A stretch of 64,000 nt of DNA. Origin: an uncultured Ruminococcus sp. Lineage in GTDB: Bacteria > Bacillota > Clostridia > Oscillospirales > Ruminococcaceae. The position numbers and the translations under genes were made by a program. The notes beneath the pieces were generated by a model that worked only from the letters and a program-made list of their open reading frames with translations, searched no databases and was not told the origin of the DNA. The stretch covers positions 43,861-107,860 of the forward strand of contig CADAES010000004.1 of NCBI GenBank assembly GCA_902786975.1, read 5' to 3'. This document shows positions 1-64,000 of this stretch, in pieces (the first letter of the stretch is position 1; each line of letters opens with the position of its first letter).

Positions 1-1484
1 TCGTCCTTCAGCTCAACATTGAGCACAAAGTCGTTCTTGTCCTTGGGGTAGGTCCTTATAACGACGCCGCCGTAGGTGTAGACCTTGTCAAGTCCCTGAT
101 AAGCACAGGATTCGGACTCAAAGTACTTTGTAGGCTTGCCGAGCTTTTCAGCGATAGGTGCCATATCGTCGTTTACTGCGATAGCTGTTCCCTTCATAGT
201 CAGCTTGAAGCCGCCGTCGGATTTTTTCGGCTCGTCGGTCTTTGAGCTTTCGCCCTTACTGCTGTCGGCTGATGCCGAGCTGCTTGCTGCGGTGCTGTCG
301 GCTGCCTTGCTCGACTCGTCCGAGCCGCAGGCAACGAGTGTCAGGCACAGTGCTGCTGTGACTGCAAGAATAATAAAGTTTCTCAATACATTCGTCTCCT
401 TCTCTTCAGCGGGAATATGGGAGATAAGCTTTCCGTTCTCCTTTATTTCCTCAAGCTGCGATTTCTTTTCATTTTCGTAATCCTCAACGAGCTTGCTGTA
501 ATACTGTGAAAGCTCCCCGTCCGAACGGTGGTCGGCAAGTCCGCAGTTTTCAACGAGCCATTTTCCGAAATGGTCGGACATCTTTTCGGCACCAAACACG
601 TTCAGGTGAAGACCCGCATCGTAGGTGTCGTTATTCATATCCAGACCTATCTCGTCACGCTGTTTTATGAAATTGATATAATCAAGCCCGTTCTTTTTCG
701 CATATTCGCTGACCTGCTCGTCCCACTGGTCGTACCAGTGCGGATAAACTATCGGCGCTTTAACCAGAACAAGCTTTACGCCTTTGTCCTCACAGAGCTT
801 GCGCATACGCTCGAGGTAGTCCATTGCATTCTTGCTCAGAGTATAATCCGCAAGAGGCATCGGGTCGGGGAAATCTCCCTCGGGGCGGACATCCGCTCTG
901 AGGTAATAGCCGTTGTGCGTTACCTTATCCTTTGAGAACATATGCCTGAAGTCGTCGTCCTCAAGCTTTGACCAGCGGGAATGGAAACGCAGAAGCGGGA
1001 ACACATAGTCAAGAGTGTCCTCGTCCTTTGTCTTTGAAGCCTTTACGGCATCGTACTTTGTCTTTGACCACTGCATACCGTCCAGCGTCATACGGTTGTA
1101 TGCCTCGCTCTGAGGCTCGTCGTGCATCAGCGAATAGACGTTGTAAACGACTACCTTCGGCGTTTCGTGGCGAAGCGTATCCTCGACAAGGTAGTAGGAC
1201 TGCCATGTGAGCTGCTGGGCGCTTCCTCTGATATACGAGGTTATGCCGTATTTTTTCCACAGCTCTGCGGTCGAAAATGTTTCATAGACCTCACAGTCGC
1301 CGACCATTATTACATCGTGCTTGGTTTTGTCCTTGTAATACTCCTCGACCATTGAGCCTTCAACGACGCCCGTCTGATACTTAGGCACGAGCATTCGCTG
1401 GCACAGCCACAGCACGGTTATCCAGAAGGCGAGGAAGAAAACGGCGATTATTACCGTTTTTATTTTCTTTGATCTCGTTTTCAT
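1..1484 (-). CDS. SGNH/DltD-like envelope acylation protein, reading through into a lipoprotein (partial)
   Basis: The start is the ATG at 1484, 8 bases after AGGAGGG. A membrane anchor (about residues 10-30) is followed by an SGNH-like domain. Its first block reads MVGDCEVYE, so the usual nucleophile Ser is Cys, and a late DAGLHLNVFG block carries Asp and His. It is the last gene of an acyl ligase-carrier-MBOAT operon, where such proteins help the final acyl transfer outside the membrane. The frame stays open through 386, where a TTG with an AAGGAG site 9 bases upstream would start a separate lipoprotein (lipobox LVAC, then a Ser-rich linker). I see no stop between the two, and the frame runs off the window. 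It is either a fusion or two genes whose stop has been lost. Confidence 0.7.
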   Translation of the reverse strand, partial: MKTRSKKIKTVIIAVFFLAFWITVLWLCQRMLVPKYQTGVVEGSMVEEYYKDKTKHDVIMVGDCEVYETFSTAELWKKYGITSYIRGSAQQLTWQSYYLVEDTLRHETPKVVVYNVYSLMHDEPQSEAYNRMTLDGMQWSKTKYDAVKASKTKDEDTLDYVFPLLRFHSRWSKLEDDDFRHMFSKDKVTHNGYYLRADVRPEGDFPDPMPLADYTLSKNAMDYLERMRKLCEDKGVKLVLVKAPIVYPHWYDQWDEQVSEYAKKNGLDYINFIKQRDEIGLDMNNDTYDAGLHLNVFGAEKMSDHFGKWLVENCGLADHRSDGELSQYYSKLVEDYENEKKSQLEEIKENGKLISHIPAEEKETNVLRNFIILAVTAALCLTLVACGSDESSKAADSTAASSSASADSSKGESSKTDEPKKSDGGFKLTMKGTAIAVNDDMAPIAEKLGKPTKYFESESCAYQGLDKVYTYGGVVIRTYPKDKNDFVLNVELKD

Positions 1485-1495
1485 GCTTCACCCTC

Positions 1496-3079
1496 CTAAA
1501 ACTGCGTGTAGATGAACTGCGAGGAATCGTAGCCTACGCCGTAGGCACCGAGAACGATTATCGCAACGATCATTACAGCCATAAGATTGTAAAACACAAG
1601 GGGAGATCTGTTATAAACTCTTTCTCTGACGCTTCCCTTTCTTGCCTTGATGATGCTCACGCCGAGAACTACGGCAAAGCCCACGGCTATAACTGCGTAG
1701 TCCGAAGCGGTAAGCCCGATATTCATTAGCGAGCCGTCATAGAAGGTGGATATTCTGAAAGAGCTTATCATGCTCCACATCATTTTAAAGGTCTGGGCAA
1801 CGTCCTTATAGCAATCGAACATTCTTATCGCAGACATCAGGCATATCGTCCTGATTATCTGGAACACCTCGTAGCCGACCTTGCCCTTTACATGGAAGCG
1901 TGAATGGAATTTCGCATAGACGGGTTCAAGCTCCTGGGATATCATTATAACTGCGTAGTTTGTGAGACCCCACGCAACGAAATTCCACGCTGCGCCGTGC
2001 CATATTCCCGTTGCGAGCCATACTGCAAAGCAGGACAGATAAACTGTCACTCTTTTTCCGATCCCTGCGGGCAGGTGGTTTCTTGACCACTTGGAGAGCT
2101 TCAGCATCGGTCCGCAGACGGATATCGGGTAGAAGATATAGTCGGTGAACCACGAGCCCATAGTGATATGCCAGCGGTTCCAGTATTCCTTGATATTCTT
2201 TGAGAAATAAGGCAACTTGAAGTTCTCGGTCACCTTTATTCCCATAGCCTCGGCGATGCCTATGGTTATGTCGATACCGCCCGTAAAGTCGCAGTACAGC
2301 TGCAGCGCATAGAAAAACATCGCACACAGCACATATGCGCCCGTATACTCGGTGCTTCCCGTAAGTGTGGTAAGTCCCGTAACGACACGGTCTGCGATTA
2401 TCACCTTTTTAAAGTATCCCCATACGATACGCATAGCGCCGTAGGAAAGCTTCCTGCTGTCAAATCTGTGCTGAGCCAGCAGCTGAGGTCCGAGGTCGCC
2501 GTAGCGGCTGATAGGTCCCTGTGCGAGCTGCGGGAAGAACGAAACGAACAGCGCAAACTTGAAGATATTATGCTGCGCCTCCTGCTTGCCGCGGTAGACG
2601 TCTATCACATAGCTGAGCGACTGGAAGGTATAAAACGATATGCCCAGCGGCACTATCAGGTCGACAGGCTTGAGCTTTGCCGCACCCGAAAAGATATCGT
2701 TGATAGTTCTGATAGCGAAGTTTGTATACTTGGTAACGCACAGGATACCGAGATTGAGCAGCAGACAAAGCAGCAGCCATCTCCAGCGCCTGCTTTTCAT
2801 CTTGTCCTTATATGTCTGCTTCTGCTCCTTTGAGAGCTCGCTTTTATGCTCTTTTATGTATGCCTTTTGCTCGGTATTTATCTTCTCGACCTTAAGTGAG
2901 GTGAACCATACCGTAACGGTGGTCACGCCTATAAATATAAGGTATCTCGGGTCGGCTATGGTATAAAACGCATAGCTGACGATGAGCAGAAAGCACCACT
3001 GCACCTTTTTGGGTATGATGTAGTAAAGAAACACCGTACCTATTATGAAGCAGATAAAAGGGATAGAATTAAACAACAT
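1496..3079 (-). CDS. MBOAT-family O-acyltransferase (DltB-like)
   Basis: This 527-residue protein is almost entirely hydrophobic, with about ten or more membrane spans. It carries MBOAT signatures: PLGISFYTFQSLSYVIDVYRG in the first half, then YWNRWHITMGSWFTDYIFYP and ATGIWHGAAWNF, whose His is the expected catalytic residue. MBOAT proteins pass an acyl group from a carrier across the membrane. The gene sits 9 bases after an acyl-carrier gene and 11 bases before the SGNH gene, the order of dlt-type operons. D-alanylation of teichoic acid is the closest model. The real acyl group is not shown by the sequence, and a dltX-like peptide was not seen. Confidence 0.88.
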   Translation of the reverse strand: MLFNSIPFICFIIGTVFLYYIIPKKVQWCFLLIVSYAFYTIADPRYLIFIGVTTVTVWFTSLKVEKINTEQKAYIKEHKSELSKEQKQTYKDKMKSRRWRWLLLCLLLNLGILCVTKYTNFAIRTINDIFSGAAKLKPVDLIVPLGISFYTFQSLSYVIDVYRGKQEAQHNIFKFALFVSFFPQLAQGPISRYGDLGPQLLAQHRFDSRKLSYGAMRIVWGYFKKVIIADRVVTGLTTLTGSTEYTGAYVLCAMFFYALQLYCDFTGGIDITIGIAEAMGIKVTENFKLPYFSKNIKEYWNRWHITMGSWFTDYIFYPISVCGPMLKLSKWSRNHLPAGIGKRVTVYLSCFAVWLATGIWHGAAWNFVAWGLTNYAVIMISQELEPVYAKFHSRFHVKGKVGYEVFQIIRTICLMSAIRMFDCYKDVAQTFKMMWSMISSFRISTFYDGSLMNIGLTASDYAVIAVGFAVVLGVSIIKARKGSVRERVYNRSPLVFYNLMAVMIVAIIVLGAYGVGYDSSQFIYTQF

Positions 3080-3088
3080 AACTTTTCT

Positions 3089-3316
3089 TTACTCGTCCTC
3101 GAGGCGGCTGATAAGCTCACCCAGAGCCTTTGCCGAGTTGAAATTCTCGGGGATTATCTCCTCCGCAGGTATAGTAACGTCGAGGCGGTCGTCTATCTCG
3201 GATATAAGTGTGATTATATCCAGAGAATCGAGTATCCTGTCATCGACGAGGTGCTCCTCGCTGTCGTAATCGACATCGGGATGAAGCTCTGTCAGTATTT
3301 CAAGTAATTCTTCCAT
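3089..3316 (-). CDS. Acyl carrier protein (DltC-like)
   Basis: This is a 75-residue acidic helical protein with the phosphopantetheine attachment motif DSLD, in which Ser31 is the predicted modified residue. It starts with ATG after a GGAGAG-type site. It lies between the adenylating ligase and the MBOAT gene, so it most likely accepts the activated acyl or aminoacyl group and presents it to the membrane acyltransferase. Length and motif position fit DltC (about 78 residues). A generic stand-alone carrier of a lipid or peptide pathway cannot be excluded from sequence alone. Confidence 0.88.
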   Translation of the reverse strand: MEELLEILTELHPDVDYDSEEHLVDDRILDSLDIITLISEIDDRLDVTIPAEEIIPENFNSAKALGELISRLEDE

Positions 3317-3345
3317 TTTTAACTCTCCTCTTTCCCATCGTTTTA

Positions 3346-4815
3346 TCAGATCATCTTCTGCAGGCTCACCCTGTCGGTCTTTCCGTTGGCATTCAGCGGA
3401 AGGCTTTGCATTCTGCGAGCCTTATTGGGCAGCATATAGCGGGGAAGCTTCTGCTTGAGTGTTACAAGCAGCTCTCTTTCCTCCGTATCACCCGAATAGA
3501 ACAGTATGATCTTGTCTTTATCCTTATCATAAACACAGCAGCAGGCTGTTACCTGCGGCAGAGTATTTACATTCGCCTCTATGTCGCCGAGCTCGATGCG
3601 GTAGCCCATATGCTTTATCTGGTGGTCGCAGCGGCTGACGAATACCAGCTCGCCGTTTGCGTCATAGCGTGCTAGGTCGCCTGTTTTGTAGCAGCGCACC
3701 GTTTTTCCGTCAAGCGTCATCTGCACAAAGCGTTCGGCGGTCTTTTCCGGGTCGTTGTAATACTCCAGCGCCAGCGCATCGCTTGACACACATATCTCGC
3801 CGACCTCGTCACCGTTGACGGCGCTGCCGTTTCTGGCGAGGAACACATTACAGTTTGACAGCGCTCTGCCTATCGGCAGGGTATCGCCGTTTTCAAACTC
3901 GCCCTTTACGATATAGTAACAGCATATCCCCGCAAGCTCCGATGCGCCGTAAAGGTTGACATACATAAGCCCGGGCAGCTCGCTTCTCCAGTAATTCAGA
4001 TGCTTAACGGGCATCACCTCGCCCACGAAGAACACCTTTTTAAGATACTGCGGCTTTACAGCGGAAAACGCTTTGAGCTGAGAGACTATCGAAAGTGCTG
4101 TCGGCACCCACGATATCATTGTTATTTTCTTATCGTTGAGATACTCTACCAGCTTTGGCGGCATAGCAAAAAGCTGTGAGGGTATTATCTCAAGCGTAGC
4201 GGACGATGCAAGCATAAGGTACAGATCCTTTGCCGAGGCATCGAAGAAAAACGGAGTCTGGTTGCCGATAACTTCGTCTTCCGAGAAATCGAATGTGCCC
4301 ATATAGCTCTCAATAAAGCTTATCACGGCTTTATGGCTTTTGAGCACGCCCTTTGGCTTGCCTGTCGAGCCGGAGGTATAGACCATATAAACGGGGTCGT
4401 CGGCATTGATGCACGCAGGTTCCCGTTCGTTATCCCCCATATCCTCGGGAGTGAGGAACAGTCCCTCAAAGCCAAGCTCGCTGACAAGCTCTTTGTTGCA
4501 GTTTTCGCCCAGCACGACTGTCATCTTTGTATCGGAAAGGATCGAGAGCAGCTTTTCCTTTGGCATCTGCGGATCTAACGGGACATAGTAATTGCCGCTG
4601 TAAAGCACCGAAAGGAACATCATCAGCGACTCGGCTGAACGCTCGACAAAAACTCCCACGGGCTGGTTTTTCAGCTCCCCCGGTATGCTGTCTGCCATTT
4701 TAGCGCAGTCACTGCGGAGCTTTTCAAAGGAGTAGACACTTTCTCCCATTCTTATTGCCGCTTTATCCGGACAGCGCTCGGCTGAACGGAGCAGATATTC
4801 CAAAACGCTGACCAT
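3346..4815 (-). CDS. Amino acid/acyl adenylating ligase (DltA-like)
   Basis: This 489-residue AMP-forming ligase has the P-loop-like core VYMVYTSGSTGKPKGV, the A5-type block YGASELAG, the ATPase block YKTGDLARYDANGELVFVSR, and a C-terminal NGKTDR with the catalytic Lys. Its length matches DltA (about 500 residues). I place the start at the internal ATG 4815, which has GAGGAG 10 bases upstream; the longer ATG at 4842 has no ribosome site. It heads the operon with carrier, MBOAT and SGNH genes, so it should charge the carrier, probably with D-alanine. Substrate specificity cannot be read with certainty. Confidence 0.87.
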   Translation of the reverse strand: MVSVLEYLLRSAERCPDKAAIRMGESVYSFEKLRSDCAKMADSIPGELKNQPVGVFVERSAESLMMFLSVLYSGNYYVPLDPQMPKEKLLSILSDTKMTVVLGENCNKELVSELGFEGLFLTPEDMGDNEREPACINADDPVYMVYTSGSTGKPKGVLKSHKAVISFIESYMGTFDFSEDEVIGNQTPFFFDASAKDLYLMLASSATLEIIPSQLFAMPPKLVEYLNDKKITMISWVPTALSIVSQLKAFSAVKPQYLKKVFFVGEVMPVKHLNYWRSELPGLMYVNLYGASELAGICCYYIVKGEFENGDTLPIGRALSNCNVFLARNGSAVNGDEVGEICVSSDALALEYYNDPEKTAERFVQMTLDGKTVRCYKTGDLARYDANGELVFVSRCDHQIKHMGYRIELGDIEANVNTLPQVTACCCVYDKDKDKIILFYSGDTEERELLVTLKQKLPRYMLPNKARRMQSLPLNANGKTDRVSLQKMI

Positions 4816-4899
4816 ACAGTTTACTCTCCTCAAACGCTTCATTCAAACAATAAAGGCAACGATGCACAACGTAAGAATGTACCTTTGCCTTAATCAAAT

Positions 4900-5056
4900 A
4901 CCACGATCTAGGTCCCCTGCCTCACAGTCGGCGGTCATCTTAGTTTTCCGGCGGCGGGAATGGATCCCGCACCGAAGCCCTGAGCGGGTAACGCCGCAGC
5001 AAGCGAAGCTTGGTTTGTCGTGACTTGTATGACGGAGCGATGCCCCTTATTGAATA
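4900..5056 (-). mobile_element. Short non-autonomous IS200/IS605-like element, copy A
   Basis: On the minus strand the segment opens with ATTCAATAAGGGGCATCGC, continues with a CAAGCTTCGCTTG palindrome and the hairpin TGCGGGATCCATTCCCGC, and closes near GCAGGGGACCTAGATCGTGG. The same ordered blocks occur at 20808-21090 in the other orientation. The hairpin ends and the closing GACC...ATCGTGG block resemble the right end of IS200/IS605 tnpB elements, so I infer a PATE-like relic. It has no open reading frame and fills the gap between the ligase gene start and the transglutaminase gene end. A structured RNA family is the alternative. Confidence 0.5.
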
Positions 5057-5087
5057 TGGGTCTATGCTGTTTTCATCCCGAAGCAGC

Positions 5088-6113
5088 TTATTTTTTCAGC
5101 TTGGGCGATGAATAATCGACTCTGCTCTGCACAGACTTTGCGGCGAACTCGGGCATACCCTCGGTCTTATAGACATGTGTGCCGGGATAGTATTTCTTAT
5201 CCCAAGCCTTCATCTCGGCGTCGGTCGCCATAAAGAAATAATCGTGTCCTGCCTTGAACGGAGTGGAGTCAAAATGATACCAGCCGCCGTTTATATGAAC
5301 GATAGACCAGAAATGCCTTGCGTCCTTTTCAGAAGTACGCACCTTGATCATATCCCTGTTCTCGATGCCCGCCTCATCAAGCAGTACCTTTGCAACAGAG
5401 AAATATGTAAAGCAGTCGCCGGAATGCTTTTTAAAGCCGTCCCTTGCGCCGATTCTGTAATTTGTCTTGTTTGAATCGCCGGTATAAGTGATATTGTGCC
5501 TTGTCCAGTAGAAGATAGCATATGCCTTGTGCATATCGTCCATTTTTTTGTTGGTTATCTTGGCGATCACAGCCTTTGCCTGCTTGCTGATATACTCGTC
5601 GATAGCGCTCTGCTTTTCTTCGGCTTTCTTCTTGACGGTGACATTTATCTGAACGACCGTCTTATTGCCGGACTTATCGGTAACGGTATATACAACAGGG
5701 TATTTGCCGACGGTGTCGATATTCACCTTTGAGCTGTCTATCTCGATGCTCGGAGCTTTGTCGGTATCGTCGGATACCTTGATGTGCTTTTTATAGCTTA
5801 TGCTCTCGCCGACAAAGACCTCAAAATCCGAAGCCTCGGCCTTTGGCGGAGTTTTATCGGCACTTTGTGCAGAGCTTTGCGGAGTGGTCTGCGTATCCGA
5901 CGCAGAGGTCTGTGTTTCGGACGCATTTGACGAAGAGGCTGACGTTTCGGGCTGTGATTCACTGCCGTCAACATCATTGCTGCCTGCTGCCTTTGAAGCG
6001 ACCACATGGCTGTCAGCTGTCAGAAATACGAACAGCAGCAGCACGACAGCTACTGCGCCCAGGCTCTTGAGCAGGACCGATGTGACAGGTCTTGATTTAA
6101 CCAAACTAAACAT
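5088..6113 (-). CDS. Secreted or membrane-anchored transglutaminase-like protein with Ig-like domain
   Basis: The 341-residue protein has an N-terminal hydrophobic anchor (about 12-32), a Ser/Thr/Gln-rich linker (about 45-90), a DUF5011-like immunoglobulin fold (about 95-162, ending NKTVVQINVTV), and a transglutaminase-like core. The catalytic triad is visible as Cys234 (SGDCFTY), His267 (ARHFWSIVH) and Asp282 (YHFDSTP). Such proteins act outside the cell on peptides or wall polymers, as cross-linkers or peptidases; which one is unknown. It has its own consensus promoter (6212-6240). The ATG at 6113 lacks a clear ribosome site, so the start is less certain. Confidence 0.85.
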   Translation of the reverse strand: MFSLVKSRPVTSVLLKSLGAVAVVLLLFVFLTADSHVVASKAAGSNDVDGSESQPETSASSSNASETQTSASDTQTTPQSSAQSADKTPPKAEASDFEVFVGESISYKKHIKVSDDTDKAPSIEIDSSKVNIDTVGKYPVVYTVTDKSGNKTVVQINVTVKKKAEEKQSAIDEYISKQAKAVIAKITNKKMDDMHKAYAIFYWTRHNITYTGDSNKTNYRIGARDGFKKHSGDCFTYFSVAKVLLDEAGIENRDMIKVRTSEKDARHFWSIVHINGGWYHFDSTPFKAGHDYFFMATDAEMKAWDKKYYPGTHVYKTEGMPEFAAKSVQSRVDYSSPKLKK

Positions 6114-6211
6114 AGTCGTTCAAGACGGTAAACAGGTTCCTCGGACCGCCTTCGGATTCACTCCTTTTATGTGATGATAGAACAGGGGCAAACGCCCCCA
6201 TATTCCATATA

Positions 6212-6240
6212 ATTATAATACCATCTGCATTTTTAGTCAA
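6212..6240 (-). promoter_or_regulatory. Sigma-A promoter of the transglutaminase gene
   Basis: The minus strand reads TTGACT, a 17-base spacer, then TATAAT. A short G/C hairpin (GGGGGCGTTTGCCCC) lies just downstream in the 5' leader. The rest of 6241-6399 holds nothing I recognise. Confidence 0.75.
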
Positions 6241-6399
6241 GGCTTTTCACTCATTGTTTAAAAAATTTACAATTTCAGTTAAGATTGCAGCAGGCGCAAA
6301 AGCGCACAAACAGACGTATACTGCGGCGGGTATAGTCCGCAAAGCTATGACAGATGATTTCATCGAGGAGAATCCTCACAAGCTTTGAAATTCTGCCGA

Positions 6400-6430
6400 C
6401 AAAAAAAAGAAGCCCGGTCGCCCGAGCCTC
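6400..6430 (-). terminator. Rho-independent terminator after the 160-residue membrane protein gene
   Basis: On the minus strand GGCTCGGGCGACCGGGCTTC folds into a G/C hairpin followed by a run of T. Confidence 0.75.
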
Positions 6431-6435
6431 CTTGA

Positions 6436-6918
6436 TCATATTTGATTTTCGCTGTTTTCGGGCGGCTGTCGGCTGAGCTTTACGGCAGAGATCATCATCA
6501 GCACCAGCACGGCAATATCGGCATACGATAGGAAAAAGCTGCCCACGTTCCACAAGATGGTGGAAACTATGTCAAGAAACCCGCACCTGTTATGCTCTAT
6601 AAGAAAAGACAGGTTGCTGTTGTTGTTCTGGCACAGTGCAATAGCGATTAACAGCCACGGCAGGGCGAGAAACCCGAATATTGCCGAGTTTACGGCTATG
6701 AACACCGAGCCTTTGCCCTTTGAGCATTTTCTGACCGCACAGACCGAAAACACGAACCTATATACAAAAGCGAACATTATCCCGACCAAATAGGGTGTGA
6801 ACCCTTTGGAATCACTGAAGCCTATACTGTAAAGCAATAAGAACAGAGCTAAGGCAAAAACTGCCGAGGACAGCGCTTCAAACTCAGCCAAGCCTTTCAG
6901 CTTACGTCTCGTATCCAT
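6436..6918 (-). CDS. Small integral membrane protein of unknown function
   Basis: I do not recognise this 160-residue protein. It has four hydrophobic spans (about 17-35, 42-62, 72-95, 125-145) and a polar tail ending QPPENSENQI. The start ATG follows AAAGGAGGACTGTAA. Topology resembles that of the two membrane proteins just upstream (7047-8575), so all three may belong to one loosely conserved family. A terminator follows directly. Confidence 0.6.
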   Translation of the reverse strand: MDTRRKLKGLAEFEALSSAVFALALFLLLYSIGFSDSKGFTPYLVGIMFAFVYRFVFSVCAVRKCSKGKGSVFIAVNSAIFGFLALPWLLIAIALCQNNNSNLSFLIEHNRCGFLDIVSTILWNVGSFFLSYADIAVLVLMMISAVKLSRQPPENSENQI

Positions 6919-7046
6919 TTACAGTCCTCCTTTTTGCGTTTTCTATATATAATACGATCTGAAACGCCAAAACTGTGCATTTCGATCTCAATTTTGTACA
7001 CCTGCACAACTGCGGCGCTGTATTATTGTATCTATTGCACATATCA

Positions 7047-7619
7047 TCAGCTGCGGGGACGCATATCGTGGTTATTGTCATACGGCTGCTGTGAGCCGAA
7101 AGCATAGGGGTCTATCGGCGGCAGGCTGTCGCCCGATGCGCCGCTGAACGGGTCTATCCTGTCGGAAAGGTACACCTGCTTTCTGTTCTGATCTGCCCCA
7201 TAGGTCATCACCGAGAACAAAACGATATCAACAGCGGACATCACCAGGAATATCACATCTATATTCTTATAGATTATCAGCCACCTTTTATTCATTATCT
7301 GGTCTATCATCACTGCGAACCACAAAACGCTCAGCACAAGTGAGATAACGCAGTGACAAAAGGTCTTACGTGACTTGTCGGGAAGATACGCATTACGGAA
7401 GCTATAGCTCGAGGCTATCGTTCTGTAAATGTGCCCTATCGCATAGATCACCGTAAGCACGGTAAACACACTGCGTCTGCTCGGGGCAAAACGGTTTTTT
7501 ACAACGTATGATAGGTTAGAAAAATCTATGATCAGGTAGATCATTATCATTGCGGCAAAGGTACAGGTAAACACGGTAAAGAACGCCGCTGCTTTCAGTT
7601 TTTTGCTGCCTGTCGGCAT
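7047..7619 (-). CDS. Small membrane protein, paralogue of the next upstream gene
   Basis: The 190-residue protein begins MPTGSKKLKAAAFF, close to MPKGSGKLKVAGII of the 288-residue neighbour, and both share a four-span layout with the block IYRTIASSYSFRN / IYRLIISIFTFRK. Its tail is short and polar (PPIDPYAFGSQQPYDNNHD). The start follows GGGGTGATATT. The function is unknown. The pair probably arose by tandem duplication, and the proline-rich tails suggest protein-protein contact on the cytoplasmic side. Confidence 0.65.
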   Translation of the reverse strand: MPTGSKKLKAAAFFTVFTCTFAAMIMIYLIIDFSNLSYVVKNRFAPSRRSVFTVLTVIYAIGHIYRTIASSYSFRNAYLPDKSRKTFCHCVISLVLSVLWFAVMIDQIMNKRWLIIYKNIDVIFLVMSAVDIVLFSVMTYGADQNRKQVYLSDRIDPFSGASGDSLPPIDPYAFGSQQPYDNNHDMRPRS

Positions 7620-7659
7620 AATATCACCCCATTTTCCATTGATCTGTCTGTTTTTGCAA

Positions 7660-7693
7660 TAAAAAGGAGCAGGCGAGCCTTTACGTCTGCTCC
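7660..7693 (-). terminator. Terminator between the two paralogous membrane genes
   Basis: On the minus strand GGAGCAGACG and CGCCTGCTCC pair around a short loop and are followed by TTTTTATT. It ends transcription from the 288-residue gene. Confidence 0.75.
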
Positions 7694-7708
7694 GATAGAT
7701 CTGTCAGC

Positions 7709-8575
7709 TTAATGCACGTTGTCCGTCGTGCTCGGGTCGTTGGTGATGCTCACGGTGTCACGGTCGGGCTGCATATGCTGAGGTGCGGACGGCGGGGTCT
7801 GTGGTGCGGCTTGATTTGCGAACTGTCCCACTCTGCCCGGGTCTGCAAAAGGCGGCTGACCGCCGAAGCTGCTGTCGGGATAAGGCGGACGTGGACCGCC
7901 GAACTGCATATTCGGATTCGGAGCGCCAAAAGGCGGCTGCGGCGGATTTCCGAACGCATTTGCCCCGCCGTAGGGAGGCTGACCGGGTGCGCCGTAGGGA
8001 GGCTGGCCGGGTGCGCCGAAAGGTGGCTGACCGGGCATTCCGTAGGGATTGGGATTGCCGTAGGGAGCGCCCATAGGCATATTATTGTAAGGGTTCTGCA
8101 TCCACGGATTATACATATTGGGTCTTTGTCTGTTCTGCGCTGCGCCGACGATCATTATTATCAGAAGCACGATATCCGTTATCGCTAACAGCAGCAGGAA
8201 GACAAGTATCGTTTTAACGTCCGAGATGGTATTGACCGTGTAGTTTGCGGACGAAACTGCGGCAAGTACGATAAGGAACCATATGATCGACATCACCAGC
8301 AGTGCTATGCAGTTGCCAAGGATAGCGCCTGAACTTTCTAAGCGATCGGATTTTCTGAACGTGAATATCGAAATGATGAGCCTGTAAATATGGTACATAA
8401 GGAACAGCACCACAACGACAATTATCGTGTTGCGTTCATCCATCCTGTACGCAGCTATTCCCGAGGTGTTGCTGATGAACCTTATCAGCGCATAAATAAA
8501 ATAGGCTGTTACGATCGACGTTGTTACTGTTTCGATAATGCCTGCGACTTTTAGCTTTCCGCTTCCTTTTGGCAT
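7709..8575 (-). CDS. Membrane protein with a Pro/Gly-rich repeat tail
   Basis: The 288-residue protein has four membrane spans in residues 1-165, then a low-complexity cytoplasmic tail with repeated GQPPYGAP/GQPPFGAP units and a polar end. It starts with ATG after GGAGGGATCGCT. The membrane half is paralogous to the 190-residue neighbour, while the repeat tail is unique to this copy. Pro/Gly/Tyr-rich tails of this sort often serve as flexible binding arms. No enzymatic motif was seen. The tail is encoded by near-identical DNA units, so its length may vary between strains. Confidence 0.65.
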   Translation of the reverse strand: MPKGSGKLKVAGIIETVTTSIVTAYFIYALIRFISNTSGIAAYRMDERNTIIVVVVLFLMYHIYRLIISIFTFRKSDRLESSGAILGNCIALLVMSIIWFLIVLAAVSSANYTVNTISDVKTILVFLLLLAITDIVLLIIMIVGAAQNRQRPNMYNPWMQNPYNNMPMGAPYGNPNPYGMPGQPPFGAPGQPPYGAPGQPPYGGANAFGNPPQPPFGAPNPNMQFGGPRPPYPDSSFGGQPPFADPGRVGQFANQAAPQTPPSAPQHMQPDRDTVSITNDPSTTDNVH

Positions 8576-8654
8576 AGCGATCCCTCCGTTTATTTCAGCT
8601 GAACAGCTGTTTTTATGTCTTCATTTTACCACATTTTATTCTTTTTGTAAAGCA

Positions 8655-8687
8655 CAAAAAGATCCGATGTGAAAACATCGGATCTTC
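8655..8687 (-). terminator. Terminator of the LiaF-like gene
   Basis: AGATCCGATG and CATCGGATCT pair around TTTTCA on the minus strand, followed by TTTTTG. Confidence 0.75.
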
Positions 8688-8737
8688 TGCTCTCCCACAT
8701 AATAGTTTTTTTGCTTTGCTCAGTTATCTTTTCTAAG

Positions 8738-9484
8738 TCAGCAATAGTATATTGTTACCCCACTGAATGACGAATCTCCGGTCAGCATAAGGAACTTGCC
8801 GTTCTTGGCAGCGTCCTTGGGACCTTTTTCCTCAACTCCGCCCATTTTGCAGCGAAGCAGATTCTTTACTGTCCACTCCTTCGGGATATACAGCTCGACT
8901 CCCGAGAATTCAGCCTTTATCTTTACTGTTGCCGAATTTCCCTGGATAACGGCTTTATCGAAATAGACCTTTGTTCCTCCGAACGAGCACACGATATCGC
9001 AGCTTCTGAAGTCCTGGCTGTCGATATATCTGCTCGAGCCTGCAAAGCGGGTATTCATTTTCAGGTCGCCCTCAAGAGTCCCGACGTTCTCGCTGGTCCA
9101 ATTTTCCGACTCTTCATGCTTGGTGAATGAATCATCGCCGTTCCACACGCTTTTGAACCATTTAACATTTCTCGGAACAAGGAGCGAGCAGCCTATGCTG
9201 AGGAACAGTGCCGCACCCAGAATGGGCCACGGTGTGAATCTCTGTATACCGAGCTGTTCACTGAAGATTATTCCCCAGATCGCCACAGGGAAAAAGATGC
9301 ACGAGAAAATGAGGTGGATAAAGCCTTCAACAAACACAGGTATCAGGAGTGCCGAAAGCAGTATGTTCCAGACGTTGACTGCCTCTATCTCCGGCAGGAG
9401 TCCCGCTGCTCTGCAGATTATCAAAGCACCTATACCTATGAAAAGCAGACCCCACAATACGTTTTTTATACCAAATTTCTTCAT
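8738..9484 (-). CDS. LiaF-like membrane protein with C-terminal beta domain
   Basis: The start is the ATG at 9484, preceded by GGAGGGACTCTTT; the longer frame upstream has no ribosome site. Of 248 residues, about 5-115 form four membrane spans of the DUF5668/LiaI type. The C-terminal third (FRSCDIVCSFGGTKVYFDKA to VELYIPKEW and KMGGVEEKG) matches the beta-helical domain at the end of LiaF and related envelope-stress proteins. In Bacillus, LiaF holds back a sensor kinase. No kinase adjoins here, but a DUF3781 gene and a LytTR regulator lie just upstream on the same strand. Confidence 0.75.
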   Translation of the reverse strand: MKKFGIKNVLWGLLFIGIGALIICRAAGLLPEIEAVNVWNILLSALLIPVFVEGFIHLIFSCIFFPVAIWGIIFSEQLGIQRFTPWPILGAALFLSIGCSLLVPRNVKWFKSVWNGDDSFTKHEESENWTSENVGTLEGDLKMNTRFAGSSRYIDSQDFRSCDIVCSFGGTKVYFDKAVIQGNSATVKIKAEFSGVELYIPKEWTVKNLLRCKMGGVEEKGPKDAAKNGKFLMLTGDSSFSGVTIYYC

Positions 9485-9513
9485 AAAGAGTCCCTCCTTT
9501 TGCTGTCTTTTTG

Positions 9514-9768
9514 TTAACCTTTCAGCACGTGAGCTGTCAATATCGAATAGTCGAAAATGTTGACCGGTATCACAATGTTTCCGATAATGCAAAACCAGTT
9601 GCTGCCCATTCTGCTGATGCTGCAGCTTTCGTCGGTCAGCTTTTGCCTGCAATAATCTATCACCCGGTCATCGGGGTCGATTTTGAGATTATCTCTTATG
9701 ACCTGTTCACTTATCTCTGAAATATTGATCTTATCAATATTGCTGAGAAGCTGCTGTCTTTCGTTCAT
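9514..9768 (-). CDS. DUF3781 family small protein
   Basis: An 84-residue protein with the pattern of DUF3781: an N-terminal helix, then VIDYCRQKLTD and a C-terminal half SRMGSNWFCI...VIPVNIFDYSILTAHV. The function of the family is unknown. I choose the ATG at 9768 with GGGTGA upstream; a GTG at 9777 is the other option. It lies 29 bases before the LiaF-like gene and downstream of the LytTR gene, so the three may be co-transcribed. Confidence 0.65.
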   Translation of the reverse strand: MNERQQLLSNIDKINISEISEQVIRDNLKIDPDDRVIDYCRQKLTDESCSISRMGSNWFCIIGNIVIPVNIFDYSILTAHVLKG

Positions 9769-9840
9769 ACATTTCACCCGTCTTTGTTCTCCCCTGTCTG
9801 ACGGTAAAACACATTCTTTCTATTTTTGTGTCAAAGAGCG

Positions 9841-10296
9841 TCAGAGCCTTCTTCTTTCATCCAGTCTTTGTTTCATGGCTTTGTAGTATATTCTTGACAC
9901 ATACACGATCTTATCTGTTCCCATAAACCTTACGAGGCTCGACGCTGTTATATTCTTTTCTACCGAATAGACCATGTTCAGATTGAGGATAGCTGATTTT
10001 GAAACTCTCATAAAGTTTCTGGGGAGCATTTCCTCCAGCTCATACAGCTTTTTCTTTATCGTGAAGACATCGTCCTTGGTGTGAGCGTCGATACCCGCAG
10101 GAGACGTTTCAAAGAAGAGTATCACGTCTATCGGCATGAAGTACTCGGTATTATCCTTGAAAAACGACAGCTCGGGTTTTGCTGTTAGCTCGGTAAGTGC
10201 CTGTTGTATCCGTGCGGTGTTGCTGTCAAAGCTGCGGCATCTGATGACGACCTCGTCCTCTGTGACGGTATCGTCGATCTCTATCCTTACTTTCAC
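9841..10296 (-). CDS. LytTR-family DNA-binding regulator
   Basis: I start this 151-residue protein at the GTG at 10296, which follows an excellent GGAGGTGGAGAT; the upstream ATG at 10329 lacks one. The N-terminal part (about 1-45) is a short alpha/beta region. The C-terminal half is a LytTR domain with FFETSPAGIDAHT, LPRNFMRVSKSAILNLNMVYSV and a final MKQRLDERR helix. Stand-alone LytTR proteins of this shape bind paired direct repeats and often govern small membrane proteins beside them; here the DUF3781 and LiaF-like genes follow. The usual DUF3021 partner is absent. Confidence 0.85.
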   Translation of the reverse strand: MKVRIEIDDTVTEDEVVIRCRSFDSNTARIQQALTELTAKPELSFFKDNTEYFMPIDVILFFETSPAGIDAHTKDDVFTIKKKLYELEEMLPRNFMRVSKSAILNLNMVYSVEKNITASSLVRFMGTDKIVYVSRIYYKAMKQRLDERRRL

Positions 10297-10451
10297 ATCT
10301 CCACCTCCACTGTCGTCATTGTAATACAACCGACCGAATTTGTAAATAGCTTTTCACTAACAGGTGATTTTTAAGACCTAACAGGTAAAAAATCCGTGCC
10401 AAACGACACAAAAGGCACAGGCTTTCCCCCGGGGTTCTTCCTTTTTGCGGT

Positions 10452-10841
10452 TCAACTACCGCCTTGAAGGTCAAGGCAAAGCATTTTCGCCAGCGCTTTG
10501 GGGTCAAGCGGTTTTAGGATATGCGTATCCATACCCGCCTCGAGGGCTTTTGCGATATCCTTGGGGTCATCGCTTGCGCTGAGCGCAATAATGGGGACTG
10601 TCTTTGCATCGTTCCTATCGAGTGCTCTTATGGCTTCAGCGGCTTCAAATCCGTTCATCACGGGCATATTCAGATCCATAAGCACAGCCGAGAACTCGCC
10701 CACGCCCGAGTCTGAAAACAGCTTCACGCCCTCCTCGCCGTTTTGGGCAAGCACGGCTGAGGCGTTCAGCTTTTCAAGCATAGCAAGTGCGATCTGTGCA
10801 TTTATCGGGTGATCCTCGCAAAGCAGCACTTTTTTGCTCAT
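10452..10841 (-). CDS. Stand-alone response-regulator receiver domain
   Basis: The start is the ATG at 10841 after GGAGGAG (spacing 5). The 129 residues make a single CheY-like receiver: acidic pair ED at 9-10, phospho-acceptor Asp56 in VLMDLNMPVMNGFEA, Ser in IIALSAS, and the late Lys in HILKPLDPKAL. There is no output domain, so it must act through a partner or as a phosphate sink. No histidine kinase adjoins. The spacing HPINAQIAL after the acidic pair is typical of receivers excised from hybrid kinases. It has its own promoter at 10904-10932. Confidence 0.85.
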   Translation of the reverse strand: MSKKVLLCEDHPINAQIALAMLEKLNASAVLAQNGEEGVKLFSDSGVGEFSAVLMDLNMPVMNGFEAAEAIRALDRNDAKTVPIIALSASDDPKDIAKALEAGMDTHILKPLDPKALAKMLCLDLQGGS

Positions 10842-10903
10842 AAAAGCTCCTCCTGTCCGACAGGGGACGTAGCCCAGTCTATTAAATAGTACAAGTTTAA
10901 CTA

Positions 10904-10932
10904 ATTTTATCACAGCGCCCTACAAAAGTCAA
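10904..10932 (-). promoter_or_regulatory. Sigma-A promoter of the receiver-domain gene
   Basis: TTGACT, 17 bases, TAAAAT on the minus strand, about 65 bases upstream of the start codon. Confidence 0.65.
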
Positions 10933-10949
10933 GGAACAGCCGCATATAC

Positions 10950-10979
10950 AAAAAGGGTACGGCATAAACCGTACCCTTC
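10950..10979 (-). terminator. Terminator of the sugar ABC ATPase gene
   Basis: GGGTACGGTTTATGCCGTACCC forms a tight hairpin followed by TTTTTG on the minus strand. Confidence 0.8.
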
Positions 10980-10991
10980 AGATAGTCGTTA

Positions 10992-12134
10992 TCAGTTGAG
11001 AACAGACTTCTCGGTCTCCTTATCGAAGATGTGGATCCTGTTAGGATCGAGAGCCACCTTGATGGTATCGCCCGAGCGAGCTGTTGTACGAGGAGAAACT
11101 CTTGCTGTAAGGTTGATGCCTACGCAGTCAAGATACAGATAAGTCTCAGCACCCATCATTTCAGTTACTTCTACAACTGCGTCTACAACGCCTGTTGTAG
11201 CCTGTGCGAGGAATGCAGGCTCGTCGTGGATACACTCAGGTCTTACACCGAGAACGACCTCCTGGTCGATCAGCGGATAAAGTGCATCGTCATCTGCCTT
11301 GCCCTCAGGGATCTCAACAGAATATGTCACGCCCTCTTCGCCTCTTGAAGCAGCTCTGCCGAACTCTACAACATACTTGTTGTCATACTTACGCAGAACA
11401 GCGTCGATGAAGTTCATCTGAGGTGATCCTATGAATCCTGCAACGAACTGGTTTACAGGGTTCTGATAGAGGTTTGTAGGTGTGTCGATCTGCTGGATAT
11501 AACCATCCTTCATAACTACGATACGGTCACCCATTGTCATAGCCTCTGTCTGGTCATGTGTTACATAGATGAATGTAGTACCCAGCTTCTTATGGAGCTT
11601 AGCGATCTCGGTTCTCATCTGTGCTCTCAGCTTAGCATCGAGGTTTGAGAGAGGCTCGTCGAGAAGGAATACCTTAGGATTACGAACGATAGCTCTTCCC
11701 AGAGCAACACGCTGTCTCTGACCGCCGGAGAGAGCCTTCGGCTTTCTGTCGAGCAGGTGAGCGATGTCAAGGATCCTTGCAGCTTCCTCAACCTTTCTTG
11801 CTATCTCGTCCTTAGGCACCTTTCTGAGCTTCAGACCGAATGCCATGTTATCAAATACTGTCATGTGAGGATACAGAGCGTAGTTCTGGAATACCATTGC
11901 GATATCTCTGTCCTTAGGTGCAACATCGTTTACAAGTCTGTCGCCGATGTAAAGCTCACCTTCGCTTATCTCCTCAAGTCCTGCGATCATTCTCAGTGTG
12001 GTAGACTTTCCGCATCCGGAAGGGCCGACCAGAATGATGAATTCCTTATCCTGTATCTCAATATTGAAATCGGATACAGCGATAACTCCGCCGGAGTATT
12101 TCTTATAAATTTCTCTCAATGATACACTTGCCAT
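10992..12134 (-). CDS. Sugar ABC transporter ATPase (MsmX/UgpC type)
   Basis: The start is the ATG at 12134 after AGGAGGTCC. The 380-residue protein has Walker [10 protein letters not shown], signature LSGGQRQR, Walker [17 protein letters not shown] and H-loop VTHDQ. A C-terminal TOBE/MOP-type domain includes [10 protein letters not shown]. This is the CUT1 ATPase class; in Firmicutes one such orphan ATPase often energises many oligosaccharide importers. No permease or binding protein is adjacent and a terminator follows, which fits a shared MsmX-like role. The substrates are unknown. Confidence 0.88.
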
Positions 12135-12304
12135 ATTAAGAGGACCTCCTATAATAAATTTACTAATAGACACATTAGCTATGAGACTATTGTACCAAAT
12201 TCCGTACCTTTGCGCAAGAGTTTTTTTAACTAAACTTTGTTATAGTATTATATTAATATTGACGAATTTTCACAGATAGATGGAATATATTTACATCAAA
12301 TCTT

Positions 12305-13024
12305 TCAATGTGTCAATAATTTTTCAACATCTTTGTGCATTATCTCTAAACAGCTTCCGACGGGCAAATATGGGTCTAAAGGCATTTCCCCGATAGCTGT
12401 CCGCTTGAGGAACACGACCTCGTTGCCTAAAATTTTAAACATTCTTTTGACCTGGTGAAACTTGCCCTCGTGCAGGACAAGGGTACACTCGCAGTCGTTT
12501 TCGGGCGAGCCTTCAAACTCGGCGGGCAGACATTTCTCGCCGCCGTCGATAGTCATTCCCTCTGCCATTATCTGCTTATAGCTTTCCTCCCACGGCTTTT
12601 CCAATCTTACCGAATAGGTCTTAGGGACGTGGCTTTTGGGCGAAAGCATCTTATGCGCAAGATCTCCGTCGTCGGTGAGCAGCACAAAGCCCTCGGTATC
12701 CTTATCGAGCCTGCCCGCAGGGAACAGCCCTTTTCGCATCAGCTCGGACGGGACGAGGTCGAGCACGGTCCTGCTTTGCCCCTCTTTGGTGGAGCAGACC
12801 ACGCCCTGAGGTTTATTGAGCATTATATAGATATGCTTTTTATAGACGAGCCTTTCGCCGTCAACGATTATCTCGTCGTCGGTGTCAACGTGTGCATCGC
12901 TCCTTCTTGCGAGCTTTCCGTTGACGGTTATCCTGCATTTCAGGCAGAGCTTTTTCACATCTGCTCTTGTTATGCCTGCTTTCTGCGAGCAGACGAGCCT
13001 GTCCAGTCTAAGCTTCTCGCCCAT
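12305..13024 (-). CDS. Pseudouridine synthase, RsuA/RluB/E/F family
   Basis: The 239-residue protein has an N-terminal S4 RNA-binding domain (RLDRLVCSQKAGITRADVKKL) and a synthase domain with the motif FPAGRLDKDTEGFVLLTDDG, where Asp is catalytic. The end (EGKFHQVKRMFKILGNEVVFLKR) is characteristic of RsuA, which modifies 16S rRNA; RluB-type 23S activity is possible. The ATG directly follows the MATE gene's TGA (TGAATG), implying translational coupling. Confidence 0.85.
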   Translation of the reverse strand: MGEKLRLDRLVCSQKAGITRADVKKLCLKCRITVNGKLARRSDAHVDTDDEIIVDGERLVYKKHIYIMLNKPQGVVCSTKEGQSRTVLDLVPSELMRKGLFPAGRLDKDTEGFVLLTDDGDLAHKMLSPKSHVPKTYSVRLEKPWEESYKQIMAEGMTIDGGEKCLPAEFEGSPENDCECTLVLHEGKFHQVKRMFKILGNEVVFLKRTAIGEMPLDPYLPVGSCLEIMHKDVEKLLTH

Positions 13025-14383
13025 TCAATCCTCCATAGGTTTTACGGTCTTGATGTAAACTTTTCTTAAAAACAGCGCACACAGCGTCATTGAAACGACC
13101 TCGGCTATCGGGAAAGCCCACCAGATAGCTCTGAGTCCGATGAACTTTGACAGCAGATACGCCGCAGGCAGGAGCACGATTATCTGACGGGAGAAGGATA
13201 CTATCATCGAGTAAACTCCCCTGCCAAGCGCCTGGAGCGTGGATATCATCATTATACTGAAGCTTGCGATAACGAAGTGCAGGCTGATTATCCTCAGTGC
13301 AGGCACGCCTATCTCGAGCATCTCATCACTTGCATCGAAAAATCCGAGAAGGATCTTGGGTATAGTGAGGAACAGGATCATTCCCACTGCCATTATCGAA
13401 ACGGCATATATCGAGCCGTACTTAAACGCCTGTATCATTCGCTTTTTCTTTCTTGCGCCGTAGTTATAGGCAACTATCGGTATATAGCCGTTGTTAAGTC
13501 CGAACACGGGCATAAAGATAAAGCTCTGGAGCTTGAAATAAACTCCCAGCACAGCTACTGCGGTCTCGGAATAGCCGATAAGTATCTTATTGAGCGAATA
13601 GGTCATCACCGAGCCGATAGACTGCATTATTATCGACGGCAGACCGACTGCGTATATCTTCTTTATCATTTTCAGCTTCGGCGGGTATTTTTTGAGGCTC
13701 ACGACTATTTCCTTGTTCACTTTCATATTGAGCACAAGTCCGAGCGCTGCCGCACAGAACTGTCCGATGACCGTTGCCAGAGCCGCACCCGAAACACCCA
13801 TTTTCGGGAACGGGCCGAAGCCGAAGATAAGGCAGGGGTCAAGTATCAGATTGATAATAGCTCCCAGACCCTGTGTATACATCGAATAGATGGTTTTTCC
13901 GGTAGACTGCAAAAGGTTTTCAAAGGTCATCTGCATAAACAGTCCGAGGCTCGCAGTTGCCACGATGTACAGGTAGTCCTTGCCGTACTGTCTTATATCG
14001 GCATTCTGGGTCTGGACGTTGTAGAACATAGCTGTAAAGCAAAGTCCTATCACAACGAACAGCAAAAAGCTGAAAAACGCAAGAAAGATGCCGTTGTTTG
14101 CGGAGCTGTTCGCCTTTTCAAAATCCTTTTCTCCGAGTGATTTCGATAAAAGCGCCTTTATGCCGACACCCGTTCCCGCACCGACAGCTATCATAAGTGT
14201 CTGTATCGGGAAAGCCAGAGAAACGGCTGTGAGTGCGTCCTCGCTGACCTTTGCGACGAATATGCTGTCCACGATATTATAAAGCGCCTGAACGAGCATA
14301 GATATCATTATCGGCAGAGACATCGACAGCATAAGCCTGCCGACCGGCTGCGTGCCCATTTTGTTTTCCCTGATGTTTTCCAC
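13025..14383 (-). CDS. MATE-family multidrug/sodium antiporter
   Basis: A 452-residue protein with twelve predicted spans and two repeated halves. Family marks are LMLSMSLPIMISMLVQALYNIVDSIFV at the N-terminus and the matching PSIIMQSIGSVMTYSLNKIL in the second half. It most resembles the DinF/NorM-related clostridial group that exports drugs or metabolites using Na+ or H+. The start appears to be GTG at 14383 with AAGGAAG upstream. It shares a transcript with the downstream rsuA-like gene. The substrate is unknown. Confidence 0.88.
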   Translation of the reverse strand: MENIRENKMGTQPVGRLMLSMSLPIMISMLVQALYNIVDSIFVAKVSEDALTAVSLAFPIQTLMIAVGAGTGVGIKALLSKSLGEKDFEKANSSANNGIFLAFFSFLLFVVIGLCFTAMFYNVQTQNADIRQYGKDYLYIVATASLGLFMQMTFENLLQSTGKTIYSMYTQGLGAIINLILDPCLIFGFGPFPKMGVSGAALATVIGQFCAAALGLVLNMKVNKEIVVSLKKYPPKLKMIKKIYAVGLPSIIMQSIGSVMTYSLNKILIGYSETAVAVLGVYFKLQSFIFMPVFGLNNGYIPIVAYNYGARKKKRMIQAFKYGSIYAVSIMAVGMILFLTIPKILLGFFDASDEMLEIGVPALRIISLHFVIASFSIMMISTLQALGRGVYSMIVSFSRQIIVLLPAAYLLSKFIGLRAIWWAFPIAEVVSMTLCALFLRKVYIKTVKPMED

Positions 14384-14475
14384 TCTTACACTTCCTTACT
14401 TTTCTCTGAAACTGCACTTAACAATTTATTATAGCACATTTTCACAAAGATTGCATTACAATTTTGTAAAACCGT

Positions 14476-14508
14476 ACAAAAAAGCAGCACCTTTTCAAGT
14501 GCTGCTCT
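14476..14508 (-). terminator. Terminator of aspS
   Basis: AGCAGCACTT and AGGTGCTGCT pair around GAAA and are followed by TTTTTTG on the minus strand, directly after the aspS stop. Confidence 0.85.
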
Positions 14509-14515
14509 GAAGTTT

Positions 14516-16297
14516 CTATTCTTCTGTCTTTGGCTCGATAGTTTTGATGTAAAGCTCCTCGAGCTGTTTTTCGTCCACCTCTGCGGGGCAGGCGCTCATA
14601 AGTTCGCTTGCGTTCTGCACCTTCGGGAAAGCGACGACATCTCTGAGCGAATCGGCATTGCAGATTATCATAGCCAGTCTGTCCAGACCGATGCCCATTC
14701 CGCCGTGCGGCGGTGAAGCATATCTGTACGCATCTACGAGGAATCCGAACTTTGCGTCTATCTCCTCATCGGTCATACCGAGCGACTCGAACATTCTCTT
14801 TTGAAGTGCGGGGTCGGTGATACGCATAGAACCGGACGAAAGCTCCGTTCCGTTGAGCACAAGGTCGAACGCCTTTGCTCTTACCTTTTCTGGTGCGGAA
14901 TCGAGGAACTCGATGCACTCCTCCATAGGCATTGTGAACGGGTGGTGGGCAGCTACCCACTCGCCGGTTTCCTCGTCCTGCTCAAAGAACGGCATCTCGG
15001 TTATCCACAGGAAGTTATAGCCCTCCTTGACAAGACCGAGGCGCTTGCCGCAGATAAGTCTTATCGCACCGAGGGTATTGAGCACTACCTTGTTCCTGTC
15101 TGCGCAGATGAGCACCAGGTCGCCCTTTTCGGCGCCGACAGCAGAAAGTATCCTGTCAAGGTCGCCCTCGCCGAGGAATTTCTTGAACGAGCAGTTCGGC
15201 TCATCAGCCCAGCGGATATACGCAAGACCCTTTGCGCCGATGCCCTTAGCGTGCTCAACGAGCTTATCTATCTCTTTTCTTGTATATGTTTCTGCGCCGC
15301 CCTTTGCAACGATAGCTCTTACCGAGCCGCCGTTCTCGACAGCCGACTTAAATACGACAAAATCAATATCCTTTACAGTTTCGGTGATATCCTGTATCTG
15401 CATATCGAAGCGGGTATCGGGCTTGTCCGAGCCGTACTTGTTCATAGCGTCCGCAAATGTCATTCTTGGCAGCGGAAGCGGGATATCGACATCAAGTATC
15501 TCCTTGAACAGTCTTTGCACCATACCCTCAGCCATAACGAGGATATCCTCGACATCGACAAACGACATTTCAAGGTCTATCTGTGTGAACTCGGGCTGTC
15601 TGTCGGCACGCAGGTCCTCGTCACGGAAGCACCTTGCGAGCTGGATATACCTGTCGTAGCCCGATATCATAAGCAGCTGCTTGTATATCTGCGGAGACTG
15701 CGGAAGGGCGTAGAACTTGCCCGGGTGTACTCTTGACGGAACGAGGTAATCTCTTGCGCCCTCGGGTGTCGAACGCATCATCATCGGAGTTTCTATCTCA
15801 AGAAAATCGTTCTCGTAGAAATAGTCTCTTACCACCTTTGCTATCTTGTGGCGGGTGATAAGGTTATTCTGGAGCTTGGGATTCCTCAGGTCAAGATATC
15901 TGTACTTGAGCTTCAGCTCGTCCCTTACCTTGTCAGAGTTTGTGACCTCAAACGGCGTTGTTTCGGCTTTTGCAAGTATGCGAAGCTCCTTTACGTCCAC
16001 CTCGATAAGACCTGTGGGGAGATTCGGGTTTATGCTCTCACGGGGTCTGATAACGCCCTTTGCGATAAGCACGTCCTCGGCTCTGACCGTTCTTGCCTTT
16101 TCAAAGATATCCTTATCGGTGTTGTCGTTGAAGGCGAGCTGTAAAAGTCCCGTACGGTCACGCAGGTTGATGAACAGCAGGTTGCCGATATCTCTTACCC
16201 TGTCGGCAAAGCCGCATACAACGACCTCGCTTCCCTCGGTCTGCGGTACCTGTGTGCAGTAATGTGTCCTGCGCAAGCCTTTCATTGTGTCAAGCAT
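14516..16297 (-). CDS. aspS: Aspartyl-tRNA synthetase
   Basis: A 593-residue class II synthetase of bacterial type: N-terminal OB fold (VVVCGFADRVRDIGNLLFINLRDRTG), motif 2 region (RCFRDEDLRADRQPEFTQIDLEMSF), a GAD insertion domain, and motif 3 (GGMGIGLDRLAMI). It charges tRNA-Asp. The length fits the bacterial AspS (about 590). The start follows AAAGGAAGTAATCAAA. It is the last gene of a block beginning with a T-box, GNAT and hisS; the T-box specifier region contains GAC, an Asp codon. Confidence 0.96.
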   Translation of the reverse strand: MLDTMKGLRRTHYCTQVPQTEGSEVVVCGFADRVRDIGNLLFINLRDRTGLLQLAFNDNTDKDIFEKARTVRAEDVLIAKGVIRPRESINPNLPTGLIEVDVKELRILAKAETTPFEVTNSDKVRDELKLKYRYLDLRNPKLQNNLITRHKIAKVVRDYFYENDFLEIETPMMMRSTPEGARDYLVPSRVHPGKFYALPQSPQIYKQLLMISGYDRYIQLARCFRDEDLRADRQPEFTQIDLEMSFVDVEDILVMAEGMVQRLFKEILDVDIPLPLPRMTFADAMNKYGSDKPDTRFDMQIQDITETVKDIDFVVFKSAVENGGSVRAIVAKGGAETYTRKEIDKLVEHAKGIGAKGLAYIRWADEPNCSFKKFLGEGDLDRILSAVGAEKGDLVLICADRNKVVLNTLGAIRLICGKRLGLVKEGYNFLWITEMPFFEQDEETGEWVAAHHPFTMPMEECIEFLDSAPEKVRAKAFDLVLNGTELSSGSMRITDPALQKRMFESLGMTDEEIDAKFGFLVDAYRYASPPHGGMGIGLDRLAMIICNADSLRDVVAFPKVQNASELMSACPAEVDEKQLEELYIKTIEPKTEE

Positions 16298-16329
16298 TTT
16301 GATTACTTCCTTTACTGTATTGTAGTTGT

Positions 16330-16845
16330 TTATTTATTTTCATTTCCGTCTTTTTCCGTGTATTTCGGGAAAACATCGAAGAAGCTGTAGATATAGCTGC
16401 TTTTCGTATCCCAGAACAGAAAGAATATCCCCGCCAGAAGCAGCACGCCGCAGACTATCGCCCCGTACTCCTGCTTCAGAGAAAGGCAGACAAGCCCGCT
16501 GAGCAGCGTCAGCAGCATCCATATTATGCCGAAAACATATGTAACTATCGGTTTGCGGAGCTTTCCCTTTACCAGCGTTCCGTGTTCGGATTTCTCATAA
16601 GTCCCGAAAAAGCCGGTCTCGCCGCCGTCACGCTTTTTGAACTTATGGTAGCAGACCTGGAACTTTTCGCCCTCACGCCTGCCGTAGTACAGGCTTTCCA
16701 GCTTATGCGACTTCATGAATTTTCCCGTTGAAAGGATATTCAGCGTCGGGCGGAACTCGGTAAGCTCCCCGTCGAGCTTCCTTGCGAAGCGCTTTGGCGG
16801 GAGCGTTGTTTCAAATTCATACTTTTTGGGTATTATCAGCAGCAT
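16330..16845 (-). CDS. Membrane protein of unknown function in the hisS-aspS block
   Basis: I do not recognise this 171-residue protein. Residues 1-95 form a soluble region with many basic and aromatic residues (FKKRDGGETGFFGTYEKSEHG). Two hydrophobic segments follow (about 103-122 and 128-147), then a polar tail. Its ATG overlaps the stop of the upstream zinc-ribbon gene by one base (TGATG), so the two are translationally coupled. Confidence 0.6.
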   Translation of the reverse strand: MLLIIPKKYEFETTLPPKRFARKLDGELTEFRPTLNILSTGKFMKSHKLESLYYGRREGEKFQVCYHKFKKRDGGETGFFGTYEKSEHGTLVKGKLRKPIVTYVFGIIWMLLTLLSGLVCLSLKQEYGAIVCGVLLLAGIFFLFWDTKSSYIYSFFDVFPKYTEKDGNENK

Positions 16846-17162
16846 CAGCTTTCGACCTTATCCTCATAATCGTCGGGGTCGAAGATCTTATCGTTTATCT
16901 TTATCTCTCCGCCCTGTGTTGCATCGACGTACATTCCGTAGATAGTTCCGCATTTGGTGCATCTGAACTGGTGGAACAGCTTTCTCGAATAGAACCTGCC
17001 CTGCTCGTCTATCACCTCTTCAAGCGGACAGCTGGCATACACTATTTCAAGGTCGCCCTTTATGACCGTCCTCAGGAACGACTCCACACACAGCGTATAC
17101 TCCGCAGGGTTGTGTATCTGTACTATAGGTATCAGCTCGCACTGATCGCATCTTTTGCTCAT
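16845..17162 (-). CDS. Small protein with Cys pairs (possible zinc ribbon)
   Basis: Starting at the ATG at 17162 after AAGGAAGGATCACA gives 105 residues. CDQC near the N-terminus and CTKCG near residue 73 could hold one zinc ion as a split ribbon. The C-terminus is acidic. No enzyme motif is visible. It lies 17 bases after hisS and is coupled to the next membrane protein gene. The function is unknown. Confidence 0.6.
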   Translation of the reverse strand: MSKRCDQCELIPIVQIHNPAEYTLCVESFLRTVIKGDLEIVYASCPLEEVIDEQGRFYSRKLFHQFRCTKCGTIYGMYVDATQGGEIKINDKIFDPDDYEDKVES

Positions 17163-17179
17163 TGTGATCCTTCCTTTCA

Positions 17180-18493
17180 TCAAAGTCCGCCGAACTCGCT
17201 TTCGAGCCCGCTGAACATACTGTTTACCATAGCCTGTGAAAACTGCGGGACGAAATCATCGCCGATAGAGATATCAGTCTGCTCGCCCGTTGCCATATTC
17301 TTCAGCTTTGCCTTACCCGACTCTATCTCGTTATCTCCGAGCACTATCACAAATTTTGCGCCTATCTTGTCGGCATATTTCATCTGCGGCTTCAAGCCTC
17401 TTTCTACGAGGTCATACTCCACGAAAAAGCCCTCGTCACGAGCCGCCCTTGTGAGGCAAAGCGCTTTGTTCACGGAAGCCTCGCCCATTGTGGCAAAGTA
17501 CAGGTCACAGGTCTTGTCCTGCATAAAGTCGCAATTCTGCTTCTGCATCACCAGAAGCAGTCTTTCAAGACCCATTCCGAAGCCCAGCGCAGGTGTCTTT
17601 GCACCGCCGAGCTCCTCGATAAGCCCGTCATAGCGTCCGCCGGCGCAGACTGTGCCCTGTGCGCCAATCTCGGTGGTAATGAACTCAAAGACTGTTCTTG
17701 TATAATAGTCAAGTCCTCTGACTATCTTCGGGTTTACGACATAGTCGATACCCATTATTCCGAGGTACTCTTTTACGCCGTCAAAGTGCTTTTTGCAGTC
17801 ATCGCACAGGTAGTCGAGTATCACCGGGGCATCCTTTGCGATAGCCTGGTCCTCTGCGGATTTACAGTCGAGAAGCCTCATAGGGTTCTTGTCGAGTCTT
17901 TCCTGGCAGGTGCGGCAAAGCTCGTCCCTGTGCGGTTCAAAGTACTCTCTCAGCGCCTGTCTGTACTTTTCTCTGCACTCAGGGCAGCCGATAGAGTTGA
18001 GATTAAGAACTATATTCTGCAAGCCGACCCTGTCGAGCACGCTTTTTGCAAGCGAGATGACCTCGGCATCGGCTCTGGGGCTTGCGCTTCCGACCATTTC
18101 GCAGCCGAACTGGTGGAACTCACGGAGCCTGCCCGCCTGGACGTTCTCGTGTCTGAAGCAGGACAGGATATAATAGACCTTCTGCGGGAAGCCTTCGTTC
18201 ATAACGCCGTTTTCGAGCATTGCTCTCATAACGCCTGCTGTACCCTCGGGGCGCAGGGTGAACTGCGAATCGCCCGCCGCAGAGACGGTATACATCTCCT
18301 TCTGGACAACGTCGGTAGTTTCGCCGACAGAGCGCACGAAAAGCCCTGTGTCCTCAAAGGTAGGTATCCTTATCTCCTTGAAGCCGTACTGCTGTGCGGT
18401 CTCTGCGGTCAGCTTCTCGACCGTGTGCCACATATACGACTTGCTCGGTACAACGTCAGCCGTTCCCTTTGGTTTCTTCGCTAATAATGCCAT
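17180..18493 (-). CDS. hisS: Histidyl-tRNA synthetase
   Basis: A 437-residue class II synthetase: motif 1 region (PKGTADVVPSKSYMWHTVE), motif 2 (CFRHENVQAGRLREFHQFGCE), the His-specific block GLDYYTRTVFEF, motif 3 (ALGFGMGLERLLL), and the C-terminal anticodon domain. A Cys-rich insert (CRTCQERL ... CDDCKKHF) occurs in the middle, as in many clostridial HisS. I choose ATG 18493 with AAAGGTGAGTAAA upstream; a GTG at 18502 is in frame. It is followed by two small genes and aspS. Confidence 0.96.
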   Translation of the reverse strand: MALLAKKPKGTADVVPSKSYMWHTVEKLTAETAQQYGFKEIRIPTFEDTGLFVRSVGETTDVVQKEMYTVSAAGDSQFTLRPEGTAGVMRAMLENGVMNEGFPQKVYYILSCFRHENVQAGRLREFHQFGCEMVGSASPRADAEVISLAKSVLDRVGLQNIVLNLNSIGCPECREKYRQALREYFEPHRDELCRTCQERLDKNPMRLLDCKSAEDQAIAKDAPVILDYLCDDCKKHFDGVKEYLGIMGIDYVVNPKIVRGLDYYTRTVFEFITTEIGAQGTVCAGGRYDGLIEELGGAKTPALGFGMGLERLLLVMQKQNCDFMQDKTCDLYFATMGEASVNKALCLTRAARDEGFFVEYDLVERGLKPQMKYADKIGAKFVIVLGDNEIESGKAKLKNMATGEQTDISIGDDFVPQFSQAMVNSMFSGLESEFGGL

Positions 18494-18529
18494 TTTACTC
18501 ACCTTTCCTTGTAGTTTAAAAGAATAATA

Positions 18530-18775
18530 ACAGGTTTTTTCGGTCCCAAAGTAACCGTTACCACGGTTACTTTAGAGAATGGCGCAGCCATTCTCTGCCT
18601 TCTTTCTCGTAAAAAAAGGTGGCGGGTCAAGGGCAGCGCCCTTGTCGCCGTCCGCAGACGGCGAAATGCCCGTGCCGTCAGGCGCTCCGCAAGAGGTGAA
18701 TTCAAAAATAGTCCGGTGGACTATTTTTTGAAGAGGAGACGCCCTGCAAGAGAGGGCGTCTCCTAAAAAGGCAAA
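18530..18775. repeat. Array of consecutive hairpins between GNAT and hisS
   Basis: Six perfect or near-perfect inverted repeats follow one another: AAAGTAACCG/CGGTTACTTT, AGAGAATGGC/GCCATTCTCT, CAAGGGC/GCCCTTG, GCCGTC/GACGGC, AAAAATAGTCC/GGACTATTTTT, and AGGAGACGCCC/GGGCGTCTCCT. No reading frame crosses them. The layout resembles dispersed intergenic repeat elements seen in Oscillospiraceae genomes, an inference from memory. It separates the T-box/GNAT unit from hisS. Confidence 0.6.
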
Positions 18776-18849
18776 GCCCTCACAGCTAATATTATAATCC
18801 TAATGTTCAAATCTACAATAATATATAATAACCTATTTCAACTTAATAG

Positions 18850-19272
18850 TCAACACTTTCCGACCTCATACATCTTTCTAAGCCTCAGTGCCTCGTTAGC
18901 CGAGAAGCCGAGTTTCTCGTAAAACGGCGCTTTATCCGGCATCGCCGCAAGCTCCACAAAAACCGTCGTGCCCTTGACGGAGCTTCGGTCGATAAACGCC
19001 ATAAGCTCGCCTATCAGAAGCCTGCCGATACCTTTTCCCTGATATTCCGGACGCACCACAACGTCCTTGATGTAATACTCAAGTCCGAGGTCACCGACCA
19101 TTCTTGCCATCGCAGCTATCCTGTCCCCGTCAAAGACCGAAACACGAAACAGAGTATGTTTCATCGCAAGATCGACCTGCTCAAATGTCGGTGCGCCGCC
19201 CCAGACGCTCTCCCACAGTTCTATAAACTGGTCTGCTGTCAGCTCATCATGCTTTACGGTCAGTTTTTCCAT
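18850..19272 (-). CDS. GNAT-family N-acetyltransferase
   Basis: A 140-residue protein starting at the ATG at 19272 after GGGAGCAGT. The acetyl-CoA loop VVRPEYQGKGIGRLLIGEL (about 80-98) is the GNAT motif A, followed by FYEKLGFSANEALRLRKMY. It closely follows the GNAT pattern of small-molecule acetylases (YjcF/ElaA-like size). The T-box leader ends just upstream, so expression probably depends on uncharged tRNA. The substrate is unknown; a metabolite tied to Asp or His is a guess. Confidence 0.85.
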   Translation of the reverse strand: MEKLTVKHDELTADQFIELWESVWGGAPTFEQVDLAMKHTLFRVSVFDGDRIAAMARMVGDLGLEYYIKDVVVRPEYQGKGIGRLLIGELMAFIDRSSVKGTTVFVELAAMPDKAPFYEKLGFSANEALRLRKMYEVGKC

Positions 19273-19287
19273 ACTGCTCCCTTCAAA

Positions 19288-19515
19288 CAAAAAAACGGTC
19301 ACCCCACAAGGGACGACCGTGATCGTGATACCACCCTAATTACAGAGCCGCACACAGCACCTCTGTCACTCTGAGGCCTTTAACGCAGACCCTACGCCCG
19401 CCCTTTTTATCAGACGGAATGCTCCGGGGTGTCCTTCGTCCCTGACCCGCACAGGCTCTTTCACCGTACAGCCCTCGCTTAGGTGCGCAGCACAAGGCTT
19501 ACTCTCCCCTTCACA
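19288..19515 (-). promoter_or_regulatory. T-box riboswitch upstream of GNAT (hisS-aspS block)
   Basis: On the minus strand the leader holds the stem I opening GGGGAGAGTAAGCC, the AGCGAGGGC and GGTGAAAG distal-loop elements, the conserved AATTAGGGTGGTATCACG antiterminator, and a terminator ACGGTCGTCCC...GGGGTGACCGT followed by a T run. The specifier bulge reads GAAGGACACCCC. GAC (Asp, 431-433 of 19xxx) overlaps CAC (His). UGGU in the T-box loop would pair A73, or G73 by wobble, which suits tRNA-Asp better than tRNA-His. Downstream lie GNAT, hisS and aspS. Confidence 0.9.
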
Positions 19516-19524
19516 GCACATATT

Positions 19525-19553
19525 ATTATATCAATACTTTGTCGGATTAACAA
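19525..19553 (-). promoter_or_regulatory. Promoter of the T-box leader
   Basis: TTGTTA, 17 bases, TATAAT on the minus strand. The -35 box lies inside the 3' end of mgsA. Confidence 0.7.
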
Positions 19554-19941
19554 TGTCTCTCCAGTCAAGATCTCCTCTTTCGAGAGAATGTATCAGTGCC
19601 TCCGCCGTAGCAAGGTTCGTTGCAACGGGGATATCGTGTACATCGCACAGTCTGAGCAGATTAGCCTCGCTCGGCTCATGCGGCTTTGCAGAAATAGGAT
19701 CTCTGAAAAACAGCAGAAGATCTATCTCGTTGCAGGATATCCTTGCAGCTATCTGCTGGTCGCCTCCCTGCGGACCGCTGAGATAACACTGAATGGATAA
19801 TCCGGTAGCTTCAGACACCTGCTTGCCGGTCGTTCCCGTAGCACACAGGCGATGTTTGCTAAGTATTCCGCAATATGCGATACAGAATTGCACCATCAAT
19901 TCCTTCTTGGAATCGTGAGCTATCAGCGCTATATTCAACAT
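19531..19941 (-). CDS. mgsA: Methylglyoxal synthase
   Basis: The 136-residue length fits the family. Marks are [17 protein letters not shown] at the start, CATGTTG (phosphate-binding), [15 protein letters not shown], and LLLFFRDP with the catalytic Asp, then [13 protein letters not shown] and [11 protein letters not shown]. The enzyme converts dihydroxyacetone phosphate to methylglyoxal, a bypass when phosphate is limiting. It lies 55 bases after the minD-like gene, a neighbourhood common in Clostridia. Confidence 0.94.
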
Positions 19942-19996
19942 ATGCCCTCCATTTCCTTAAATACAAAGGCTGTTTTACAGGCCAGTGTATTTCAAG

Positions 19997-20734
19997 TTAC
20001 ATCTTGATAGCAAGCGGTATGTGTTCTCCCTTTATCCTTCGTGAGATCGCCGAGAATGCCAAAAAGCCCATCGAGCTCGACGACAGCGGCACGCCCTTGC
20101 CTGTTGCAAGCGGTATTGCCGAATCCTCCGGGATAACTCCGAGCAGCTGTACTCCTACGGTGTCTATGATAGCATCGAGGTCGTCCATATCCTCAAACTC
20201 GAATATCCTCTTGTTTGCCTTGTTGATAACAAGTCTCTGCTTCTGGTTGCCCCTCTTGTAGAACTCGTCGCTCATCATCTGTGCGTCTCTTACACACACA
20301 GGATCAGGTGTTGTTACGATAAGTATAAGGTCGGAGTTGGTCACTATATCAAATACCGAACCGTTGATACCAGCAGAGGTATCTATGAGAATGTACTCAA
20401 AATACTTTCTCATTTCCTGTGTGATCCTCTCGATGTCCTCAGCCTTAAGCTGTACGAACGGGTCAGACGGTGCACACAGCACGCTCAGATTGGATGCGAG
20501 CCTTACGGTCGTGGTCGCTTTGTTCACATCACAAGTGCCCTCAAGCACATCGCCGAGATCGTATGTGATGTTTCCCTGCATACCGAGCATGATGTCCATA
20601 CATCTCAAGCCGAAGTCAAGCTCTATGATAAGAGTTCTGTTGCCCTGTTTAGCAAGAGCATAACCAAGACACGCACTTATCGAAGATTTACCTGTGCCGC
20701 CCTTTCCTGAAGTAACCGCAATAATTTTTGACAT
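19997..20734 (-). CDS. minD: MinD-like cell-division ATPase
   Basis: The 245-residue P-loop ATPase has the deviant Walker A KGGTGKSS, the Switch I block ELDFGLRCMD and the Walker B-like IDTSAG. The sequence fits MinD more than ParA or FlhG. MinD places the division septum by oscillating or polar membrane binding. The C-terminus (RRIKGEHIPLAIKM) is a weak match to the usual amphipathic membrane helix. No minC or minE is adjacent: mgsA follows directly, and an intergenic element lies upstream. Confidence 0.85.
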   Translation of the reverse strand: MSKIIAVTSGKGGTGKSSISACLGYALAKQGNRTLIIELDFGLRCMDIMLGMQGNITYDLGDVLEGTCDVNKATTTVRLASNLSVLCAPSDPFVQLKAEDIERITQEMRKYFEYILIDTSAGINGSVFDIVTNSDLILIVTTPDPVCVRDAQMMSDEFYKRGNQKQRLVINKANKRIFEFEDMDDLDAIIDTVGVQLLGVIPEDSAIPLATGKGVPLSSSSMGFLAFSAISRRIKGEHIPLAIKM

Positions 20735-20807
20735 GGATCCATTACTCCTTTCAAATGCAGACCCTGCCCCAGCAGGATCTCAGGCAATATATAGAACCCT
20801 GTAATTT

Positions 20808-21090
20808 GTTCAATAAGGGGCATCGCCCGTCATTCAAGTCACGACAAACCAAGCTTCGCTTGCTACAGCGTTAGGTCTCAGCTTTCGCTTTGGTCGGCAC
20901 TTCTCAGCCTAACGGCTGAGAGGTCTCCACTGGAGACCCGTGCCACTTAGGGTTTCTGTGGGGGATTCATTCCCGCCACCGAAAAACTAAGATGTCCGCT
21001 TCTCGTCTGTCGCCTCGGTCGTTGCTTATGCTGCGCATAGGTGTCCACCGGACACCCGCAACCTAAGAGGCGGGGGACTTTGGTCGTGGT
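20808..21090 (+). mobile_element. IS200/IS605-like non-autonomous element, copy B
   Basis: From TTCAATAAGGGGCATCGCCC to GGGGGACTTTGGTCGTGG this region repeats the order of blocks in copy A (4900-5056, minus), including CAAGCTTCGCTTG, TGGGGGATTCATTCCCGCCA and AAAACTAAGATG. Copy B carries extra hairpins that A lacks: TCTCAGCC/GGCTGAGA, GGTCTCCACTGGAGACC and GTGTCCACCGGACAC. The end hairpins and closing ACTTTGGTCGTGG resemble the tnpB-side end of IS200/IS605. No transposase is present. It sits upstream of minD. The rest of 20735-21460 contains only A/T-rich sequence. Confidence 0.5.
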
Positions 21091-21460
21091 TAAAACGCTG
21101 TGAGCGATATCTCAGACCGCACCTTCACATCCCAAAATCGCAGAGTGCATCAATTTAGTGTTACCTACAATCTATTTTACCACATATTTTGAAATTGTCA
21201 AAGCATATTTCGATAAAAAAAACAAAATCGTTAATTGCTATCAATTTAGCATTTCTCTTTTAGTAATTATGCACAATGCTTCTCAAATATAATCAACAAT
21301 ACAATGCTGTCACAGGAAGATATAGGCATATTTTTTTATTAACGAATCGTGAACTCAGCGCATCATTCTGCTTTCCCGGGAGCAGATGCTTTTTCGGGGT
21401 CATATTTTCCGCCCAACGGCAATATATATGTACAAACCTGACAAGAACGGAGGAAAAGTT

Positions 21461-21928
21461 ATGTTTATAAGAACAATAAAGATCAAAAGACCGAATCTGC
21501 TCGCTGCGGCGCTGGTGGTAGTGATAGTGTGCCTTATAGCCATCGTGGGGCTGACGGCGTACAGGGTCACCGCAAAGAGCGAATACGAGCTGAAAAACGA
21601 ACAGCAGCGGCAGGAATTCATCAAAGAGATGGGCTGGGAGACAGACGAGGGTTTTGACGACTGCAAGCAGATAACCATTCCCGAGGAGTTCAACGATGTC
21701 TACAACAGCTACAACGAGCTGCAGAAGCAGCAGGGCTTCGATCTGAGCCGCTACAAGGGCAAGATCTGCGATATCTACACATACAAGGTGCGAAACTACA
21801 AGGGTCACGAGGGCACGGACGATGTCAACTGCAATCTGATCATCTTTGAGAACAAGCTTATCGGCGGAGATGTGTCCTCGGTGGAGCTTGACGGGTTCAT
21901 GCAGGGGCTGAGGAGTTCGCAGAAGTGA
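21461..21928 (+). CDS. DUF4830-like anchored protein
   Basis: The ATG at 21461 follows GGAGGAAAAGTT. The 155-residue protein has one membrane helix (about 14-36) and an external domain with WETDEGFDDCKQITIPEEFNDVYNSYNELQKQQGFDL, ending in an ICDIYTYKV...NLIIFENKLIGGDV strand region. This fits the DUF4830 pattern of clostridial exported proteins. The role is unknown. It precedes the FliB-like gene by 68 bases on the same strand. Confidence 0.7.
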   Translation: MFIRTIKIKRPNLLAAALVVVIVCLIAIVGLTAYRVTAKSEYELKNEQQRQEFIKEMGWETDEGFDDCKQITIPEEFNDVYNSYNELQKQQGFDLSRYKGKICDIYTYKVRNYKGHEGTDDVNCNLIIFENKLIGGDVSSVELDGFMQGLRSSQK

Positions 21929-21996
21929 TTGACAATCGGCGGAGCCGGTACTATAATAGTTGCAGACACACAATACAAAATAAAGGCGGTGCGGCT

Positions 21997-23112
21997 ATGA
22001 AGGTATACGGTCCCGACTTTTTCAAGGATTTTCACTGTATCGGCTCGGAATGCAGGGACAACTGCTGCAGAATGGGCTGGGACATAGAGATAGACGATGC
22101 GACCTATCGCTATTACCGTTCGCTTGACTGCGGGCTTTGCGGGCATATTTCCGATGACGGCAGCGAACACTATATCAGACAGCAGGACGGACAATGCCCT
22201 TTTCTTGACGAAAACGGGCTTTGTTCTGTTGTTCTTAAATACGGTGAAGAGCACATTTCCGAGATATGTACCGAGCACCCGAGGTTCTATCGGTGGTTCG
22301 GAGACTACAAGGAAGCGGGCACGGGGCTTTGCTGCGAGGAATCGGTAAGGCTGTGGCTCTCTCACGCAGGCAGCATCGGCTTTTGCGAATGGCAGACCGA
22401 CGAAGCGCCCGACGACCTTGACTTTGACCCGGTGCTTTTAAAGTCGGTCCTGGGTGCAAGAGCTGAGCTTATCGGGCTTTTTCAAAACAGCGCACTAACG
22501 CTTTCTCAGAAGCTGAAGGCTTTGCTGATTTTCGGGCTGAACACGCAGCAGTTCACCGAGAACGATGCTGCCGAGGGCTTTGACGAGCTTGCCGATATCT
22601 TTGCGGACACGCAGAGAGTAAAGGAGCTTATCGGAGAGCTTGGCGGCGGTACGGACGTAAAGGACAGGCTCAAAGCGTGCGGGCAGGTCATCGGTGTTTT
22701 TGAGGAGCTTGATTATTTAAAGGACGTATTCCCGAGCGCACTGGACGGGATAAAAGGCAGACTCGGCGAGATAACAGACAGCACAGAGGCGTTCGGCAGG
22801 GCGTTCCCCGAAGTTGAAGATCAGCTTTGCGCAGTTGCGGTCTACAATATTTTCAGATATCTTCCCGAATGTGTTTACGGCGAGCAATTTCTGCCTATCG
22901 CAGCAGGCTGTATTCTCAACGTCTGGTTTTTGAAGCTGTGGGGCACAGCGCTGTGGCTTGACGGGAAATACTCGTCCGATGCGATGGCTGATGCGGTAAG
23001 GGAATACTCAAAAGAGATAGAATACTCCGACAACACAGCAGAGCTGTGGGAGTGCGTTTACACCGACAGCAGGCTGTGCGCAGACAACATAAGGCTTATC
23101 TCGGAGGTGTGA
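21997..23112 (+). CDS. FliB-like lysine-N-methylase family protein
   Basis: The 371-residue protein starts at the ATG at 21997. The N-terminal Cys-rich block (CIGSECRDNCCRMGW, CPFLDENGLC, EICTEHPRFY, GLCCEE) is diagnostic of the FliB family and is thought to bind an iron-sulphur cluster. The C-terminal part is helical. In Salmonella FliB methylates flagellin lysines, but no flagellar gene is present here; clostridial relatives are common outside flagellar loci. The actual substrate is unknown. A 69-residue gene follows after 2 bases. Confidence 0.85.
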   Translation: MKVYGPDFFKDFHCIGSECRDNCCRMGWDIEIDDATYRYYRSLDCGLCGHISDDGSEHYIRQQDGQCPFLDENGLCSVVLKYGEEHISEICTEHPRFYRWFGDYKEAGTGLCCEESVRLWLSHAGSIGFCEWQTDEAPDDLDFDPVLLKSVLGARAELIGLFQNSALTLSQKLKALLIFGLNTQQFTENDAAEGFDELADIFADTQRVKELIGELGGGTDVKDRLKACGQVIGVFEELDYLKDVFPSALDGIKGRLGEITDSTEAFGRAFPEVEDQLCAVAVYNIFRYLPECVYGEQFLPIAAGCILNVWFLKLWGTALWLDGKYSSDAMADAVREYSKEIEYSDNTAELWECVYTDSRLCADNIRLISEV

Positions 23113-23114
23113 GA

Positions 23115-23324
23115 ATGGGACTTGTGAAAAAGAAAAAGCAGGCTGTTCCTCCCGAGTGCGAAGGAATGCAGATAAAGGTGATGTCCAGCACCTGCACGGG
23201 CGAAAAAACGATAGGATTTTACGATCGAAAGACCCGTGAGCTGAAATACTGCGAGCTTGTCGAAAACGAAAACGACATCAGAAGATTTTACGAAAAATAC
23301 GGTTTACAGCAGGACGACAGCTGA
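23115..23324 (+). CDS. Small basic/acidic protein downstream of the FliB-like gene
   Basis: A 69-residue protein starting at the ATG at 23115, two bases after the FliB-like stop, with GGAGGTGTGAGA upstream. It begins with a Lys run (VKKKKQAVPP) and has two Cys residues. A single beta-rich motif KTIGFYDRKTRELKYCELVE suggests a compact fold. I do not recognise the family. Tight coupling suggests it works with the methylase-like protein. Confidence 0.65.
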   Translation: MGLVKKKKQAVPPECEGMQIKVMSSTCTGEKTIGFYDRKTRELKYCELVENENDIRRFYEKYGLQQDDS

Positions 23325-23336
23325 ATAAAACGATAT

Positions 23337-23370
23337 TCACCTCGCATAATATATTGTGAGGTGATTTTTT
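23337..23370 (+). terminator. Hairpin with T run overlapping the tspO ribosome site
   Basis: TCACCTC and GAGGTGA pair across a 14-base loop and are followed by TTTTTT, then ATG. The 3' arm is the tspO ribosome-binding site, so the structure could both end upstream transcripts and hide the start. Confidence 0.5.
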
Positions 23371-23877
23371 ATGGATCTGAGTATCAGACGTTTCAGTTTC
23401 AAAAGATTTATCAACGAGCTGAAGGTCAAGCCGTTCATCGTCGCTCTTGCCGTTCCGTTCGGCGTTCAGCTGATGAGCTATTTCGTGACCAAAGGCTCAA
23501 TGGACTTTTATTCACAGATAAGCAAGCCCCCGCTTGCTCCTCCGGGCTGGCTGTTCCCTGTCGTGTGGACGGTGCTGTACGCTCTCATGGGCATTTCAAG
23601 CTACATCGTCTGGAACGAGCGCTCGGAGTACTCAAAGGAGGCGCTGACGATATACGGCATCCAGCTCGTGTTCAACTTTTGCTGGAGCATATTCTTCTTC
23701 GTGATGCAGGCTTTCCTGCTGTCGTTCGTGTGGCTGTGCGGACTGTTTATTCTGATATTTATTATGATAATGGCGTTTCATAAGGTGAACCCCATAGCCG
23801 CATACCTGCAGATCCCGTATGCCCTCTGGGTCGTCTTCGCCGGCTACCTCAACGCAGGTATCTTCCTGCTCAACTGA
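23371..23877 (+). CDS. TspO/MBR-family membrane protein
   Basis: The 168-residue protein has five predicted spans and the family block KPPLAPPGWLFPVVWTVLYALMG, then YGIQLVFNFCWSIFFF and a final YLQIPYALWVVFAGYLNAGI. TspO proteins bind porphyrins and related ligands and respond to light or stress in some bacteria; the physiological role in anaerobes is unclear. The start follows GAGGTGATTTTTT. It is flanked by a terminator-like hairpin and a large foldback element, so it is probably monocistronic. Confidence 0.9.
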   Translation: MDLSIRRFSFKRFINELKVKPFIVALAVPFGVQLMSYFVTKGSMDFYSQISKPPLAPPGWLFPVVWTVLYALMGISSYIVWNERSEYSKEALTIYGIQLVFNFCWSIFFFVMQAFLLSFVWLCGLFILIFIMIMAFHKVNPIAAYLQIPYALWVVFAGYLNAGIFLLN

Positions 23878-23909
23878 CAAATCGGAGCTTATCGCAGTAT
23901 GTTCGGGGA

Positions 23910-24295
23910 ACAGTTGGGGAGGACCCTTTTGAAAAAGGGTCTCTCCCCAAGCCCCACCCCTAAAACTTTTAATGCTTTTTCGGCATTAGGTGGACAAGCC
24001 ACCTAACACCGAAAAAGTAGTAAGGGTTCAGAGTGAAGCTTGAAGAAAGATTCTTTTCAAGAGAGAACTCTCAATTATTCTCCAAATATACTGTGATAAT
24101 CCGGATTTATCGACCGATAACTGAGGATATTCTCTTGGGAAAGATTTTCTCTCAAACTCTCTTTTCTGAACTTTCAACGTGTTTCGGATATATGGGGCTT
24201 GCTCCATATGTCCGAAACATATTAAGAGGTTTAGGAAGGGGGTCTGGGGGAGAACCCTTCTCCAAAAGGGTTTCCCCCAGCTATCAGCCGCTAAA
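23910..24295. mobile_element. Foldback (MITE-like) element
   Basis: Imperfect inverted ends of about 58 bases flank the segment. The left end carries GGGGAGGACCC...GGGTCTCTCCCC and the right end GGGGGAGAACCC...GGGTTTCCCCC. Inside, the halves again mirror each other (GGTGGACAAGCCACC against GGGGCTTGCTCC), and an A/T-rich centre carries mirrored TTCTCTC runs. Small open frames on both strands look alike because of this symmetry, not because they code. It fills most of the 23878-24389 gap. Confidence 0.6.
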
Positions 24296-24389
24296 TGCTT
24301 ATTTATATGATTGGTCACAATTCAACTCTTGCAATTTCACATATTATATGATATAATGCTTATGTATGTATTTTGTGAGGTGACGGCGG

Positions 24390-24692
24390 GTGAACAGGGA
24401 GCTTGTGATATTACTGCTCAAATTTGCAGGCATTCTGGCTGCGGTAATGGGTCTGATAGTGATATGCTGCGTGATCACCCCGAAGATCGCCCGTAGGATC
24501 GAGAAAAAGCTTCCGCAGGACGAGGCTGCCGACGACGGTGACGAGGGTGTAAAGCCCGAGGACTACACAGTTACCGGTCCGTTTGACCCGCAGAAGCTGG
24601 ACGAATACGATCTTAACTACAAAATCTATAACAAGGACATATATGGAGTTGATTTCAGACATGGGAAAAAACAAAAACGAAAAGATGGTTGA
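24390..24692 (+). CDS. Single-span membrane protein upstream of proS
   Basis: A 100-residue protein starting with GTG at 24390, preceded by GAGGTGACGGCGG. One hydrophobic span (about 6-30) is followed by an acidic linker ([19 protein letters not shown]) and a basic C-terminus ([10 protein letters not shown]). It overlaps the start of proS by 32 bases in another frame. I do not recognise the family. Coding status rests on the start site and the membrane span, so it is moderately uncertain. Confidence 0.55.
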
Positions 24693-26121
24693 TGCCATTA
24701 CATCAATGGACGAAGATTTTGCAAAGTGGTACACTGACATCTGCAAAAAGGCGGAACTTGTCGAGTACACGAGCGTAAAGGGCTGTCTGGTCATCAGACC
24801 TTACGGCTATGCTATCTGGGAGAACATCCAGAAGGATCTTGACGCACGCTTCAAGGCGCTGGGTCACGAGAACGTATGTATGCCGATGTTCATTCCCGAG
24901 AGTCTTTTGCAGAAAGAAAAGGACCACGTTGAGGGCTTTGCTCCCGAGGTAGCGTGGGTAACGCACGGCGGAAGCGAAAAGCTTGAGGACAGGCTTTGTG
25001 TACGTCCGACATCGGAAACACTTTTCTGCGAGCATTACGCTAATATCGTTCACTCTTACAGAGACCTGCCGAAGCTGTACAATCAGTGGGTATCCGTCGT
25101 AAGGTGGGAAAAGACAACAAGACCGTTCCTGCGCTCCAGAGAGTTCTTGTGGCAGGAAGGTCACACTATCCACGAGACCCCGCAGGAGGCTATCGAGGAG
25201 ACAAGGCGTATGCTGGACTGCTATGCTGATTTCTGCAAAGAATCGCTGGCAATGCCTGTTGTCAAGGGACAGAAGACCGAGAGCGACAAGTTCGCAGGTG
25301 CGGAAGCTACATACGCTATCGAGGCTCTTATGCACGACGGAAAGGCTTTGCAGGCTGGCACATCGCACTATTTCGGCGACGGCTTTGCAAGAGCGTTCGG
25401 CATACAGTTTACAAACAGGGAGAACAAGCTCCAGTACCCGCACCAGACATCTTGGGGCGTTTCGACACGTCTTATCGGCGGTATAATAATGACACACGGC
25501 GACGACAACGGACTTGCTCTGCCGCCTGCTGTTGCTCCGATACAGGTAGTTATCGTGCCTATCGCTTTCCACAAGGAGGGTGTACTTGAAAAGGCAAAGG
25601 AGCTTGCGGACAAGCTCAAAGCCGCAGGCGTAAGGGTCAAGCTCGACGACAGCGACAACTCGCCGGGCTGGAAGTTCGCAGAGTACGAGATGAAGGGCGT
25701 TCCCGTCCGCATCGAGATAGGTCCGAAGGACATAGAGAACGGTCAGTGCGTGGCTGTAACAAGGCACAACAGAGAAAAGACCTTCATCGCTCTTGACGAG
25801 GGCCTTGACGGATTTACCGAGGCTGTTAAGGAGAGGCTGCAGGCTGTTCACGACGGACTGTACGAGAGGGCGCTTGAAAACCGCAAAAACAGGACATATT
25901 CCTGCAGGACGCTTGATGAGATAACCAAGGCTCTGGAGGAGAACGGCGACGGCTTTGTAAAGGCTATGTGGTGCGGCGACGAGGCTTGCGAGGACAAGAT
26001 AAAGGAGCTTACAGGCGTTGGCTCAAGATGTATCCCCGACGAGCAGGAAAACATCAGCGATGTTTGCGTTTGCTGCGGAAAGCCCGCAAAGCATATGGTG
26101 CTGTGGGGCAAGGCTTATTAA
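24661..26121 (+). CDS. proS: Prolyl-tRNA synthetase (archaeal/eukaryotic type)
   Basis: The 486-residue class II enzyme has the short architecture without the bacterial editing insert. Marks are [58 protein letters not shown] (motif 2) and a C-terminal zinc-like [18 protein letters not shown] ending in Tyr. It charges tRNA-Pro. I choose the ATG at 24661; an ATG at 24643 with AAGGA upstream is also possible. It has a strong terminator. This class is common in Clostridia. Confidence 0.95.
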
Positions 26122-26132
26122 TACGTTTCTTA

Positions 26133-26167
26133 AAAGGGAGCTCTTCTCAGAAGAGTTCCTTTTTTTG
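26133..26167 (+). terminator. Terminator of proS
   Basis: GGGAGCTCTTCTCAGAAGAGTTCC forms a hairpin followed by TTTTTTT. Confidence 0.85.
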
Positions 26168-26207
26168 CGTATTCACCCGCAGGTGTCACGGCATGTCAGC
26201 GGTATGC

Positions 26208-26236
26208 TTGCAATATGCGCTTTTTTGTAGTATAAT
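26208..26236 (+). promoter_or_regulatory. Promoter of the ECF sigma operon
   Basis: TTGCAA, 17 bases, TATAAT. The leader from here to 26362 is about 125 bases, with nothing recognised. Confidence 0.65.
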
Positions 26237-26362
26237 GTCATAAGTGGTCAGAAAACATCAGCTTGTATTAAAATGCACAAAAATCTGCTTGATTATTTGT
26301 GAATGTTTTTGCAATAAAAAAGCCGGTGCTCAGACGTATATAGATCACAAAGGGGGATAATA

Positions 26363-26911
26363 ATGACCGACGCACAATTTGATGCGGCGATAGGTCTGAT
26401 AGTCCGGGGTGACAAAAGCGGTCTTAAAGAGATATATAACGCTTATGCAAGACAGATCTGTCAAGTCATTACGGGCATTGTGAAAAACCCGCAGGATGCC
26501 GAGGATCTTACCGCTGATCTTTTTATGAAGCTGTGGGAAACCGCTTCACAGTATCGTCCGGGAAGCGGGCACAAACGCTACATAACTGTAATGGCACGAA
26601 ACCTTGCGCTTGATTTTCTGCGCAGGAACAACCGCCTTTCCTTTGAGCTGGACGATGAGGAGCAAAACACGATCGTTGCAGATACACAGGACGTACAAAA
26701 GGATATTGAAGAAAAAATGGGCTTTTGGGCTGCGCTGGATTCTCTGAATCCGAATCAGCGGCAGATAGTGGATATGCATATAGCTATGCAGATGACATTG
26801 AAAGAGATCAGCGAGGCGATGAAAATGCCCATGGGCACGGTGGCCTGGAACTACCGTACAGCGATAGAACGACTAAGAAATCTTTACAGAGAGGATGAGG
26901 TATATGGCTAA
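26363..26911 (+). CDS. ECF-type RNA polymerase sigma factor
   Basis: A 182-residue sigma factor: region 2 (YARQICQVITGIVKNPQDAEDLTADLFMKLWETASQYRP, then YITVMARNLALDFLRRNN) and region 4 (LDSLNPNQRQIVDMHIAMQMTLKEISEAMKMPMGTVAWNYRTAIERLR). It redirects RNA polymerase to stress or envelope promoters. The start follows AAAGGGGGATAATA. The next gene overlaps by 8 bases and encodes a protein with the layout of an anti-sigma factor, so the pair likely forms a switch. The target genes are not identifiable here. Confidence 0.9.
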   Translation: MTDAQFDAAIGLIVRGDKSGLKEIYNAYARQICQVITGIVKNPQDAEDLTADLFMKLWETASQYRPGSGHKRYITVMARNLALDFLRRNNRLSFELDDEEQNTIVADTQDVQKDIEEKMGFWAALDSLNPNQRQIVDMHIAMQMTLKEISEAMKMPMGTVAWNYRTAIERLRNLYREDEVYG

Positions 26912-27653
26912 CAGAATACAGAACGCTTACCGCAGTCATATGCAGGCAAACTCTCCTGATATGGATATGCTGTGGTCAAGGATAGAACAGCGCATCGACG
27001 CTAAGACACAGACACAAACACAGACACAGACACAGCCCGAACAGACCGTTTCACAGCAGCCGAAGATAACGGTCAGACGCAGCAGATTCGCTGCTTACGT
27101 CACGGCGGCAGCCTGCCTTATCGCAGTTGTTGCAGGCGCATTGATATACATCAAGGCAAAAGATATGGAGATAAAGACCGATACCAACAGCGGAAGCTAT
27201 GCCGAGGATGCCGCTGCTTCCTCCGGGAACGAGAGCTATGCAATGGCTAAGATCAACGATGACAATGTTAGCTCAGCCGAACCGGCAAAAGAGAACGATA
27301 TGACCGAAGAAGAAAAGAAGGATAAGGATCAGAATAGTGTTCCCGGCTCGGATTCTCATGACAGCAAGCGGGAATACAAAGCGGATATAAACAGCGGCAG
27401 GGACAAGATAAATAATAATACCGCAAAGACCACCGAAAGCTTATCACCGCCGGATATACTGAAAAAGGTCATGGACTCCGATGAATATAAAAACGCAGAC
27501 CAGACGACCAAAGAAGCGCTTGTTTCCAAGGCTGCCAACGATCTGCTGAAGGCAAAGGCGATAACTGATTTCGCTATCGAGCACACGCAGGGAAAGACCT
27601 TTATCGAATTAGAGCTTCCCGGCGGAGTGAAGGAAACTTTGGAGATAAAATAA
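26904..27653 (+). CDS. Putative membrane anti-sigma factor
   Basis: A 249-residue protein from the ATG at 26904, overlapping the sigma gene. The cytoplasmic N-terminus (about 1-55) includes a QTQTQTQT run, followed by one membrane span (about 70-90). The outside part is acidic and Ser-rich, then has a helical C-terminal domain (DILKKVMDSDEYKNADQTTKEALVSKA). There is no Cys-zinc motif. By position and topology it should hold back the sigma factor, but no anti-sigma domain is directly recognisable. A Trp T-box follows. Confidence 0.7.
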   Translation: MANRIQNAYRSHMQANSPDMDMLWSRIEQRIDAKTQTQTQTQTQPEQTVSQQPKITVRRSRFAAYVTAAACLIAVVAGALIYIKAKDMEIKTDTNSGSYAEDAAASSGNESYAMAKINDDNVSSAEPAKENDMTEEEKKDKDQNSVPGSDSHDSKREYKADINSGRDKINNNTAKTTESLSPPDILKKVMDSDEYKNADQTTKEALVSKAANDLLKAKAITDFAIEHTQGKTFIELELPGGVKETLEIK

Positions 27654-27665
27654 TTCAAAAAGCAC

Positions 27666-27694
27666 TTGACAAATCACAAAGAATGTGCTATTAT
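27666..27694 (+). promoter_or_regulatory. Promoter of the Trp T-box transcript
   Basis: TTGACA, 17 bases, TATTAT, directly upstream of the T-box leader. Confidence 0.75.
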
Positions 27695-27699
27695 CATAC

Positions 27700-27976
27700 T
27701 CGTAAATAACAGCCATAAACCTATGAGCGAGAGTAAGTAGCTTTATGCAGCTGCTTCAAAGAGAGCCGTGGACGGTGAGATCACGGTAAGCAGACATATT
27801 GTGAATGGACTCGTGAGGGCGAACCGAAACGGCGTGAGCCGGAGTAAGCAAGACGTATAACCTGCGTTAAGGGTCAGACGTATGATGGTACGTTGAGCAC
27901 AGCGTAAAGCTGATGAATTGGGTGGCACAGCAGGAAGAATTTATCCTGTCCCGTTTTGAATGGGACAGGTTTTTTG
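27700..27976 (+). promoter_or_regulatory. Tryptophan T-box riboswitch
   Basis: The leader has the GAGAGTAAGTAGC opening, GCCGTGGACGGTGAG distal elements, specifier TGG (27806-27808) in GTGAATGGACTC, antiterminator AATTGGGTGGCACAGC, and terminator CCTGTCCCGTTTTGAATGGGACAGG with a T run (27945-27976). UGGC in the T-box loop matches G73 of tRNA-Trp. It should switch on the TrpB-like gene when tRNA-Trp is uncharged. Confidence 0.93.
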
Positions 27977-28016
27977 TTTTTGTACGCCCCCGCAATACAG
28001 AAAGGATGGAACCATT

Positions 28017-29393
28017 ATGAGCAGCACAAAAGAGATACCTTACAAGATCTATCTTGACGAGAACGAGATGCCAAAGCAGTGGTACAACGTTCGTGCAGAT
28101 ATGAAAAACAAGCCTGCACCGCTTCTCAACCCCGCAACACACCAGCCCTGCACAGTTGAGGAACTGAGCCACGTTTTCTGCACAGAGCTTGCTAAGCAGG
28201 AGCTTGATGACACAACGGCGTATATCGACATTCCTTCGGAGATACTGGACTTTTACAAGATGTACAGACCTTCTCCGCTGGTAAGGGCATACTGCCTCGA
28301 AAAGACACTCGGCACGCCCGCAAAGATATACTACAAATTCGAGGGCAACAACACCTCGGGAAGCCACAAGCTCAACAGCGCTATCGCTCAGGCTTACTAT
28401 GCAAAGAAGCAGGGTCTGAAGGGCGTTACGACAGAAACAGGCGCAGGTCAGTGGGGCACAGCTCTTTCGATGGCTTGTGCATACCTCGGACTTGACTGTC
28501 AGGTATATATGGTAAAGGTATCCTACGAGCAAAAGCCTTTCAGACGTGAGGTAATGCGCACCTACGGTGCAAACGTTACTCCTTCGCCCTCTATGACAAC
28601 AGAGGTAGGAAAGAAGATAAATGCAGAGTTCCCGGGCACAAACGGCTCGCTGGGCTGTGCTATCTCGGAGGCTGTTGAGGCAGCTACATCGCAGGAGGGC
28701 TACAGATATGTTCTTGGCTCGGTGCTTTCTCAGGTACTGCTGCATCAGTCTGTTATCGGTCTTGAATCAAAGGCTGCGCTTGACAAGTACGGCATCAAGC
28801 CGGATATGATAATCGGCTGCGCAGGCGGCGGCTCGAACCTCGGCGGACTTATCTCGCCGTTCATGGGCGAGAAGCTCAGAGGCGAGGCTGACTATCAGAT
28901 AATCGCTGTTGAGCCTGCTTCGTGTCCTTCTCTCACAAGAGGAACATTCGGCTACGATTTCTGCGACACGGGTGCTGTTTGCCCGCTTGCAAAAATGTAT
29001 ACTCTGGGAAGTACCTTCATGCCTTCTCCAAACCACGCAGGCGGTCTGCGTTACCACGGTATGAGCAGCGTTCTTTCGCAGCTGTACCATGACGGTCTTA
29101 TGGAGGCTCGCAGCGTTGAGCAGACAAGCGTATTCGCTGCTGCCGAGCAGTTCGCAAGAACAGAGGGCATACTCCCCGCACCGGAGAGCAGCCACGCTAT
29201 CAGGGTCGCTATCGACGAAGCTTTGAAGTGCAAGGAGACAGGCGAGGAAAAGACTATCCTGTTCGGTCTTACAGGCACAGGCTATTTCGATATGTACGCT
29301 TACGAGGCATTCAACGACGGAAAGATGACCGACTATATCCCGACAGACGAGGAAATAGCAAAGAGCGTTGCAAAGATGCCGAAGGTAGACTAA
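28017..29393 (+). CDS. Tryptophan synthase beta-like protein (TrpB2 type)
   Basis: A 458-residue PLP enzyme. The Lys-bearing block is GNNTSGSHKLNSAIAQAYYAKKQG, the Gly-rich phosphate site GCAGGGSNLGGL, and the C-terminal FGLTGTGYFDM. The length and the N-terminal extension (YNVRADMKNKPAPLLNPAT) match the stand-alone TrpB2 class rather than TrpB1. It makes tryptophan from indole and serine, probably as a salvage step as no trpA is adjacent. A Trp T-box controls it, which supports the assignment. The start follows GAAAGGATGG. Confidence 0.93.
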   Translation: MSSTKEIPYKIYLDENEMPKQWYNVRADMKNKPAPLLNPATHQPCTVEELSHVFCTELAKQELDDTTAYIDIPSEILDFYKMYRPSPLVRAYCLEKTLGTPAKIYYKFEGNNTSGSHKLNSAIAQAYYAKKQGLKGVTTETGAGQWGTALSMACAYLGLDCQVYMVKVSYEQKPFRREVMRTYGANVTPSPSMTTEVGKKINAEFPGTNGSLGCAISEAVEAATSQEGYRYVLGSVLSQVLLHQSVIGLESKAALDKYGIKPDMIIGCAGGGSNLGGLISPFMGEKLRGEADYQIIAVEPASCPSLTRGTFGYDFCDTGAVCPLAKMYTLGSTFMPSPNHAGGLRYHGMSSVLSQLYHDGLMEARSVEQTSVFAAAEQFARTEGILPAPESSHAIRVAIDEALKCKETGEEKTILFGLTGTGYFDMYAYEAFNDGKMTDYIPTDEEIAKSVAKMPKVD

Positions 29394-29409
29394 AACACAA
29401 AAAACATAA

Positions 29410-29437
29410 AAGAGGGCACTCAGTGTCCTCTTTTTTT
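29410..29437 (+). terminator. Terminator of the TrpB-like gene
   Basis: AGAGGGCACTCAGTGTCCTCT hairpin followed by T run. Confidence 0.85.
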
Positions 29438-29458
29438 GTCCGCAAAGCCGCACGGGCG

Positions 29459-29495
29459 CAAAAACAGCCGCAAAGAATGATTCTCTGCGGCTGTT
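29459..29495 (-). terminator. Terminator of the MBOAT/SGNH pair
   Basis: ACAGCCGCAGAG and CTTTGCGGCTGT pair on the minus strand and are followed by TTTTTG. Confidence 0.75.
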
Positions 29496-29508
29496 GTGCT
29501 GTTGTTTG

Positions 29509-30897
29509 CTATGTGAAGTTGTATCGCCGTCCGTCCTTATAGGCTATTATCTGAAGTTTGCCGGTGAACTTTTCTCTTTCGGCGGTCGGCACGATAACGG
29601 AGTAGCCCTCTTTGGTCTTGACAAGATCGAACTCCTTGCCCATCATAAGCCATGCAGCCTCATAACGTTCGTCAGCCTTCCAGATTATCTCGGTAAACTG
29701 CTCGTTCTTCTTTATATCAAGCTGGCCGTAAGACATCGCAACGTCCTCTTTCGGAGCATTCTTGACCTTGGCATAGGAAGGATTGAATTTAATTCCCTTC
29801 ATGCTGTCAAAGTCAAAATAATTACTTGTCATCGCATAGTCTTCAAGCTCGAAAATAACGCACTGAGGCTTGAAAAGGTTGAAATATGCGGGCATGTTCG
29901 CCGCATTCTTATAGCCGTGTATCTGCACGCACTCGCCGAACGCATTTTCAAGGAACTTATGACCGTAGCGGAACATACCGCTGCCCTGGAACACAAGTGC
30001 CTTGGGACAGCCCTGTGATTTGCGTGTATCGTTTATAACGTAATCAAAGGAATGGAAGGTGCTGTCGAGCATAAGTCCGCTGTACTTATCTGCGATGCTC
30101 TTTGTCGGGGTCTTGGGGGTATATACGGGTATCTTCTCGTTTATCGGGTACTTTACGCCCGAAAGCGAGGTCTTTGTCTCTGTCGTGATATCGAACTCGG
30201 ACTCCTCGTTGATATGCAGCTTGGGGCTGGTCGCTTTGAGCTTTTTCAGCGCATTGAGCGTACTGTAATAAGCGCCCGTTTCGTTGAAGCTGTCAACGTC
30301 GTATTTCTTATTGAACACAGCCTTGCCCGAATCCTTGGTCTGAATGAGCGTCTGGGTGTTGTCAACGTAGTTTATGCCACGCTTTTTAAGCTCCTCCAGG
30401 AACTTATCCACATAGCTCCTGTCATACTTCACACTTGAGGGGAGCTTCTGAGTAAGTACAGCTGCCTTTGACGGGTCAAGCACGAACAGGAACGGAACTT
30501 TTTTGTGTTTACAGTATTCCTGCATTTGCTGTATCATATCCGCTATGGCGATATATCCTTCGTCAGAGCCTTTCTGCTCCTCGGTGATGCCTGCGCCGAA
30601 CACCTCTGAGTCCTTTCCGTAGATATACGGTGTATTCACCATTTTGCGGAAAACGACGTCGTTTATCACAGTATATCCGAGTATCATCTTGTCACGCAGA
30701 CCTATCCTGTCGCTCAGGTAGTTTTCGAGTCTGTCCTTGAAATCGACCGACTTGTTCGCTGCACTGCCCACCGGCGACGGAGCAAGCTTGCTGTTATCTA
30801 TCTCAGACACCGCATCGGGCTTGAAATTGAACAAAGCCAGAGGCACTATCAGCATAGCCGTAAACATTATTATCGTAAATACTTTTACGCCTTTCAT
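29509..30897 (-). CDS. AlgX/DHHW-like exported acyltransferase partner
   Basis: A 462-residue protein with one N-terminal membrane span (about 5-25). The region KDRLENYLSDRIGLRDKMILGYTVIND, the block FLFVLDPSKA, and VFQGSGMFRYGHKFLENAFGE fit the DHHW/AlgX-like SGNH group. Such proteins complete O-acetylation of exported polysaccharide together with an MBOAT protein. The MBOAT gene is directly upstream (27 bases). The start follows GGCGAAAGGAGGATCGAT. The polymer is unknown. It differs in sequence from the DltD-like protein at 1-1484. Confidence 0.8.
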   Translation of the reverse strand: MKGVKVFTIIMFTAMLIVPLALFNFKPDAVSEIDNSKLAPSPVGSAANKSVDFKDRLENYLSDRIGLRDKMILGYTVINDVVFRKMVNTPYIYGKDSEVFGAGITEEQKGSDEGYIAIADMIQQMQEYCKHKKVPFLFVLDPSKAAVLTQKLPSSVKYDRSYVDKFLEELKKRGINYVDNTQTLIQTKDSGKAVFNKKYDVDSFNETGAYYSTLNALKKLKATSPKLHINEESEFDITTETKTSLSGVKYPINEKIPVYTPKTPTKSIADKYSGLMLDSTFHSFDYVINDTRKSQGCPKALVFQGSGMFRYGHKFLENAFGECVQIHGYKNAANMPAYFNLFKPQCVIFELEDYAMTSNYFDFDSMKGIKFNPSYAKVKNAPKEDVAMSYGQLDIKKNEQFTEIIWKADERYEAAWLMMGKEFDLVKTKEGYSVIVPTAEREKFTGKLQIIAYKDGRRYNFT

Positions 30898-30924
30898 AGC
30901 TTATCGATCCTCCTTTCGCCGATG

Positions 30925-32457
30925 CTATTTCATATACATAAACGGTATATAGTCAGAGCTTGCCATAAACATAAGTGCCAGTGCGAAAAGTATCAATCCG
31001 AGCATCTGTCTGAAGAACACAAAGCCCGCAGAGGATTCTCTCCTGCTTTCAAAGTGGCTCTTAACGCCCTCAAAGCCGAGCACGGTCGAACCGAACAGTG
31101 CGATGGCCGCAAATGCGATGATCTGCCAGTCGAAGTAATGCAGGAAGCCGAACGGCACGCTTTCGTTGGAGGTTATACCGAACATAAGCTTGAACCACTC
31201 TACCATCTGGCTGAAGTCTGCAAATCTGAAGATTATCCAGCACAGGTATACAATGACCATAGTGATAAGCCATTTGAAGAACGAGGGTATAGCGTTGTAA
31301 AAACCGCTGTTCTCCATAAGCTTTTCAAGTACTCTGAATCCGCAGTTTATCAGTGCCCATACGAGGAACGTCCAGCCTGCGCCGTGCCAGATGCCCGAAA
31401 CGACGAACACTACAAGCACGCCGAGCAGAGATTTGAGCTGTCCGTTTCTGTTTCCGCCCATAGGGATATAGATATACTCCTTGAACCACTCGTGCAGGGA
31501 GATATGCCAGCGTCTCCAGAAATCGCCGATAGAGGTCGCAAGGTACGGGAAATCGAAATTCTTTTCAAACTCGAAGCCGAATATCCTCGAAAGGCCCAGA
31601 GCGATATCCGAATATGCGGAGAAATCAAAGTATATCCTGAACATGAACAGAAGATTGATGCCCCATGCGGTGAGGCTGTCTATCTTCGATGCATCGGCGT
31701 TTGCGATGCACACCGCAAAGGTATCTGCAATAAGTATTTTTTTGGCAAAGCCTATCATTATCTTGTCAATGCCCTCAAAGAGAGTATCGACAGACAGCGC
31801 TCTGACGCCGCACTGCGGTTTGAAATCTCTCCACAGGACTATCGGTCCGGCAACTACCTTCGGGAAGAAGCAGATATACAGCGCACAGTCTATCGGGTTC
31901 ATACTTTCCGCTTTGCCTCTGTAGATATCGACGATATACGAAACAGTGGAAAGCGTTATGAACGAAATGCCTATCGGTGCGATAAGCGATTCGGGCTTTG
32001 CTGTGAAATCGAATGTCAGAAGCTTTGAAAGGAAGCCTGCGCACTTGAAATATACGAACACTGCGCCTGCTGCGGCTACGCCGAAGGTCATTATTCCGAG
32101 CAGTATCCAGTCACGCTTTTTCTTCTTGGGCTCGCCGTCCTCGTCCGTATCGTCGTCGTCATCGTCGTCGTACGAATACATCGCATTATAGCCACGGTTC
32201 TTGAAGTCCCGCTTGAACTGAATGCCCCAGCCGACGCCGTAGACGATAGCTATGTACAAGCAAAGCTTAAACATATCTCCGATGCCTGCGAACGCATAGA
32301 AAACAAGACTGATGATTATCAGAACGATATCACACACCCTGAATTTGCGGAATATCTCCGCAAGCGGTCCTTTGCTGCTGAGCAGATTGAACAGATAGTA
32401 CAAGATCACGCTCAGCGGGAAGAAAACGAACAAGAAGGTATAGGTCGTAAATCCCAT
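30925..32457 (-). CDS. MBOAT O-acyltransferase (AlgI-like)
   Basis: A 510-residue membrane protein with an AlgI signature: PIGISFITLSTVSYIVDIYRG, IGDFWRRWHISLHEWFKEYIYIPMGGN, and VSGIWHGAGWTF with the catalytic His. A long Asp run (YDDDDDDDTDEDGEPKKKK) sits in a cytoplasmic loop near residue 100, unusual for the family. It moves an acetyl group from the cytoplasm to the DHHW/AlgX-like partner encoded downstream. It has a consensus promoter (32625-32653). Confidence 0.9.
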   Translation of the reverse strand: MGFTTYTFLFVFFPLSVILYYLFNLLSSKGPLAEIFRKFRVCDIVLIIISLVFYAFAGIGDMFKLCLYIAIVYGVGWGIQFKRDFKNRGYNAMYSYDDDDDDDTDEDGEPKKKKRDWILLGIMTFGVAAAGAVFVYFKCAGFLSKLLTFDFTAKPESLIAPIGISFITLSTVSYIVDIYRGKAESMNPIDCALYICFFPKVVAGPIVLWRDFKPQCGVRALSVDTLFEGIDKIMIGFAKKILIADTFAVCIANADASKIDSLTAWGINLLFMFRIYFDFSAYSDIALGLSRIFGFEFEKNFDFPYLATSIGDFWRRWHISLHEWFKEYIYIPMGGNRNGQLKSLLGVLVVFVVSGIWHGAGWTFLVWALINCGFRVLEKLMENSGFYNAIPSFFKWLITMVIVYLCWIIFRFADFSQMVEWFKLMFGITSNESVPFGFLHYFDWQIIAFAAIALFGSTVLGFEGVKSHFESRRESSAGFVFFRQMLGLILFALALMFMASSDYIPFMYMK

Positions 32458-32624
32458 AATTATCTCTCTCCATAAGCTTCATTTCACGGCAGCTTCTCAG
32501 CTGTGCCGCACTCTTTCAGTTCGGCACGCAGCGCCGCACCGATGCCGGGGTCACGGCAAGGTGAAAATGCGTTTTCTAAAGACGGTTTGTCTGCCAAAAC
32601 AGAATACCGTGGTTAACATATATT

Positions 32625-32653
32625 ATTATATCACAGTAATTTCTATATTTCAA
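32625..32653 (-). promoter_or_regulatory. Promoter of the MBOAT/SGNH operon
   Basis: TTGAAA, 17 bases, TATAAT on the minus strand. The leader to the start at 32457 is about 160 bases; nothing else was recognised in 32458-32795 apart from the LRR-gene terminator. Confidence 0.7.
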
Positions 32654-32749
32654 CCCTTTGCTGCCATAAAAATCAAGTCCGCAGCAACAAAAAGTTTGAT
32701 CTCGGGGGACACAAAGCGGAGCTTTTACTGTGCAAACAGTCGGATAATG

Positions 32750-32783
32750 CAGAAAGACCCGCAGAGTTTACCTCTGCGGGTCT
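32750..32783 (-). terminator. Terminator of the LRR/CWB2 gene
   Basis: AGACCCGCAGAGGTAAACTCTGCGGGTCT on the minus strand with T-rich 3' side. Confidence 0.75.
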
Positions 32784-32795
32784 GAAAAGCAAGTA

Positions 32796-35700
32796 TTAAT
32801 AGCCTGCGTTGCGGATCATATTAACAAGATCATCAGGAACTGCTACTTGTCCGCCGAAGATGACCAGCTGCTTAGCCTTCTTCTTTGCCAGGTAGTCCTT
32901 CTGGTACCAATACAGATCATATTTTTTAGCCTTCGGATCAATTACGATCTGATCACCGAGGAACAGAGGAGCCTTCATCATTGCTGCGAGCACGCCGCCT
33001 GCGAGAGCGTCAGGGAAGTTTTTACCCTTTGCTATGCAGATAGCATCACTCTTGAGCACATTTTGCTCTGCAAAGTAAGAATTAAGCTTTGTGCAGGTCT
33101 CGTATCTGTCTGTACCGGAGAATCTTACAGCAGAAGCATTGTCAAGTGTCTTCTTGATGTCTACCCATACCTTATCGGATACAGCTGCGGGTCCGCCTAT
33201 AACATAAACGTTCTTTACGCTGCCCTTGATGCTGTTCAGATACTTCTTGGTAGCGCTGCTCAATGCTGCGTCAGTCTTAACATAGATTATCGGAGCGCCC
33301 AAGATAGCTGCGACAGGTGATGCGGAAAGTGCATCAGCATAGCCCTTATCCGTTGTGAAGAATACAGCTTTCGGAGCCTTTCCTGTCTTTGCCTGGAGCT
33401 TCTTAGCCACTGCAACAGCTGTGTCGATGTAGTTGCCTGCACCGATAGTTGTTACTTTCAGACCGTTCTTCGTGAGAGTTTTTGTAACGCTGCTGTCAAC
33501 AGAACCCTTTGTATTAACAAGAATAACGTTCTTAGCGCCGAGTCTCTTTATCTCCTTGAGAGTCTCAGGAAGGACCTTGCCCTTCTGGACTGTAAGGATA
33601 GGTGCATTGTATGCTTTTGCAAGAGGAACTGACACGAGTGAATCGTGGAAGTCGTATCCTGTTGTGATGATAACTGTGTTTGCCTTAGCAAATGCCTTCT
33701 TGGAGATCTCAACAGCTGTGCCCTCACGGGTCGCACCTGCGAGACGCTCACGCTCCTCACCGACATTTACAGTGATCGTAGCAGAGACTCCGCTTGCAGT
33801 CTTGACTGTGACAACAGCCTTGCCGCTCTTTCTCGGAGTAATGTTGCCCTCGTTATCTACCAAAGCTACGTCAGTGTTGCTGGATGTGAACTCAAGAACA
33901 TCGGTGGTCTTCTGACCGTTCTTTGTTGTGAGCAAAGGATTGAGAGTATATCTTCCGGAGGTACGGCAGATAAACAGCATCTGACCCTCTTCGAAGGTTA
34001 TCTTGGAAACCATCTTGTTGTTGTCAACAAATGCGATGTAGCTGGAATTTGATTCTGCATATGTCTGTGCGGTAGAGCCACTTGAAGCGTAGAATGCTAC
34101 CTTCGGCTTTCCTGTCAGACCGGAGAATGCGTCGTAGGTGAAATTAACGGTCTTATTGTTGCCGTACTTGACTGTCCTGAGGCCTTCGCATCTGTTGAAT
34201 GCCTTGGACGAGATCGTCTTTACGCTGGTCGGGATAGTAACATTTGCGATGTAGTTGTTGGAGGAGAACGCACCTGCGCCTATCTCGGTAACGCTTGAAG
34301 GAACGGTGAAATTCTTGCCCTGCTTCATAACCGGGTACATAAGCAGCTTGGAGCCGTCCTTGGAGTACATTACGCCGTTGATGCTCTTATAGTTTGCGTT
34401 CTTGCTGTCGATAACGATAGCCTTCAGAGGATTGATAACACCCTTTTTAAGGTCGTCCTGAGTGTATGTGAACGAGAAGTTCCATGCGCTCATAGAGATA
34501 TTATCGGTAGCTGCGGGGATAGTCATCTTTGCGATGCAGTGACAGTCCGCAAAAGCAAGATTGGATATAGTCTTAACGTTCTTGGGGATAACAGCAGTAC
34601 CCTTTGTGGTGCTGTTGATAGTGCTGAGCTTAACGCAGTTGCTGAATGCGCTGTCGCCGATGGTATCAAGAGTTGTCGGGAGCTTGACGCTTGTGAGAAG
34701 CTCATCGTTTGCAAAGAGGCTCTTTTCAAGAGAAATAAGGTTCGAGCCCGAAAGGTCAACGCTCTTGAGCTTCTTGCAGTTTGTGAATGCACCCTCGCCG
34801 ATGATGTTTTGGAAATCCTTGTTCTTCGGCTTTACGATAGTCATATTCTTCAGAGCTGTGTTTGCAAAAGCGGTCTTGCCGACAGAGACGATGCTGCTTG
34901 GCAGTCTGCTGTTTGTAGCAGTTGCGGATATCGTCACGAGATTGAGGGCAGTACACTTATTGAACGCACTTTCACCGAGGTTGGTCAGGTTGCTTGCGTT
35001 AGGCAGTATTACCTTTGTAAGTGCAGCACAATCCTCAAATGCATGGCTTCCTACCGAGGAAATGTTCTTGGCAGCTGACAGGTCTGCTGTTTTGAGAGCC
35101 TTGCAGCCCTGGAAGGTACCGTCCTTGATCTCAGCGACCAATGTCATAGCGACCTTGCCCTTTGTGGTAACAGGCAGGTTTTTAAGGCTCGTGCAGTTCT
35201 TGAATGCGTTAGCGCCTATCTGCTTTACTGTATCGTTTATGGTTACCTTTGTAAGAGATGAACATTCTTCAAATGTTGACTCTCCTATCGAGGTGACCTT
35301 ACCTTCGAACTTGACTGTTTTAAGGCTGTTGCACTTATAGAAAAGTCTTGGGTGGATAACCTCTACCTTGCTCGGGAAGCTGAGCTCCTGGCTGGAGGTA
35401 CCGTCGAGCGTCGAGCCTTCGAGTGACGTGCAGTTTGCGAATGCCTTTTCGCCGAGCGTTGCAAGCTTGCTCTTTGTTTTGCTGAGAATGTTGAGGTACT
35501 TGAACGACGAGCAATCCTCAAATCCGAACTTCTGAACAGCTTCACAGGATGCAGGCAGCATGATCGTGTTCTTCATTGCCTTCTGGTCGCTCGGTCTGGC
35601 ACTTGTCAGTGAAGAACAGCCCTTGAATGCGCTTTCCTTTATTTCCTGAAGGTTCTTGGAATAAACGACTGTTTTCAGTCCGGCGCAGTCCTGGAACACG

Positions 35701-37259
35701 CCGCCCTTGATCGTGGAAACGGCATTGGGGACAGTAACACTCGTCAGAGAACGGCAGTTATTGAATGCCTTGTCTCCGATATCCTTTACACTGGCCATGG
35801 AAACGCTGGTGATACCCGTGCAGGACTGGAAGCATGTTGTAGGTATATATGTTACCTTAGGAGGTATGATGATCTGGTTCGACTTCAGGCTGGAAGCCTT
35901 GCTTCTCGGTGCAAGCGAAAGAACAGGACAGCTTGCGAACGTTCCGCAGTTGAAGCCGCACAGCTTCTCGTCGGAGTCTGCTCCGTCAGCCTCAGCATAG
36001 CAAGCTGCGCCGAAGAAGTTGAGATTATCCGAAACGATGACTTTCTTGAGCTTTGTGCAGAGGTTGAATGCTGCGTTGTAGATCTTGGTACACTTATCGG
36101 GAAGCTCTATCTGGACAAGTGATGTACACTGCTGGAAAGCACCGTTGCCGATAAACTTGCAGGCTGCTTTATTGCCTGTTTCAAACGTAACCTTCTGCAG
36201 AGCTGTGCAGCCCTGGAACATCGTATGAGGTACTGCGATGATATTCTTGGGGATAACAAAGCTCTGAAGAGCTGTACAACCCGCAAACAGACCCTTTCCG
36301 AGCCATTTGAAGGTTTGTTCGCCGGTCTTGTGAGAAGGTTCATTTTCAAGGTTGTCCGGGTCACCCGCAAGGATCGGAGGAAGTGTGTTCTTTGTGGTAT
36401 TGCCCGCATAGTACACCTTTGTCAGACGTGTGCAGTTCTGGAAAGCTCCGTCGCCCAGGGCGGTAAGCTTTGAGCCGCTTTTAAAGTTCACCTTTTCAAG
36501 GCTCGTGCTGCCCGAAAATGCTCCCGCACCGATACCCCATACGGTAGAGGGGATATCGTAGCTCTTTACTCCCGTACAGTTGCTGAATGCATTTTTTCCG
36601 ATAAAGGTCAGAGAACCGTTGAGCTTAAAGCCGGTGACCGTCTTACAGTTTGAAAAAGCGCTGTTTCCGATCTCCTTGACTCCCTCAAGATTCATTACGT
36701 TACCCGAACCCGAGGCACCCTTGAAATTAGGACAGTTGTTGAATGCGCTGTCGCCTATGTAATCTACAACGCCGCCGAAATCAACTGTCTGCAGGTTGTT
36801 GATGCCTGCGAACATACTGTCGCCGATCTTGATATGCTTTTTACCCTTGAACTTAACCCTGGCAAGCCTTGAATAATAGATATCGTTACCGTATCTGATG
36901 TTGTTGAATCTGTAGTTCAGCTCAGTGTACAGAACAGTTCCCGAAGTACCCGCATTTGCTTTATTCAATGCGTTGAAGATATCATCGGTGTTTATGGTGA
37001 TCTCAGCGACATTGGAAAACCAATACTGCTTTTCGTCCACAGGGGACAGCTGGAGATATTTCTTGGTACCTTCGCTGTCTATTTTGACATAGTTGAATTT
37101 GAACTTTGCGCCTCCGAGAATGATCTCTCCCGTTTCTTTATAATCCACAGCGCTTGCAGAAATGCTTATATCAGGGATTATCTGAGATATCTCCGACATC
37201 GGCATCGCTGATGCTACCATCAGAAGTGCGAGCACTCCCGACACGACCTTTTTTCTCAT
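32796..37259 (-). CDS. Giant BspA-type LRR surface protein with CWB2 anchor
   Basis: The 1487-residue protein starts with a signal peptide ending near ISASAVD. Residues about 130-1070 are tandem LRR_5/BspA-like units (consensus IGDSAFxNCxxLxxVxxP), a fold used for adhesion. An Ig-like BIG2 domain (SSNTDVALVDNEGNITPRKSGKAVVTVKT) follows, then three CWB2 repeats (for example TIGAGNYIDTAVAVAKKL, YVIGGPAAVSDKV, FSGTDRYETCTKL) to the end. CWB2 domains hold proteins on anionic cell-wall polymers without covalent links. It is probably a surface adhesin. The start follows AAGGAGGAGAACG. Confidence 0.9.
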   Translation of the reverse strand: MRKKVVSGVLALLMVASAMPMSEISQIIPDISISASAVDYKETGEIILGGAKFKFNYVKIDSEGTKKYLQLSPVDEKQYWFSNVAEITINTDDIFNALNKANAGTSGTVLYTELNYRFNNIRYGNDIYYSRLARVKFKGKKHIKIGDSMFAGINNLQTVDFGGVVDYIGDSAFNNCPNFKGASGSGNVMNLEGVKEIGNSAFSNCKTVTGFKLNGSLTFIGKNAFSNCTGVKSYDIPSTVWGIGAGAFSGSTSLEKVNFKSGSKLTALGDGAFQNCTRLTKVYYAGNTTKNTLPPILAGDPDNLENEPSHKTGEQTFKWLGKGLFAGCTALQSFVIPKNIIAVPHTMFQGCTALQKVTFETGNKAACKFIGNGAFQQCTSLVQIELPDKCTKIYNAAFNLCTKLKKVIVSDNLNFFGAACYAEADGADSDEKLCGFNCGTFASCPVLSLAPRSKASSLKSNQIIIPPKVTYIPTTCFQSCTGITSVSMASVKDIGDKAFNNCRSLTSVTVPNAVSTIKGGVFQDCAGLKTVVYSKNLQEIKESAFKGCSSLTSARPSDQKAMKNTIMLPASCEAVQKFGFEDCSSFKYLNILSKTKSKLATLGEKAFANCTSLEGSTLDGTSSQELSFPSKVEVIHPRLFYKCNSLKTVKFEGKVTSIGESTFEECSSLTKVTINDTVKQIGANAFKNCTSLKNLPVTTKGKVAMTLVAEIKDGTFQGCKALKTADLSAAKNISSVGSHAFEDCAALTKVILPNASNLTNLGESAFNKCTALNLVTISATATNSRLPSSIVSVGKTAFANTALKNMTIVKPKNKDFQNIIGEGAFTNCKKLKSVDLSGSNLISLEKSLFANDELLTSVKLPTTLDTIGDSAFSNCVKLSTINSTTKGTAVIPKNVKTISNLAFADCHCIAKMTIPAATDNISMSAWNFSFTYTQDDLKKGVINPLKAIVIDSKNANYKSINGVMYSKDGSKLLMYPVMKQGKNFTVPSSVTEIGAGAFSSNNYIANVTIPTSVKTISSKAFNRCEGLRTVKYGNNKTVNFTYDAFSGLTGKPKVAFYASSGSTAQTYAESNSSYIAFVDNNKMVSKITFEEGQMLFICRTSGRYTLNPLLTTKNGQKTTDVLEFTSSNTDVALVDNEGNITPRKSGKAVVTVKTASGVSATITVNVGEERERLAGATREGTAVEISKKAFAKANTVIITTGYDFHDSLVSVPLAKAYNAPILTVQKGKVLPETLKEIKRLGAKNVILVNTKGSVDSSVTKTLTKNGLKVTTIGAGNYIDTAVAVAKKLQAKTGKAPKAVFFTTDKGYADALSASPVAAILGAPIIYVKTDAALSSATKKYLNSIKGSVKNVYVIGGPAAVSDKVWVDIKKTLDNASAVRFSGTDRYETCTKLNSYFAEQNVLKSDAICIAKGKNFPDALAGGVLAAMMKAPLFLGDQIVIDPKAKKYDLYWYQKDYLAKKKAKQLVIFGGQVAVPDDLVNMIRNAGY

Positions 37260-37346
37260 TTGAACGTTCTCCTCCTTAAATCATCTGTTTTTCGTTTTTG
37301 TATTCCGATCACGGGCTGCATAAAATGCAAACCGATATACAAAATT

Positions 37347-37375
37347 AGTATAACACATCATTAACGCAATTTCAA
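37347..37375 (-). promoter_or_regulatory. Promoter of the LRR/CWB2 gene
   Basis: TTGAAA, 17 bases, TATACT on the minus strand, about 90 bases upstream of the start codon. Confidence 0.7.
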
Positions 37376-37404
37376 TAGTTTATCGAAAAAAACTCAATAT
37401 TTTT

Positions 37405-38076
37405 TTACTTTGCTGCGGCACGGGCTTCCATTTCGGTATACAGTCTGTAAACAGGCTCTAAAATAAGGTAATCCTGTGCAACAGTTTCAAAAAGCTTACT
37501 GCTGAAAAGCTCCTTCGTATCGGTCCCGTCATAGCACATACAGACCGACTTGCGGTTGAGCCAGTCCCACAGCCCGGGGTCGGCGTCGGGGAAACGGTTT
37601 TTCTTATACATTTCCCCTGCGAGGTAAAACCTGCTCTGCTTCTCGCACGCTTTTTTCGCCGCTTTGAATATCTTGTCGCCCGAAAGCGCCATTTCTCTGA
37701 GCTGCTGCATTGCGGCGGTGCCTGTTTTGTAATACCCGCAGCCGTAGCCGAAGCCGTGCGTACCGACATAGAAATAGAACTCCGGCACAAGCGCATAGGC
37801 TTCTCTCGGACGTCTGACCGATATCCACAGGCTGTCCCTGAAGATAGCTCCGCCCTTGACATACCTTGCATCACGGTAAATGCGTGAGATACATTTCGGG
37901 GTACATATCAGCCTGTCGTCTATTTTCGAGATAACGGGGGAAACAGTTTCAAGAAGCTCGGTGAACGGCTTTAGCACAAGCTCGTCGTAATCGGACTTGT
38001 GCTGTCTGAACCATTCCCTGTCGTTGCGGACGTAGTTCTCGTCGAGAAATTCAAGTGTTTTTAACGTAAACGGCAT
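37405..38076 (-). CDS. DUF2461 family protein
   Basis: A 223-residue protein with DUF2461 marks: LEFLDENYVRNDREWFRQHKSDYDELVLKPFTELLETV at the N-terminus, then CISRIYRDARYVKGGAIFRDSLWISVRRP and a final YRLYTEMEARAAAK. The family has no known activity. It starts 4 bases after the stop of the methyltransferase-like gene (TGATAAAATG), so the two share a transcript. Confidence 0.85.
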   Translation of the reverse strand: MPFTLKTLEFLDENYVRNDREWFRQHKSDYDELVLKPFTELLETVSPVISKIDDRLICTPKCISRIYRDARYVKGGAIFRDSLWISVRRPREAYALVPEFYFYVGTHGFGYGCGYYKTGTAAMQQLREMALSGDKIFKAAKKACEKQSRFYLAGEMYKKNRFPDADPGLWDWLNRKSVCMCYDGTDTKELFSSKLFETVAQDYLILEPVYRLYTEMEARAAAK

Positions 38077-38080
38077 TTTA

Positions 38081-38884
38081 TCAGCTCCGTTCTTTCTTAA
38101 GAGTTATCCGGGCATATCCCGGCAGATGCTTTTCAAAGTCTGCAAGTCTGTCAGCGTCACGGTCCTTGCTCAGGACGATGTAATACTTGCGGTACTGCTC
38201 TATTATATAAAGTGCTCCGAACGGCGTCTGTATGCTGTTCACAAAGCGCTTTATCCTGTCCAGCGGGACACGGAACGAGTTTATCACCGCAAGCCCGTTT
38301 TGCGAAAGCAGGTCATACACCTGCGAAACGAACTCTTCGGAGTAAACGTCGGGGTGGATCACATCGGCGACATAGATATCGGTATAAACGAGGTCGAAGC
38401 TCCGTTTTTTCGTGTTGTTGCGGACATACTCAAAGCCGTCGCCGCAGATAAGCTCGAAGCGAGGACTCATCTGCTCGGTGATAAAGTAGCGCTGTGCGAT
38501 ATCGACGAACTGCTTTGAATACTCAACTCCGACCGTCTCGCAGTCCTTGTAATGCAAAAGCAGGAACCGGGGTATCGTACAGCCCGCACATCCCAGCACA
38601 AGTGCGTTCCCCGGGGCGCTTTTGCCGAAATATGCGTCTATCAGCCTTTGCGATACCTGATAAACGGGCTGAAAATGCCGTCTTGGGTTCTTATAAACTG
38701 CCGAATAGATATAAGAGCCGTTGTTGTCGAACTCGATAGCCAGCGTATCTGACGAGTGAAAAACGGGGAGCGAATACTGCACTATGTGATAGCAGACGTT
38801 CTTGCCGCCGTCGGTATCTCTTACCGTTTCAAGCACCGTGCGCTTTCCGTATTTTTTTATTTTGTCAAAGTCTGCTTTTCTCAT
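38081..38884 (-). CDS. Spermidine-synthase-like methyltransferase-fold protein
   Basis: A 267-residue Rossmann protein. The nucleotide motif ALVLGCAGCTIPRFLLLHY and the acidic VGVEYSKQFVDIAQRYF follow a beta N-terminal region; FDLVYTDIYVADVIHPDVYSEEFV resembles the spermidine synthase active-site strip. The SpeE-specific GGGDG motif is altered (GCAGC), so polyamine synthesis is uncertain; a methyltransferase is equally possible. The start follows AAGGAACAGCT. Confidence 0.7.
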   Translation of the reverse strand: MRKADFDKIKKYGKRTVLETVRDTDGGKNVCYHIVQYSLPVFHSSDTLAIEFDNNGSYIYSAVYKNPRRHFQPVYQVSQRLIDAYFGKSAPGNALVLGCAGCTIPRFLLLHYKDCETVGVEYSKQFVDIAQRYFITEQMSPRFELICGDGFEYVRNNTKKRSFDLVYTDIYVADVIHPDVYSEEFVSQVYDLLSQNGLAVINSFRVPLDRIKRFVNSIQTPFGALYIIEQYRKYYIVLSKDRDADRLADFEKHLPGYARITLKKERS

Positions 38885-38997
38885 AGCTGTTCCTTTTTTA
38901 CTGCATTGTTTTCAGCTCTGCAGGCACTTCTCCCGATAAGCTGCTTGGGGGAAAACTCTTTTGTAAAAGAGCTTTCCCCCTTATGAACTATCGTATA

Positions 38998-39372
38998 CTA
39001 TTCAGCCACCTCAACGGGAGCATCGGCGGCATTCTTCCTCACGCTCTCTATGCCGTTCTTGCAGGAAGCCTTCGCTGTATAGCCTTCACTTGCGGCGATG
39101 ACCTGACCGTTGGTCGCTTTCAGGCGGAAACGTATCTCGCCCTTTTTGTCGGCATATATCTCGAACTTAGGGCACTTTGCGGTTTCAAAGCCCTCGGTGG
39201 TCTGGTCCTCGATATTAGCCACAGAAGCGTTCTTTGCAACGCTTGCGCAGCCGTTTTTTGCAGAATCGGCAGTGGAGAACACTTCTTCGCCGATGCAGAT
39301 GACCTCGCCGTTGGTCGCTTTGAGTGACCAGGTGTAGCCTGTCGATGTCTTTTTAACGATAAATTTTCCCAT
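38998..39372 (-). CDS. YegP-like tandem DUF1508 protein
   Basis: A 124-residue protein with two DUF1508 repeats: KFIVKKTSTGYTWSLKATNGEVICIGEEVFST and FEIYADKKGEIRFRLKATNGQVIAASEGYTA, each ending in an Ala-rich helix. YegP-like proteins are small cytoplasmic beta proteins of unknown role. It starts after GAGGTCAGATCA and has a perfect-spaced promoter. Two copies of the repeat fit the usual length. Confidence 0.88.
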   Translation of the reverse strand: MGKFIVKKTSTGYTWSLKATNGEVICIGEEVFSTADSAKNGCASVAKNASVANIEDQTTEGFETAKCPKFEIYADKKGEIRFRLKATNGQVIAASEGYTAKASCKNGIESVRKNAADAPVEVAE

Positions 39373-39408
39373 TGATCTGACCTCACTTTCATTAATTATT
39401 GTACATAT

Positions 39409-39437
39409 ATTATAATACGGTTTGTCCTATTTGTCAA
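39409..39437 (-). promoter_or_regulatory. Promoter of the YegP-like gene
   Basis: TTGACA, 17 bases, TATAAT on the minus strand. Three TTGTACA motifs lie around it (near 39399, 39453 and 39466), which may be operator sites. Confidence 0.7.
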
Positions 39438-39595
39438 TAAAGGCGTAAAAGTTTGTACATTTTTGTACATAACGCACATCTGAGACTATCAGTTTTCACA
39501 AAAGCCGATGTCGGTCAAAGCCTGTGATGGGCAGTCCGAAAACGGCGCATCTGCGCTGTGTTACGCAAAGTAACAGCGATGTTTCGGCTGTTCCC

Positions 39596-39625
39596 TTGCA
39601 ATTTTGCGCTCAGCCGTGCTATAAT
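39596..39625 (+). promoter_or_regulatory. Promoter of the HTH gene
   Basis: TTGCAA, 18 bases, TATAAT, 30 bases upstream of the start codon. Confidence 0.65.
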
Positions 39626-39654
39626 ACAGAAAAAAAAGACAGGGGGTCAGCAAA

Positions 39655-40233
39655 ATGACATTTGCACAAAAACTGAAGGACGCAAGACAGCAGGCGGGAT
39701 ATTCGCAGGAAGAGCTTGCGGGCAAGCTGAGCGTTTCAAGGAGTGCGGTGGCGAAATGGGAGGCAGACAAGGGAATGCCCGACATAGAGAATCTCAGGGC
39801 TATCGCAAAACTTTTGAATGTATCCATCGACTATCTGCTCGACGAGGGCGAATCGCTGTCGATGAACAGGCTGAGAGAGCCCGTTGACCTTGAAAGCTTT
39901 GAAAAGATCGGCAAGGCTCGCTCAAAGCAGGACGCTGCGGTGCTTGCGAGGTTCCCAAAAGCAGTTCAGATATACGCACTCGTCCGCAGCAAAAAGCTCT
40001 CAAAGTTCGAGGGGCTGCTTGAATGGACTGTGATGCCGACGTTCGGTATATTTGAAGCTGCGGATCAGATAAACGATAACGACCCGTACTATCTTGTCGA
40101 AACGGACAGCAGGCAGTATCTCGTCTGCGTTACAAAGGAGTTCATCGACACCACCGAGCTTGCACGGCACATAAGCGAAAAACAGTTCGTTATCGGCACA
40201 AACAAGTTCAAGCGGCTCTACACGCTCAAATAG
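39655..40233 (+). CDS. XRE-family HTH regulator with C-terminal effector-like domain
   Basis: A 192-residue protein. Residues 1-65 are an XRE helix-turn-helix (FAQKLKDARQQAGYSQEELAGKLSVSRSAVAKWEADKGMPDIENLRAIAKLLNVS). The C-terminal 120 residues include KAVQIYALVRSKKLSKFEGLLEWTVMPTFGIFEAADQIND and a final FVIGTNKFKRLYTLK. This shape is frequent in clostridial stand-alone regulators. The ligand is unknown. It is convergent with the ABC-F gene and shares its terminator region. Confidence 0.8.
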   Translation: MTFAQKLKDARQQAGYSQEELAGKLSVSRSAVAKWEADKGMPDIENLRAIAKLLNVSIDYLLDEGESLSMNRLREPVDLESFEKIGKARSKQDAAVLARFPKAVQIYALVRSKKLSKFEGLLEWTVMPTFGIFEAADQINDNDPYYLVETDSRQYLVCVTKEFIDTTELARHISEKQFVIGTNKFKRLYTLK

Positions 40234-40407
40234 GCTCAAAATAAACTCAAGCGATACTTTTAAACAAGTTGGAAATGTGAACATAACAGACGAGCTTTCC
40301 ATTCGAACATTCAGCTTCCGGTCGCCCCTAAAGCGTCCGTCAGGACGGTTTGCCCCTTTTCGGGAACAAAATCTAAAAATATGGACTGAACACAGACATC
40401 ATAAACA

Positions 40408-40450
40408 AGCAGCGGCACCTGTACGCTATGTACAGATGCCGTTATTTTTA
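40408..40450 (+). terminator. Terminator between the HTH gene and the ABC-F gene
   Basis: GGCACCTGTAC and GTACAGATGCC pair around GCTAT and are followed by GTTATTTTTA on the plus strand; it overlaps the convergent ABC-F stop. Confidence 0.65.
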
Positions 40451-41971
40451 CAGCTCTATTATCTGTGTCGCTATTTTTTTCCTGAAAGCCTCGTCGTGCT
40501 CGACGAACAGCATTGTCGGGCGGTACTCCAGCAGCAGCTTTTCTATCTGCATTCTTGAAAAGATATCAATATAATTCAGCGGCTCGTCCCAGATATACAG
40601 ATGTGCGGGCGTTATGAGGCTCGATGCAATGAGCAGCTTCTTTTTCTGCCCCTGTGAGAACTCCCCGATGTCCTTTTCAAACTGGACACGTTCAAACCCG
40701 AGCCTTCGCAGCACCGAGCAAAGCAGGCTCATATCGAGTCCTCTGCTTTCGCAGAATACGGGTATGCTGCCTTTGAGGTCCGATGTGTCCTGCGAGATAT
40801 ACGACACGGTAAGCCCCGATGCGGTCTCAAGCGTTCCCTGCTGTTTCAGCGTCGGGAAGCGGTCATATCCGCAGCTTCGCAGTATCGCTCTTATCAGCGT
40901 TGATTTTCCGCTGCCGTTGCTGCCGTGGACGGCGATGCGCTCGCCGTTTCTGACCTCAAAGGAAAGTCCGTTTACGACAAAGCCCTCGGCGCCCTTGTAC
41001 CCGAGGCACAGCTCACGGGCACAGACGGGTGTGCTTTTGTAGTGAACAAGCGGGGTCAGCTTGAGGTCATCAGTCTTTTCGAGGTCACACAGCAGGTCCT
41101 CCTTTTGCTCTATCTCCCTGTCTATGCGCTTTTGCATCTGCTTGACACGGCTTTGCATCTTCTTTGTCTTTGCTCCGATGAACGAGCGTGAGCTGATGCA
41201 GCGGTCGTGCTCCTTTACGGGGTCGAAGCCTATCTTGGTGCTTTCGCTCTTGTCAGCCCAGTCGGCGGTGCGCTTTGCTGCCCGACGAAGCTTTTTTATT
41301 TCTTTTTTATGCTTTTCGTTTTCGGCAAGGGCAAAGGAGTCCTTGCGCTGCTTGTTCTCCCACCAGCTTGAAAAGTTGCCGTTTTGCACCTCGACGGTCT
41401 TGCGGTTGAGCACAAGAACGTGGTCGGTGCAGGCGTCGAGAAGATCCCTGTCGTGCGAAACAAGGATAAACCCCTTTTTATGTGAAAGATACTCACGCAC
41501 CTTTGAGCGTGCATCGCTGTCAAGGTGATTGGTCGGCTCGTCGATGAGCAGGAACTCGTTTTCGCCCGAGAACAGCACGGCTAACAGCACCTTTGTCTGC
41601 TCACCGGGACTGAGCGTTTCAAACGGGCGGAACAGGATATCAGCCTCCTCGCCGAGCTTGGCAAGCTCGCTCATCACACGCCAGCTCTCGCAGCCGGGCT
41701 TTATCTCGTCAAGGAACTCCGCTGCTGTACGGGCGTACTGCTGCGCCGACAAGCGGTAGGGGAAATACTCAAAGACCGTGCTTGCGCTGACAGCGCCCTT
41801 GCAGTCGTGCTTTCCCATAAGCAGCTCAAGAAACGTAGTTTTGCCCTTTCCGTTCCTGCCGATAAAGCCGAGTTTCCAGTTCGTATCCACCGAGAACGAC
41901 ACGTTCTCAAAAATATTATCAAAGCTTCCCTCGTAGCAGAATGTGAGGGAATCAACATTTATCAGTGACAT
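40448..41971 (-). CDS. ABC-F ATPase (ribosome protection type)
   Basis: The start is the ATG at 41971 after CGGGAGGAGG. The 507-residue protein has two ABC domains and no membrane span: Walker A GRNGKGKTT and GSNGSGKST, signatures LSPGEQTKV and FSQGQKKKL, and Walker B FLLIDEPTNHLDSD and LYIWDEPLNYIDIF. The interdomain linker is long and basic, as in Lsa/Vga/Msr-type factors that release ribosome-bound antibiotics. Drug class cannot be inferred safely. A 285-base leader with an attenuator-like structure precedes it. Confidence 0.88.
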   Translation of the reverse strand: MSLINVDSLTFCYEGSFDNIFENVSFSVDTNWKLGFIGRNGKGKTTFLELLMGKHDCKGAVSASTVFEYFPYRLSAQQYARTAAEFLDEIKPGCESWRVMSELAKLGEEADILFRPFETLSPGEQTKVLLAVLFSGENEFLLIDEPTNHLDSDARSKVREYLSHKKGFILVSHDRDLLDACTDHVLVLNRKTVEVQNGNFSSWWENKQRKDSFALAENEKHKKEIKKLRRAAKRTADWADKSESTKIGFDPVKEHDRCISSRSFIGAKTKKMQSRVKQMQKRIDREIEQKEDLLCDLEKTDDLKLTPLVHYKSTPVCARELCLGYKGAEGFVVNGLSFEVRNGERIAVHGSNGSGKSTLIRAILRSCGYDRFPTLKQQGTLETASGLTVSYISQDTSDLKGSIPVFCESRGLDMSLLCSVLRRLGFERVQFEKDIGEFSQGQKKKLLIASSLITPAHLYIWDEPLNYIDIFSRMQIEKLLLEYRPTMLFVEHDEAFRKKIATQIIEL

Positions 41972-42256
41972 ATACACATTCCTCCTCCCGACAGTTTTTA
42001 TGCAACAAAAAAAACTGTCCGCTGCCGAACAGTTGATATGCTCATATAACCTCACGGGAGAACGGGCGCAAAGCCGCAAAAACAAAATGTATGCACAAAA
42101 AAGAGAGGTTATGATGAACATAATCCACTTTTGGCAACATGAAATAAGGTACGGACGCAGTGCGTCCATACACAGGGTCTTATCCTTCCATGTTTTCAAA
42201 AGCAGGTTATCTTCTCATCCTGACACCTCTCATTCAGATTTTGCGGTATTGTGCTA
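41972..42256 (-). promoter_or_regulatory. Attenuator leader of the ABC-F gene
   Basis: Downstream of the promoter (42263-42291) the leader holds a tiny reading frame, ATG AGA AGA TAA, with AGAGG 7 bases upstream, then a GGACGCACTGCGTCC hairpin, AACCTC...GAGGTT pairing, and a terminator ACTGTTCGGCAGCGGACAGT with eight T. A second ACTGTC just before the ribosome site (AAAACTGTCGGGAGG) can compete with the terminator arm. This is the layout of drug-induced attenuation in resistance ABC-F genes, though not proof of it. Confidence 0.6.
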
Positions 42257-42262
42257 AGACGT

Positions 42263-42291
42263 AGTATAGCACAGCTTTTTCGCTTTGTCAA
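42263..42291 (-). promoter_or_regulatory. Promoter of the ABC-F leader transcript
   Basis: TTGACA, 17 bases, TATACT on the minus strand. Confidence 0.75.
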
Positions 42292-42308
42292 GGGGGCTGA
42301 ATAAAAAT

Positions 42309-42839
42309 TCACCCCGAATATGTATCATAGCACCAGACGTGCCAGTTCCCGCTGAACGGCTCGTCGCTCTCTGACGGAAGATGCTGACCGCCTGCCGAAC
42401 TGAAGTCAAAGTCCTCGTCGATATACACCAGCTCATAGCATCTGACATCGTGGCTGTTCGCTCCGTCGCCGCTGAGCTTTTCCTGTCTGGCAGCGACCGA
42501 CACTGCGGATCTGCCGTTTTTGTCGCAGACTACCGTGACCGACGAAAAAGCGGGGAAGTCGCTGTCCTTGTGATATTTGTCCCTCAGTTCCCCGAGAATG
42601 TCGCTTATCTGCTTATCGCAGCCCGTTTCGTCTGTTCTGATGACAGTTCTGCTGCGCTCGCCGGTGTGTTCTTTTGCAAGGGCGGCAAGCCTTTCAAAAG
42701 TCTGCTCATTTGAATAGTAAATATCCTTTATACCGTTGTAGCGTGTCTTGTATGCAATGAACACAGCAATAAGCGTCAGCAGTATCGCCCCGCCGATAAC
42801 AGCAGGGATGATATACTGTTTTTTAAGTTTGCTTTTCAT
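42309..42839 (-). CDS. Anchored protein of unknown function
   Basis: A 176-residue protein from the ATG at 42839 (GGAGAATAAA upstream). One membrane span (about 11-31) is followed by an extracellular domain with two Cys residues near CDKQ and CDKN, then YELVYIDEDFDFSSAG and a final NWHVWCYDTYSG. I do not recognise the family. Its layout resembles the next upstream gene, and the two may be a co-expressed pair of exported proteins. Confidence 0.6.
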   Translation of the reverse strand: MKSKLKKQYIIPAVIGGAILLTLIAVFIAYKTRYNGIKDIYYSNEQTFERLAALAKEHTGERSRTVIRTDETGCDKQISDILGELRDKYHKDSDFPAFSSVTVVCDKNGRSAVSVAARQEKLSGDGANSHDVRCYELVYIDEDFDFSSAGGQHLPSESDEPFSGNWHVWCYDTYSG

Positions 42840-42943
42840 TTTATTCTCCGTTCTGTCCGTCCCATCGTCCGTGCGGTGGGCTGAGCTTCTGAGGCCGCCG
42901 AAATTAAAGCGGCAGCTGCCCCGGCGGTCCTTTTCTCCCTTTT

Positions 42944-43429
42944 TCAATATCCCCAAGCCACTACTTCCCAGTCGCCGTCCTCCTCACGGGCGAGGTGTAT
43001 CATATAATCGTCCCTCTCCCCGTTATGCTTGGCGCCGTTGTCGCAAAGCCAGACCTCAGTGGTGTAAAAACGGATACACTGTGTATATTGCTTTTCGTGA
43101 TGTGAACCGAGGTCTCTGACATATTCCAGCTCCCCGTCATAGTCCGACGGGTCTTTTCCGTATGAAAGCTTCAGCAGTTTGCAGTTCCTCCAATTCTTCA
43201 GCATATATTCCAGCGCCGCACCTGCTGCCTCTGCCCTTTCCTGCTCGGTATACATCCCGGACTCACCGAGGCTGAACCGAGCCTCTCCGATATCCAGCGC
43301 AGCACCACGCTCCTCTATCAGAATGACCGCACATCCCAGAACGAACAAAGCTAAAAAGCTGATGACGACCATTACTGCACCCGTTCTGACCGCCCTTATC
43401 ACAGTCCTTGTGCTCTTTGGTGCACTCAT
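42944..43429 (-). CDS. Anchored protein of unknown function (DUF4829-like)
   Basis: A 161-residue protein with one membrane span (about 18-40), then an external domain: TEQERAEAAGAALEYMLKNWRNCKLLKLSYGKDPSDYDGELEYV, a strand region around CIRFYTTEVWLCDNGA, and a final DGDWEVVAWGY. The helix-then-beta order resembles NTF2-like DUF4829 proteins, a tentative match. The start follows GGGGACAGGTATT. It lies downstream of the kinase/ABC operon, separated by a terminator. Confidence 0.6.
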   Translation of the reverse strand: MSAPKSTRTVIRAVRTGAVMVVISFLALFVLGCAVILIEERGAALDIGEARFSLGESGMYTEQERAEAAGAALEYMLKNWRNCKLLKLSYGKDPSDYDGELEYVRDLGSHHEKQYTQCIRFYTTEVWLCDNGAKHNGERDDYMIHLAREEDGDWEVVAWGY

Positions 43430-43549
43430 AATACCTGTCCCCTTTCATATCCGTATACCCCTATTACGAATGAACAGGCGGAAAATGTGCAAAAGTTTCT
43501 GAACTTTGTATAACTGCACAAATTTCCAGCCCGAAAGCTATGCACCTGT

Positions 43550-43590
43550 AACAAAAACACCTTTTGCGGAGCTGCCCGGAAAAGGTGTCG
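43550..43590 (-). terminator. Terminator of the kinase/FHA-ABC operon
   Basis: ACACCTTTTCC and GCAAAAGGTGT pair on the minus strand, followed by TTTTTG. Confidence 0.7.
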
Positions 43591-43598
43591 TTTTTTCA

Positions 43599-44396
43599 TC
43601 AGCGCTTGTCCCTGTCGACCAGCGAGAGCAGAAGCGCTCCTATAATAATATAAACAACTGCGAATATAAGCGGCAGGCTCCACATTTTCAGCATATTCGA
43701 CGCTTCATACAGGTAGTCGTCACTCTTTGGCGCCAGCTTCATCGCATTAACGTTTGCGGTGATACATATAGCGTTCAGTCCCCACTTTGATATCATCAGG
43801 TAGGACACCTTATCGGTGAAGCCCTTTAAGTCGAATATCATTCCCGACATAACGAGCTGCAGTATCAGTACAAAGGGCATGACCGTCATAGCGGTCTGCG
43901 GGGTCTTTACGGTACAGGATATCATCAGTCCGAGCATATCCGAGGAAAAGATTATCACGAAGAACGTGACCGTCATTTCTATAACCACGGGGAGCATAAC
44001 GCCCGAGGACGGTATGGTATCTTTGTTGAATATCATCGTTATAACGGTGACGATTATAGCTTCGAGCAGACACTGTATCAGCTCAAAGAGCGCATGTGCA
44101 TTGACGTATGCGAACACGCTCATTCCCGAACGGTGCTCACGCTTTATTATATCTCTTTCCTTGCACACGGACTGTATGGAATTGAAAATGCCTATCCAGA
44201 TACACGCACAGACAAGTGCGAACGCTCCGTTTCGTGTTGCTCTGTAATCCTTGAACATATCCGAGCCGGTAACACAGCTTATCAGGAATGTGATTATGGC
44301 AGAGCTGATAAAGACCTTCCAGCCGTTCTCGTTAAGGAATATCCTCCAGCACTTGCCGAAATATACCCTTATCTGTTCGCTTATTGATGAACGCAT
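43599..44396 (-). CDS. ABC-2 type permease paired with the FHA ATPase
   Basis: A 265-residue protein with six predicted spans and the layout of ABCG-type (ABC-2) permeases: an N-terminal cytoplasmic part, WKVFISSAIITFLISCVTG, a re-entrant region IVTVITMIFNKDTIPSSGVMLPVV, and FVLILQLVMSGMIFDLKGFTDKVSYLMISKWGLNAI. It starts 15 bases after the FHA-ATPase gene, so the two form one exporter. The exported substrate is unknown; the phospho-signalling genes upstream suggest that transport is regulated by Thr phosphorylation. Confidence 0.85.
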   Translation of the reverse strand: MRSSISEQIRVYFGKCWRIFLNENGWKVFISSAIITFLISCVTGSDMFKDYRATRNGAFALVCACIWIGIFNSIQSVCKERDIIKREHRSGMSVFAYVNAHALFELIQCLLEAIIVTVITMIFNKDTIPSSGVMLPVVIEMTVTFFVIIFSSDMLGLMISCTVKTPQTAMTVMPFVLILQLVMSGMIFDLKGFTDKVSYLMISKWGLNAICITANVNAMKLAPKSDDYLYEASNMLKMWSLPLIFAVVYIIIGALLLSLVDRDKR

Positions 44397-44410
44397 TGTC
44401 GATATCTCCC

Positions 44411-45892
44411 TTATCTGTAAAGTCCTCTGAATTTGTTTATGAAAAAGTCCGGCTCGTCGTTGACCCTGCCGACTATCGCTTCGAGGTTATCGGTGTCAAA
44501 GAACGCATACGAATCCTCGACTGTTCCGAAGAACGAAACGTACCCGCACTGGTCCTGCTTGCTCTTTGCGAGAACGAGCACCTTGTCAAAATTCTTGGCG
44601 ATACGGTTTGCGCCGTGCGAGATTATGACGATTATCTTGCCCTCGTTCGCTATCTTTCGCAGTATCGCCATAAGCTGAATGGTATAGTGTCCGTCGATAC
44701 CGCTGTCCGGCTCGTCGAGGAAGAACACCTCGGGGTCGGAGATATACTCTATCGCAACGCTGAGCCTTTTGCGCTCGCCGCCCGAAAGCTTCTTGACGAG
44801 GCTGTCCTCTATCTTGTCCAGATTAAACAGCTTCAGCGTCTGCATTACCTTCTTTTCTATCTCCTCATCGGGGAGCTCGTCGGGCAGCTTCATTTCGGCT
44901 GCGTTTCTGAGGGTATAGTAAACGCTGTCGTTATCCCTCATAAGGTCGGACTGCGGAACGAAGCTTATCTTCTGCCGGACGGCTTCGTCGTCGGCATAGA
45001 GGTCGATGTTGTCGTAAAGTATCTTTCCATCGGCTTTTTCGTAGCCCAGTATCGCATTGACGAGTGTTGTCTTTCCCGCACCCGAGCCGCCGAGGATAAG
45101 TATCATCTCGCCGCTTCGGAAGGTGACATTGATATCACGCAGCAGTGCGTGGACGTTGAACAGCTTTCTGACAGTTCTCTGGACGATATGTATCTCCAGC
45201 GTTGAGCTTTTGTTCATTCCGAGCATATCCGCACGCACGTTCTGATAGATTATCCTGTCGCCGAGAAAGACAAAGTTGATATTGACTATCCTCACACAGT
45301 CGCCTATCCTCAGATAAAACGGCGAGGCTATCCTCTGATTGTTGAGGAAAACGCCGTTTGTGCTTGCGTGGTCGGCTATCACCCAGCCGTTTGCGTCACG
45401 CAGGAACGAGGCGTGGTCGCCCGAGATAGCCTGCGAGAACACGGTTATATCCTTATCGACGCTTCGTCCGACATTTATAGCGGTAGTCAAGGAATCCAGC
45501 ATCACCGTTTCGCTCGTGAAGCCTGCCGGATGGTCGAGCATGAAAATAAGTGTTACAACGTCCGCACTCGACTGCGGTGTACCGTTATAGATATGAAGGA
45601 CGTCTCCGTTCATCAGTCTTACCGGGATATTCGGCGCAAGTGCGGCACCGTTGTAAAAAGTGCCGTTCATACTGCCGTTATCGGTATAGAAGCAGCCCTC
45701 ATCGGTGCAGGTTATCTTTCCGTGATGTCTGGAAACGAAATCAGCTTCGACTGCGATATCCACGACATTTCCCTTGGTCGGTCTGCCGACGGTCATTTCA
45801 CCGCCGAGCGTCACCGCCCTCATCTCACCGCCGCTGACAATGACAAGCTGTCTGCCTGCAAAGCGCTCGTTATAATACACTGTGTTTGACAT
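44411..45892 (-). CDS. ABC exporter ATPase with two N-terminal FHA domains
   Basis: The 493-residue protein carries two forkhead-associated domains: FHA1 about 30-100 (VGRP, SRHHGKI, NGSMNGTF) and FHA2 about 135-205 (VGRS, SGDHASF, HASTNGVFLNN). Residues about 235-460 form an ABCG-like ATPase with Walker A GGSGAGKTT (268-276), signature LSGGERKRL and Walker B FFLDEPDSGID. FHA domains bind phosphothreonine, so the kinase next door is the likely modifier. The start follows GTAAGGAGAATGAGC. Confidence 0.92.
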   Translation of the reverse strand: MSNTVYYNERFAGRQLVIVSGGEMRAVTLGGEMTVGRPTKGNVVDIAVEADFVSRHHGKITCTDEGCFYTDNGSMNGTFYNGAALAPNIPVRLMNGDVLHIYNGTPQSSADVVTLIFMLDHPAGFTSETVMLDSLTTAINVGRSVDKDITVFSQAISGDHASFLRDANGWVIADHASTNGVFLNNQRIASPFYLRIGDCVRIVNINFVFLGDRIIYQNVRADMLGMNKSSTLEIHIVQRTVRKLFNVHALLRDINVTFRSGEMILILGGSGAGKTTLVNAILGYEKADGKILYDNIDLYADDEAVRQKISFVPQSDLMRDNDSVYYTLRNAAEMKLPDELPDEEIEKKVMQTLKLFNLDKIEDSLVKKLSGGERKRLSVAIEYISDPEVFFLDEPDSGIDGHYTIQLMAILRKIANEGKIIVIISHGANRIAKNFDKVLVLAKSKQDQCGYVSFFGTVEDSYAFFDTDNLEAIVGRVNDEPDFFINKFRGLYR

Positions 45893-45913
45893 ATGCTCAT
45901 TCTCCTTACGGTA

Positions 45914-48847
45914 TCAGCTGTTTATACGCTTGAACACTGCTTCCTTCTTCGAGTTTGTATCCTTTTCTATCTCCTCTGCGGTGACAAAGGACACGCTGTA
46001 TCTTCCGACTTCCTTTTCGATAGCCATTTGCTTGTCAAGCGGACAGTCGACTATCGAGAGCCTGAAATAGCCCTTTTTGAGCTCCTTGAGGTCGATGCCG
46101 TCAAAATAGGATACAGCTATGGTCATACCCTTTATATCCTTTACGCTGTCAAGCGACTTCAGGGGGTTATTGTAAAACAGGACGCTCTGGTACTTCTTGC
46201 CGCTTGCAAGCTCTATCTGTGAAATCTGGTTGTTGCTGAGGTCAAGCACATACATACTGTCCTTCATAGACGCTGTCATCTTTTTCAGCGGAGTCATATC
46301 GCTTATCTTGTTATGTGCAAAGCTTATGCAGCTGAGCGAGGTCATAGCACTTATCGGCTCCAGCGACTCTATCCCGTTATTGTCGCCCGAGATAGCTGTG
46401 AGCTTTGTGCAGTCCTTGACAGCATCGAGGCTCGTTATCTTGTTATTATTGAAGCTGAGGCATTTCAGCCCTGTGGCTTTGCTCAGCGCCGACAGGTCGG
46501 ATATCTGGTTGTCGTCGATAAACACGGCGTAGAGCGACTCGCTGCTCTTGCTGAGCAGGGAGATATCGCTTATCTTATTTGAGCTGATGTTGACATATTT
46601 GAGCACGGTGCAGTTCGTAAGCCCGCTGATATCGGGTATCTGGTTGTCGCTGCACTCGAATTTCTCGAGCCTTATCAGCTTTTGCGCTCCGCCGATGTCG
46701 GTGAGCTTGTTATGGTTGAGGTTGAGCTGTTTCAGGTCGCTGCAGTCTGCAAGCGAGTCTATCGAGGTTATCTCGTTGCTGCTGACATCGAGGCTTGAAA
46801 GCGTCTTGTTCCCCTGAAGCGCAGAGAGGTCTGTTATCTTATTTCCCGAAAGGCTGAGCGAGGTGATGTTTTTGTCCTTCAGTGCGGAGATATCCTTTAT
46901 CTTGTTGTTGTCCGCCTTGAACGTATAGAGCCTGTCGAGATTTGAAACGGGTGAAATGTCGCTGATATCGCAGTAGCTTGCCTCAAAGCTGCTCAGCTTC
47001 TTTCCTGCCTTGGAGATAAAGCTGATATCGCTGAGCTTCGGCACGCCCAGAAGCTCTATGCGGTAAAGCTCGGGAAGCTTGCTTATATCAAGCTCGTTCA
47101 CACACTCGTTGGAGAGGTCGCACTTTTGTATAACGATACTTGTAAGCGCCGACAGCTCCGAAAGGGACTTTATGCTGCCAAAGCCTGCACATTCCTCTAT
47201 CGAAAGATATTTGAGGCTGCTCTTCATTACAGAGAGCGAGTCGATAGTTTCCTGCGGTATCTGGCACTTGCTGAAATAAAGCGAGGTAACGCCCTTTCCG
47301 TTTGCCGCTTTGATATCATCGGGCGTAACGATCGTATTTGAAAAGCTTGCGTACTGTGATTTTTCGTCGATGTTCTTTCTTCCGCCGCTGGCGTCGGTCT
47401 GTATCATTCTGCTTCCGTCGGTGCCTGCGGTGACATATCCGACATTGGAAGCATCCACGCTGGAGCTGTCGCTGCTCTTTGCGCCCTTCACAGCAAGTAC
47501 AACGCACACAGCGACAGCTGCGATCACAAGGAGCACAAGGAACACGACAAGCACTTTTTTGCGTTTGCGCTGTTTGACCTTCTTAGCGACCCTGCGGTCT
47601 ATCTCGCTGCTCTCGGAGCTTGGGAACGGTGTATTCTGCGGCATCTGGGGCATTTGCTGCACCTGTGGCTGCGGTACGAACTGCGAAGCGTTCGGTACGT
47701 TCATCTGCGGCTGAGGATAAAACGGCTGCTGCGGCATCTGCGGCGCAGCGGGTGCTCTGAAAGCGCCGTTTTGCATCATAGCATTCGCCTGATCGGGTGA
47801 GATGCATCTGGTGCTGTCATCGTCCTGCGGTGCATGCGGGATCTGCACATCAGCCGGCTTTGAGCCGTCCATATACTCCACCTTGTCGGACAGCGATATA
47901 CTGCTCAGCTCGCCGACCAGCTCCTGAACGCTCTGATATCTGTTCTGCTGCAAAACGCTCAGACCCTTCATCAGAGCTGCTTCAAAGGAAGGTGTGACCT
48001 TGACGCCAAGCTCGGACGGCCTTTTCAGCTCGTCCTTGTGCAGCCTGTCGTTAGCTTCGTCGGGAGTGATGCCTGTTATACACTTATATATAGTTGCGCA
48101 CAGGGCGTAAACGTCTGTCCACGGTCCCTGCTCGCCCTTGCTGCGGTACTGCTCCTCGGGAGCATAGCCCGGCTTGAGCATCAGAGAAAGGCTCCTGTTG
48201 CCGTCTCCCGCAGAGTTTCTCGCCGCACCGAAATCTATGAGCTTAACGGTGTTTTTGAGTATCATAATATTGGACGGACTTATATCACGGTGGATAAGTC
48301 CCTGCTTATGCACCTTTTCGAGCGACAGCATAACGGGCATAAGAATAGTGAGCGTCTGCTCGGGTGTGAGCACGCCGTTTGTTTTTATGTAATCTCCGAG
48401 GCTTATGCCGTCGAGGTATTCCATTACTATATAGGCGGTGCTGTTTTCCTCAAAGAAGTCGATAACGTTGACGATGCCGAGCTCGCCTGTGAACTTTGCA
48501 AGAGTCCGTGCTTCGTTTAAGAACCTTTCCCTGCCCTTTCTGAAAGCGTCCTGCCCCTGCGGTTCGGAGGTCTGTGTAACGTTGGGAGAAACGCTGCTGT
48601 TCCTGTTTACGATACCGGACGGGAAGTATTCCTTCACAGCGACTGTCCTGTCGAGCTTGGTATCCTTTCCGATATAGGTTATGCCAAAACCGCCCTCGCC
48701 CTTGGCTATACCCACGATGTACCTGCCGCAAAGCACTGTGCCCGGAACGAGCATATGCGGCGGAACTGTTACTGCCGTGCTTTTCCCGCAATGCGGACAT
48801 TTTTCGCTTACCTGACCGATCTCATTCATGCAATAGCTGCATAACAC
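45914..48847 (-). CDS. Membrane Ser/Thr kinase with LRR ectodomain
   Basis: The 977-residue protein has an N-terminal zinc ribbon (CSYC at 3-6, CPHC at 17-20), a protein kinase domain (about 40-310: GEGGFG 50-55, VAVKEY with Lys72, HRDISPSN with Asp188, DFGAAR 205-210, PEEQY), and a Pro/Gln-rich linker. One membrane span (about 425-455) precedes about 16 SDS22-like LRRs to the end (units such as LSLSGNKITDLSALQGNK). The catalytic loop has Ser in place of Lys or Leu after HRDI. The start is GTG at 48847 with GGAGGGATGATCC inside the upstream stop. Confidence 0.94.
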   Translation of the reverse strand: MLCSYCMNEIGQVSEKCPHCGKSTAVTVPPHMLVPGTVLCGRYIVGIAKGEGGFGITYIGKDTKLDRTVAVKEYFPSGIVNRNSSVSPNVTQTSEPQGQDAFRKGRERFLNEARTLAKFTGELGIVNVIDFFEENSTAYIVMEYLDGISLGDYIKTNGVLTPEQTLTILMPVMLSLEKVHKQGLIHRDISPSNIMILKNTVKLIDFGAARNSAGDGNRSLSLMLKPGYAPEEQYRSKGEQGPWTDVYALCATIYKCITGITPDEANDRLHKDELKRPSELGVKVTPSFEAALMKGLSVLQQNRYQSVQELVGELSSISLSDKVEYMDGSKPADVQIPHAPQDDDSTRCISPDQANAMMQNGAFRAPAAPQMPQQPFYPQPQMNVPNASQFVPQPQVQQMPQMPQNTPFPSSESSEIDRRVAKKVKQRKRKKVLVVFLVLLVIAAVAVCVVLAVKGAKSSDSSSVDASNVGYVTAGTDGSRMIQTDASGGRKNIDEKSQYASFSNTIVTPDDIKAANGKGVTSLYFSKCQIPQETIDSLSVMKSSLKYLSIEECAGFGSIKSLSELSALTSIVIQKCDLSNECVNELDISKLPELYRIELLGVPKLSDISFISKAGKKLSSFEASYCDISDISPVSNLDRLYTFKADNNKIKDISALKDKNITSLSLSGNKITDLSALQGNKTLSSLDVSSNEITSIDSLADCSDLKQLNLNHNKLTDIGGAQKLIRLEKFECSDNQIPDISGLTNCTVLKYVNISSNKISDISLLSKSSESLYAVFIDDNQISDLSALSKATGLKCLSFNNNKITSLDAVKDCTKLTAISGDNNGIESLEPISAMTSLSCISFAHNKISDMTPLKKMTASMKDSMYVLDLSNNQISQIELASGKKYQSVLFYNNPLKSLDSVKDIKGMTIAVSYFDGIDLKELKKGYFRLSIVDCPLDKQMAIEKEVGRYSVSFVTAEEIEKDTNSKKEAVFKRINS

Positions 48848-48850
48848 GGA

Positions 48851-49564
48851 TCATCCCTCCTTGATATTTATCACGACAGCTGTGTTGTTGTCGTTGTCAC
48901 TGTTTATCTCTGCACCGCAGAGCTTTCTCATTGTCCCGAGCCACTCACCGGGCGTTTCGGACTGCTCCAGCGCACTGCACATCTGCTGTTCGACCACGCC
49001 GCCCCAGAAGCCGTCGGAGCATATCAGCAGGCTGTCGTATGACGAATTGTCCAGCACTGTGATATCTGCCCTTATATCCTGCTTGCTGCCCAGCGACCTT
49101 GTGAGGATACATCTGTCCTCGTGCGTGCGTATCCCTTCGGGGGTTATCTCCCCCAGATCGACACACATCTGCGCAACACTGTGGTCGGTACTCTGAAAGA
49201 CTATCCTGTCGTCCTTGAACGCATATATCCTGCTGTCGCCGATATTAGCTGCGACGGTATGCTCTGCGTTTATCAGCACGGCACAGATCGTAGTCTTCAT
49301 TTTCATTCCGAGCTCCCGCTGCTTTAGCAAAAGCCCGCTGTTTATCTCCTCCAGCGCTTTTCCGAGGTCGAGCGCAGCGTTCGCTTCAAAGCGCTGCTTC
49401 AGCTCGTCAACGGCAAATGCCGAGGCTACCTCTCCGCCGCGGCAGCCGCCCAGTCCGTCGGCAACGGCGGCGATAAGTGCGCCCTCCCGTTCACAGACAA
49501 GAAAGCTGTCCTCGTTTTTGTCACGCTTTCCGATATCGGAATATGAATCGTATAAAAATCTCAT
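48851..49564 (-). CDS. PP2C-type protein phosphatase
   Basis: A 237-residue protein with the PPM signature: SDIGKRDKNEDSFLV, IAAVADGLGGCRGGEVASAFAV (metal-binding Asp and Gly), CAVLINAEHTVAANIGDSRIYAF, ILTRSLGSKQDIRADI and LLICSDGFWGGV, ending NDNNTAVVI. It removes phosphate from Ser/Thr. Its stop overlaps the ribosome site of the kinase gene 3 bases later. The pair is a classic reversible signalling unit. Confidence 0.94.
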   Translation of the reverse strand: MRFLYDSYSDIGKRDKNEDSFLVCEREGALIAAVADGLGGCRGGEVASAFAVDELKQRFEANAALDLGKALEEINSGLLLKQRELGMKMKTTICAVLINAEHTVAANIGDSRIYAFKDDRIVFQSTDHSVAQMCVDLGEITPEGIRTHEDRCILTRSLGSKQDIRADITVLDNSSYDSLLICSDGFWGGVVEQQMCSALEQSETPGEWLGTMRKLCGAEINSDNDNNTAVVINIKEG

Positions 49565-49684
49565 TTTGTTCTCCGATGCAATTTGTCATGGGCAATACCA
49601 TATACCATATACATAGTTAATTATACACTCATTTCCCGCCATTGTCAACACAAAATAGCTTTACACACCGCCTTTTGTCGGGCA

Positions 49685-49718
49685 GAAAAAAAGACCTGCG
49701 GGTCCATACCGCAGGTCA
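49685..49718 (-). terminator. Terminator of the tetR-like gene
   Basis: ACCTGCGG...CCGCAGGT hairpin then TTTTTTT on the minus strand. Confidence 0.85.
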
Positions 49719-49735
49719 TACCGTTCTGGTCCGTA

Positions 49736-50302
49736 TTACGAAAACAGCTTCTGGGTATTGCTGTCAAGCTCGGTCATCGTTTTGACGATAAAGTCCTCTG
49801 GTTCCTCAAAGCCGCCCTGCACCCATTTGGAGATCACCGAAAGGCAGCCCTGTGCACGGTAGCAGCTGAGATATTCAAGCCGTTTATCCTTTGTATCCGA
49901 GGTCTGCTTTTCTATCTCGACCTGTCTGAAAACACCCTCGATGATATTGCTCAGCTTGCTGCGCATCTCGCCCGTGGTCTTGGGACTGAATATCATTCTG
50001 AAAATGGTGCGGTTATCAGAGATATAGCTGATGATGTGCGCAAAGAAGTCACGCAGCGGAAGTTCCTCGAGCTGAAGCACCATAAGTCCCAGCTCAACGA
50101 GAGTGCTGTCCTCTATCTTCTCGTAAAGATCGTACACATCAAGATAATGCTTATAGAATGTTACCCTGTTCACATTTGCCTTGTCACTTATCTCCTGCAC
50201 GGTGACCTTATGCAGTTCCTTTTCCAACAGAAGCTCTGCGAGTGCGTCGCAAAGTGCCTTTCTGGTCTTTTGCGTGCGGCGGTCAACGGGTTTTTCGCTC
50301 AT
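49736..50302 (-). CDS. TetR/AcrR-family regulator (DhaS-like C-terminus)
   Basis: A 188-residue protein. Residues 8-62 hold the TetR helix-turn-helix (RTQKTRKALCDALAELLLEKELHKVTVQEISDKANVNRVTFYKHYLDVYDLYEKIE). The C-terminal domain (LRDFFAHIISYISDNRTIFRMIF...) fits the TetR_C_7/8-like group, whose member DhaS is an activator. It diverges from the repeat-protein gene and is the closest candidate to bind the palindromes at 50428-50473, though its own promoter (50346-50374) has none. The start follows AAAAGAGAGGTATGTAA. Confidence 0.88.
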   Translation of the reverse strand: MSEKPVDRRTQKTRKALCDALAELLLEKELHKVTVQEISDKANVNRVTFYKHYLDVYDLYEKIEDSTLVELGLMVLQLEELPLRDFFAHIISYISDNRTIFRMIFSPKTTGEMRSKLSNIIEGVFRQVEIEKQTSDTKDKRLEYLSCYRAQGCLSVISKWVQGGFEEPEDFIVKTMTELDSNTQKLFS

Positions 50303-50345
50303 TTTACATACCTCTCTTTTTTGGTTTATATATGTTTCCTATCGT

Positions 50346-50374
50346 ATTATAACACAGTTTCCCGAGGATTGCAA
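50346..50374 (-). promoter_or_regulatory. Promoter of the tetR-like gene
   Basis: TTGCAA, 17 bases, TATAAT on the minus strand, 54 bases from the nearest palindrome. Confidence 0.65.
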
Positions 50375-50427
50375 TATATTCAACGGCTATGTTTTCACAG
50401 TTTTTTTGATACAATTCAGGTTGACTG

Positions 50428-50473
50428 TGTAAATTAAGCAACACCGCGGCGCAAAAGTGTAGCTTAAGCTACA
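50428..50473 (+). promoter_or_regulatory. Operator pair upstream of the repeat-protein gene
   Basis: TGTAAATTAAGCAACA (50428-50443, 13 of 16 matches) and the perfect palindrome TGTAGCTTAAGCTACA (50458-50473) have starts 30 bp apart. The second ends 20 bp upstream of the -35 box. The same arrangement occurs at 52462-52507. The position upstream of -35 points to activation rather than repression. Confidence 0.75.
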
Positions 50474-50493
50474 GGCACCCGCATTATTGTCTA

Positions 50494-50522
50494 TTGAAAA
50501 CTGCGTAAATGCGTGATATTAT
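50494..50522 (+). promoter_or_regulatory. Promoter of the repeat-protein gene
   Basis: TTGAAA, 17 bases, TATTAT, then ATAG. Upstream ATTGTCTATTGAAA and downstream TATTATATAG match the promoter of the 31-residue peptide almost base for base. Confidence 0.8.
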
Positions 50523-50572
50523 ATAGTCACACCAAGAGAAACAGAGTTAAAAATGAAAAGGAGAAATCAAAA

Positions 50573-51406
50573 ATGACAAACACAAACAAGACAAGAAAGA
50601 CAAACAGAAAAGTATTTGCAGTGATCAGCTCGGCACTCGTTGCAGCAGCCATCGTAACAGGAACAGCAGTCGTTTCCGCATCTGCTTCACCTATCGAGAA
50701 CGCACCGCAGTCATTTGTCACCACACTTTCTGACAAGCAGTTGAAGGCAGCTGTAGAGAACGGTACAGAAAAGACAGAGGAAGTCAAGCAGAGCACAGAA
50801 GAAAAGAAAACAGAACAAGCACCCAAGACCAATGAGACAGGCAAGCACGAGGGCGAGTCGGGCTGCAACTATGTCGATGAGAACGGCAAGCACCCCGGCG
50901 AATCGGGCTTCGGATATATAGAGGATAACGGCTGGCGTCCGTGCTCAACAGGAGGATTCAACTTCGAGGCAGTAAAGAAGAACGCTGAGGCACAGGCAGA
51001 CGAAGAAAAGACCAACGAGTTAGGCAAGCACCCCGGCGAGTGCGGCTACAACTACGTGAACGAGAACGGCAAGCACCCCGGCGAGTGCGGCTACAACTAC
51101 GTGAACGAGAACGGCAAGCACCCCGGCGAGGCAGGCTTCGGCTACGTTGCACCGAAGGAAGATACTAAGGACACAGTTACAGTTGACGGCAAGCACGAGG
51201 GCGAGTCGGGCTGCAACTATGTAAACGAGAACGGCAAACACCCAGGCGAGGCCGGCTTCGGTTACGTTGCACCGAAGGAAGATACTAAGGACACAGTTAC
51301 AGTTGACGGCAAGCACCCCGGCGAGTGCGGCTGCAACTATGTAAACGAGAACGGCAAGCACCCCGGCGAGTGCGGCTACGGCTACGTTGCACCGACCGAA
51401 GGCTGA
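50573..51406 (+). CDS. Secreted Cys/His-rich 15-residue repeat protein
   Basis: I do not recognise the family. The 277-residue protein (ATG after AAGGAGAAATCAAAA) has a signal peptide (about 14-40, ending VSASAS) and a Glu/Lys/Thr-rich linker. It then has nine units of consensus GKHPGECGYNYVNEN, some with GEAGFGYV or GESGC variants. A longer unit ending APKEDTKDTVTVD occurs twice. His, Glu and Cys in each unit could bind metal or form disulphides, but no activity is known. Adjacent units are identical at DNA level. It has an activator-type promoter and a terminator. Confidence 0.85.
   Translation: MTNTNKTRKTNRKVFAVISSALVAAAIVTGTAVVSASASPIENAPQSFVTTLSDKQLKAAVENGTEKTEEVKQSTEEKKTEQAPKTNETGKHEGESGCNYVDENGKHPGESGFGYIEDNGWRPCSTGGFNFEAVKKNAEAQADEEKTNELGKHPGECGYNYVNENGKHPGECGYNYVNENGKHPGEAGFGYVAPKEDTKDTVTVDGKHEGESGCNYVNENGKHPGEAGFGYVAPKEDTKDTVTVDGKHPGECGCNYVNENGKHPGECGYGYVAPTEG
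50861..51398 (+). repeat. Tandem coding repeats in the secreted repeat protein
   Basis: Units of 45 bases beginning GGCAAGCACCCCGGCGAG are repeated; 51023-51067 and 51068-51112 are identical. A unit of about 120 bases carrying GAAGATACTAAGGACACAG also recurs, at about 51158 and 51278. High identity suggests recent expansion by slippage or unequal exchange. Confidence 0.85.
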
Positions 51407-51418
51407 TATAAAAACGAC

Positions 51419-51453
51419 AAAGCGTTAGTACAGACAGTACCGACGCTTTTTTG
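51419..51453 (+). terminator. Terminator of the repeat-protein gene
   Basis: AAGCGTTAGTAC and GTACCGACGCTT pair around AGACA, followed by TTTTTTG. Confidence 0.8.
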
Positions 51454-51493
51454 TGTCCGCACAAGGCCCGGAGCGCTGTCTACGGAGCGTGGA

Positions 51494-51522
51494 TTGACGG
51501 GAGGGGCAAAATCGGTTATGAT
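51494..51522 (+). promoter_or_regulatory. Promoter of the HTH-SOR-like gene
   Basis: TTGACG, 17 bases, TATGAT. No TGTAGC palindrome is present here. Confidence 0.6.
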
Positions 51523-51558
51523 AATCGTAACGACGGACGAAAAGAGGTGAGGATCAAA

Positions 51559-52203
51559 ATGGACCAGGTAAAAACAGGCGAGCTTATCCGTCGGCTCAGA
51601 ACTCAGATGGGGCTTACCCAGAAGCAGCTTGCCGAAAGGATAAACGTCAGCGACAAGGCTGTCTCAAAGTGGGAGTGCGGATGCGGCTGCCCCGACATTT
51701 CGCTTATAGCTGCGCTTGCTGATGTTTTCGGAACAGACGCAGGGGTGCTGCTCTCGGGCGAAGCTGAAAAGAACGAAAGTGAGAAAGGAAACATGAAGGC
51801 TCTTAAATTCTATGTATGCAAGGACTGCGGCAACATCATAACGTCAACGTCCGATGCAGCTGTCACCTGCTGCGGAAAAAAGCTTACTGCGCTGGAGGCG
51901 AAAAAAGCCGAGGCCGGCGAGATGCTGAACGTCAGCGATATCGGAGGTGAGCTGTATATCACGACAGACCACGAGATGACAAAGCAGCATTACATATCAT
52001 TCACAGCGCTGATAACCGACTGCAGCGTGATGCTGTTCAGGCATTATCCGCAGTGGGAGCTTCAGCTTAATATCCCGCTGTACCGCCGTGGAAGGCTTTT
52101 GTGGTACTGCACCCGACACGGGCTTATGTATCAGGAACTGTCATCGCAGCAGCATCTTCACAAAGCAAAAGCGCCCGCACTGCTGCACGGACGCTTTTAC
52201 TGA
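51559..52203 (+). CDS. XRE regulator fused to a superoxide-reductase-like (desulfoferrodoxin) domain
   Basis: The 214-residue protein starts at the ATG at 51559 after GAGGTGAGGATC. Residues 6-65 are an XRE helix-turn-helix (LIRRLRTQMGLTQKQLAERINVSDKAVSKWECG). Residues about 85-210 contain a desulfoferrodoxin-like Cys4 site (CKDCGN, then TCCGKK) and a neelaredoxin-like part: DHEMTKQHYISF and YCTRHGLMYQEL supply the His-His-His-Cys-type iron ligands of superoxide reductase. It could sense superoxide or iron. Its position between the two palindrome-bearing promoters makes it a second candidate regulator. Confidence 0.82.
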   Translation: MDQVKTGELIRRLRTQMGLTQKQLAERINVSDKAVSKWECGCGCPDISLIAALADVFGTDAGVLLSGEAEKNESEKGNMKALKFYVCKDCGNIITSTSDAAVTCCGKKLTALEAKKAEAGEMLNVSDIGGELYITTDHEMTKQHYISFTALITDCSVMLFRHYPQWELQLNIPLYRRGRLLWYCTRHGLMYQELSSQQHLHKAKAPALLHGRFY

Positions 52204-52251
52204 ATATTCTCTGTCATCTGATCTCTCCTTTTGTGTAATGTATTATCCGTT

Positions 52252-52347
52252 TCATCTTACGGTATTTGTGCAGATCTTATAGGTAACGTAAATTGCGATG
52301 CCGCAGAAGATGAAAGAAGCGCCGATACCGATGATCGTTGTAAGCAT
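52252..52347 (-). CDS. 31-residue membrane peptide
   Basis: The frame starts at ATG 52347, 6 bases after GGGAGGAAA, and ends TGA at 52252. The peptide is MLTTIIGIGASFIFCGIAI followed by YVTYKICTNTVR: one hydrophobic helix, two Cys and a basic tail. A strong promoter and operator pair lie directly upstream on the same strand. It could act as a membrane regulator, toxin-like peptide or signal precursor, but none of these is shown by the sequence. Confidence 0.75.
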   Translation of the reverse strand: MLTTIIGIGASFIFCGIAIYVTYKICTNTVR

Positions 52348-52412
52348 TTTGTTTTCCTCCCAGTTTTGTTTTGTTTTTGTTGTTTTGTGTCTTTTTCTCT
52401 TGCTGTGTCTAT

Positions 52413-52441
52413 ATAATAGCACGGTTTTACGGGAATTTCAA
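52413..52441 (-). promoter_or_regulatory. Promoter of the 31-residue peptide gene
   Basis: TTGAAA, 17 bases, TATTAT, then ATAG on the minus strand, preceded by ATTGTCTG. Boxes, spacer length and flanks match the repeat-protein promoter at 50494-50522. Confidence 0.8.
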
Positions 52442-52461
52442 CAGACAATTCTCCCGCCCTG

Positions 52462-52507
52462 TGTAGCTTATGCTACACCTTGCGGCTCATTTGTAGCTTA
52501 TGCTACA
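52462..52507 (-). promoter_or_regulatory. Operator pair upstream of the 31-residue peptide
   Basis: Two copies of TGTAGCATAAGCTACA (minus strand) at 52492-52507 and 52462-52477 start 30 bp apart, and the inner one ends 20 bp before the -35 box. A half site TGTAGC occurs at 52521. They match the pair at 50428-50473. Confidence 0.8.
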
Positions 52508-52562
52508 CGCAGGCTGAAACTGTAGCCCGAAAATGTCTCGGCGAAACGATACCTGCGGTTTA

Positions 52563-52591
52563 TTGACAAGCCAGCCGCCGTGGAGTATAAT
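52563..52591 (+). promoter_or_regulatory. Consensus promoter of the DUF434 gene
   Basis: TTGACA, 17 bases, TATAAT: a perfect sigma-A consensus. It is divergent from the 31-residue peptide unit. Confidence 0.85.
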
Positions 52592-52615
52592 GTGCTTGGG
52601 AACGGAGGCGGTAAA

Positions 52616-53332
52616 ATGGCACAGCAGGCAAGACGCGGCTTTATGCCCACAGACACAAGGGATTTCGGCGAAAAGGCGCTGCCGATACTGCGAAAGGCAG
52701 CTGAGGAGATCTATTATCTTCTCAACAGGGGCTACCCTGTCACAAGCACGACAAGATTTGTCGGAGACAGATATCAGCTTTCAGAGAGGCAGAGGCTTGC
52801 TCTTGCAAGAACTATCTCTCCCCAGAGCAGCATAGCTTCACGCAAAAGCCGTGAGGTCACGGACATCAGCGGACAGACTCTTTACATTGACGGATTCAAC
52901 GTGCTGATAGGTCTTGAGATAGCCTTTTCAAGCTCAATGCTGTTTCGCTGCATGGACGAAACGGTGAGGGATCTCGGAGGGCTTCACGGGACTTACAGAC
53001 TGATACCGCAGACAGACCTCGGCATCAGAGCTATGCTCGACACGCTTGGAAAGCTCGGCGTCGGCAAGGCAGTTATCTACCTTGACAAGCCGGTATCGAA
53101 CTCGGGCAGGCTGAGGCAGCGGATAAACGACATTTCGCAGGAGCTCGGCACAGGCTTTGAAACGCAGGTGCTCATCGAGGAGCAGGTCGATTCTATCCTA
53201 AAGACCAAGCCGCTTATCGCTTCGGCAGATGCAATAATACTTGACGAGTGCGCAAAGTGGTTCAACCTTGCAAGGCACATCGTACAAACGCAGATAGGTG
53301 ATTATGACTATGTGGATATACTGCCGCACTGA
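52616..53332 (+). CDS. DUF434/DUF5616 family protein
   Basis: The 238-residue protein starts at the ATG at 52616 with GGAGGCGG upstream. The N-terminal region (TRDFGEKALPILRKAAEEIYYLLNRGYP, then FVGDRYQLSERQRLALAR) and the later IDGFNVLIGLEIAFS and FETQVLIEEQVDSILKTKPLIASADAIILDECAKWFNLARHIVQ are typical. The second half contains acidic residues as in PIN-like nucleases (IDGFNV, ADAIILDE), but activity is not proven. It is monocistronic. Confidence 0.8.
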   Translation: MAQQARRGFMPTDTRDFGEKALPILRKAAEEIYYLLNRGYPVTSTTRFVGDRYQLSERQRLALARTISPQSSIASRKSREVTDISGQTLYIDGFNVLIGLEIAFSSSMLFRCMDETVRDLGGLHGTYRLIPQTDLGIRAMLDTLGKLGVGKAVIYLDKPVSNSGRLRQRINDISQELGTGFETQVLIEEQVDSILKTKPLIASADAIILDECAKWFNLARHIVQTQIGDYDYVDILPH

Positions 53333-53360
53333 AAAAGCTGCCGTACACATCACAGGATAC

Positions 53361-53392
53361 AAAAAAGTCCGGGATACGCTCCCGGACTTTTT
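53361..53392. terminator. Bidirectional terminator between DUF434 and rpiB
   Basis: AAAAAGTCCGGGA and TCCCGGACTTTTT form a symmetric hairpin with A and T runs on both sides, serving both convergent genes. Confidence 0.85.
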
Positions 53393-53393
53393 A

Positions 53394-53837
53394 TCATTTA
53401 TTCTCTATAGCAGTTATCTTATCTATCCTTCTCTGGTGTCTTTCGTCACCCGAGAACGGGGTGTCGATGAAGATATCCACAAGGTCCAGCGCTGTGCCCT
53501 CGCCGACTACTCTTGCGCCGAAGCAGAGCACGTTTGCGTCGTTATGCTCTCTGGAGAGCCTTGCGGAAAAATAGTCCGAACAGCAGGCTGCCCTGATGCC
53601 CCTGACCTTGTTTGCGGCGTAGGACATTCCCAGTCCCGTTCCGCAGATAAGTATGCCAAGATCGCACTCGCCGCTTGTCACCTTTTCGCATACCTCGACC
53701 GCTTTGTCGGGGTAGTCGCACCTTTCCCCTGCGGCACAGCCGACGTCCAGAACCTCAAAGCCTCTGTTCTCCAGATGCGCCTTTACAGCGTTTTTCAGCT
53801 CGGGAGCTGCGTGGTCGTTTCCTATTGCTATCTTCAT
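53394..53837 (-). CDS. rpiB: Ribose-5-phosphate isomerase B
   Basis: A 147-residue sugar-phosphate isomerase. Marks are IAIGNDHAAPELKNAVKAHL, VGCAAGERCDYPDKA, GILICGTGLGMSYAANKVRGIRAACC (active-site Cys and Thr), and HNDANVLCFGARVVG. It interconverts ribose 5-phosphate and ribulose 5-phosphate. Its ATG overlaps the tsaB stop (ATGA), so it is translated with the tsa genes. Confidence 0.94.
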   Translation of the reverse strand: MKIAIGNDHAAPELKNAVKAHLENRGFEVLDVGCAAGERCDYPDKAVEVCEKVTSGECDLGILICGTGLGMSYAANKVRGIRAACCSDYFSARLSREHNDANVLCFGARVVGEGTALDLVDIFIDTPFSGDERHQRRIDKITAIENK

Positions 53838-54541
53838 TTTTCTTCCTCCTGTTTCTGAGAATGTGCCTTGTCCTTTTCAGCCTTTGTTGCCTGCAGATAC
53901 GACACCTCCAGCTTATCCGCCGTTGTGATGAGGTCCTCGCTGTCAGCCGCCGCAAGGCACAGCGACGATGCTCTTTGCAGCACACAGGCTGCGTTTGCCA
54001 CGATCACATTTTCATCGTTCTTGAAATACCTGTCCTTTATAAAAACTGCGTTGTCACCGACAAGCATAACGGGCACGGACGTATCGTAGCCCTCAAACAC
54101 CTCGGCGTCCTTTGCGACCCTGTCGGGTGAAACTCTGACAGGTGCTTTTGCACCTCCATCGAACTCGCCGACATAGGATATATCGGGTCTTGCCCTCATA
54201 ACGCTTATTATCCTGCCGGTAAAGCCGCAGCAGTTATAGGCAAGCGAAAGGAGCGTAGAAACGCCCGCACATTTAAGTCCCTCACAGCCACGGCACATTC
54301 CTTTCACCGCACCGATGCCTATCCTCAGACCTGTATACGAGCCCGGTCCGTCGGACACGGCGGCACAGTCTATCTGTGACAGCTCATATCCGCTTTCGGC
54401 GAGCGCCTGCTCGACCATCGGCAGAATGACCTGAGAATGTGTGAGCTTTGTATAAACGGATTTTTCCCACAGTATCTTCTCGCCGTCGGACAGTGCGACC
54501 GAAGCTACCTTTCCGCTGGTGTCAATTCCCAATATCCGCAA
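53834..54541 (-). CDS. tsaB: tRNA threonylcarbamoyladenosine synthesis protein TsaB
   Basis: An ASKHA-fold protein: ILGIDTSGKVASVALSD, VEQALAESGYELSQIDCAAVSDGPGSYTGLRIGIGAVKGMC and a C-terminal helical part. TsaB is a scaffold in t6A formation at position 37 of ANN-decoding tRNAs. I choose TTG at 54541 (GGAG 9 bases upstream, 235 residues); the ATG at 54550 has the ribosome site too close. The start overlaps the end of tsaE. A Lys/Glu/Gln-rich tail closes the protein. Confidence 0.9.
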   Translation of the reverse strand: MRILGIDTSGKVASVALSDGEKILWEKSVYTKLTHSQVILPMVEQALAESGYELSQIDCAAVSDGPGSYTGLRIGIGAVKGMCRGCEGLKCAGVSTLLSLAYNCCGFTGRIISVMRARPDISYVGEFDGGAKAPVRVSPDRVAKDAEVFEGYDTSVPVMLVGDNAVFIKDRYFKNDENVIVANAACVLQRASSLCLAAADSEDLITTADKLEVSYLQATKAEKDKAHSQKQEEEK

Positions 54542-54968
54542 ATCTTTCATCTCCGTCCAATGTGATGATGCGTGTGCTGTCATCAACACGCTCGATGTTT
54601 ATCCTTATGCAGTCCTGCGGGAGCTCGTCGGCGATATTCTCGCTCCACTCCACCGCAAGCACGTTGTTGCCGTCAAGGTAATCGTAAAAGCCTGTCGTTT
54701 CAAGGTCCTCGGCTCCGCTGATGCGGTACATATCAAAGTGGCAAAGGCTCCTGTCCCTGCCGGCATACTCGTTCACCAGCGCAAAGGTCGGGCTTGTGAC
54801 CTCGTCGCCCAGCCCCATTCCTACCGAGATGCCTCGGGTTATCGTGGTCTTTCCCGCACCCAGCCCTCCGCTGTATGCTATGACCTCGCCGCCGCACAGA
54901 CGCTTTCCTATCTGCTCACCCAGAGCTATCGTCTGCTCGGGACTGTATGTGGTAAAACTGTATATCAA
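54522..54968 (-). CDS. tsaE: tRNA threonylcarbamoyladenosine ATPase TsaE
   Basis: A 148-residue P-loop ATPase: TIALGEQIGKRLCGGEVIAYSGGLGAGKTTITRGIS (Walker A), TSPTFALVNEY and CHFDMYRI, then VLAVEWSENI. It supports the TsaB-TsaD complex. The start is taken as the TTG at 54968 just after GAGGGTGAGG; an earlier TTG at 54992 lies inside the preceding gene. The gene overlaps tsaB at its end. tsaD is not in the window. Confidence 0.9.
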   Translation of the reverse strand: MIYSFTTYSPEQTIALGEQIGKRLCGGEVIAYSGGLGAGKTTITRGISVGMGLGDEVTSPTFALVNEYAGRDRSLCHFDMYRISGAEDLETTGFYDYLDGNNVLAVEWSENIADELPQDCIRINIERVDDSTRIITLDGDERFADIGN

Positions 54969-54978
54969 ATCCTCACCC

Positions 54979-56193
54979 TCACGCTTTGTCAAAACAATAA
55001 TTGAGCATCAGATCCACCATTCGCCCGTAGGACTTTCTTCCGTCGGTCACGCCGTTGGCTTTGAGATTTGCTTCCATGAAATTGCCCGATATCTCGCTGA
55101 CCGTCTGGGAATTGAAAACGGTATCCTTTGCGTTTTTGACGCTGTCCCAGTATTCCCTGTTTGCGTTGATATCCGCCCACACCTCGTCACATATAGCACT
55201 GTCTATCTTCGCTTTCTTTTCATCGTCGGCATAGTCGAAGATCTTGTTGCGGACGTAGGTAAGTGCGGTGAGATAGCCTGCGTAGTTGTAATACGGGTCG
55301 TCGCTTCGTATGCAGGCAAGGAAAGCGATGAAATTGGCTTCGTCCTCCTGTATATATCCCTTGGTGTGCGCAAGCTCGTGGCACACGGTACAGGGCAGCT
55401 TGGCTTTGTAAAAATCGTTGTTGTAGTTCGCCTCCATAGAAAACGGGAAATAAATGCCCGTAAAATCCATCTGGCTCATAAAGAACGAACACATTATAGG
55501 CTTTGGGCGGACATAGTATCCGTCAAGGTTCTTGAACTCGCTGCTGAGGTTTTTGACTGCCTTGCGTGCGGTCTCGTCAAAGTCGCAGTTCATAACGATA
55601 CGCTTGTCCTTATCTCTCTCGACCTTCTTCGCAGCCTCGTTGACCTTTTCGACTATCGCATCGCAAAGCTGTTCGAGCTGCTTGTCGGTATGCTCGTTCA
55701 CGGGGATACCGTTGACCTTTGCAAAATCAGATGTCTGATACAGCACAAAGCAGTTGTTCACCTGCACGACAACAACGAATGTGATTATCCACAGGTATAT
55801 GTACCCGAACACCTTGCCGACCTTTTTGCGCCTGCCCTTTTTTATGATAAGCAGGACTGTCATGGCTATCAGCGAAGCGGGTATGCCGAACACGGCTATC
55901 ATAATAAGTATCTCGCCCACCGAAAACGGGAAAATCGAGGTCAGCCTGCCATAGGTTGCGACCCAGACAGGGTAGATATAAGTCCTGTACCAGTCGGCAA
56001 AGGCAGTGCTGTTGAGCGCCGCAGTTTCGATAAGTACCGCAGCGAGAATAAGCCCCAGCGCAGTACACAGCTGTATGCTCAGGGGAAATCTTCGTTTTTT
56101 CTTTTCGGGCTTTTTCTGTTCGGGCTCGGTCTGCTCCTGCTTTTCGGGGGAAGCTTCCTGCGGAGCCGTTATCTCCTCTGTGATCGTCTGCAT
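54979..56193 (-). CDS. DUF3810 family membrane metalloprotease-like protein
   Basis: The 404-residue protein starts at the ATG at 56193 (GGAGACAGCCT upstream). A Gln/Glu/Lys-rich N-terminus precedes three membrane spans (about 38-58, 85-115, 125-150). The external domain carries HELAH in VCHELAHTKGYIQEDEANFIAFLACI, a zinc-protease-type motif with a downstream Glu. DUF3810 proteins are predicted metallopeptidases of unknown substrate. It heads the tsaE-tsaB-rpiB run. Confidence 0.85.
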   Translation of the reverse strand: MQTITEEITAPQEASPEKQEQTEPEQKKPEKKKRRFPLSIQLCTALGLILAAVLIETAALNSTAFADWYRTYIYPVWVATYGRLTSIFPFSVGEILIMIAVFGIPASLIAMTVLLIIKKGRRKKVGKVFGYIYLWIITFVVVVQVNNCFVLYQTSDFAKVNGIPVNEHTDKQLEQLCDAIVEKVNEAAKKVERDKDKRIVMNCDFDETARKAVKNLSSEFKNLDGYYVRPKPIMCSFFMSQMDFTGIYFPFSMEANYNNDFYKAKLPCTVCHELAHTKGYIQEDEANFIAFLACIRSDDPYYNYAGYLTALTYVRNKIFDYADDEKKAKIDSAICDEVWADINANREYWDSVKNAKDTVFNSQTVSEISGNFMEANLKANGVTDGRKSYGRMVDLMLNYCFDKA

Positions 56194-56296
56194 AGGCTGT
56201 CTCCAATAAGATATCATATTTCATATTTTAATATACCACGCATGAAAACGTTTGTCAACAACATCGCAGCAGGTAATAAATGCTGATGACCGCCGC

Positions 56297-56325
56297 TTTA
56301 CATTCAAAGAAAAAAATGCTATAAT
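56297..56325 (+). promoter_or_regulatory. Promoter of the response-regulator gene
   Basis: TTTACA, 17 bases, TATAAT, 18 bases upstream of the start codon. Confidence 0.7.
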
Positions 56326-56343
56326 CAGCAAAGAGGTGATAAA

Positions 56344-57015
56344 ATGGCATCCATAATGATAATCGACGACGACACATATATAAACGATATGCTCCACGAT
56401 GCGCTGACAGGCGAGGGATACGCTGTAACAAGGGCGTATTCGGGCACGGAGGCGGCGATGCTCCTGTGTGACACAAAGCCCGATCTGATACTAATGGACC
56501 TTATGCTGCCCGGGCTTTCGGGCGAGGAGCTGCTGCCGAGGATAAAGGGTATCCCGGTCATCATAGTCAGTGCAAAAGCCGATACAGCCGACAAGGTCGG
56601 TCTGCTGCTCGGCGGTGCTGCGGATTACATCACAAAGCCTTTTGAGATAGACGAGCTGCTTGCAAGGATAACCGTTGCGCTGAGAAAGTCTGCGGCTTGC
56701 TCCGACAAAGATCTGCTGAGCTGCTGCGGGATAACGCTCGACACGGCGGCTCACACCGTCAGCGTTTCGGGCAGCGAGGTCAAGCTGACAAGGACAGAAT
56801 ATGCGATACTCAAACAGCTTATGCTCAAGGCAGGGCAGGTCGTTTCCAAAACGGCGATACTGGATCAGATAAGCCTTGACACGCCCGACTGCACCGAGGA
56901 CTCGCTGAAGATACACGTTCACAATCTCCGGCGCAAGCTTAAAAACGTTTCGGGGAAGGACTGCATATCCGCCGTCTGGGGCATAGGTTTCATGCTCACA
57001 GACAGCAACGGCTGA
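56344..57015 (+). CDS. OmpR/PhoB-family response regulator
   Basis: A 223-residue regulator with a receiver (IDDD acidic site at 7-10, phospho-Asp52 in LILMDLMLPGLSG) and a winged-helix output domain (LTRTEYAILKQLMLKAGQVVSKTAILDQI, DSLKIHVHNLRRKLK, GIGFML). The kinase at 59473 is the likely partner. Between it and the ABC genes lie four spaced CTTAAC motifs, which probably are its binding sites. Start after AAAGAGGTGATAAA. Confidence 0.93.
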   Translation: MASIMIIDDDTYINDMLHDALTGEGYAVTRAYSGTEAAMLLCDTKPDLILMDLMLPGLSGEELLPRIKGIPVIIVSAKADTADKVGLLLGGAADYITKPFEIDELLARITVALRKSAACSDKDLLSCCGITLDTAAHTVSVSGSEVKLTRTEYAILKQLMLKAGQVVSKTAILDQISLDTPDCTEDSLKIHVHNLRRKLKNVSGKDCISAVWGIGFMLTDSNG

Positions 57016-57038
57016 CTGCGCTTTCCCGTCTATTAAAT

Positions 57039-57095
57039 CTTAACCGTATCTTAACTGTCTTCTTAACTGTTTTCTTAACCTGTGCATGGTATGAT
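57039..57095 (+). promoter_or_regulatory. CTTAAC direct-repeat array and -10 box
   Basis: CTTAAC occurs at 57039, 57050, 57062 and 57074, an 11-12 bp (one-turn) spacing typical of OmpR-family dimer arrays. TATGAT at 57090-57095 could be a -10 box without a good -35, so transcription would need the regulator. Confidence 0.7.
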
Positions 57096-57124
57096 GTTCT
57101 CAGAACACTAAGGGAGGTCACGAG

Positions 57125-58045
57125 ATGGAGTACATACTTAAAACCAACGGGCTTTGCAAGCAGTATAAGAGCTTCAAGGCGCTGAACGGTCTTACCATGA
57201 ATGTTCCCAAAGGCTCGATATACGGCTTTATAGGGAAAAACGGTGCGGGAAAGACTACGCTTATCAGGCTGATATGCGGGCTTCAGTTCCCGACAGAGGG
57301 AAGCTTTGAGATCTACGGGACAAAGAACACCGACGCAGGTATATGCTCGGCACGCAGACGTATAGGTGCGGTCGTGGAAACACCGTCGATATTCCCCGAG
57401 ATGACAGCGCAGGAAAATCTGAAGCACCAGTTTCGCATAATCGGAATACCGAGCTTTGAAAAAGTTGATGAGCTGCTGGAGCTGGTCGGACTTGCTGACA
57501 CGGGGAAGAAAAAGGCAAAGGATTTCTCACTGGGTATGCGCCAGAGGCTGGGCATCGCTATCGCACTTTGCGGCGACCCCGACTTTCTGATTCTCGACGA
57601 GCCGATAAACGGGCTTGACCCGCAGGGCATCATCGAGGTCAGAGAGCTTATACTAAAACTCAACCGTGAGAATAACATTACCGTTCTGATCTCAAGCCAT
57701 ATACTCGACGAGCTTTCAAAGCTTGCGACACATTACGGCTTTATCGACAAAGGTGCTGTCGTAAGGGAAATGAGTGCGCAGGCGCTGATCGATGCGTGCA
57801 GAAAGTGCATCATGCTGACGGTCTCCGACACTGAGGCTGCGGTGAAAGCACTTGAAAAGTCCGGCTTTAACAGCGAGTACAAGTTACTTGAAAACAACCG
57901 CATCGACCTTTACGCACAGCCAAACATCACCGAGCTTGTCCACGCCTTTGACGAGCAAGGCTGCGAGCTTATCACTGTAAAGGAGCATGACGAGACGCTC
58001 GAAGGCTTCTTTATCTCTCTGGTGGGAGGTGACAGCCATGACTAA
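57125..58045 (+). CDS. ABC exporter ATPase (bacitracin/lantibiotic-immunity type)
   Basis: A 306-residue ATPase: Walker A GKNGAGKTT, signature FSLGMRQRLGIA, Walker B DFLILDEPINGLDP and H-loop LISSHIL. The C-terminal extension (LIDACRKCIMLTVSDTEAAVKALEKSG) is that of antibiotic-resistance and lantibiotic-immunity ATPases. The permease gene overlaps by 8 bases. It follows the regulator and the CTTAAC array, as in peptide-antibiotic response operons. The ATG follows GGGAGGTCACGAG. Confidence 0.9.
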   Translation: MEYILKTNGLCKQYKSFKALNGLTMNVPKGSIYGFIGKNGAGKTTLIRLICGLQFPTEGSFEIYGTKNTDAGICSARRRIGAVVETPSIFPEMTAQENLKHQFRIIGIPSFEKVDELLELVGLADTGKKKAKDFSLGMRQRLGIAIALCGDPDFLILDEPINGLDPQGIIEVRELILKLNRENNITVLISSHILDELSKLATHYGFIDKGAVVREMSAQALIDACRKCIMLTVSDTEAAVKALEKSGFNSEYKLLENNRIDLYAQPNITELVHAFDEQGCELITVKEHDETLEGFFISLVGGDSHD

Positions 58046-58784
58046 GCTTATTCGTGCGGACATGATAAGAATGTTCAGAACAAGGGCTATGCACCTTATG
58101 ATGCTGCTGTTTGCAGGTCTTATGATACTTGAGGGCTGGATAGCTTCGGGCGAGGATGTTGAGTCGGAAGGTCACGTGTTCAGCAGCATTATTTTCGGAA
58201 TGGGCTCAATGCTGCTGCCGATGTTCGTGAGCATAGGCATTTGTCTGATAATCGGTGCTGAATTCAATAACGGCGGCATACGCAACAAGATGACGGTCGG
58301 TCACACAAGGCAGGGTATATACGGCTCGTGGCTGATATGCTCGTTCGTGATAACGCTCGTTATGGAGGCTGTGCTTATCGTATCGTCTCTGGCGGCTGGA
58401 TTTATCTTCGGAAAGAACATTGATATAAGTGACATAAGCGTAAAGGCGCTGGTGATAAATATTCTCGTTATGACCGTTTGCACACTCAGCTTTACTGCGC
58501 TGATAGTGCTTTTCTGCACGCTTTTCACAGGCTACAAGAGCGTTGCGGTGGCATTCATCTACAACGAGGCTTTGATGATGATATTCTCGTTGATGGGAGA
58601 ACTATTCAAGAGCAGCGAGGGCTATAAGCTGGCGAGCAGGTTCTTTATACAGGCGCAGATGAAATTCTATACTGCGATCGAGGTCACGGATTCCCCGTGG
58701 CTGACCGTGCTTTGCTCGGGCTCACTGGGAATTGCGGCAACGATAGCGGGTATAGTTTCGTTCAGAAATCAGGATATGAAATAA
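58038..58784 (+). CDS. ABC-2 type permease
   Basis: The 248-residue protein has six predicted spans, beginning with a cytoplasmic MTKLIRADMIRMFRTRAMH and including FNNGGIRNKMTVGHTRQGIYGSWLICS, a motif shared with bacitracin/lantibiotic-type permeases. The start at 58038 follows GGGAGGTGACAGCC and overlaps the ATPase stop. Together the two form an exporter of unknown substrate. Confidence 0.87.
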   Translation: MTKLIRADMIRMFRTRAMHLMMLLFAGLMILEGWIASGEDVESEGHVFSSIIFGMGSMLLPMFVSIGICLIIGAEFNNGGIRNKMTVGHTRQGIYGSWLICSFVITLVMEAVLIVSSLAAGFIFGKNIDISDISVKALVINILVMTVCTLSFTALIVLFCTLFTGYKSVAVAFIYNEALMMIFSLMGELFKSSEGYKLASRFFIQAQMKFYTAIEVTDSPWLTVLCSGSLGIAATIAGIVSFRNQDMK

Positions 58785-58785
58785 A

Positions 58786-59457
58786 ATGAAGATAGTTATC
58801 GTGAACGGCTCGCCCCGAACGAACGGAGCGACCGCAAGGATACTCCACGCCCTTGAAAGCTGCCTGCTTGACCGTAAAGACGTGAGCGTAGAGTTCATAG
58901 ACTTATCAAAGCAGGACATCAAGCCCTGCATCGGCTGCATGAGCTGCTACAAAACCGGAAGATGCCATATTAAAGACAATTCGGAAAGGCTCTCGGAACT
59001 GATAGCTTCTGCTGACGGGCTGATAATGGGCAGTCCGACCTATGCCAGCAACGTTTCGGGACAGCTCAAAACATTTATCGACAGAGGGCATTTCGTTATG
59101 GAGCAGCTGCTTTACAAAAAGCACGGGATAAGCGTGGCGACCGGTGTGAATTACGGAAGCGGCGATGCGAACAAGGTCATATCAAAGCTGATGAGATACT
59201 CTGGGGCTTACCTTACGGGCAGCATCGTTTGCAACACCCCGTTCGGCAGCGACCCGTGCAATGAGAAAATGCTCGCCAGGATAAGCAAACTGTCCGGAAA
59301 GCTTTACAGAGATATAAAGGCAGAAAAAAGCTATCCCGTTCAGAAGCTCGTACACAGCGTAGTTTTCTCCTGCGGCATAAAGCCGTTCGTAAAGAAAAAC
59401 GCATCGGACTACGCCGGTACGGTGAACAAATGGAGAGAAGCGAAAATAAAGATATGA
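58786..59457 (+). CDS. NAD(P)H-dependent FMN reductase (flavodoxin fold)
   Basis: A 223-residue flavodoxin-like oxidoreductase: VIVNGSPRTNGATARILHALE (FMN phosphate site), CIGCMSCYKTGRCHIKDN (Cys-rich) and GLIMGSPTYASNVSGQLKTFIDRG. The Cys-rich stretch resembles the iron-sulphur-flavoprotein group. It begins 2 bases after the permease stop and 16 bases before the kinase start, so it belongs to the operon. The substrate is unknown. Confidence 0.88.
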   Translation: MKIVIVNGSPRTNGATARILHALESCLLDRKDVSVEFIDLSKQDIKPCIGCMSCYKTGRCHIKDNSERLSELIASADGLIMGSPTYASNVSGQLKTFIDRGHFVMEQLLYKKHGISVATGVNYGSGDANKVISKLMRYSGAYLTGSIVCNTPFGSDPCNEKMLARISKLSGKLYRDIKAEKSYPVQKLVHSVVFSCGIKPFVKKNASDYAGTVNKWREAKIKI

Positions 59458-59472
59458 TGTGAGGTGAAAGGT

Positions 59473-60351
59473 GTGCTCGTTTATGCAGTTATCGGCGTAC
59501 TGGCGGCAGCGCTGTGCTTTTGTGCGGTAAAGATAGTGCTTATGAAACGTTCCGCAAGAGAGATACGCTCGCAGTTTGCCCAAAAGCTGAACGACGACAC
59601 CAACACGCAGATAGATATCACATCTGCTGACAAGGATATCCGTGCGCTGGCGGACGACATCAACAAGCAGCTCAGCGTTCTTCGCACAGAGTACCTCAAA
59701 AACAGCCGTGGAAATCTCGAGCTGAAAAATGCGATAACCAGCATCTCCCACGATCTCCGGACACCGCTTACGGCTATCTGCGGCTATCTCGATATGATAA
59801 AAAAGACCGATGACAAGGAACTGATACAAAAGTACCTCGGCATAATCAGAGAACGTGCCGAGCTTATGAAGCAGTTGACAGAGGAGCTTTTCAGATACTC
59901 CGTAATACTCTCTGACGATACCCCGAAGAAGACCGAAGATGTTTGCGTCAACCGGATGCTCGAGGAGAGCATCGCAGCCTTCTTCCCTGCGCTTTCGCAA
60001 AGAGGCATCACTCCGACGATAGACATAACAAAGAAACGTGTCGTGAGAAATGTTGACCCTGCGGAACTTGAAAGGGTGTTTTCAAACATTCTCAGCAATG
60101 CGGTCAAGTACTGCGAGAATGATCTTGATATAACGATGACCGAGGACGGAAGGATAACATTTTCAAACACCACAGGCGGTCTTTCCCCCGTGCAGGTACA
60201 GCAGCTGTTTGACAGGTTCTACACCGTCGAGGCAGCAAGGAACTCCACGGGGCTGGGGCTTTCTATCGCCCGAACGCTCGTTGAACGGATGGGCGGACAG
60301 ATAGGTGCGCAGTACACCGACGGCAGACTGGTGATAACGGTAGATCTGTAG
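59473..60351 (+). CDS. Sensor histidine kinase
   Basis: The 292-residue protein starts at GTG 59473 (GAGGTG upstream). One membrane span (about 3-24) with a very short external part precedes an H-box ITSISHDLRTPLTAICGYLD (His93), N-box VFSNILSNAVKYCEND, and GLGLSIARTLVERMGGQ. This intramembrane-sensing layout occurs in peptide-antibiotic systems where the ABC permease is the detector. It should phosphorylate the regulator at 56344. Confidence 0.91.
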   Translation: MLVYAVIGVLAAALCFCAVKIVLMKRSAREIRSQFAQKLNDDTNTQIDITSADKDIRALADDINKQLSVLRTEYLKNSRGNLELKNAITSISHDLRTPLTAICGYLDMIKKTDDKELIQKYLGIIRERAELMKQLTEELFRYSVILSDDTPKKTEDVCVNRMLEESIAAFFPALSQRGITPTIDITKKRVVRNVDPAELERVFSNILSNAVKYCENDLDITMTEDGRITFSNTTGGLSPVQVQQLFDRFYTVEAARNSTGLGLSIARTLVERMGGQIGAQYTDGRLVITVDL

Positions 60352-60370
60352 AACAAAACAAAGGAAATGA

Positions 60371-60409
60371 AAACGCCGATACTTACCACTTGGATAAGTA
60401 CCGGCGCTG
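60371..60409. terminator. Terminator between the kinase gene and fhs
   Basis: GCGCCGGTACTTATCC and GGTAAGTATCGGCG pair around AAGT; T/A runs on both sides fit convergent termination. Confidence 0.75.
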
Positions 60410-60424
60410 TTTATTGTTCACTTG

Positions 60425-62101
60425 TCAGAACAGTCCGTAGATATTTCCCTTGTTGTCGCAGTCGATATCGAAAGCTGCGGGGTGTTTCGGCAGACCCGGC
60501 ATAGTCATAATATCGCCGGTGTAAGCTACAACGAAGCCTGCTCCGGCGGAGAGGCGAACGTCACGCACGGTTATCTCAAAGTTCTGCGGCTTGCCCAGCT
60601 TGGTCGGATCATCAGACAGCGAATACTGTGTCTTTGCCACGCACACAGGGATATTGCCGAAGCCGAGGTCGGTTATCTCCTTTATAGCCTTTTCAGCCTG
60701 CGAGGTGTAAACAACACCGTCGGCTCTGTATATCTCTGTCGCAAGTATATTCAGCTTTTCCTTGATCGGCAGCTTCTCGTCATAAAGAGGCTTGTAGTCT
60801 GAGGGCTTGTTCTCGATAGTTGCGCAGACTTTTTCTGCGAGGCCTTTTCCGCCCTCGCCGCCCTTGGCGAATATCTCTGCGAGCGAATACTCAACGCCCA
60901 TTTCGGCACAGGTCTGCTTGATGACCTCTATCTCGGCATCGGTGTCGGTGTGGAAGCGGTTGATAGCAACGACAACGGGCACGCCGAACTTGTGCATATT
61001 CTCGATGTGAGTTTTAAGGTTGACAACGCCCTTTTTCAGAGCATCTACGTTCTCGTTCGTAAGCTCTGCCTTGGGCACGCCGCCGTTGTATTTGAGCGCA
61101 CGGATAGTTGCAACGAGCACAACGCAGCTCGGCTTCAAGCCCGCAAAGCGGCACTTGATGTCAAAGAACTTTTCTGCGCCTAGGTCGGAACCGAAGCCTG
61201 CCTCGGTTATAGTATAATCTGCGAGCTTCAGGCACAGCTTTGTAGCTCTTACCGAGTTGCAGCCGTGGGCGATGTTCGCAAACGGACCGCCGTGCATTAT
61301 CGCAGGCGTATTTTCAAGCGTCTGAACGAGGTTAGGCTTGAGTGCGTCTTTCAGCAGAGCGACCATAGCGCCGCAGCCGCCGAGCTGTTTTGCATAGACA
61401 GCGTTGCCGTCAAGATCGTAGCCGACGAGCACCCTTTCGAGCCTTGCCTTGAGGTCGTCAAGGTCGCTCGCAAGGCACAGGATAGCCATTATCTCCGAAG
61501 CGACGGTTATCTGGAATCCGTCCTGTCTGGGGAAGCCGTTTATCTTGCCGCCCAGGCCGACGATGACCTCACGCAGAGCACGGTCGTTCATATCCATACA
61601 TCTTTTGAAAAGGATACGTCTTTCGTCGAGACGAAGCGGATTGCCCTGGTGGATAGAGTTGTCTATCAGCGCACAAAGCAGGTTGTTAGCCGCCGTGATA
61701 GCGTGCATATCGCCTGTGAAATGCAGGTTGATGTCCTCCATTGGGACGACCTGTGCATATCCGCCGCCAGCGGCACCGCCCTTGATTCCGAAAACGGGTC
61801 CGAGCGAAGGCTCACGCAGAGCAAGGATAGCGTTCTTTCCTATCTTCGCCATAGACTCGGCAAGGCCTACGGAAATAGTGGTCTTTCCCTCGCCGGCGGG
61901 TGTGGGGTTGATAGCGGTGACAAGTATCAGCTTGCCGTCGGGCTTATCCTTGGTCTTTTCGTAAAGGCTCTCGGAGAGCTTAGCCTTATAGTGACCGTAA
62001 GGCTCAAAGTCCTCCTCGGAGATGCCCAAATTCCTGGCTATCTCGCCTATTTTCAGCATTTTCGCCTGCTTAGCGATCTCGATATCTGACAGCATTAACA
62101 T
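60425..62101 (-). CDS. fhs: Formate--tetrahydrofolate ligase
   Basis: A 558-residue enzyme: [29 protein letters not shown] (P-loop), [23 protein letters not shown], and [20 protein letters not shown]. It makes 10-formyl-THF from formate and ATP for purine synthesis or the acetyl-CoA pathway. The start is ATG 62101 with AAAGGAT upstream; ATG 62095 is two codons later. No folD or other one-carbon gene is adjacent. Confidence 0.96.
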
Positions 62102-62177
62102 CAAATCCTTTCGGTGAAATAATGACATAATGATTATAACACATAATCACAGCTTTTGCAAGGGCGAAATGAACAAA

Positions 62178-62201
62178 GAAAAAGCAGCCCGAAGGCTGCT
62201 T
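62178..62201 (-). terminator. Terminator of the Thr-rich lipoprotein gene
   Basis: AGCAGCCTTCGGGCTGCT then TTTTTC on the minus strand. Confidence 0.85.
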
Positions 62202-62204
62202 GAA

Positions 62205-62831
62205 TTATTTTTGTTTTGTTCCAAATTGAACAGTCGACCAATTTATCGCTGTAATCTCGTCAGGGAACTGCCCTATGTAAGTTCCTGTGGAATCTTCCGA
62301 CCATTGTGCAAAATTCTCTACCGCTCCATCAGTTGTATCATAAAAAATATATACATATCCTAAATCTTCATCGTTTACCTCACCATCAGCAAATATATCA
62401 TAAACTGACTTTAATATAGGATTTGTCGATTCCTTTAATGAAGCTACTGATACTTTTCCATCAGTTTCTATTTTTCCAACTTCAATACCATCAGATGCCA
62501 TATCCGCAGCCTTATTATTCACGGTAGTAAAAGCAAGTTTTGCATATGAATTGGCTATTCGTAGTTTTCCACTACTATACGGTATTCCCACTCTTGATGC
62601 TTGTGTTGTAGCCGTAGTGGTCTGCTCTGTAGTTGTAGTCGTTTCAGCTGTCGTTGTAGTCGTCGTCTCGGGCTCGCTCTTGGCGGTCGTGGTTGTCGTT
62701 TCCGCCTGTGAACTGCTATCTGCCTTGCTGCTCGATGCCTTTTCGTCGCTCTTGCTGCTGTCTCCGCAGGCTGTGAAACAAGCCATTGTCATAGCAAGCG
62801 CAAGTATTGCTGCTAAAAATCTTCTTTTCAT
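62205..62831 (-). CDS. Thr-rich lipoprotein of unknown function
   Basis: The 208-residue protein starts at ATG 62831 with AAAGGTGGTATATT upstream. A lipoprotein signal ends in a lipobox CFTAC, followed by a Ser/Lys-rich part and a Thr-rich linker (ETTTTT, TTTEQTTTATT). A compact C-terminal domain ends GQFPDEITAINWSTVQFGTKQK. Codon use in the last 300 bases is more A/T-rich than the neighbours, which may point to different origin. The family is not recognised. Confidence 0.7.
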   Translation of the reverse strand: MKRRFLAAILALAMTMACFTACGDSSKSDEKASSSKADSSSQAETTTTTAKSEPETTTTTTAETTTTTEQTTTATTQASRVGIPYSSGKLRIANSYAKLAFTTVNNKAADMASDGIEVGKIETDGKVSVASLKESTNPILKSVYDIFADGEVNDEDLGYVYIFYDTTDGAVENFAQWSEDSTGTYIGQFPDEITAINWSTVQFGTKQK

Positions 62832-63059
62832 AATATACCACCTTTCATTTCGGTTCAGCTTTTTGTATATTATACCACTGTTTCCCGGTTTTTGCAATAC
62901 CCTGCACCAAAATTTCTTACTTCTTACCTCCTACATCTTACCTCTAAAAAATACTTGTATTTTTGTGTCGGATATGCTATACTATTAATGTATATGTTCT
63001 TTTGAACGCCATTTGACTGTGAAAAGAAAGGAGAGCCCCGTATTTTCGGGGATTTGCGT

Positions 63060-64000
63060 ATGGATAAGATTTACGACTTGGGCATAGACGTAGGCTCTAC
63101 CACCGTCAAGACGGTCATCGTTGACGACGAGGGCAGGTTTGTCTACGACAAATACGAAAGGCACTTTTCAAGAGTGCGTGAGACTGTTGCCGAACAGCTC
63201 AGGCTCATCGGTGAACAGTACAAGGGCGACAAGTTCCGCATCGCTATCACAGGCTCGGCAGGGCTTGGCATCGCTCAGGCAAGCGACATCGCTTTCGTTC
63301 AGGAGGTGTACTCCGCATTCGTTGCGGTCAACAAGACCTACCCCGATGCCGACGTTGTTGTTGAGCTTGGCGGCGAGGACGCAAAGATAATCTTCCTCAC
63401 CGGCGGCGTTGAACAGCGTATGAACGGTTCCTGTGCGGGCGGTACGGGTGCTTTTATCGACCAGATGGCAAGCCTTCTGGACATCACCCCAGACGAGATG
63501 AACGAGCTTGCTCTGCAAAGCACAAAGACCTACCCGATAGCTTCACGCTGCGGAGTTTTTGCAAAGTCCGACATTCAGCCGCTGCTCAACCAGGGTGCGA
63601 AAAAAGAGGACATTTCGGCTTCTATTTTCCAAGCCGTTGTCGATCAGACCGTTTCGGGTCTTGCGCAGGGCAGAAAGATCGAGGGCAAGGTGCTGTTCCT
63701 CGGTGGTCCGCTTACATATCTCAGTGCGCTGAGAAAGGCTTTCAAGACAACTCTCCTGCTTGATGACGACCACGCTGTGCTGCCGGAAAAGTCAAGCTGC
63801 TATGTGGCTTACGGTGCGGCGCTGCACGCTCACACGCTGGCAGCCGAGGCAACTATCGAGGAGACTCTCGAGCGCATCGCAAACGCCAAGACGACCGACA
63901 GCATCACCACCGGCGACCCGCTGTTTGAAACAAGAGAGGACTACGCTGCTTTCGTTGACAGGCACAGACAGTCCGACCTCAAATACGAGGATATCCGCAC
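63060..64000 (+). CDS. BcrA/BadF-type activase, N-terminal part (partial)
   Basis: The frame begins at ATG 63060 and runs off the window. The 313 residues seen form an ASKHA activator domain: DLGIDVGSTTVKTVIVDDEG, ITGSAGLGIA, ELGGEDAKIIFLTGGVEQRMNGSCAGGTGAFIDQM, and IASRCGVFAKSDIQPLLNQG. The 4Fe-4S-binding Cys residues of the 2-hydroxyacyl-CoA dehydratase activator family are CAGGTG and RCGVF. The large clostridial homologues hold two such domains plus DUF2229. An AAAGGAG site lies about 27 bases upstream, beyond a small hairpin. Confidence 0.85.
   Translation, partial: MDKIYDLGIDVGSTTVKTVIVDDEGRFVYDKYERHFSRVRETVAEQLRLIGEQYKGDKFRIAITGSAGLGIAQASDIAFVQEVYSAFVAVNKTYPDADVVVELGGEDAKIIFLTGGVEQRMNGSCAGGTGAFIDQMASLLDITPDEMNELALQSTKTYPIASRCGVFAKSDIQPLLNQGAKKEDISASIFQAVVDQTVSGLAQGRKIEGKVLFLGGPLTYLSALRKAFKTTLLLDDDHAVLPEKSSCYVAYGAALHAHTLAAEATIEETLERIANAKTTDSITTGDPLFETREDYAAFVDRHRQSDLKYEDIR

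Follow-up and report, generated by a model that had tools for sequence, protein, structure and literature searches.

In genomes of rumen Ruminococcus, a DNA switch of repeated, precise construction was recognized on sequence grounds upstream of numerous genes whose products are secreted proteins or tiny membrane peptides. Two copies lie in the window, which is the whole stretch of 64,000 nucleotides analysed from an uncultured Ruminococcus sp. The best explanation overall, which we consider reasonably likely, is that these arrays form one regulon, in which a TetR-family protein would bind the arrays and activate genes for exported peptides. No description of such a regulon was found in the searched literature, and the lanthipeptide core peptides of R. 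flavefaciens treated in PMC13289728 are different from it.

Both window promoters carry two 16-bp sites spaced 30 bp from start to start. TTGAAA begins 20 bp past the end of the inner site and is followed by a 17-bp spacer and TATTAT, identically at both promoters, and ATTGTCT lies 5' of each -35 box (Table 1). The exact architecture that a preliminary description had assigned to the two promoters was confirmed in all of these elements. The same description had called the sites palindromes; the sites and their 30-bp spacing hold, but only one of the four is a perfect palindrome, and the outer site on the plus strand is degenerate. The window contains eight site matches where 0.75 would be expected; in 100 shuffled versions the count never rose that high.

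Table 1. Positions of the two arrays, their promoters, their target genes and the TetR-family gene in the window.
Feature	Position	Strand	Basis
Array 1 outer half-site ATACAATTC (consensus CTACAATTT)	50409..50417	+	sequence; block at -85 to -77 conserved in 84 aligned arrays
Array 1 outer operator TGTAAATTAAGCAACA, 3 mismatches	50428..50443	+	sequence
Array 1 inner operator TGTAGCTTAAGCTACA, perfect palindrome	50458..50473	+	sequence
Array 1 last half-site TGTCTA, abuts -35 box	50488..50493	+	sequence and alignment
Promoter 1: TTGAAA 50494-50499, TG 50514-50515, TATTAT 50517-50522	50494..50522	+	sequence
Array 2 outer half-site CTACAGTTT, separated from outer operator by 13 bp rather than 14	52517..52525	-	sequence
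Array 2 outer operator TGTAGCATAAGCTACA	52492..52507	-	sequence
Array 2 inner operator TGTAGCATAAGCTACA	52462..52477	-	sequence
Array 2 last half-site TGTCTG, abuts -35 box	52442..52447	-	sequence and alignment
Promoter 2: TTGAAA 52441-52436 to TATTAT 52418-52413	52413..52441	-	sequence
Target 1 gene: secreted-type protein, 277 aa, KHPGE repeats	50573..51406	+	
Target 2 gene: hydrophobic peptide MLTTIIGIGASFIFCGIAIYVTYKICTNTVR, 31 aa	52252..52347	-	
TetR-family regulator gene, 188 aa, proposed array binder	49736..50302	-	Pfam; co-occurrence; linkage
Likely own promoter of the TetR gene, TTGCAA-17-TATAAT (putative)	50346..50374	-	read from sequence

A set of 119 arrays was assembled, from which 115 were kept after the removal of four near-copies (more than about 85% identity); L102 and G371a are the same array and were counted once. 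Arrays were scored with a cut-off of 45, using a matrix trained on pattern-found sites, so that scores lean towards the pattern. The alignment took 84 of 98 sites (up to 4 mismatches), and the 14 sites without an outer operator in register were set aside. Several of these 14 look like a true sub-type with a shifted outer site.

With position 0 at the first T of the -35 box, the 84 aligned arrays share CTACAATTT at -85 to -77, TGTAG-N6-CTACA at -66 to -51 and again at -36 to -21, AAATTGTCT at -10 to -2, TTGAAA, TG-N-TATTAT, and then an A-rich leader. The array is about 84 bp long and comprises six half-sites in a 30-bp register around one symmetry centre, with the final half-site abutting the -35 box; the operator centres, 30 bp apart, are separated by about three helical turns. 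At the mirror centre, -43.5, the mean self-complementarity of the 115 arrays was 0.50 compared to 0.21 to 0.28 at four neighbouring centres. Because the blocks are mirrored about this centre, ATTGTCT is read as the last half-site of the array; together with the matching upstream CTACAATTT, it supplies two further half-sites of one array, which the preliminary description had missed. That description had named palindromes lacking the -35/-10 spacing as an argument against its reading. Among 27 distinct pairs found without any promoter criterion, 26 carry the fixed spacing: on one of their two sides, TTG lies at exactly 20 bp downstream and TAnnnT at exactly 43 bp. NrdR box pairs are similar to the arrays in having two palindromes of about 16 bp placed about three turns apart, and differ from them in half-site and targets.

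The source genome of the window (G000; 2,372,126 bases in 56 contigs, 90.35% complete) contains the pair pattern, two sites spaced by 30 bp with at most 3 mismatches, at six places, namely C4:94288, C4:96322, C7:24726, C16:249, C43:5249, and C46:5810, and the reversed control gave none. The promoter pattern searched alone recovered five of the six, again with no match in the control, and a seventh, variant array lies at C33 (score 65.1). A search for single sites that tolerates 3 mismatches lacks specificity when used alone, giving 20 matches per strand versus 39 and 36 in the reversed control; all sites with 0 or 1 mismatch lie within pairs 30 bp apart. The small regulon proposed earlier was borne out by this whole-genome search and by the search of relatives, with six arrays and one variant in the source genome and more in the relatives.

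Across 61 genomes, the pair pattern was present in 11, all of them among the 29 genomes of the genus and none among the 32 outside it, and the reversed control gave one site, in G042. The operator-plus-promoter pattern was found in 16 of the 29 genus genomes. Single 3-mismatch matches without an outer operator in G022, G018, G019, and G016:C51 (L042, L050, L055, and L046) were dropped before the counts; G016 has one genuine-looking pair besides its dropped match. Reversed controls of the other searches gave one match in G004 (operator-plus-promoter pattern) and one in G108 (family array pattern). The bare pair was also found in 11 viral-contig stretches and in 36 genome-contig stretches, of which 16 belong to records named Ruminococcus or 'uncultured Clostridia' and 20 to other taxa. 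The viral stretches and the 20 from other taxa were used as controls, and their 520,964 positions contained no array scoring at least 45; therefore, the bare pair is not a specific marker on its own.

The protein encoded at 49736-50302 belongs to the TetR family by the Pfam test (TetR_N 27.1, cut-off 24; TetR_C_8 51.7, cut-off 26.1). Homologues with at least 55% identity are present in 12 of the 29 genus genomes (G000, G001, G002, G004, G006, G008, G009, G010, G012, G017, G020, and G024). Arrays scoring at least 45 were found in all 12 of these compared to one of the 17 others (P 2.5e-7). That one, G016, bears an array without a close TetR protein and counts against TetR as the binder. Among 396 genomes of the family, the TetR protein (E up to 1e-40) occurs in 16, spanning eight genera, and it is patchy inside the sampled genera, some members having it and some not. 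Eleven of the 16 contain the array pattern (up to 2 mismatches), compared to 4 of the 380 others (P 7e-15). None of the four TetR-negative genomes with the pattern (G030, G157, G352, and G440) scores as an array among the matches listed, and one of the 11 TetR-bearing matches, in G400, scores only 26. When a wider 3-mismatch search and the TetR loci are included, 15 of the 16 have an array scoring at least 45; this wider search covered TetR-bearing genomes only, so the fair comparison is 11/16 versus 4/380. The one left is G330, which has a TetR protein of clade B (see below); no array was found there even in the wider search.

Linkage points in the same direction. The flanks of 31 TetR genes with at least 51% identity (15 from the genus and 16 further ones from the family) were examined up to 1.5 kb, some being ended by contig ends. 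An array scoring at least 45 lies in the flanks of 14, and 12 of these arrays lie upstream and divergent; the other 17 genes have no array in the flanks examined, some of which were ended by contig ends. None of seven distant TetR paralogues has a flanking array. In another family of the order, G667 has a TetR protein of 50% identity flanked by two arrays whose half-sites are of the TGTAAG type (scores 21 and 35), and in G757 an array (score 37) closely follows the TetR gene; all three score below the cut-off of 45. By co-occurrence and linkage, the TetR-like neighbour that had been put forward earlier is the best candidate, and it is very probably the protein that binds the arrays, the binding itself being predicted.

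The best named family match of this protein is DhaS (TIGR02366, the TetR-family activator of dihydroxyacetone kinase genes) at 58.6 bits, and the equivalog cut-off is 129 bits, so that it is not a DhaS by this test. Its best solved-structure match by sequence is PDB 4mk6, a probable DhaK regulator (E 4.7e-11), and PDB 2iu5 is a structure of DhaS itself. DhaS differs in its targets and is not known to use such a multi-site array.

The sign of regulation was judged from the promoters of the 119 arrays. Their -10 boxes are TATTAT in 61, TATCAT in 19, TAATAT in 12, TATGAT in 10, and others in 17, and never TATAAT, although the genus and family search patterns (TATWAT) would have accepted it. TTGACA is the -35 box in one of the 119, some arrays keep only the TTG, and an extended TG is present in 112. 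Among 113 other promoters of the layout TTGNNN-N14-TG-N-TANNNT at these loci, 57 have TATAAT, 29 TTGACA, and 24 TTGAAA. The complete lack of TATAAT at arrays and its frequency elsewhere favour activation over repression, and the weak promoters, the full operators upstream of the -35 box, and the rigid register also point to an activator. Activation had previously been suggested from the non-consensus -35 box. That conclusion is favoured, but its original argument is weak alone since TTGAAA is also found in 24 of the 113 other promoters; the absent TATAAT and the fixed spacing argue better for it. Activation rather than repression is likely.

Repression by the same TetR protein is the strongest alternative, although we regard it as unlikely. 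Cooperative binding would place a last dimer over the half-site adjoining the -35 box, and a ligand would release it. Most TetR proteins are repressors, the divergent arrangement seen at 12 loci is the usual one for them, and a last half-site abutting the -35 box would also suit a repressor; furthermore, the extended TG could make the promoter active alone. Against this stand the missing TATAAT, which is frequent at other promoters, the position of the full operators upstream of the -35 box, and the arrays in which only the TTG of the -35 box is retained.

In the activation model, dimers of the TetR protein (49736-50302) would occupy the operators with cooperativity along a single face of the helix, the outermost of them through an extended half-site. 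The dimer nearest the promoter would contact RNA polymerase and activate a promoter kept weak (TTGAAA, extended TG, and TATTAT). The genes switched in this way would form an exported-peptide programme of secreted repeat proteins, lipoproteins, hydrophobic peptides of 25-35 aa, short peptides of amphipathic type, and peptides with a double-glycine leader. Vibrio LuxR, HapR, and LitR, the quorum-sensing regulators, are TetR-family proteins like the array candidate, and LuxR and HapR are described as both repressors and activators in PMC4797271. They differ from the array system in organism, sites, and array, and no sign of quorum sensing was seen in the array system.

It is improbable that another factor (e.g., NarL/ComA-like, CRP-like, or RRNPP-type) binds the arrays and that the TetR gene is merely a frequent neighbour or member. 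The likeness that favours it is to ComA promoters of Bacillus subtilis, which, according to PMC4797271, have an upstream inverted repeat, a degenerate second site beside the -35 box, and further upstream sites that raise output. The arrays have this layout on paper, with paired inverted repeats and a site beside the -35 box, and among the known systems compared it is these promoters whose working they would resemble most. However, ComA is a NarL/GerE-type response regulator, while the array candidate is of TetR type and its array has a fixed 30-bp period. Judged by site geometry, LytTR/AgrA direct repeats, CRP/FNR, NarL/ComA, Lrp, RRNPP, and NrdR receive low weight. The TetR gene, by contrast, tracks the arrays across patchy genera, is linked to them, and changes its recognition helix with the half-site.

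This last point comes from clade B of the TetR proteins (G008b, G010b, G020b, G330, and G371b), which form one clade with support of 100/100. The recognition helix is NRVTFY[KN] in clade A and NRGTLYR in clade B. The four arrays adjacent to clade-B genes have half-sites TGTTG, TGTCG, TGTTC, or TGTCC with their mirror forms, and next to the -35 box they read TGCTCA or TGCTTA. Half-sites of the TGTA type make up 30 of 40 in ten clade-A arrays versus 0 of 16 in four clade-B arrays (Fisher P 1.3e-7), in a count made by eye that included only a single copy of the two in G295; because close relatives supplied three of the four clade-B arrays, the counts are not independent. Both TetR types and both array types are present in G008, G010, G020, and G371, and class-B arrays (up to 2 mismatches) were found in four of five clade-B genomes compared to one of 38 others. 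The misfits are G295 and G227, in which a clade-A helix lies beside arrays of mostly non-TGTA half-sites, and G000, where the array at C33 is class-B-like and a clade-B TetR protein is absent from an assembly about 90% complete.

A broader proposal, which we hold only tentatively, is that of a TetR master activator. Unlike ordinary single-operator TetR repressors, it would assemble several dimers into a scaffold on an array that is phased at 30 bp and joined to the -35 box. In rumen Ruminococcus and related genera, this scaffold would turn on a communal arsenal made up of secreted proteins and of leaderless, hydrophobic, and double-glycine peptides. By duplication, within and between genomes, separate TetR-operator pairs would have arisen (TGTAG-type, TGTYG-type, and, in another family, TGTAAG-type).

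That the likeness reflects descent of a copied promoter cassette with no dedicated regulator is very improbable. In its favour, the A-rich leaders show partial conservation and M-[KT]-N-T is the start of many different targets; however, 115 of the 119 arrays survive the filter of about 85% identity, and spacers vary while half-sites and register stay constant. Regulation by the XRE/desulfoferrodoxin-like protein (51559-52203), the HTH/superoxide-reductase-like second candidate of the preliminary description, whose gene sits between the two window arrays and also near an array in G020, is scarcely credible and was rejected by its distribution across the 29 genus genomes, since it is present in 20, does not track the arrays (9/12 TetR- and array-bearing genomes, 11/17 others; Fisher P 0.69), and was not found in array-rich G008.

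If activation by the TetR protein is true, rumen Ruminococcus gains a defined regulator of exported peptides, many of them too short for ordinary annotation, and phased multi-operator control fused to the -35 box would be an unusual TetR mode. The array could serve as a beacon for locating such peptide genes, some perhaps antimicrobial or signalling, and the diverged TetR-operator pairs would be a natural set for studies of co-change between helix and DNA site.

The first genes behind the 115 non-redundant arrays were sorted with a rough classifier and compared to those behind 125 other promoters from the same loci. N-terminally hydrophobic products were encoded by 43 of the array genes versus 21 of the controls, and short hydrophobic products (up to 45 aa) by 22 versus 1 (P 5e-7). 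The remaining classes were 'short other' (14 versus 11), lipoprotein-like (6 versus 3), double-glycine-leader-like (4 versus 2, by the rough classifier), and 'other' (14 versus 83); no first gene was found for 11 versus 4, and one array lay at a locus end. Array targets are enriched in exported proteins and in hydrophobic peptides of 25-35 residues, in agreement with the earlier expectation that small secreted or membrane genes would lie behind such sites. By eye, several of the 14 'other' targets look exported. For the secreted-type repeat protein of the window (50573..51406), a Pfam search returned no family at cut-off. A bacteriocin role is suggested only by the double-glycine-type leaders; one peptide weakly matches a CTB bacteriocin model (18.5 bits, cut-off 32).

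Among the matches listed, some array targets are short amphipathic peptides or double-glycine-leader peptides, KHPGE-repeat proteins recur as targets, and peptides similar to MLTTIIGIGASFIFCGIAIYVTYKICTNTVR lie behind arrays in G006, G009, and G020. Three tandem MEWLGIFVNDLIAR peptides lie behind the array at G012:C37, and three tandem VSGG-leader peptides behind that at G002:C28, likewise among the matches listed.

Many array targets that otherwise differ share an M-[KT]-N-T start and an A-rich leader (L134, L127, L146, L021, L139 and other array loci). The promoter, leader and first codons appear as if they had moved together in a cassette-like manner. Secreted-type proteins built of K-H-P-G-E-x-G-Y-type repeats, with a unit of approximately 20 residues, were recurrent downstream of the arrays. 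Possible roles of these proteins are as multi-copy precursors of peptides or as wall proteins.

Coding features in the window and array loci with repeat protein genes
Feature	Window position	Array loci
K-H-P-G-E-x-G-Y-type repeat protein genes	50573-51406	L030, L036, L044, L139, L145, L159
Large protein (kinase-like part and repeats)	45914-49564	

The arrays also included a sub-type in which the outer operator was shifted out of place and an extra GCAAACGNTTGCG-type palindrome adjoined the inner operator (L070, L123, L141, L154, L157, L162). The window's own genome (G000) contains a class-B-like array, L197 (G000:C33:21087), despite which a clade-B TetR was not found in G000.

Several homologues of the XRE/desulfoferrodoxin-like protein were reported to carry in-frame stops within the match (genomes G006, G014, G004, G025, G027, and others), perhaps reflecting decay or a shorter end. 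A PadR-family regulator gene was located approximately 0.5-0.8 kb downstream of arrays L032, L033, and L069 (G009, G010, and G020). In the window, the TetR gene is adjoined by the large protein that has a kinase-like part and repeats, which is itself adjoined by a PP2C-like phosphatase gene, both named by sequence inspection.
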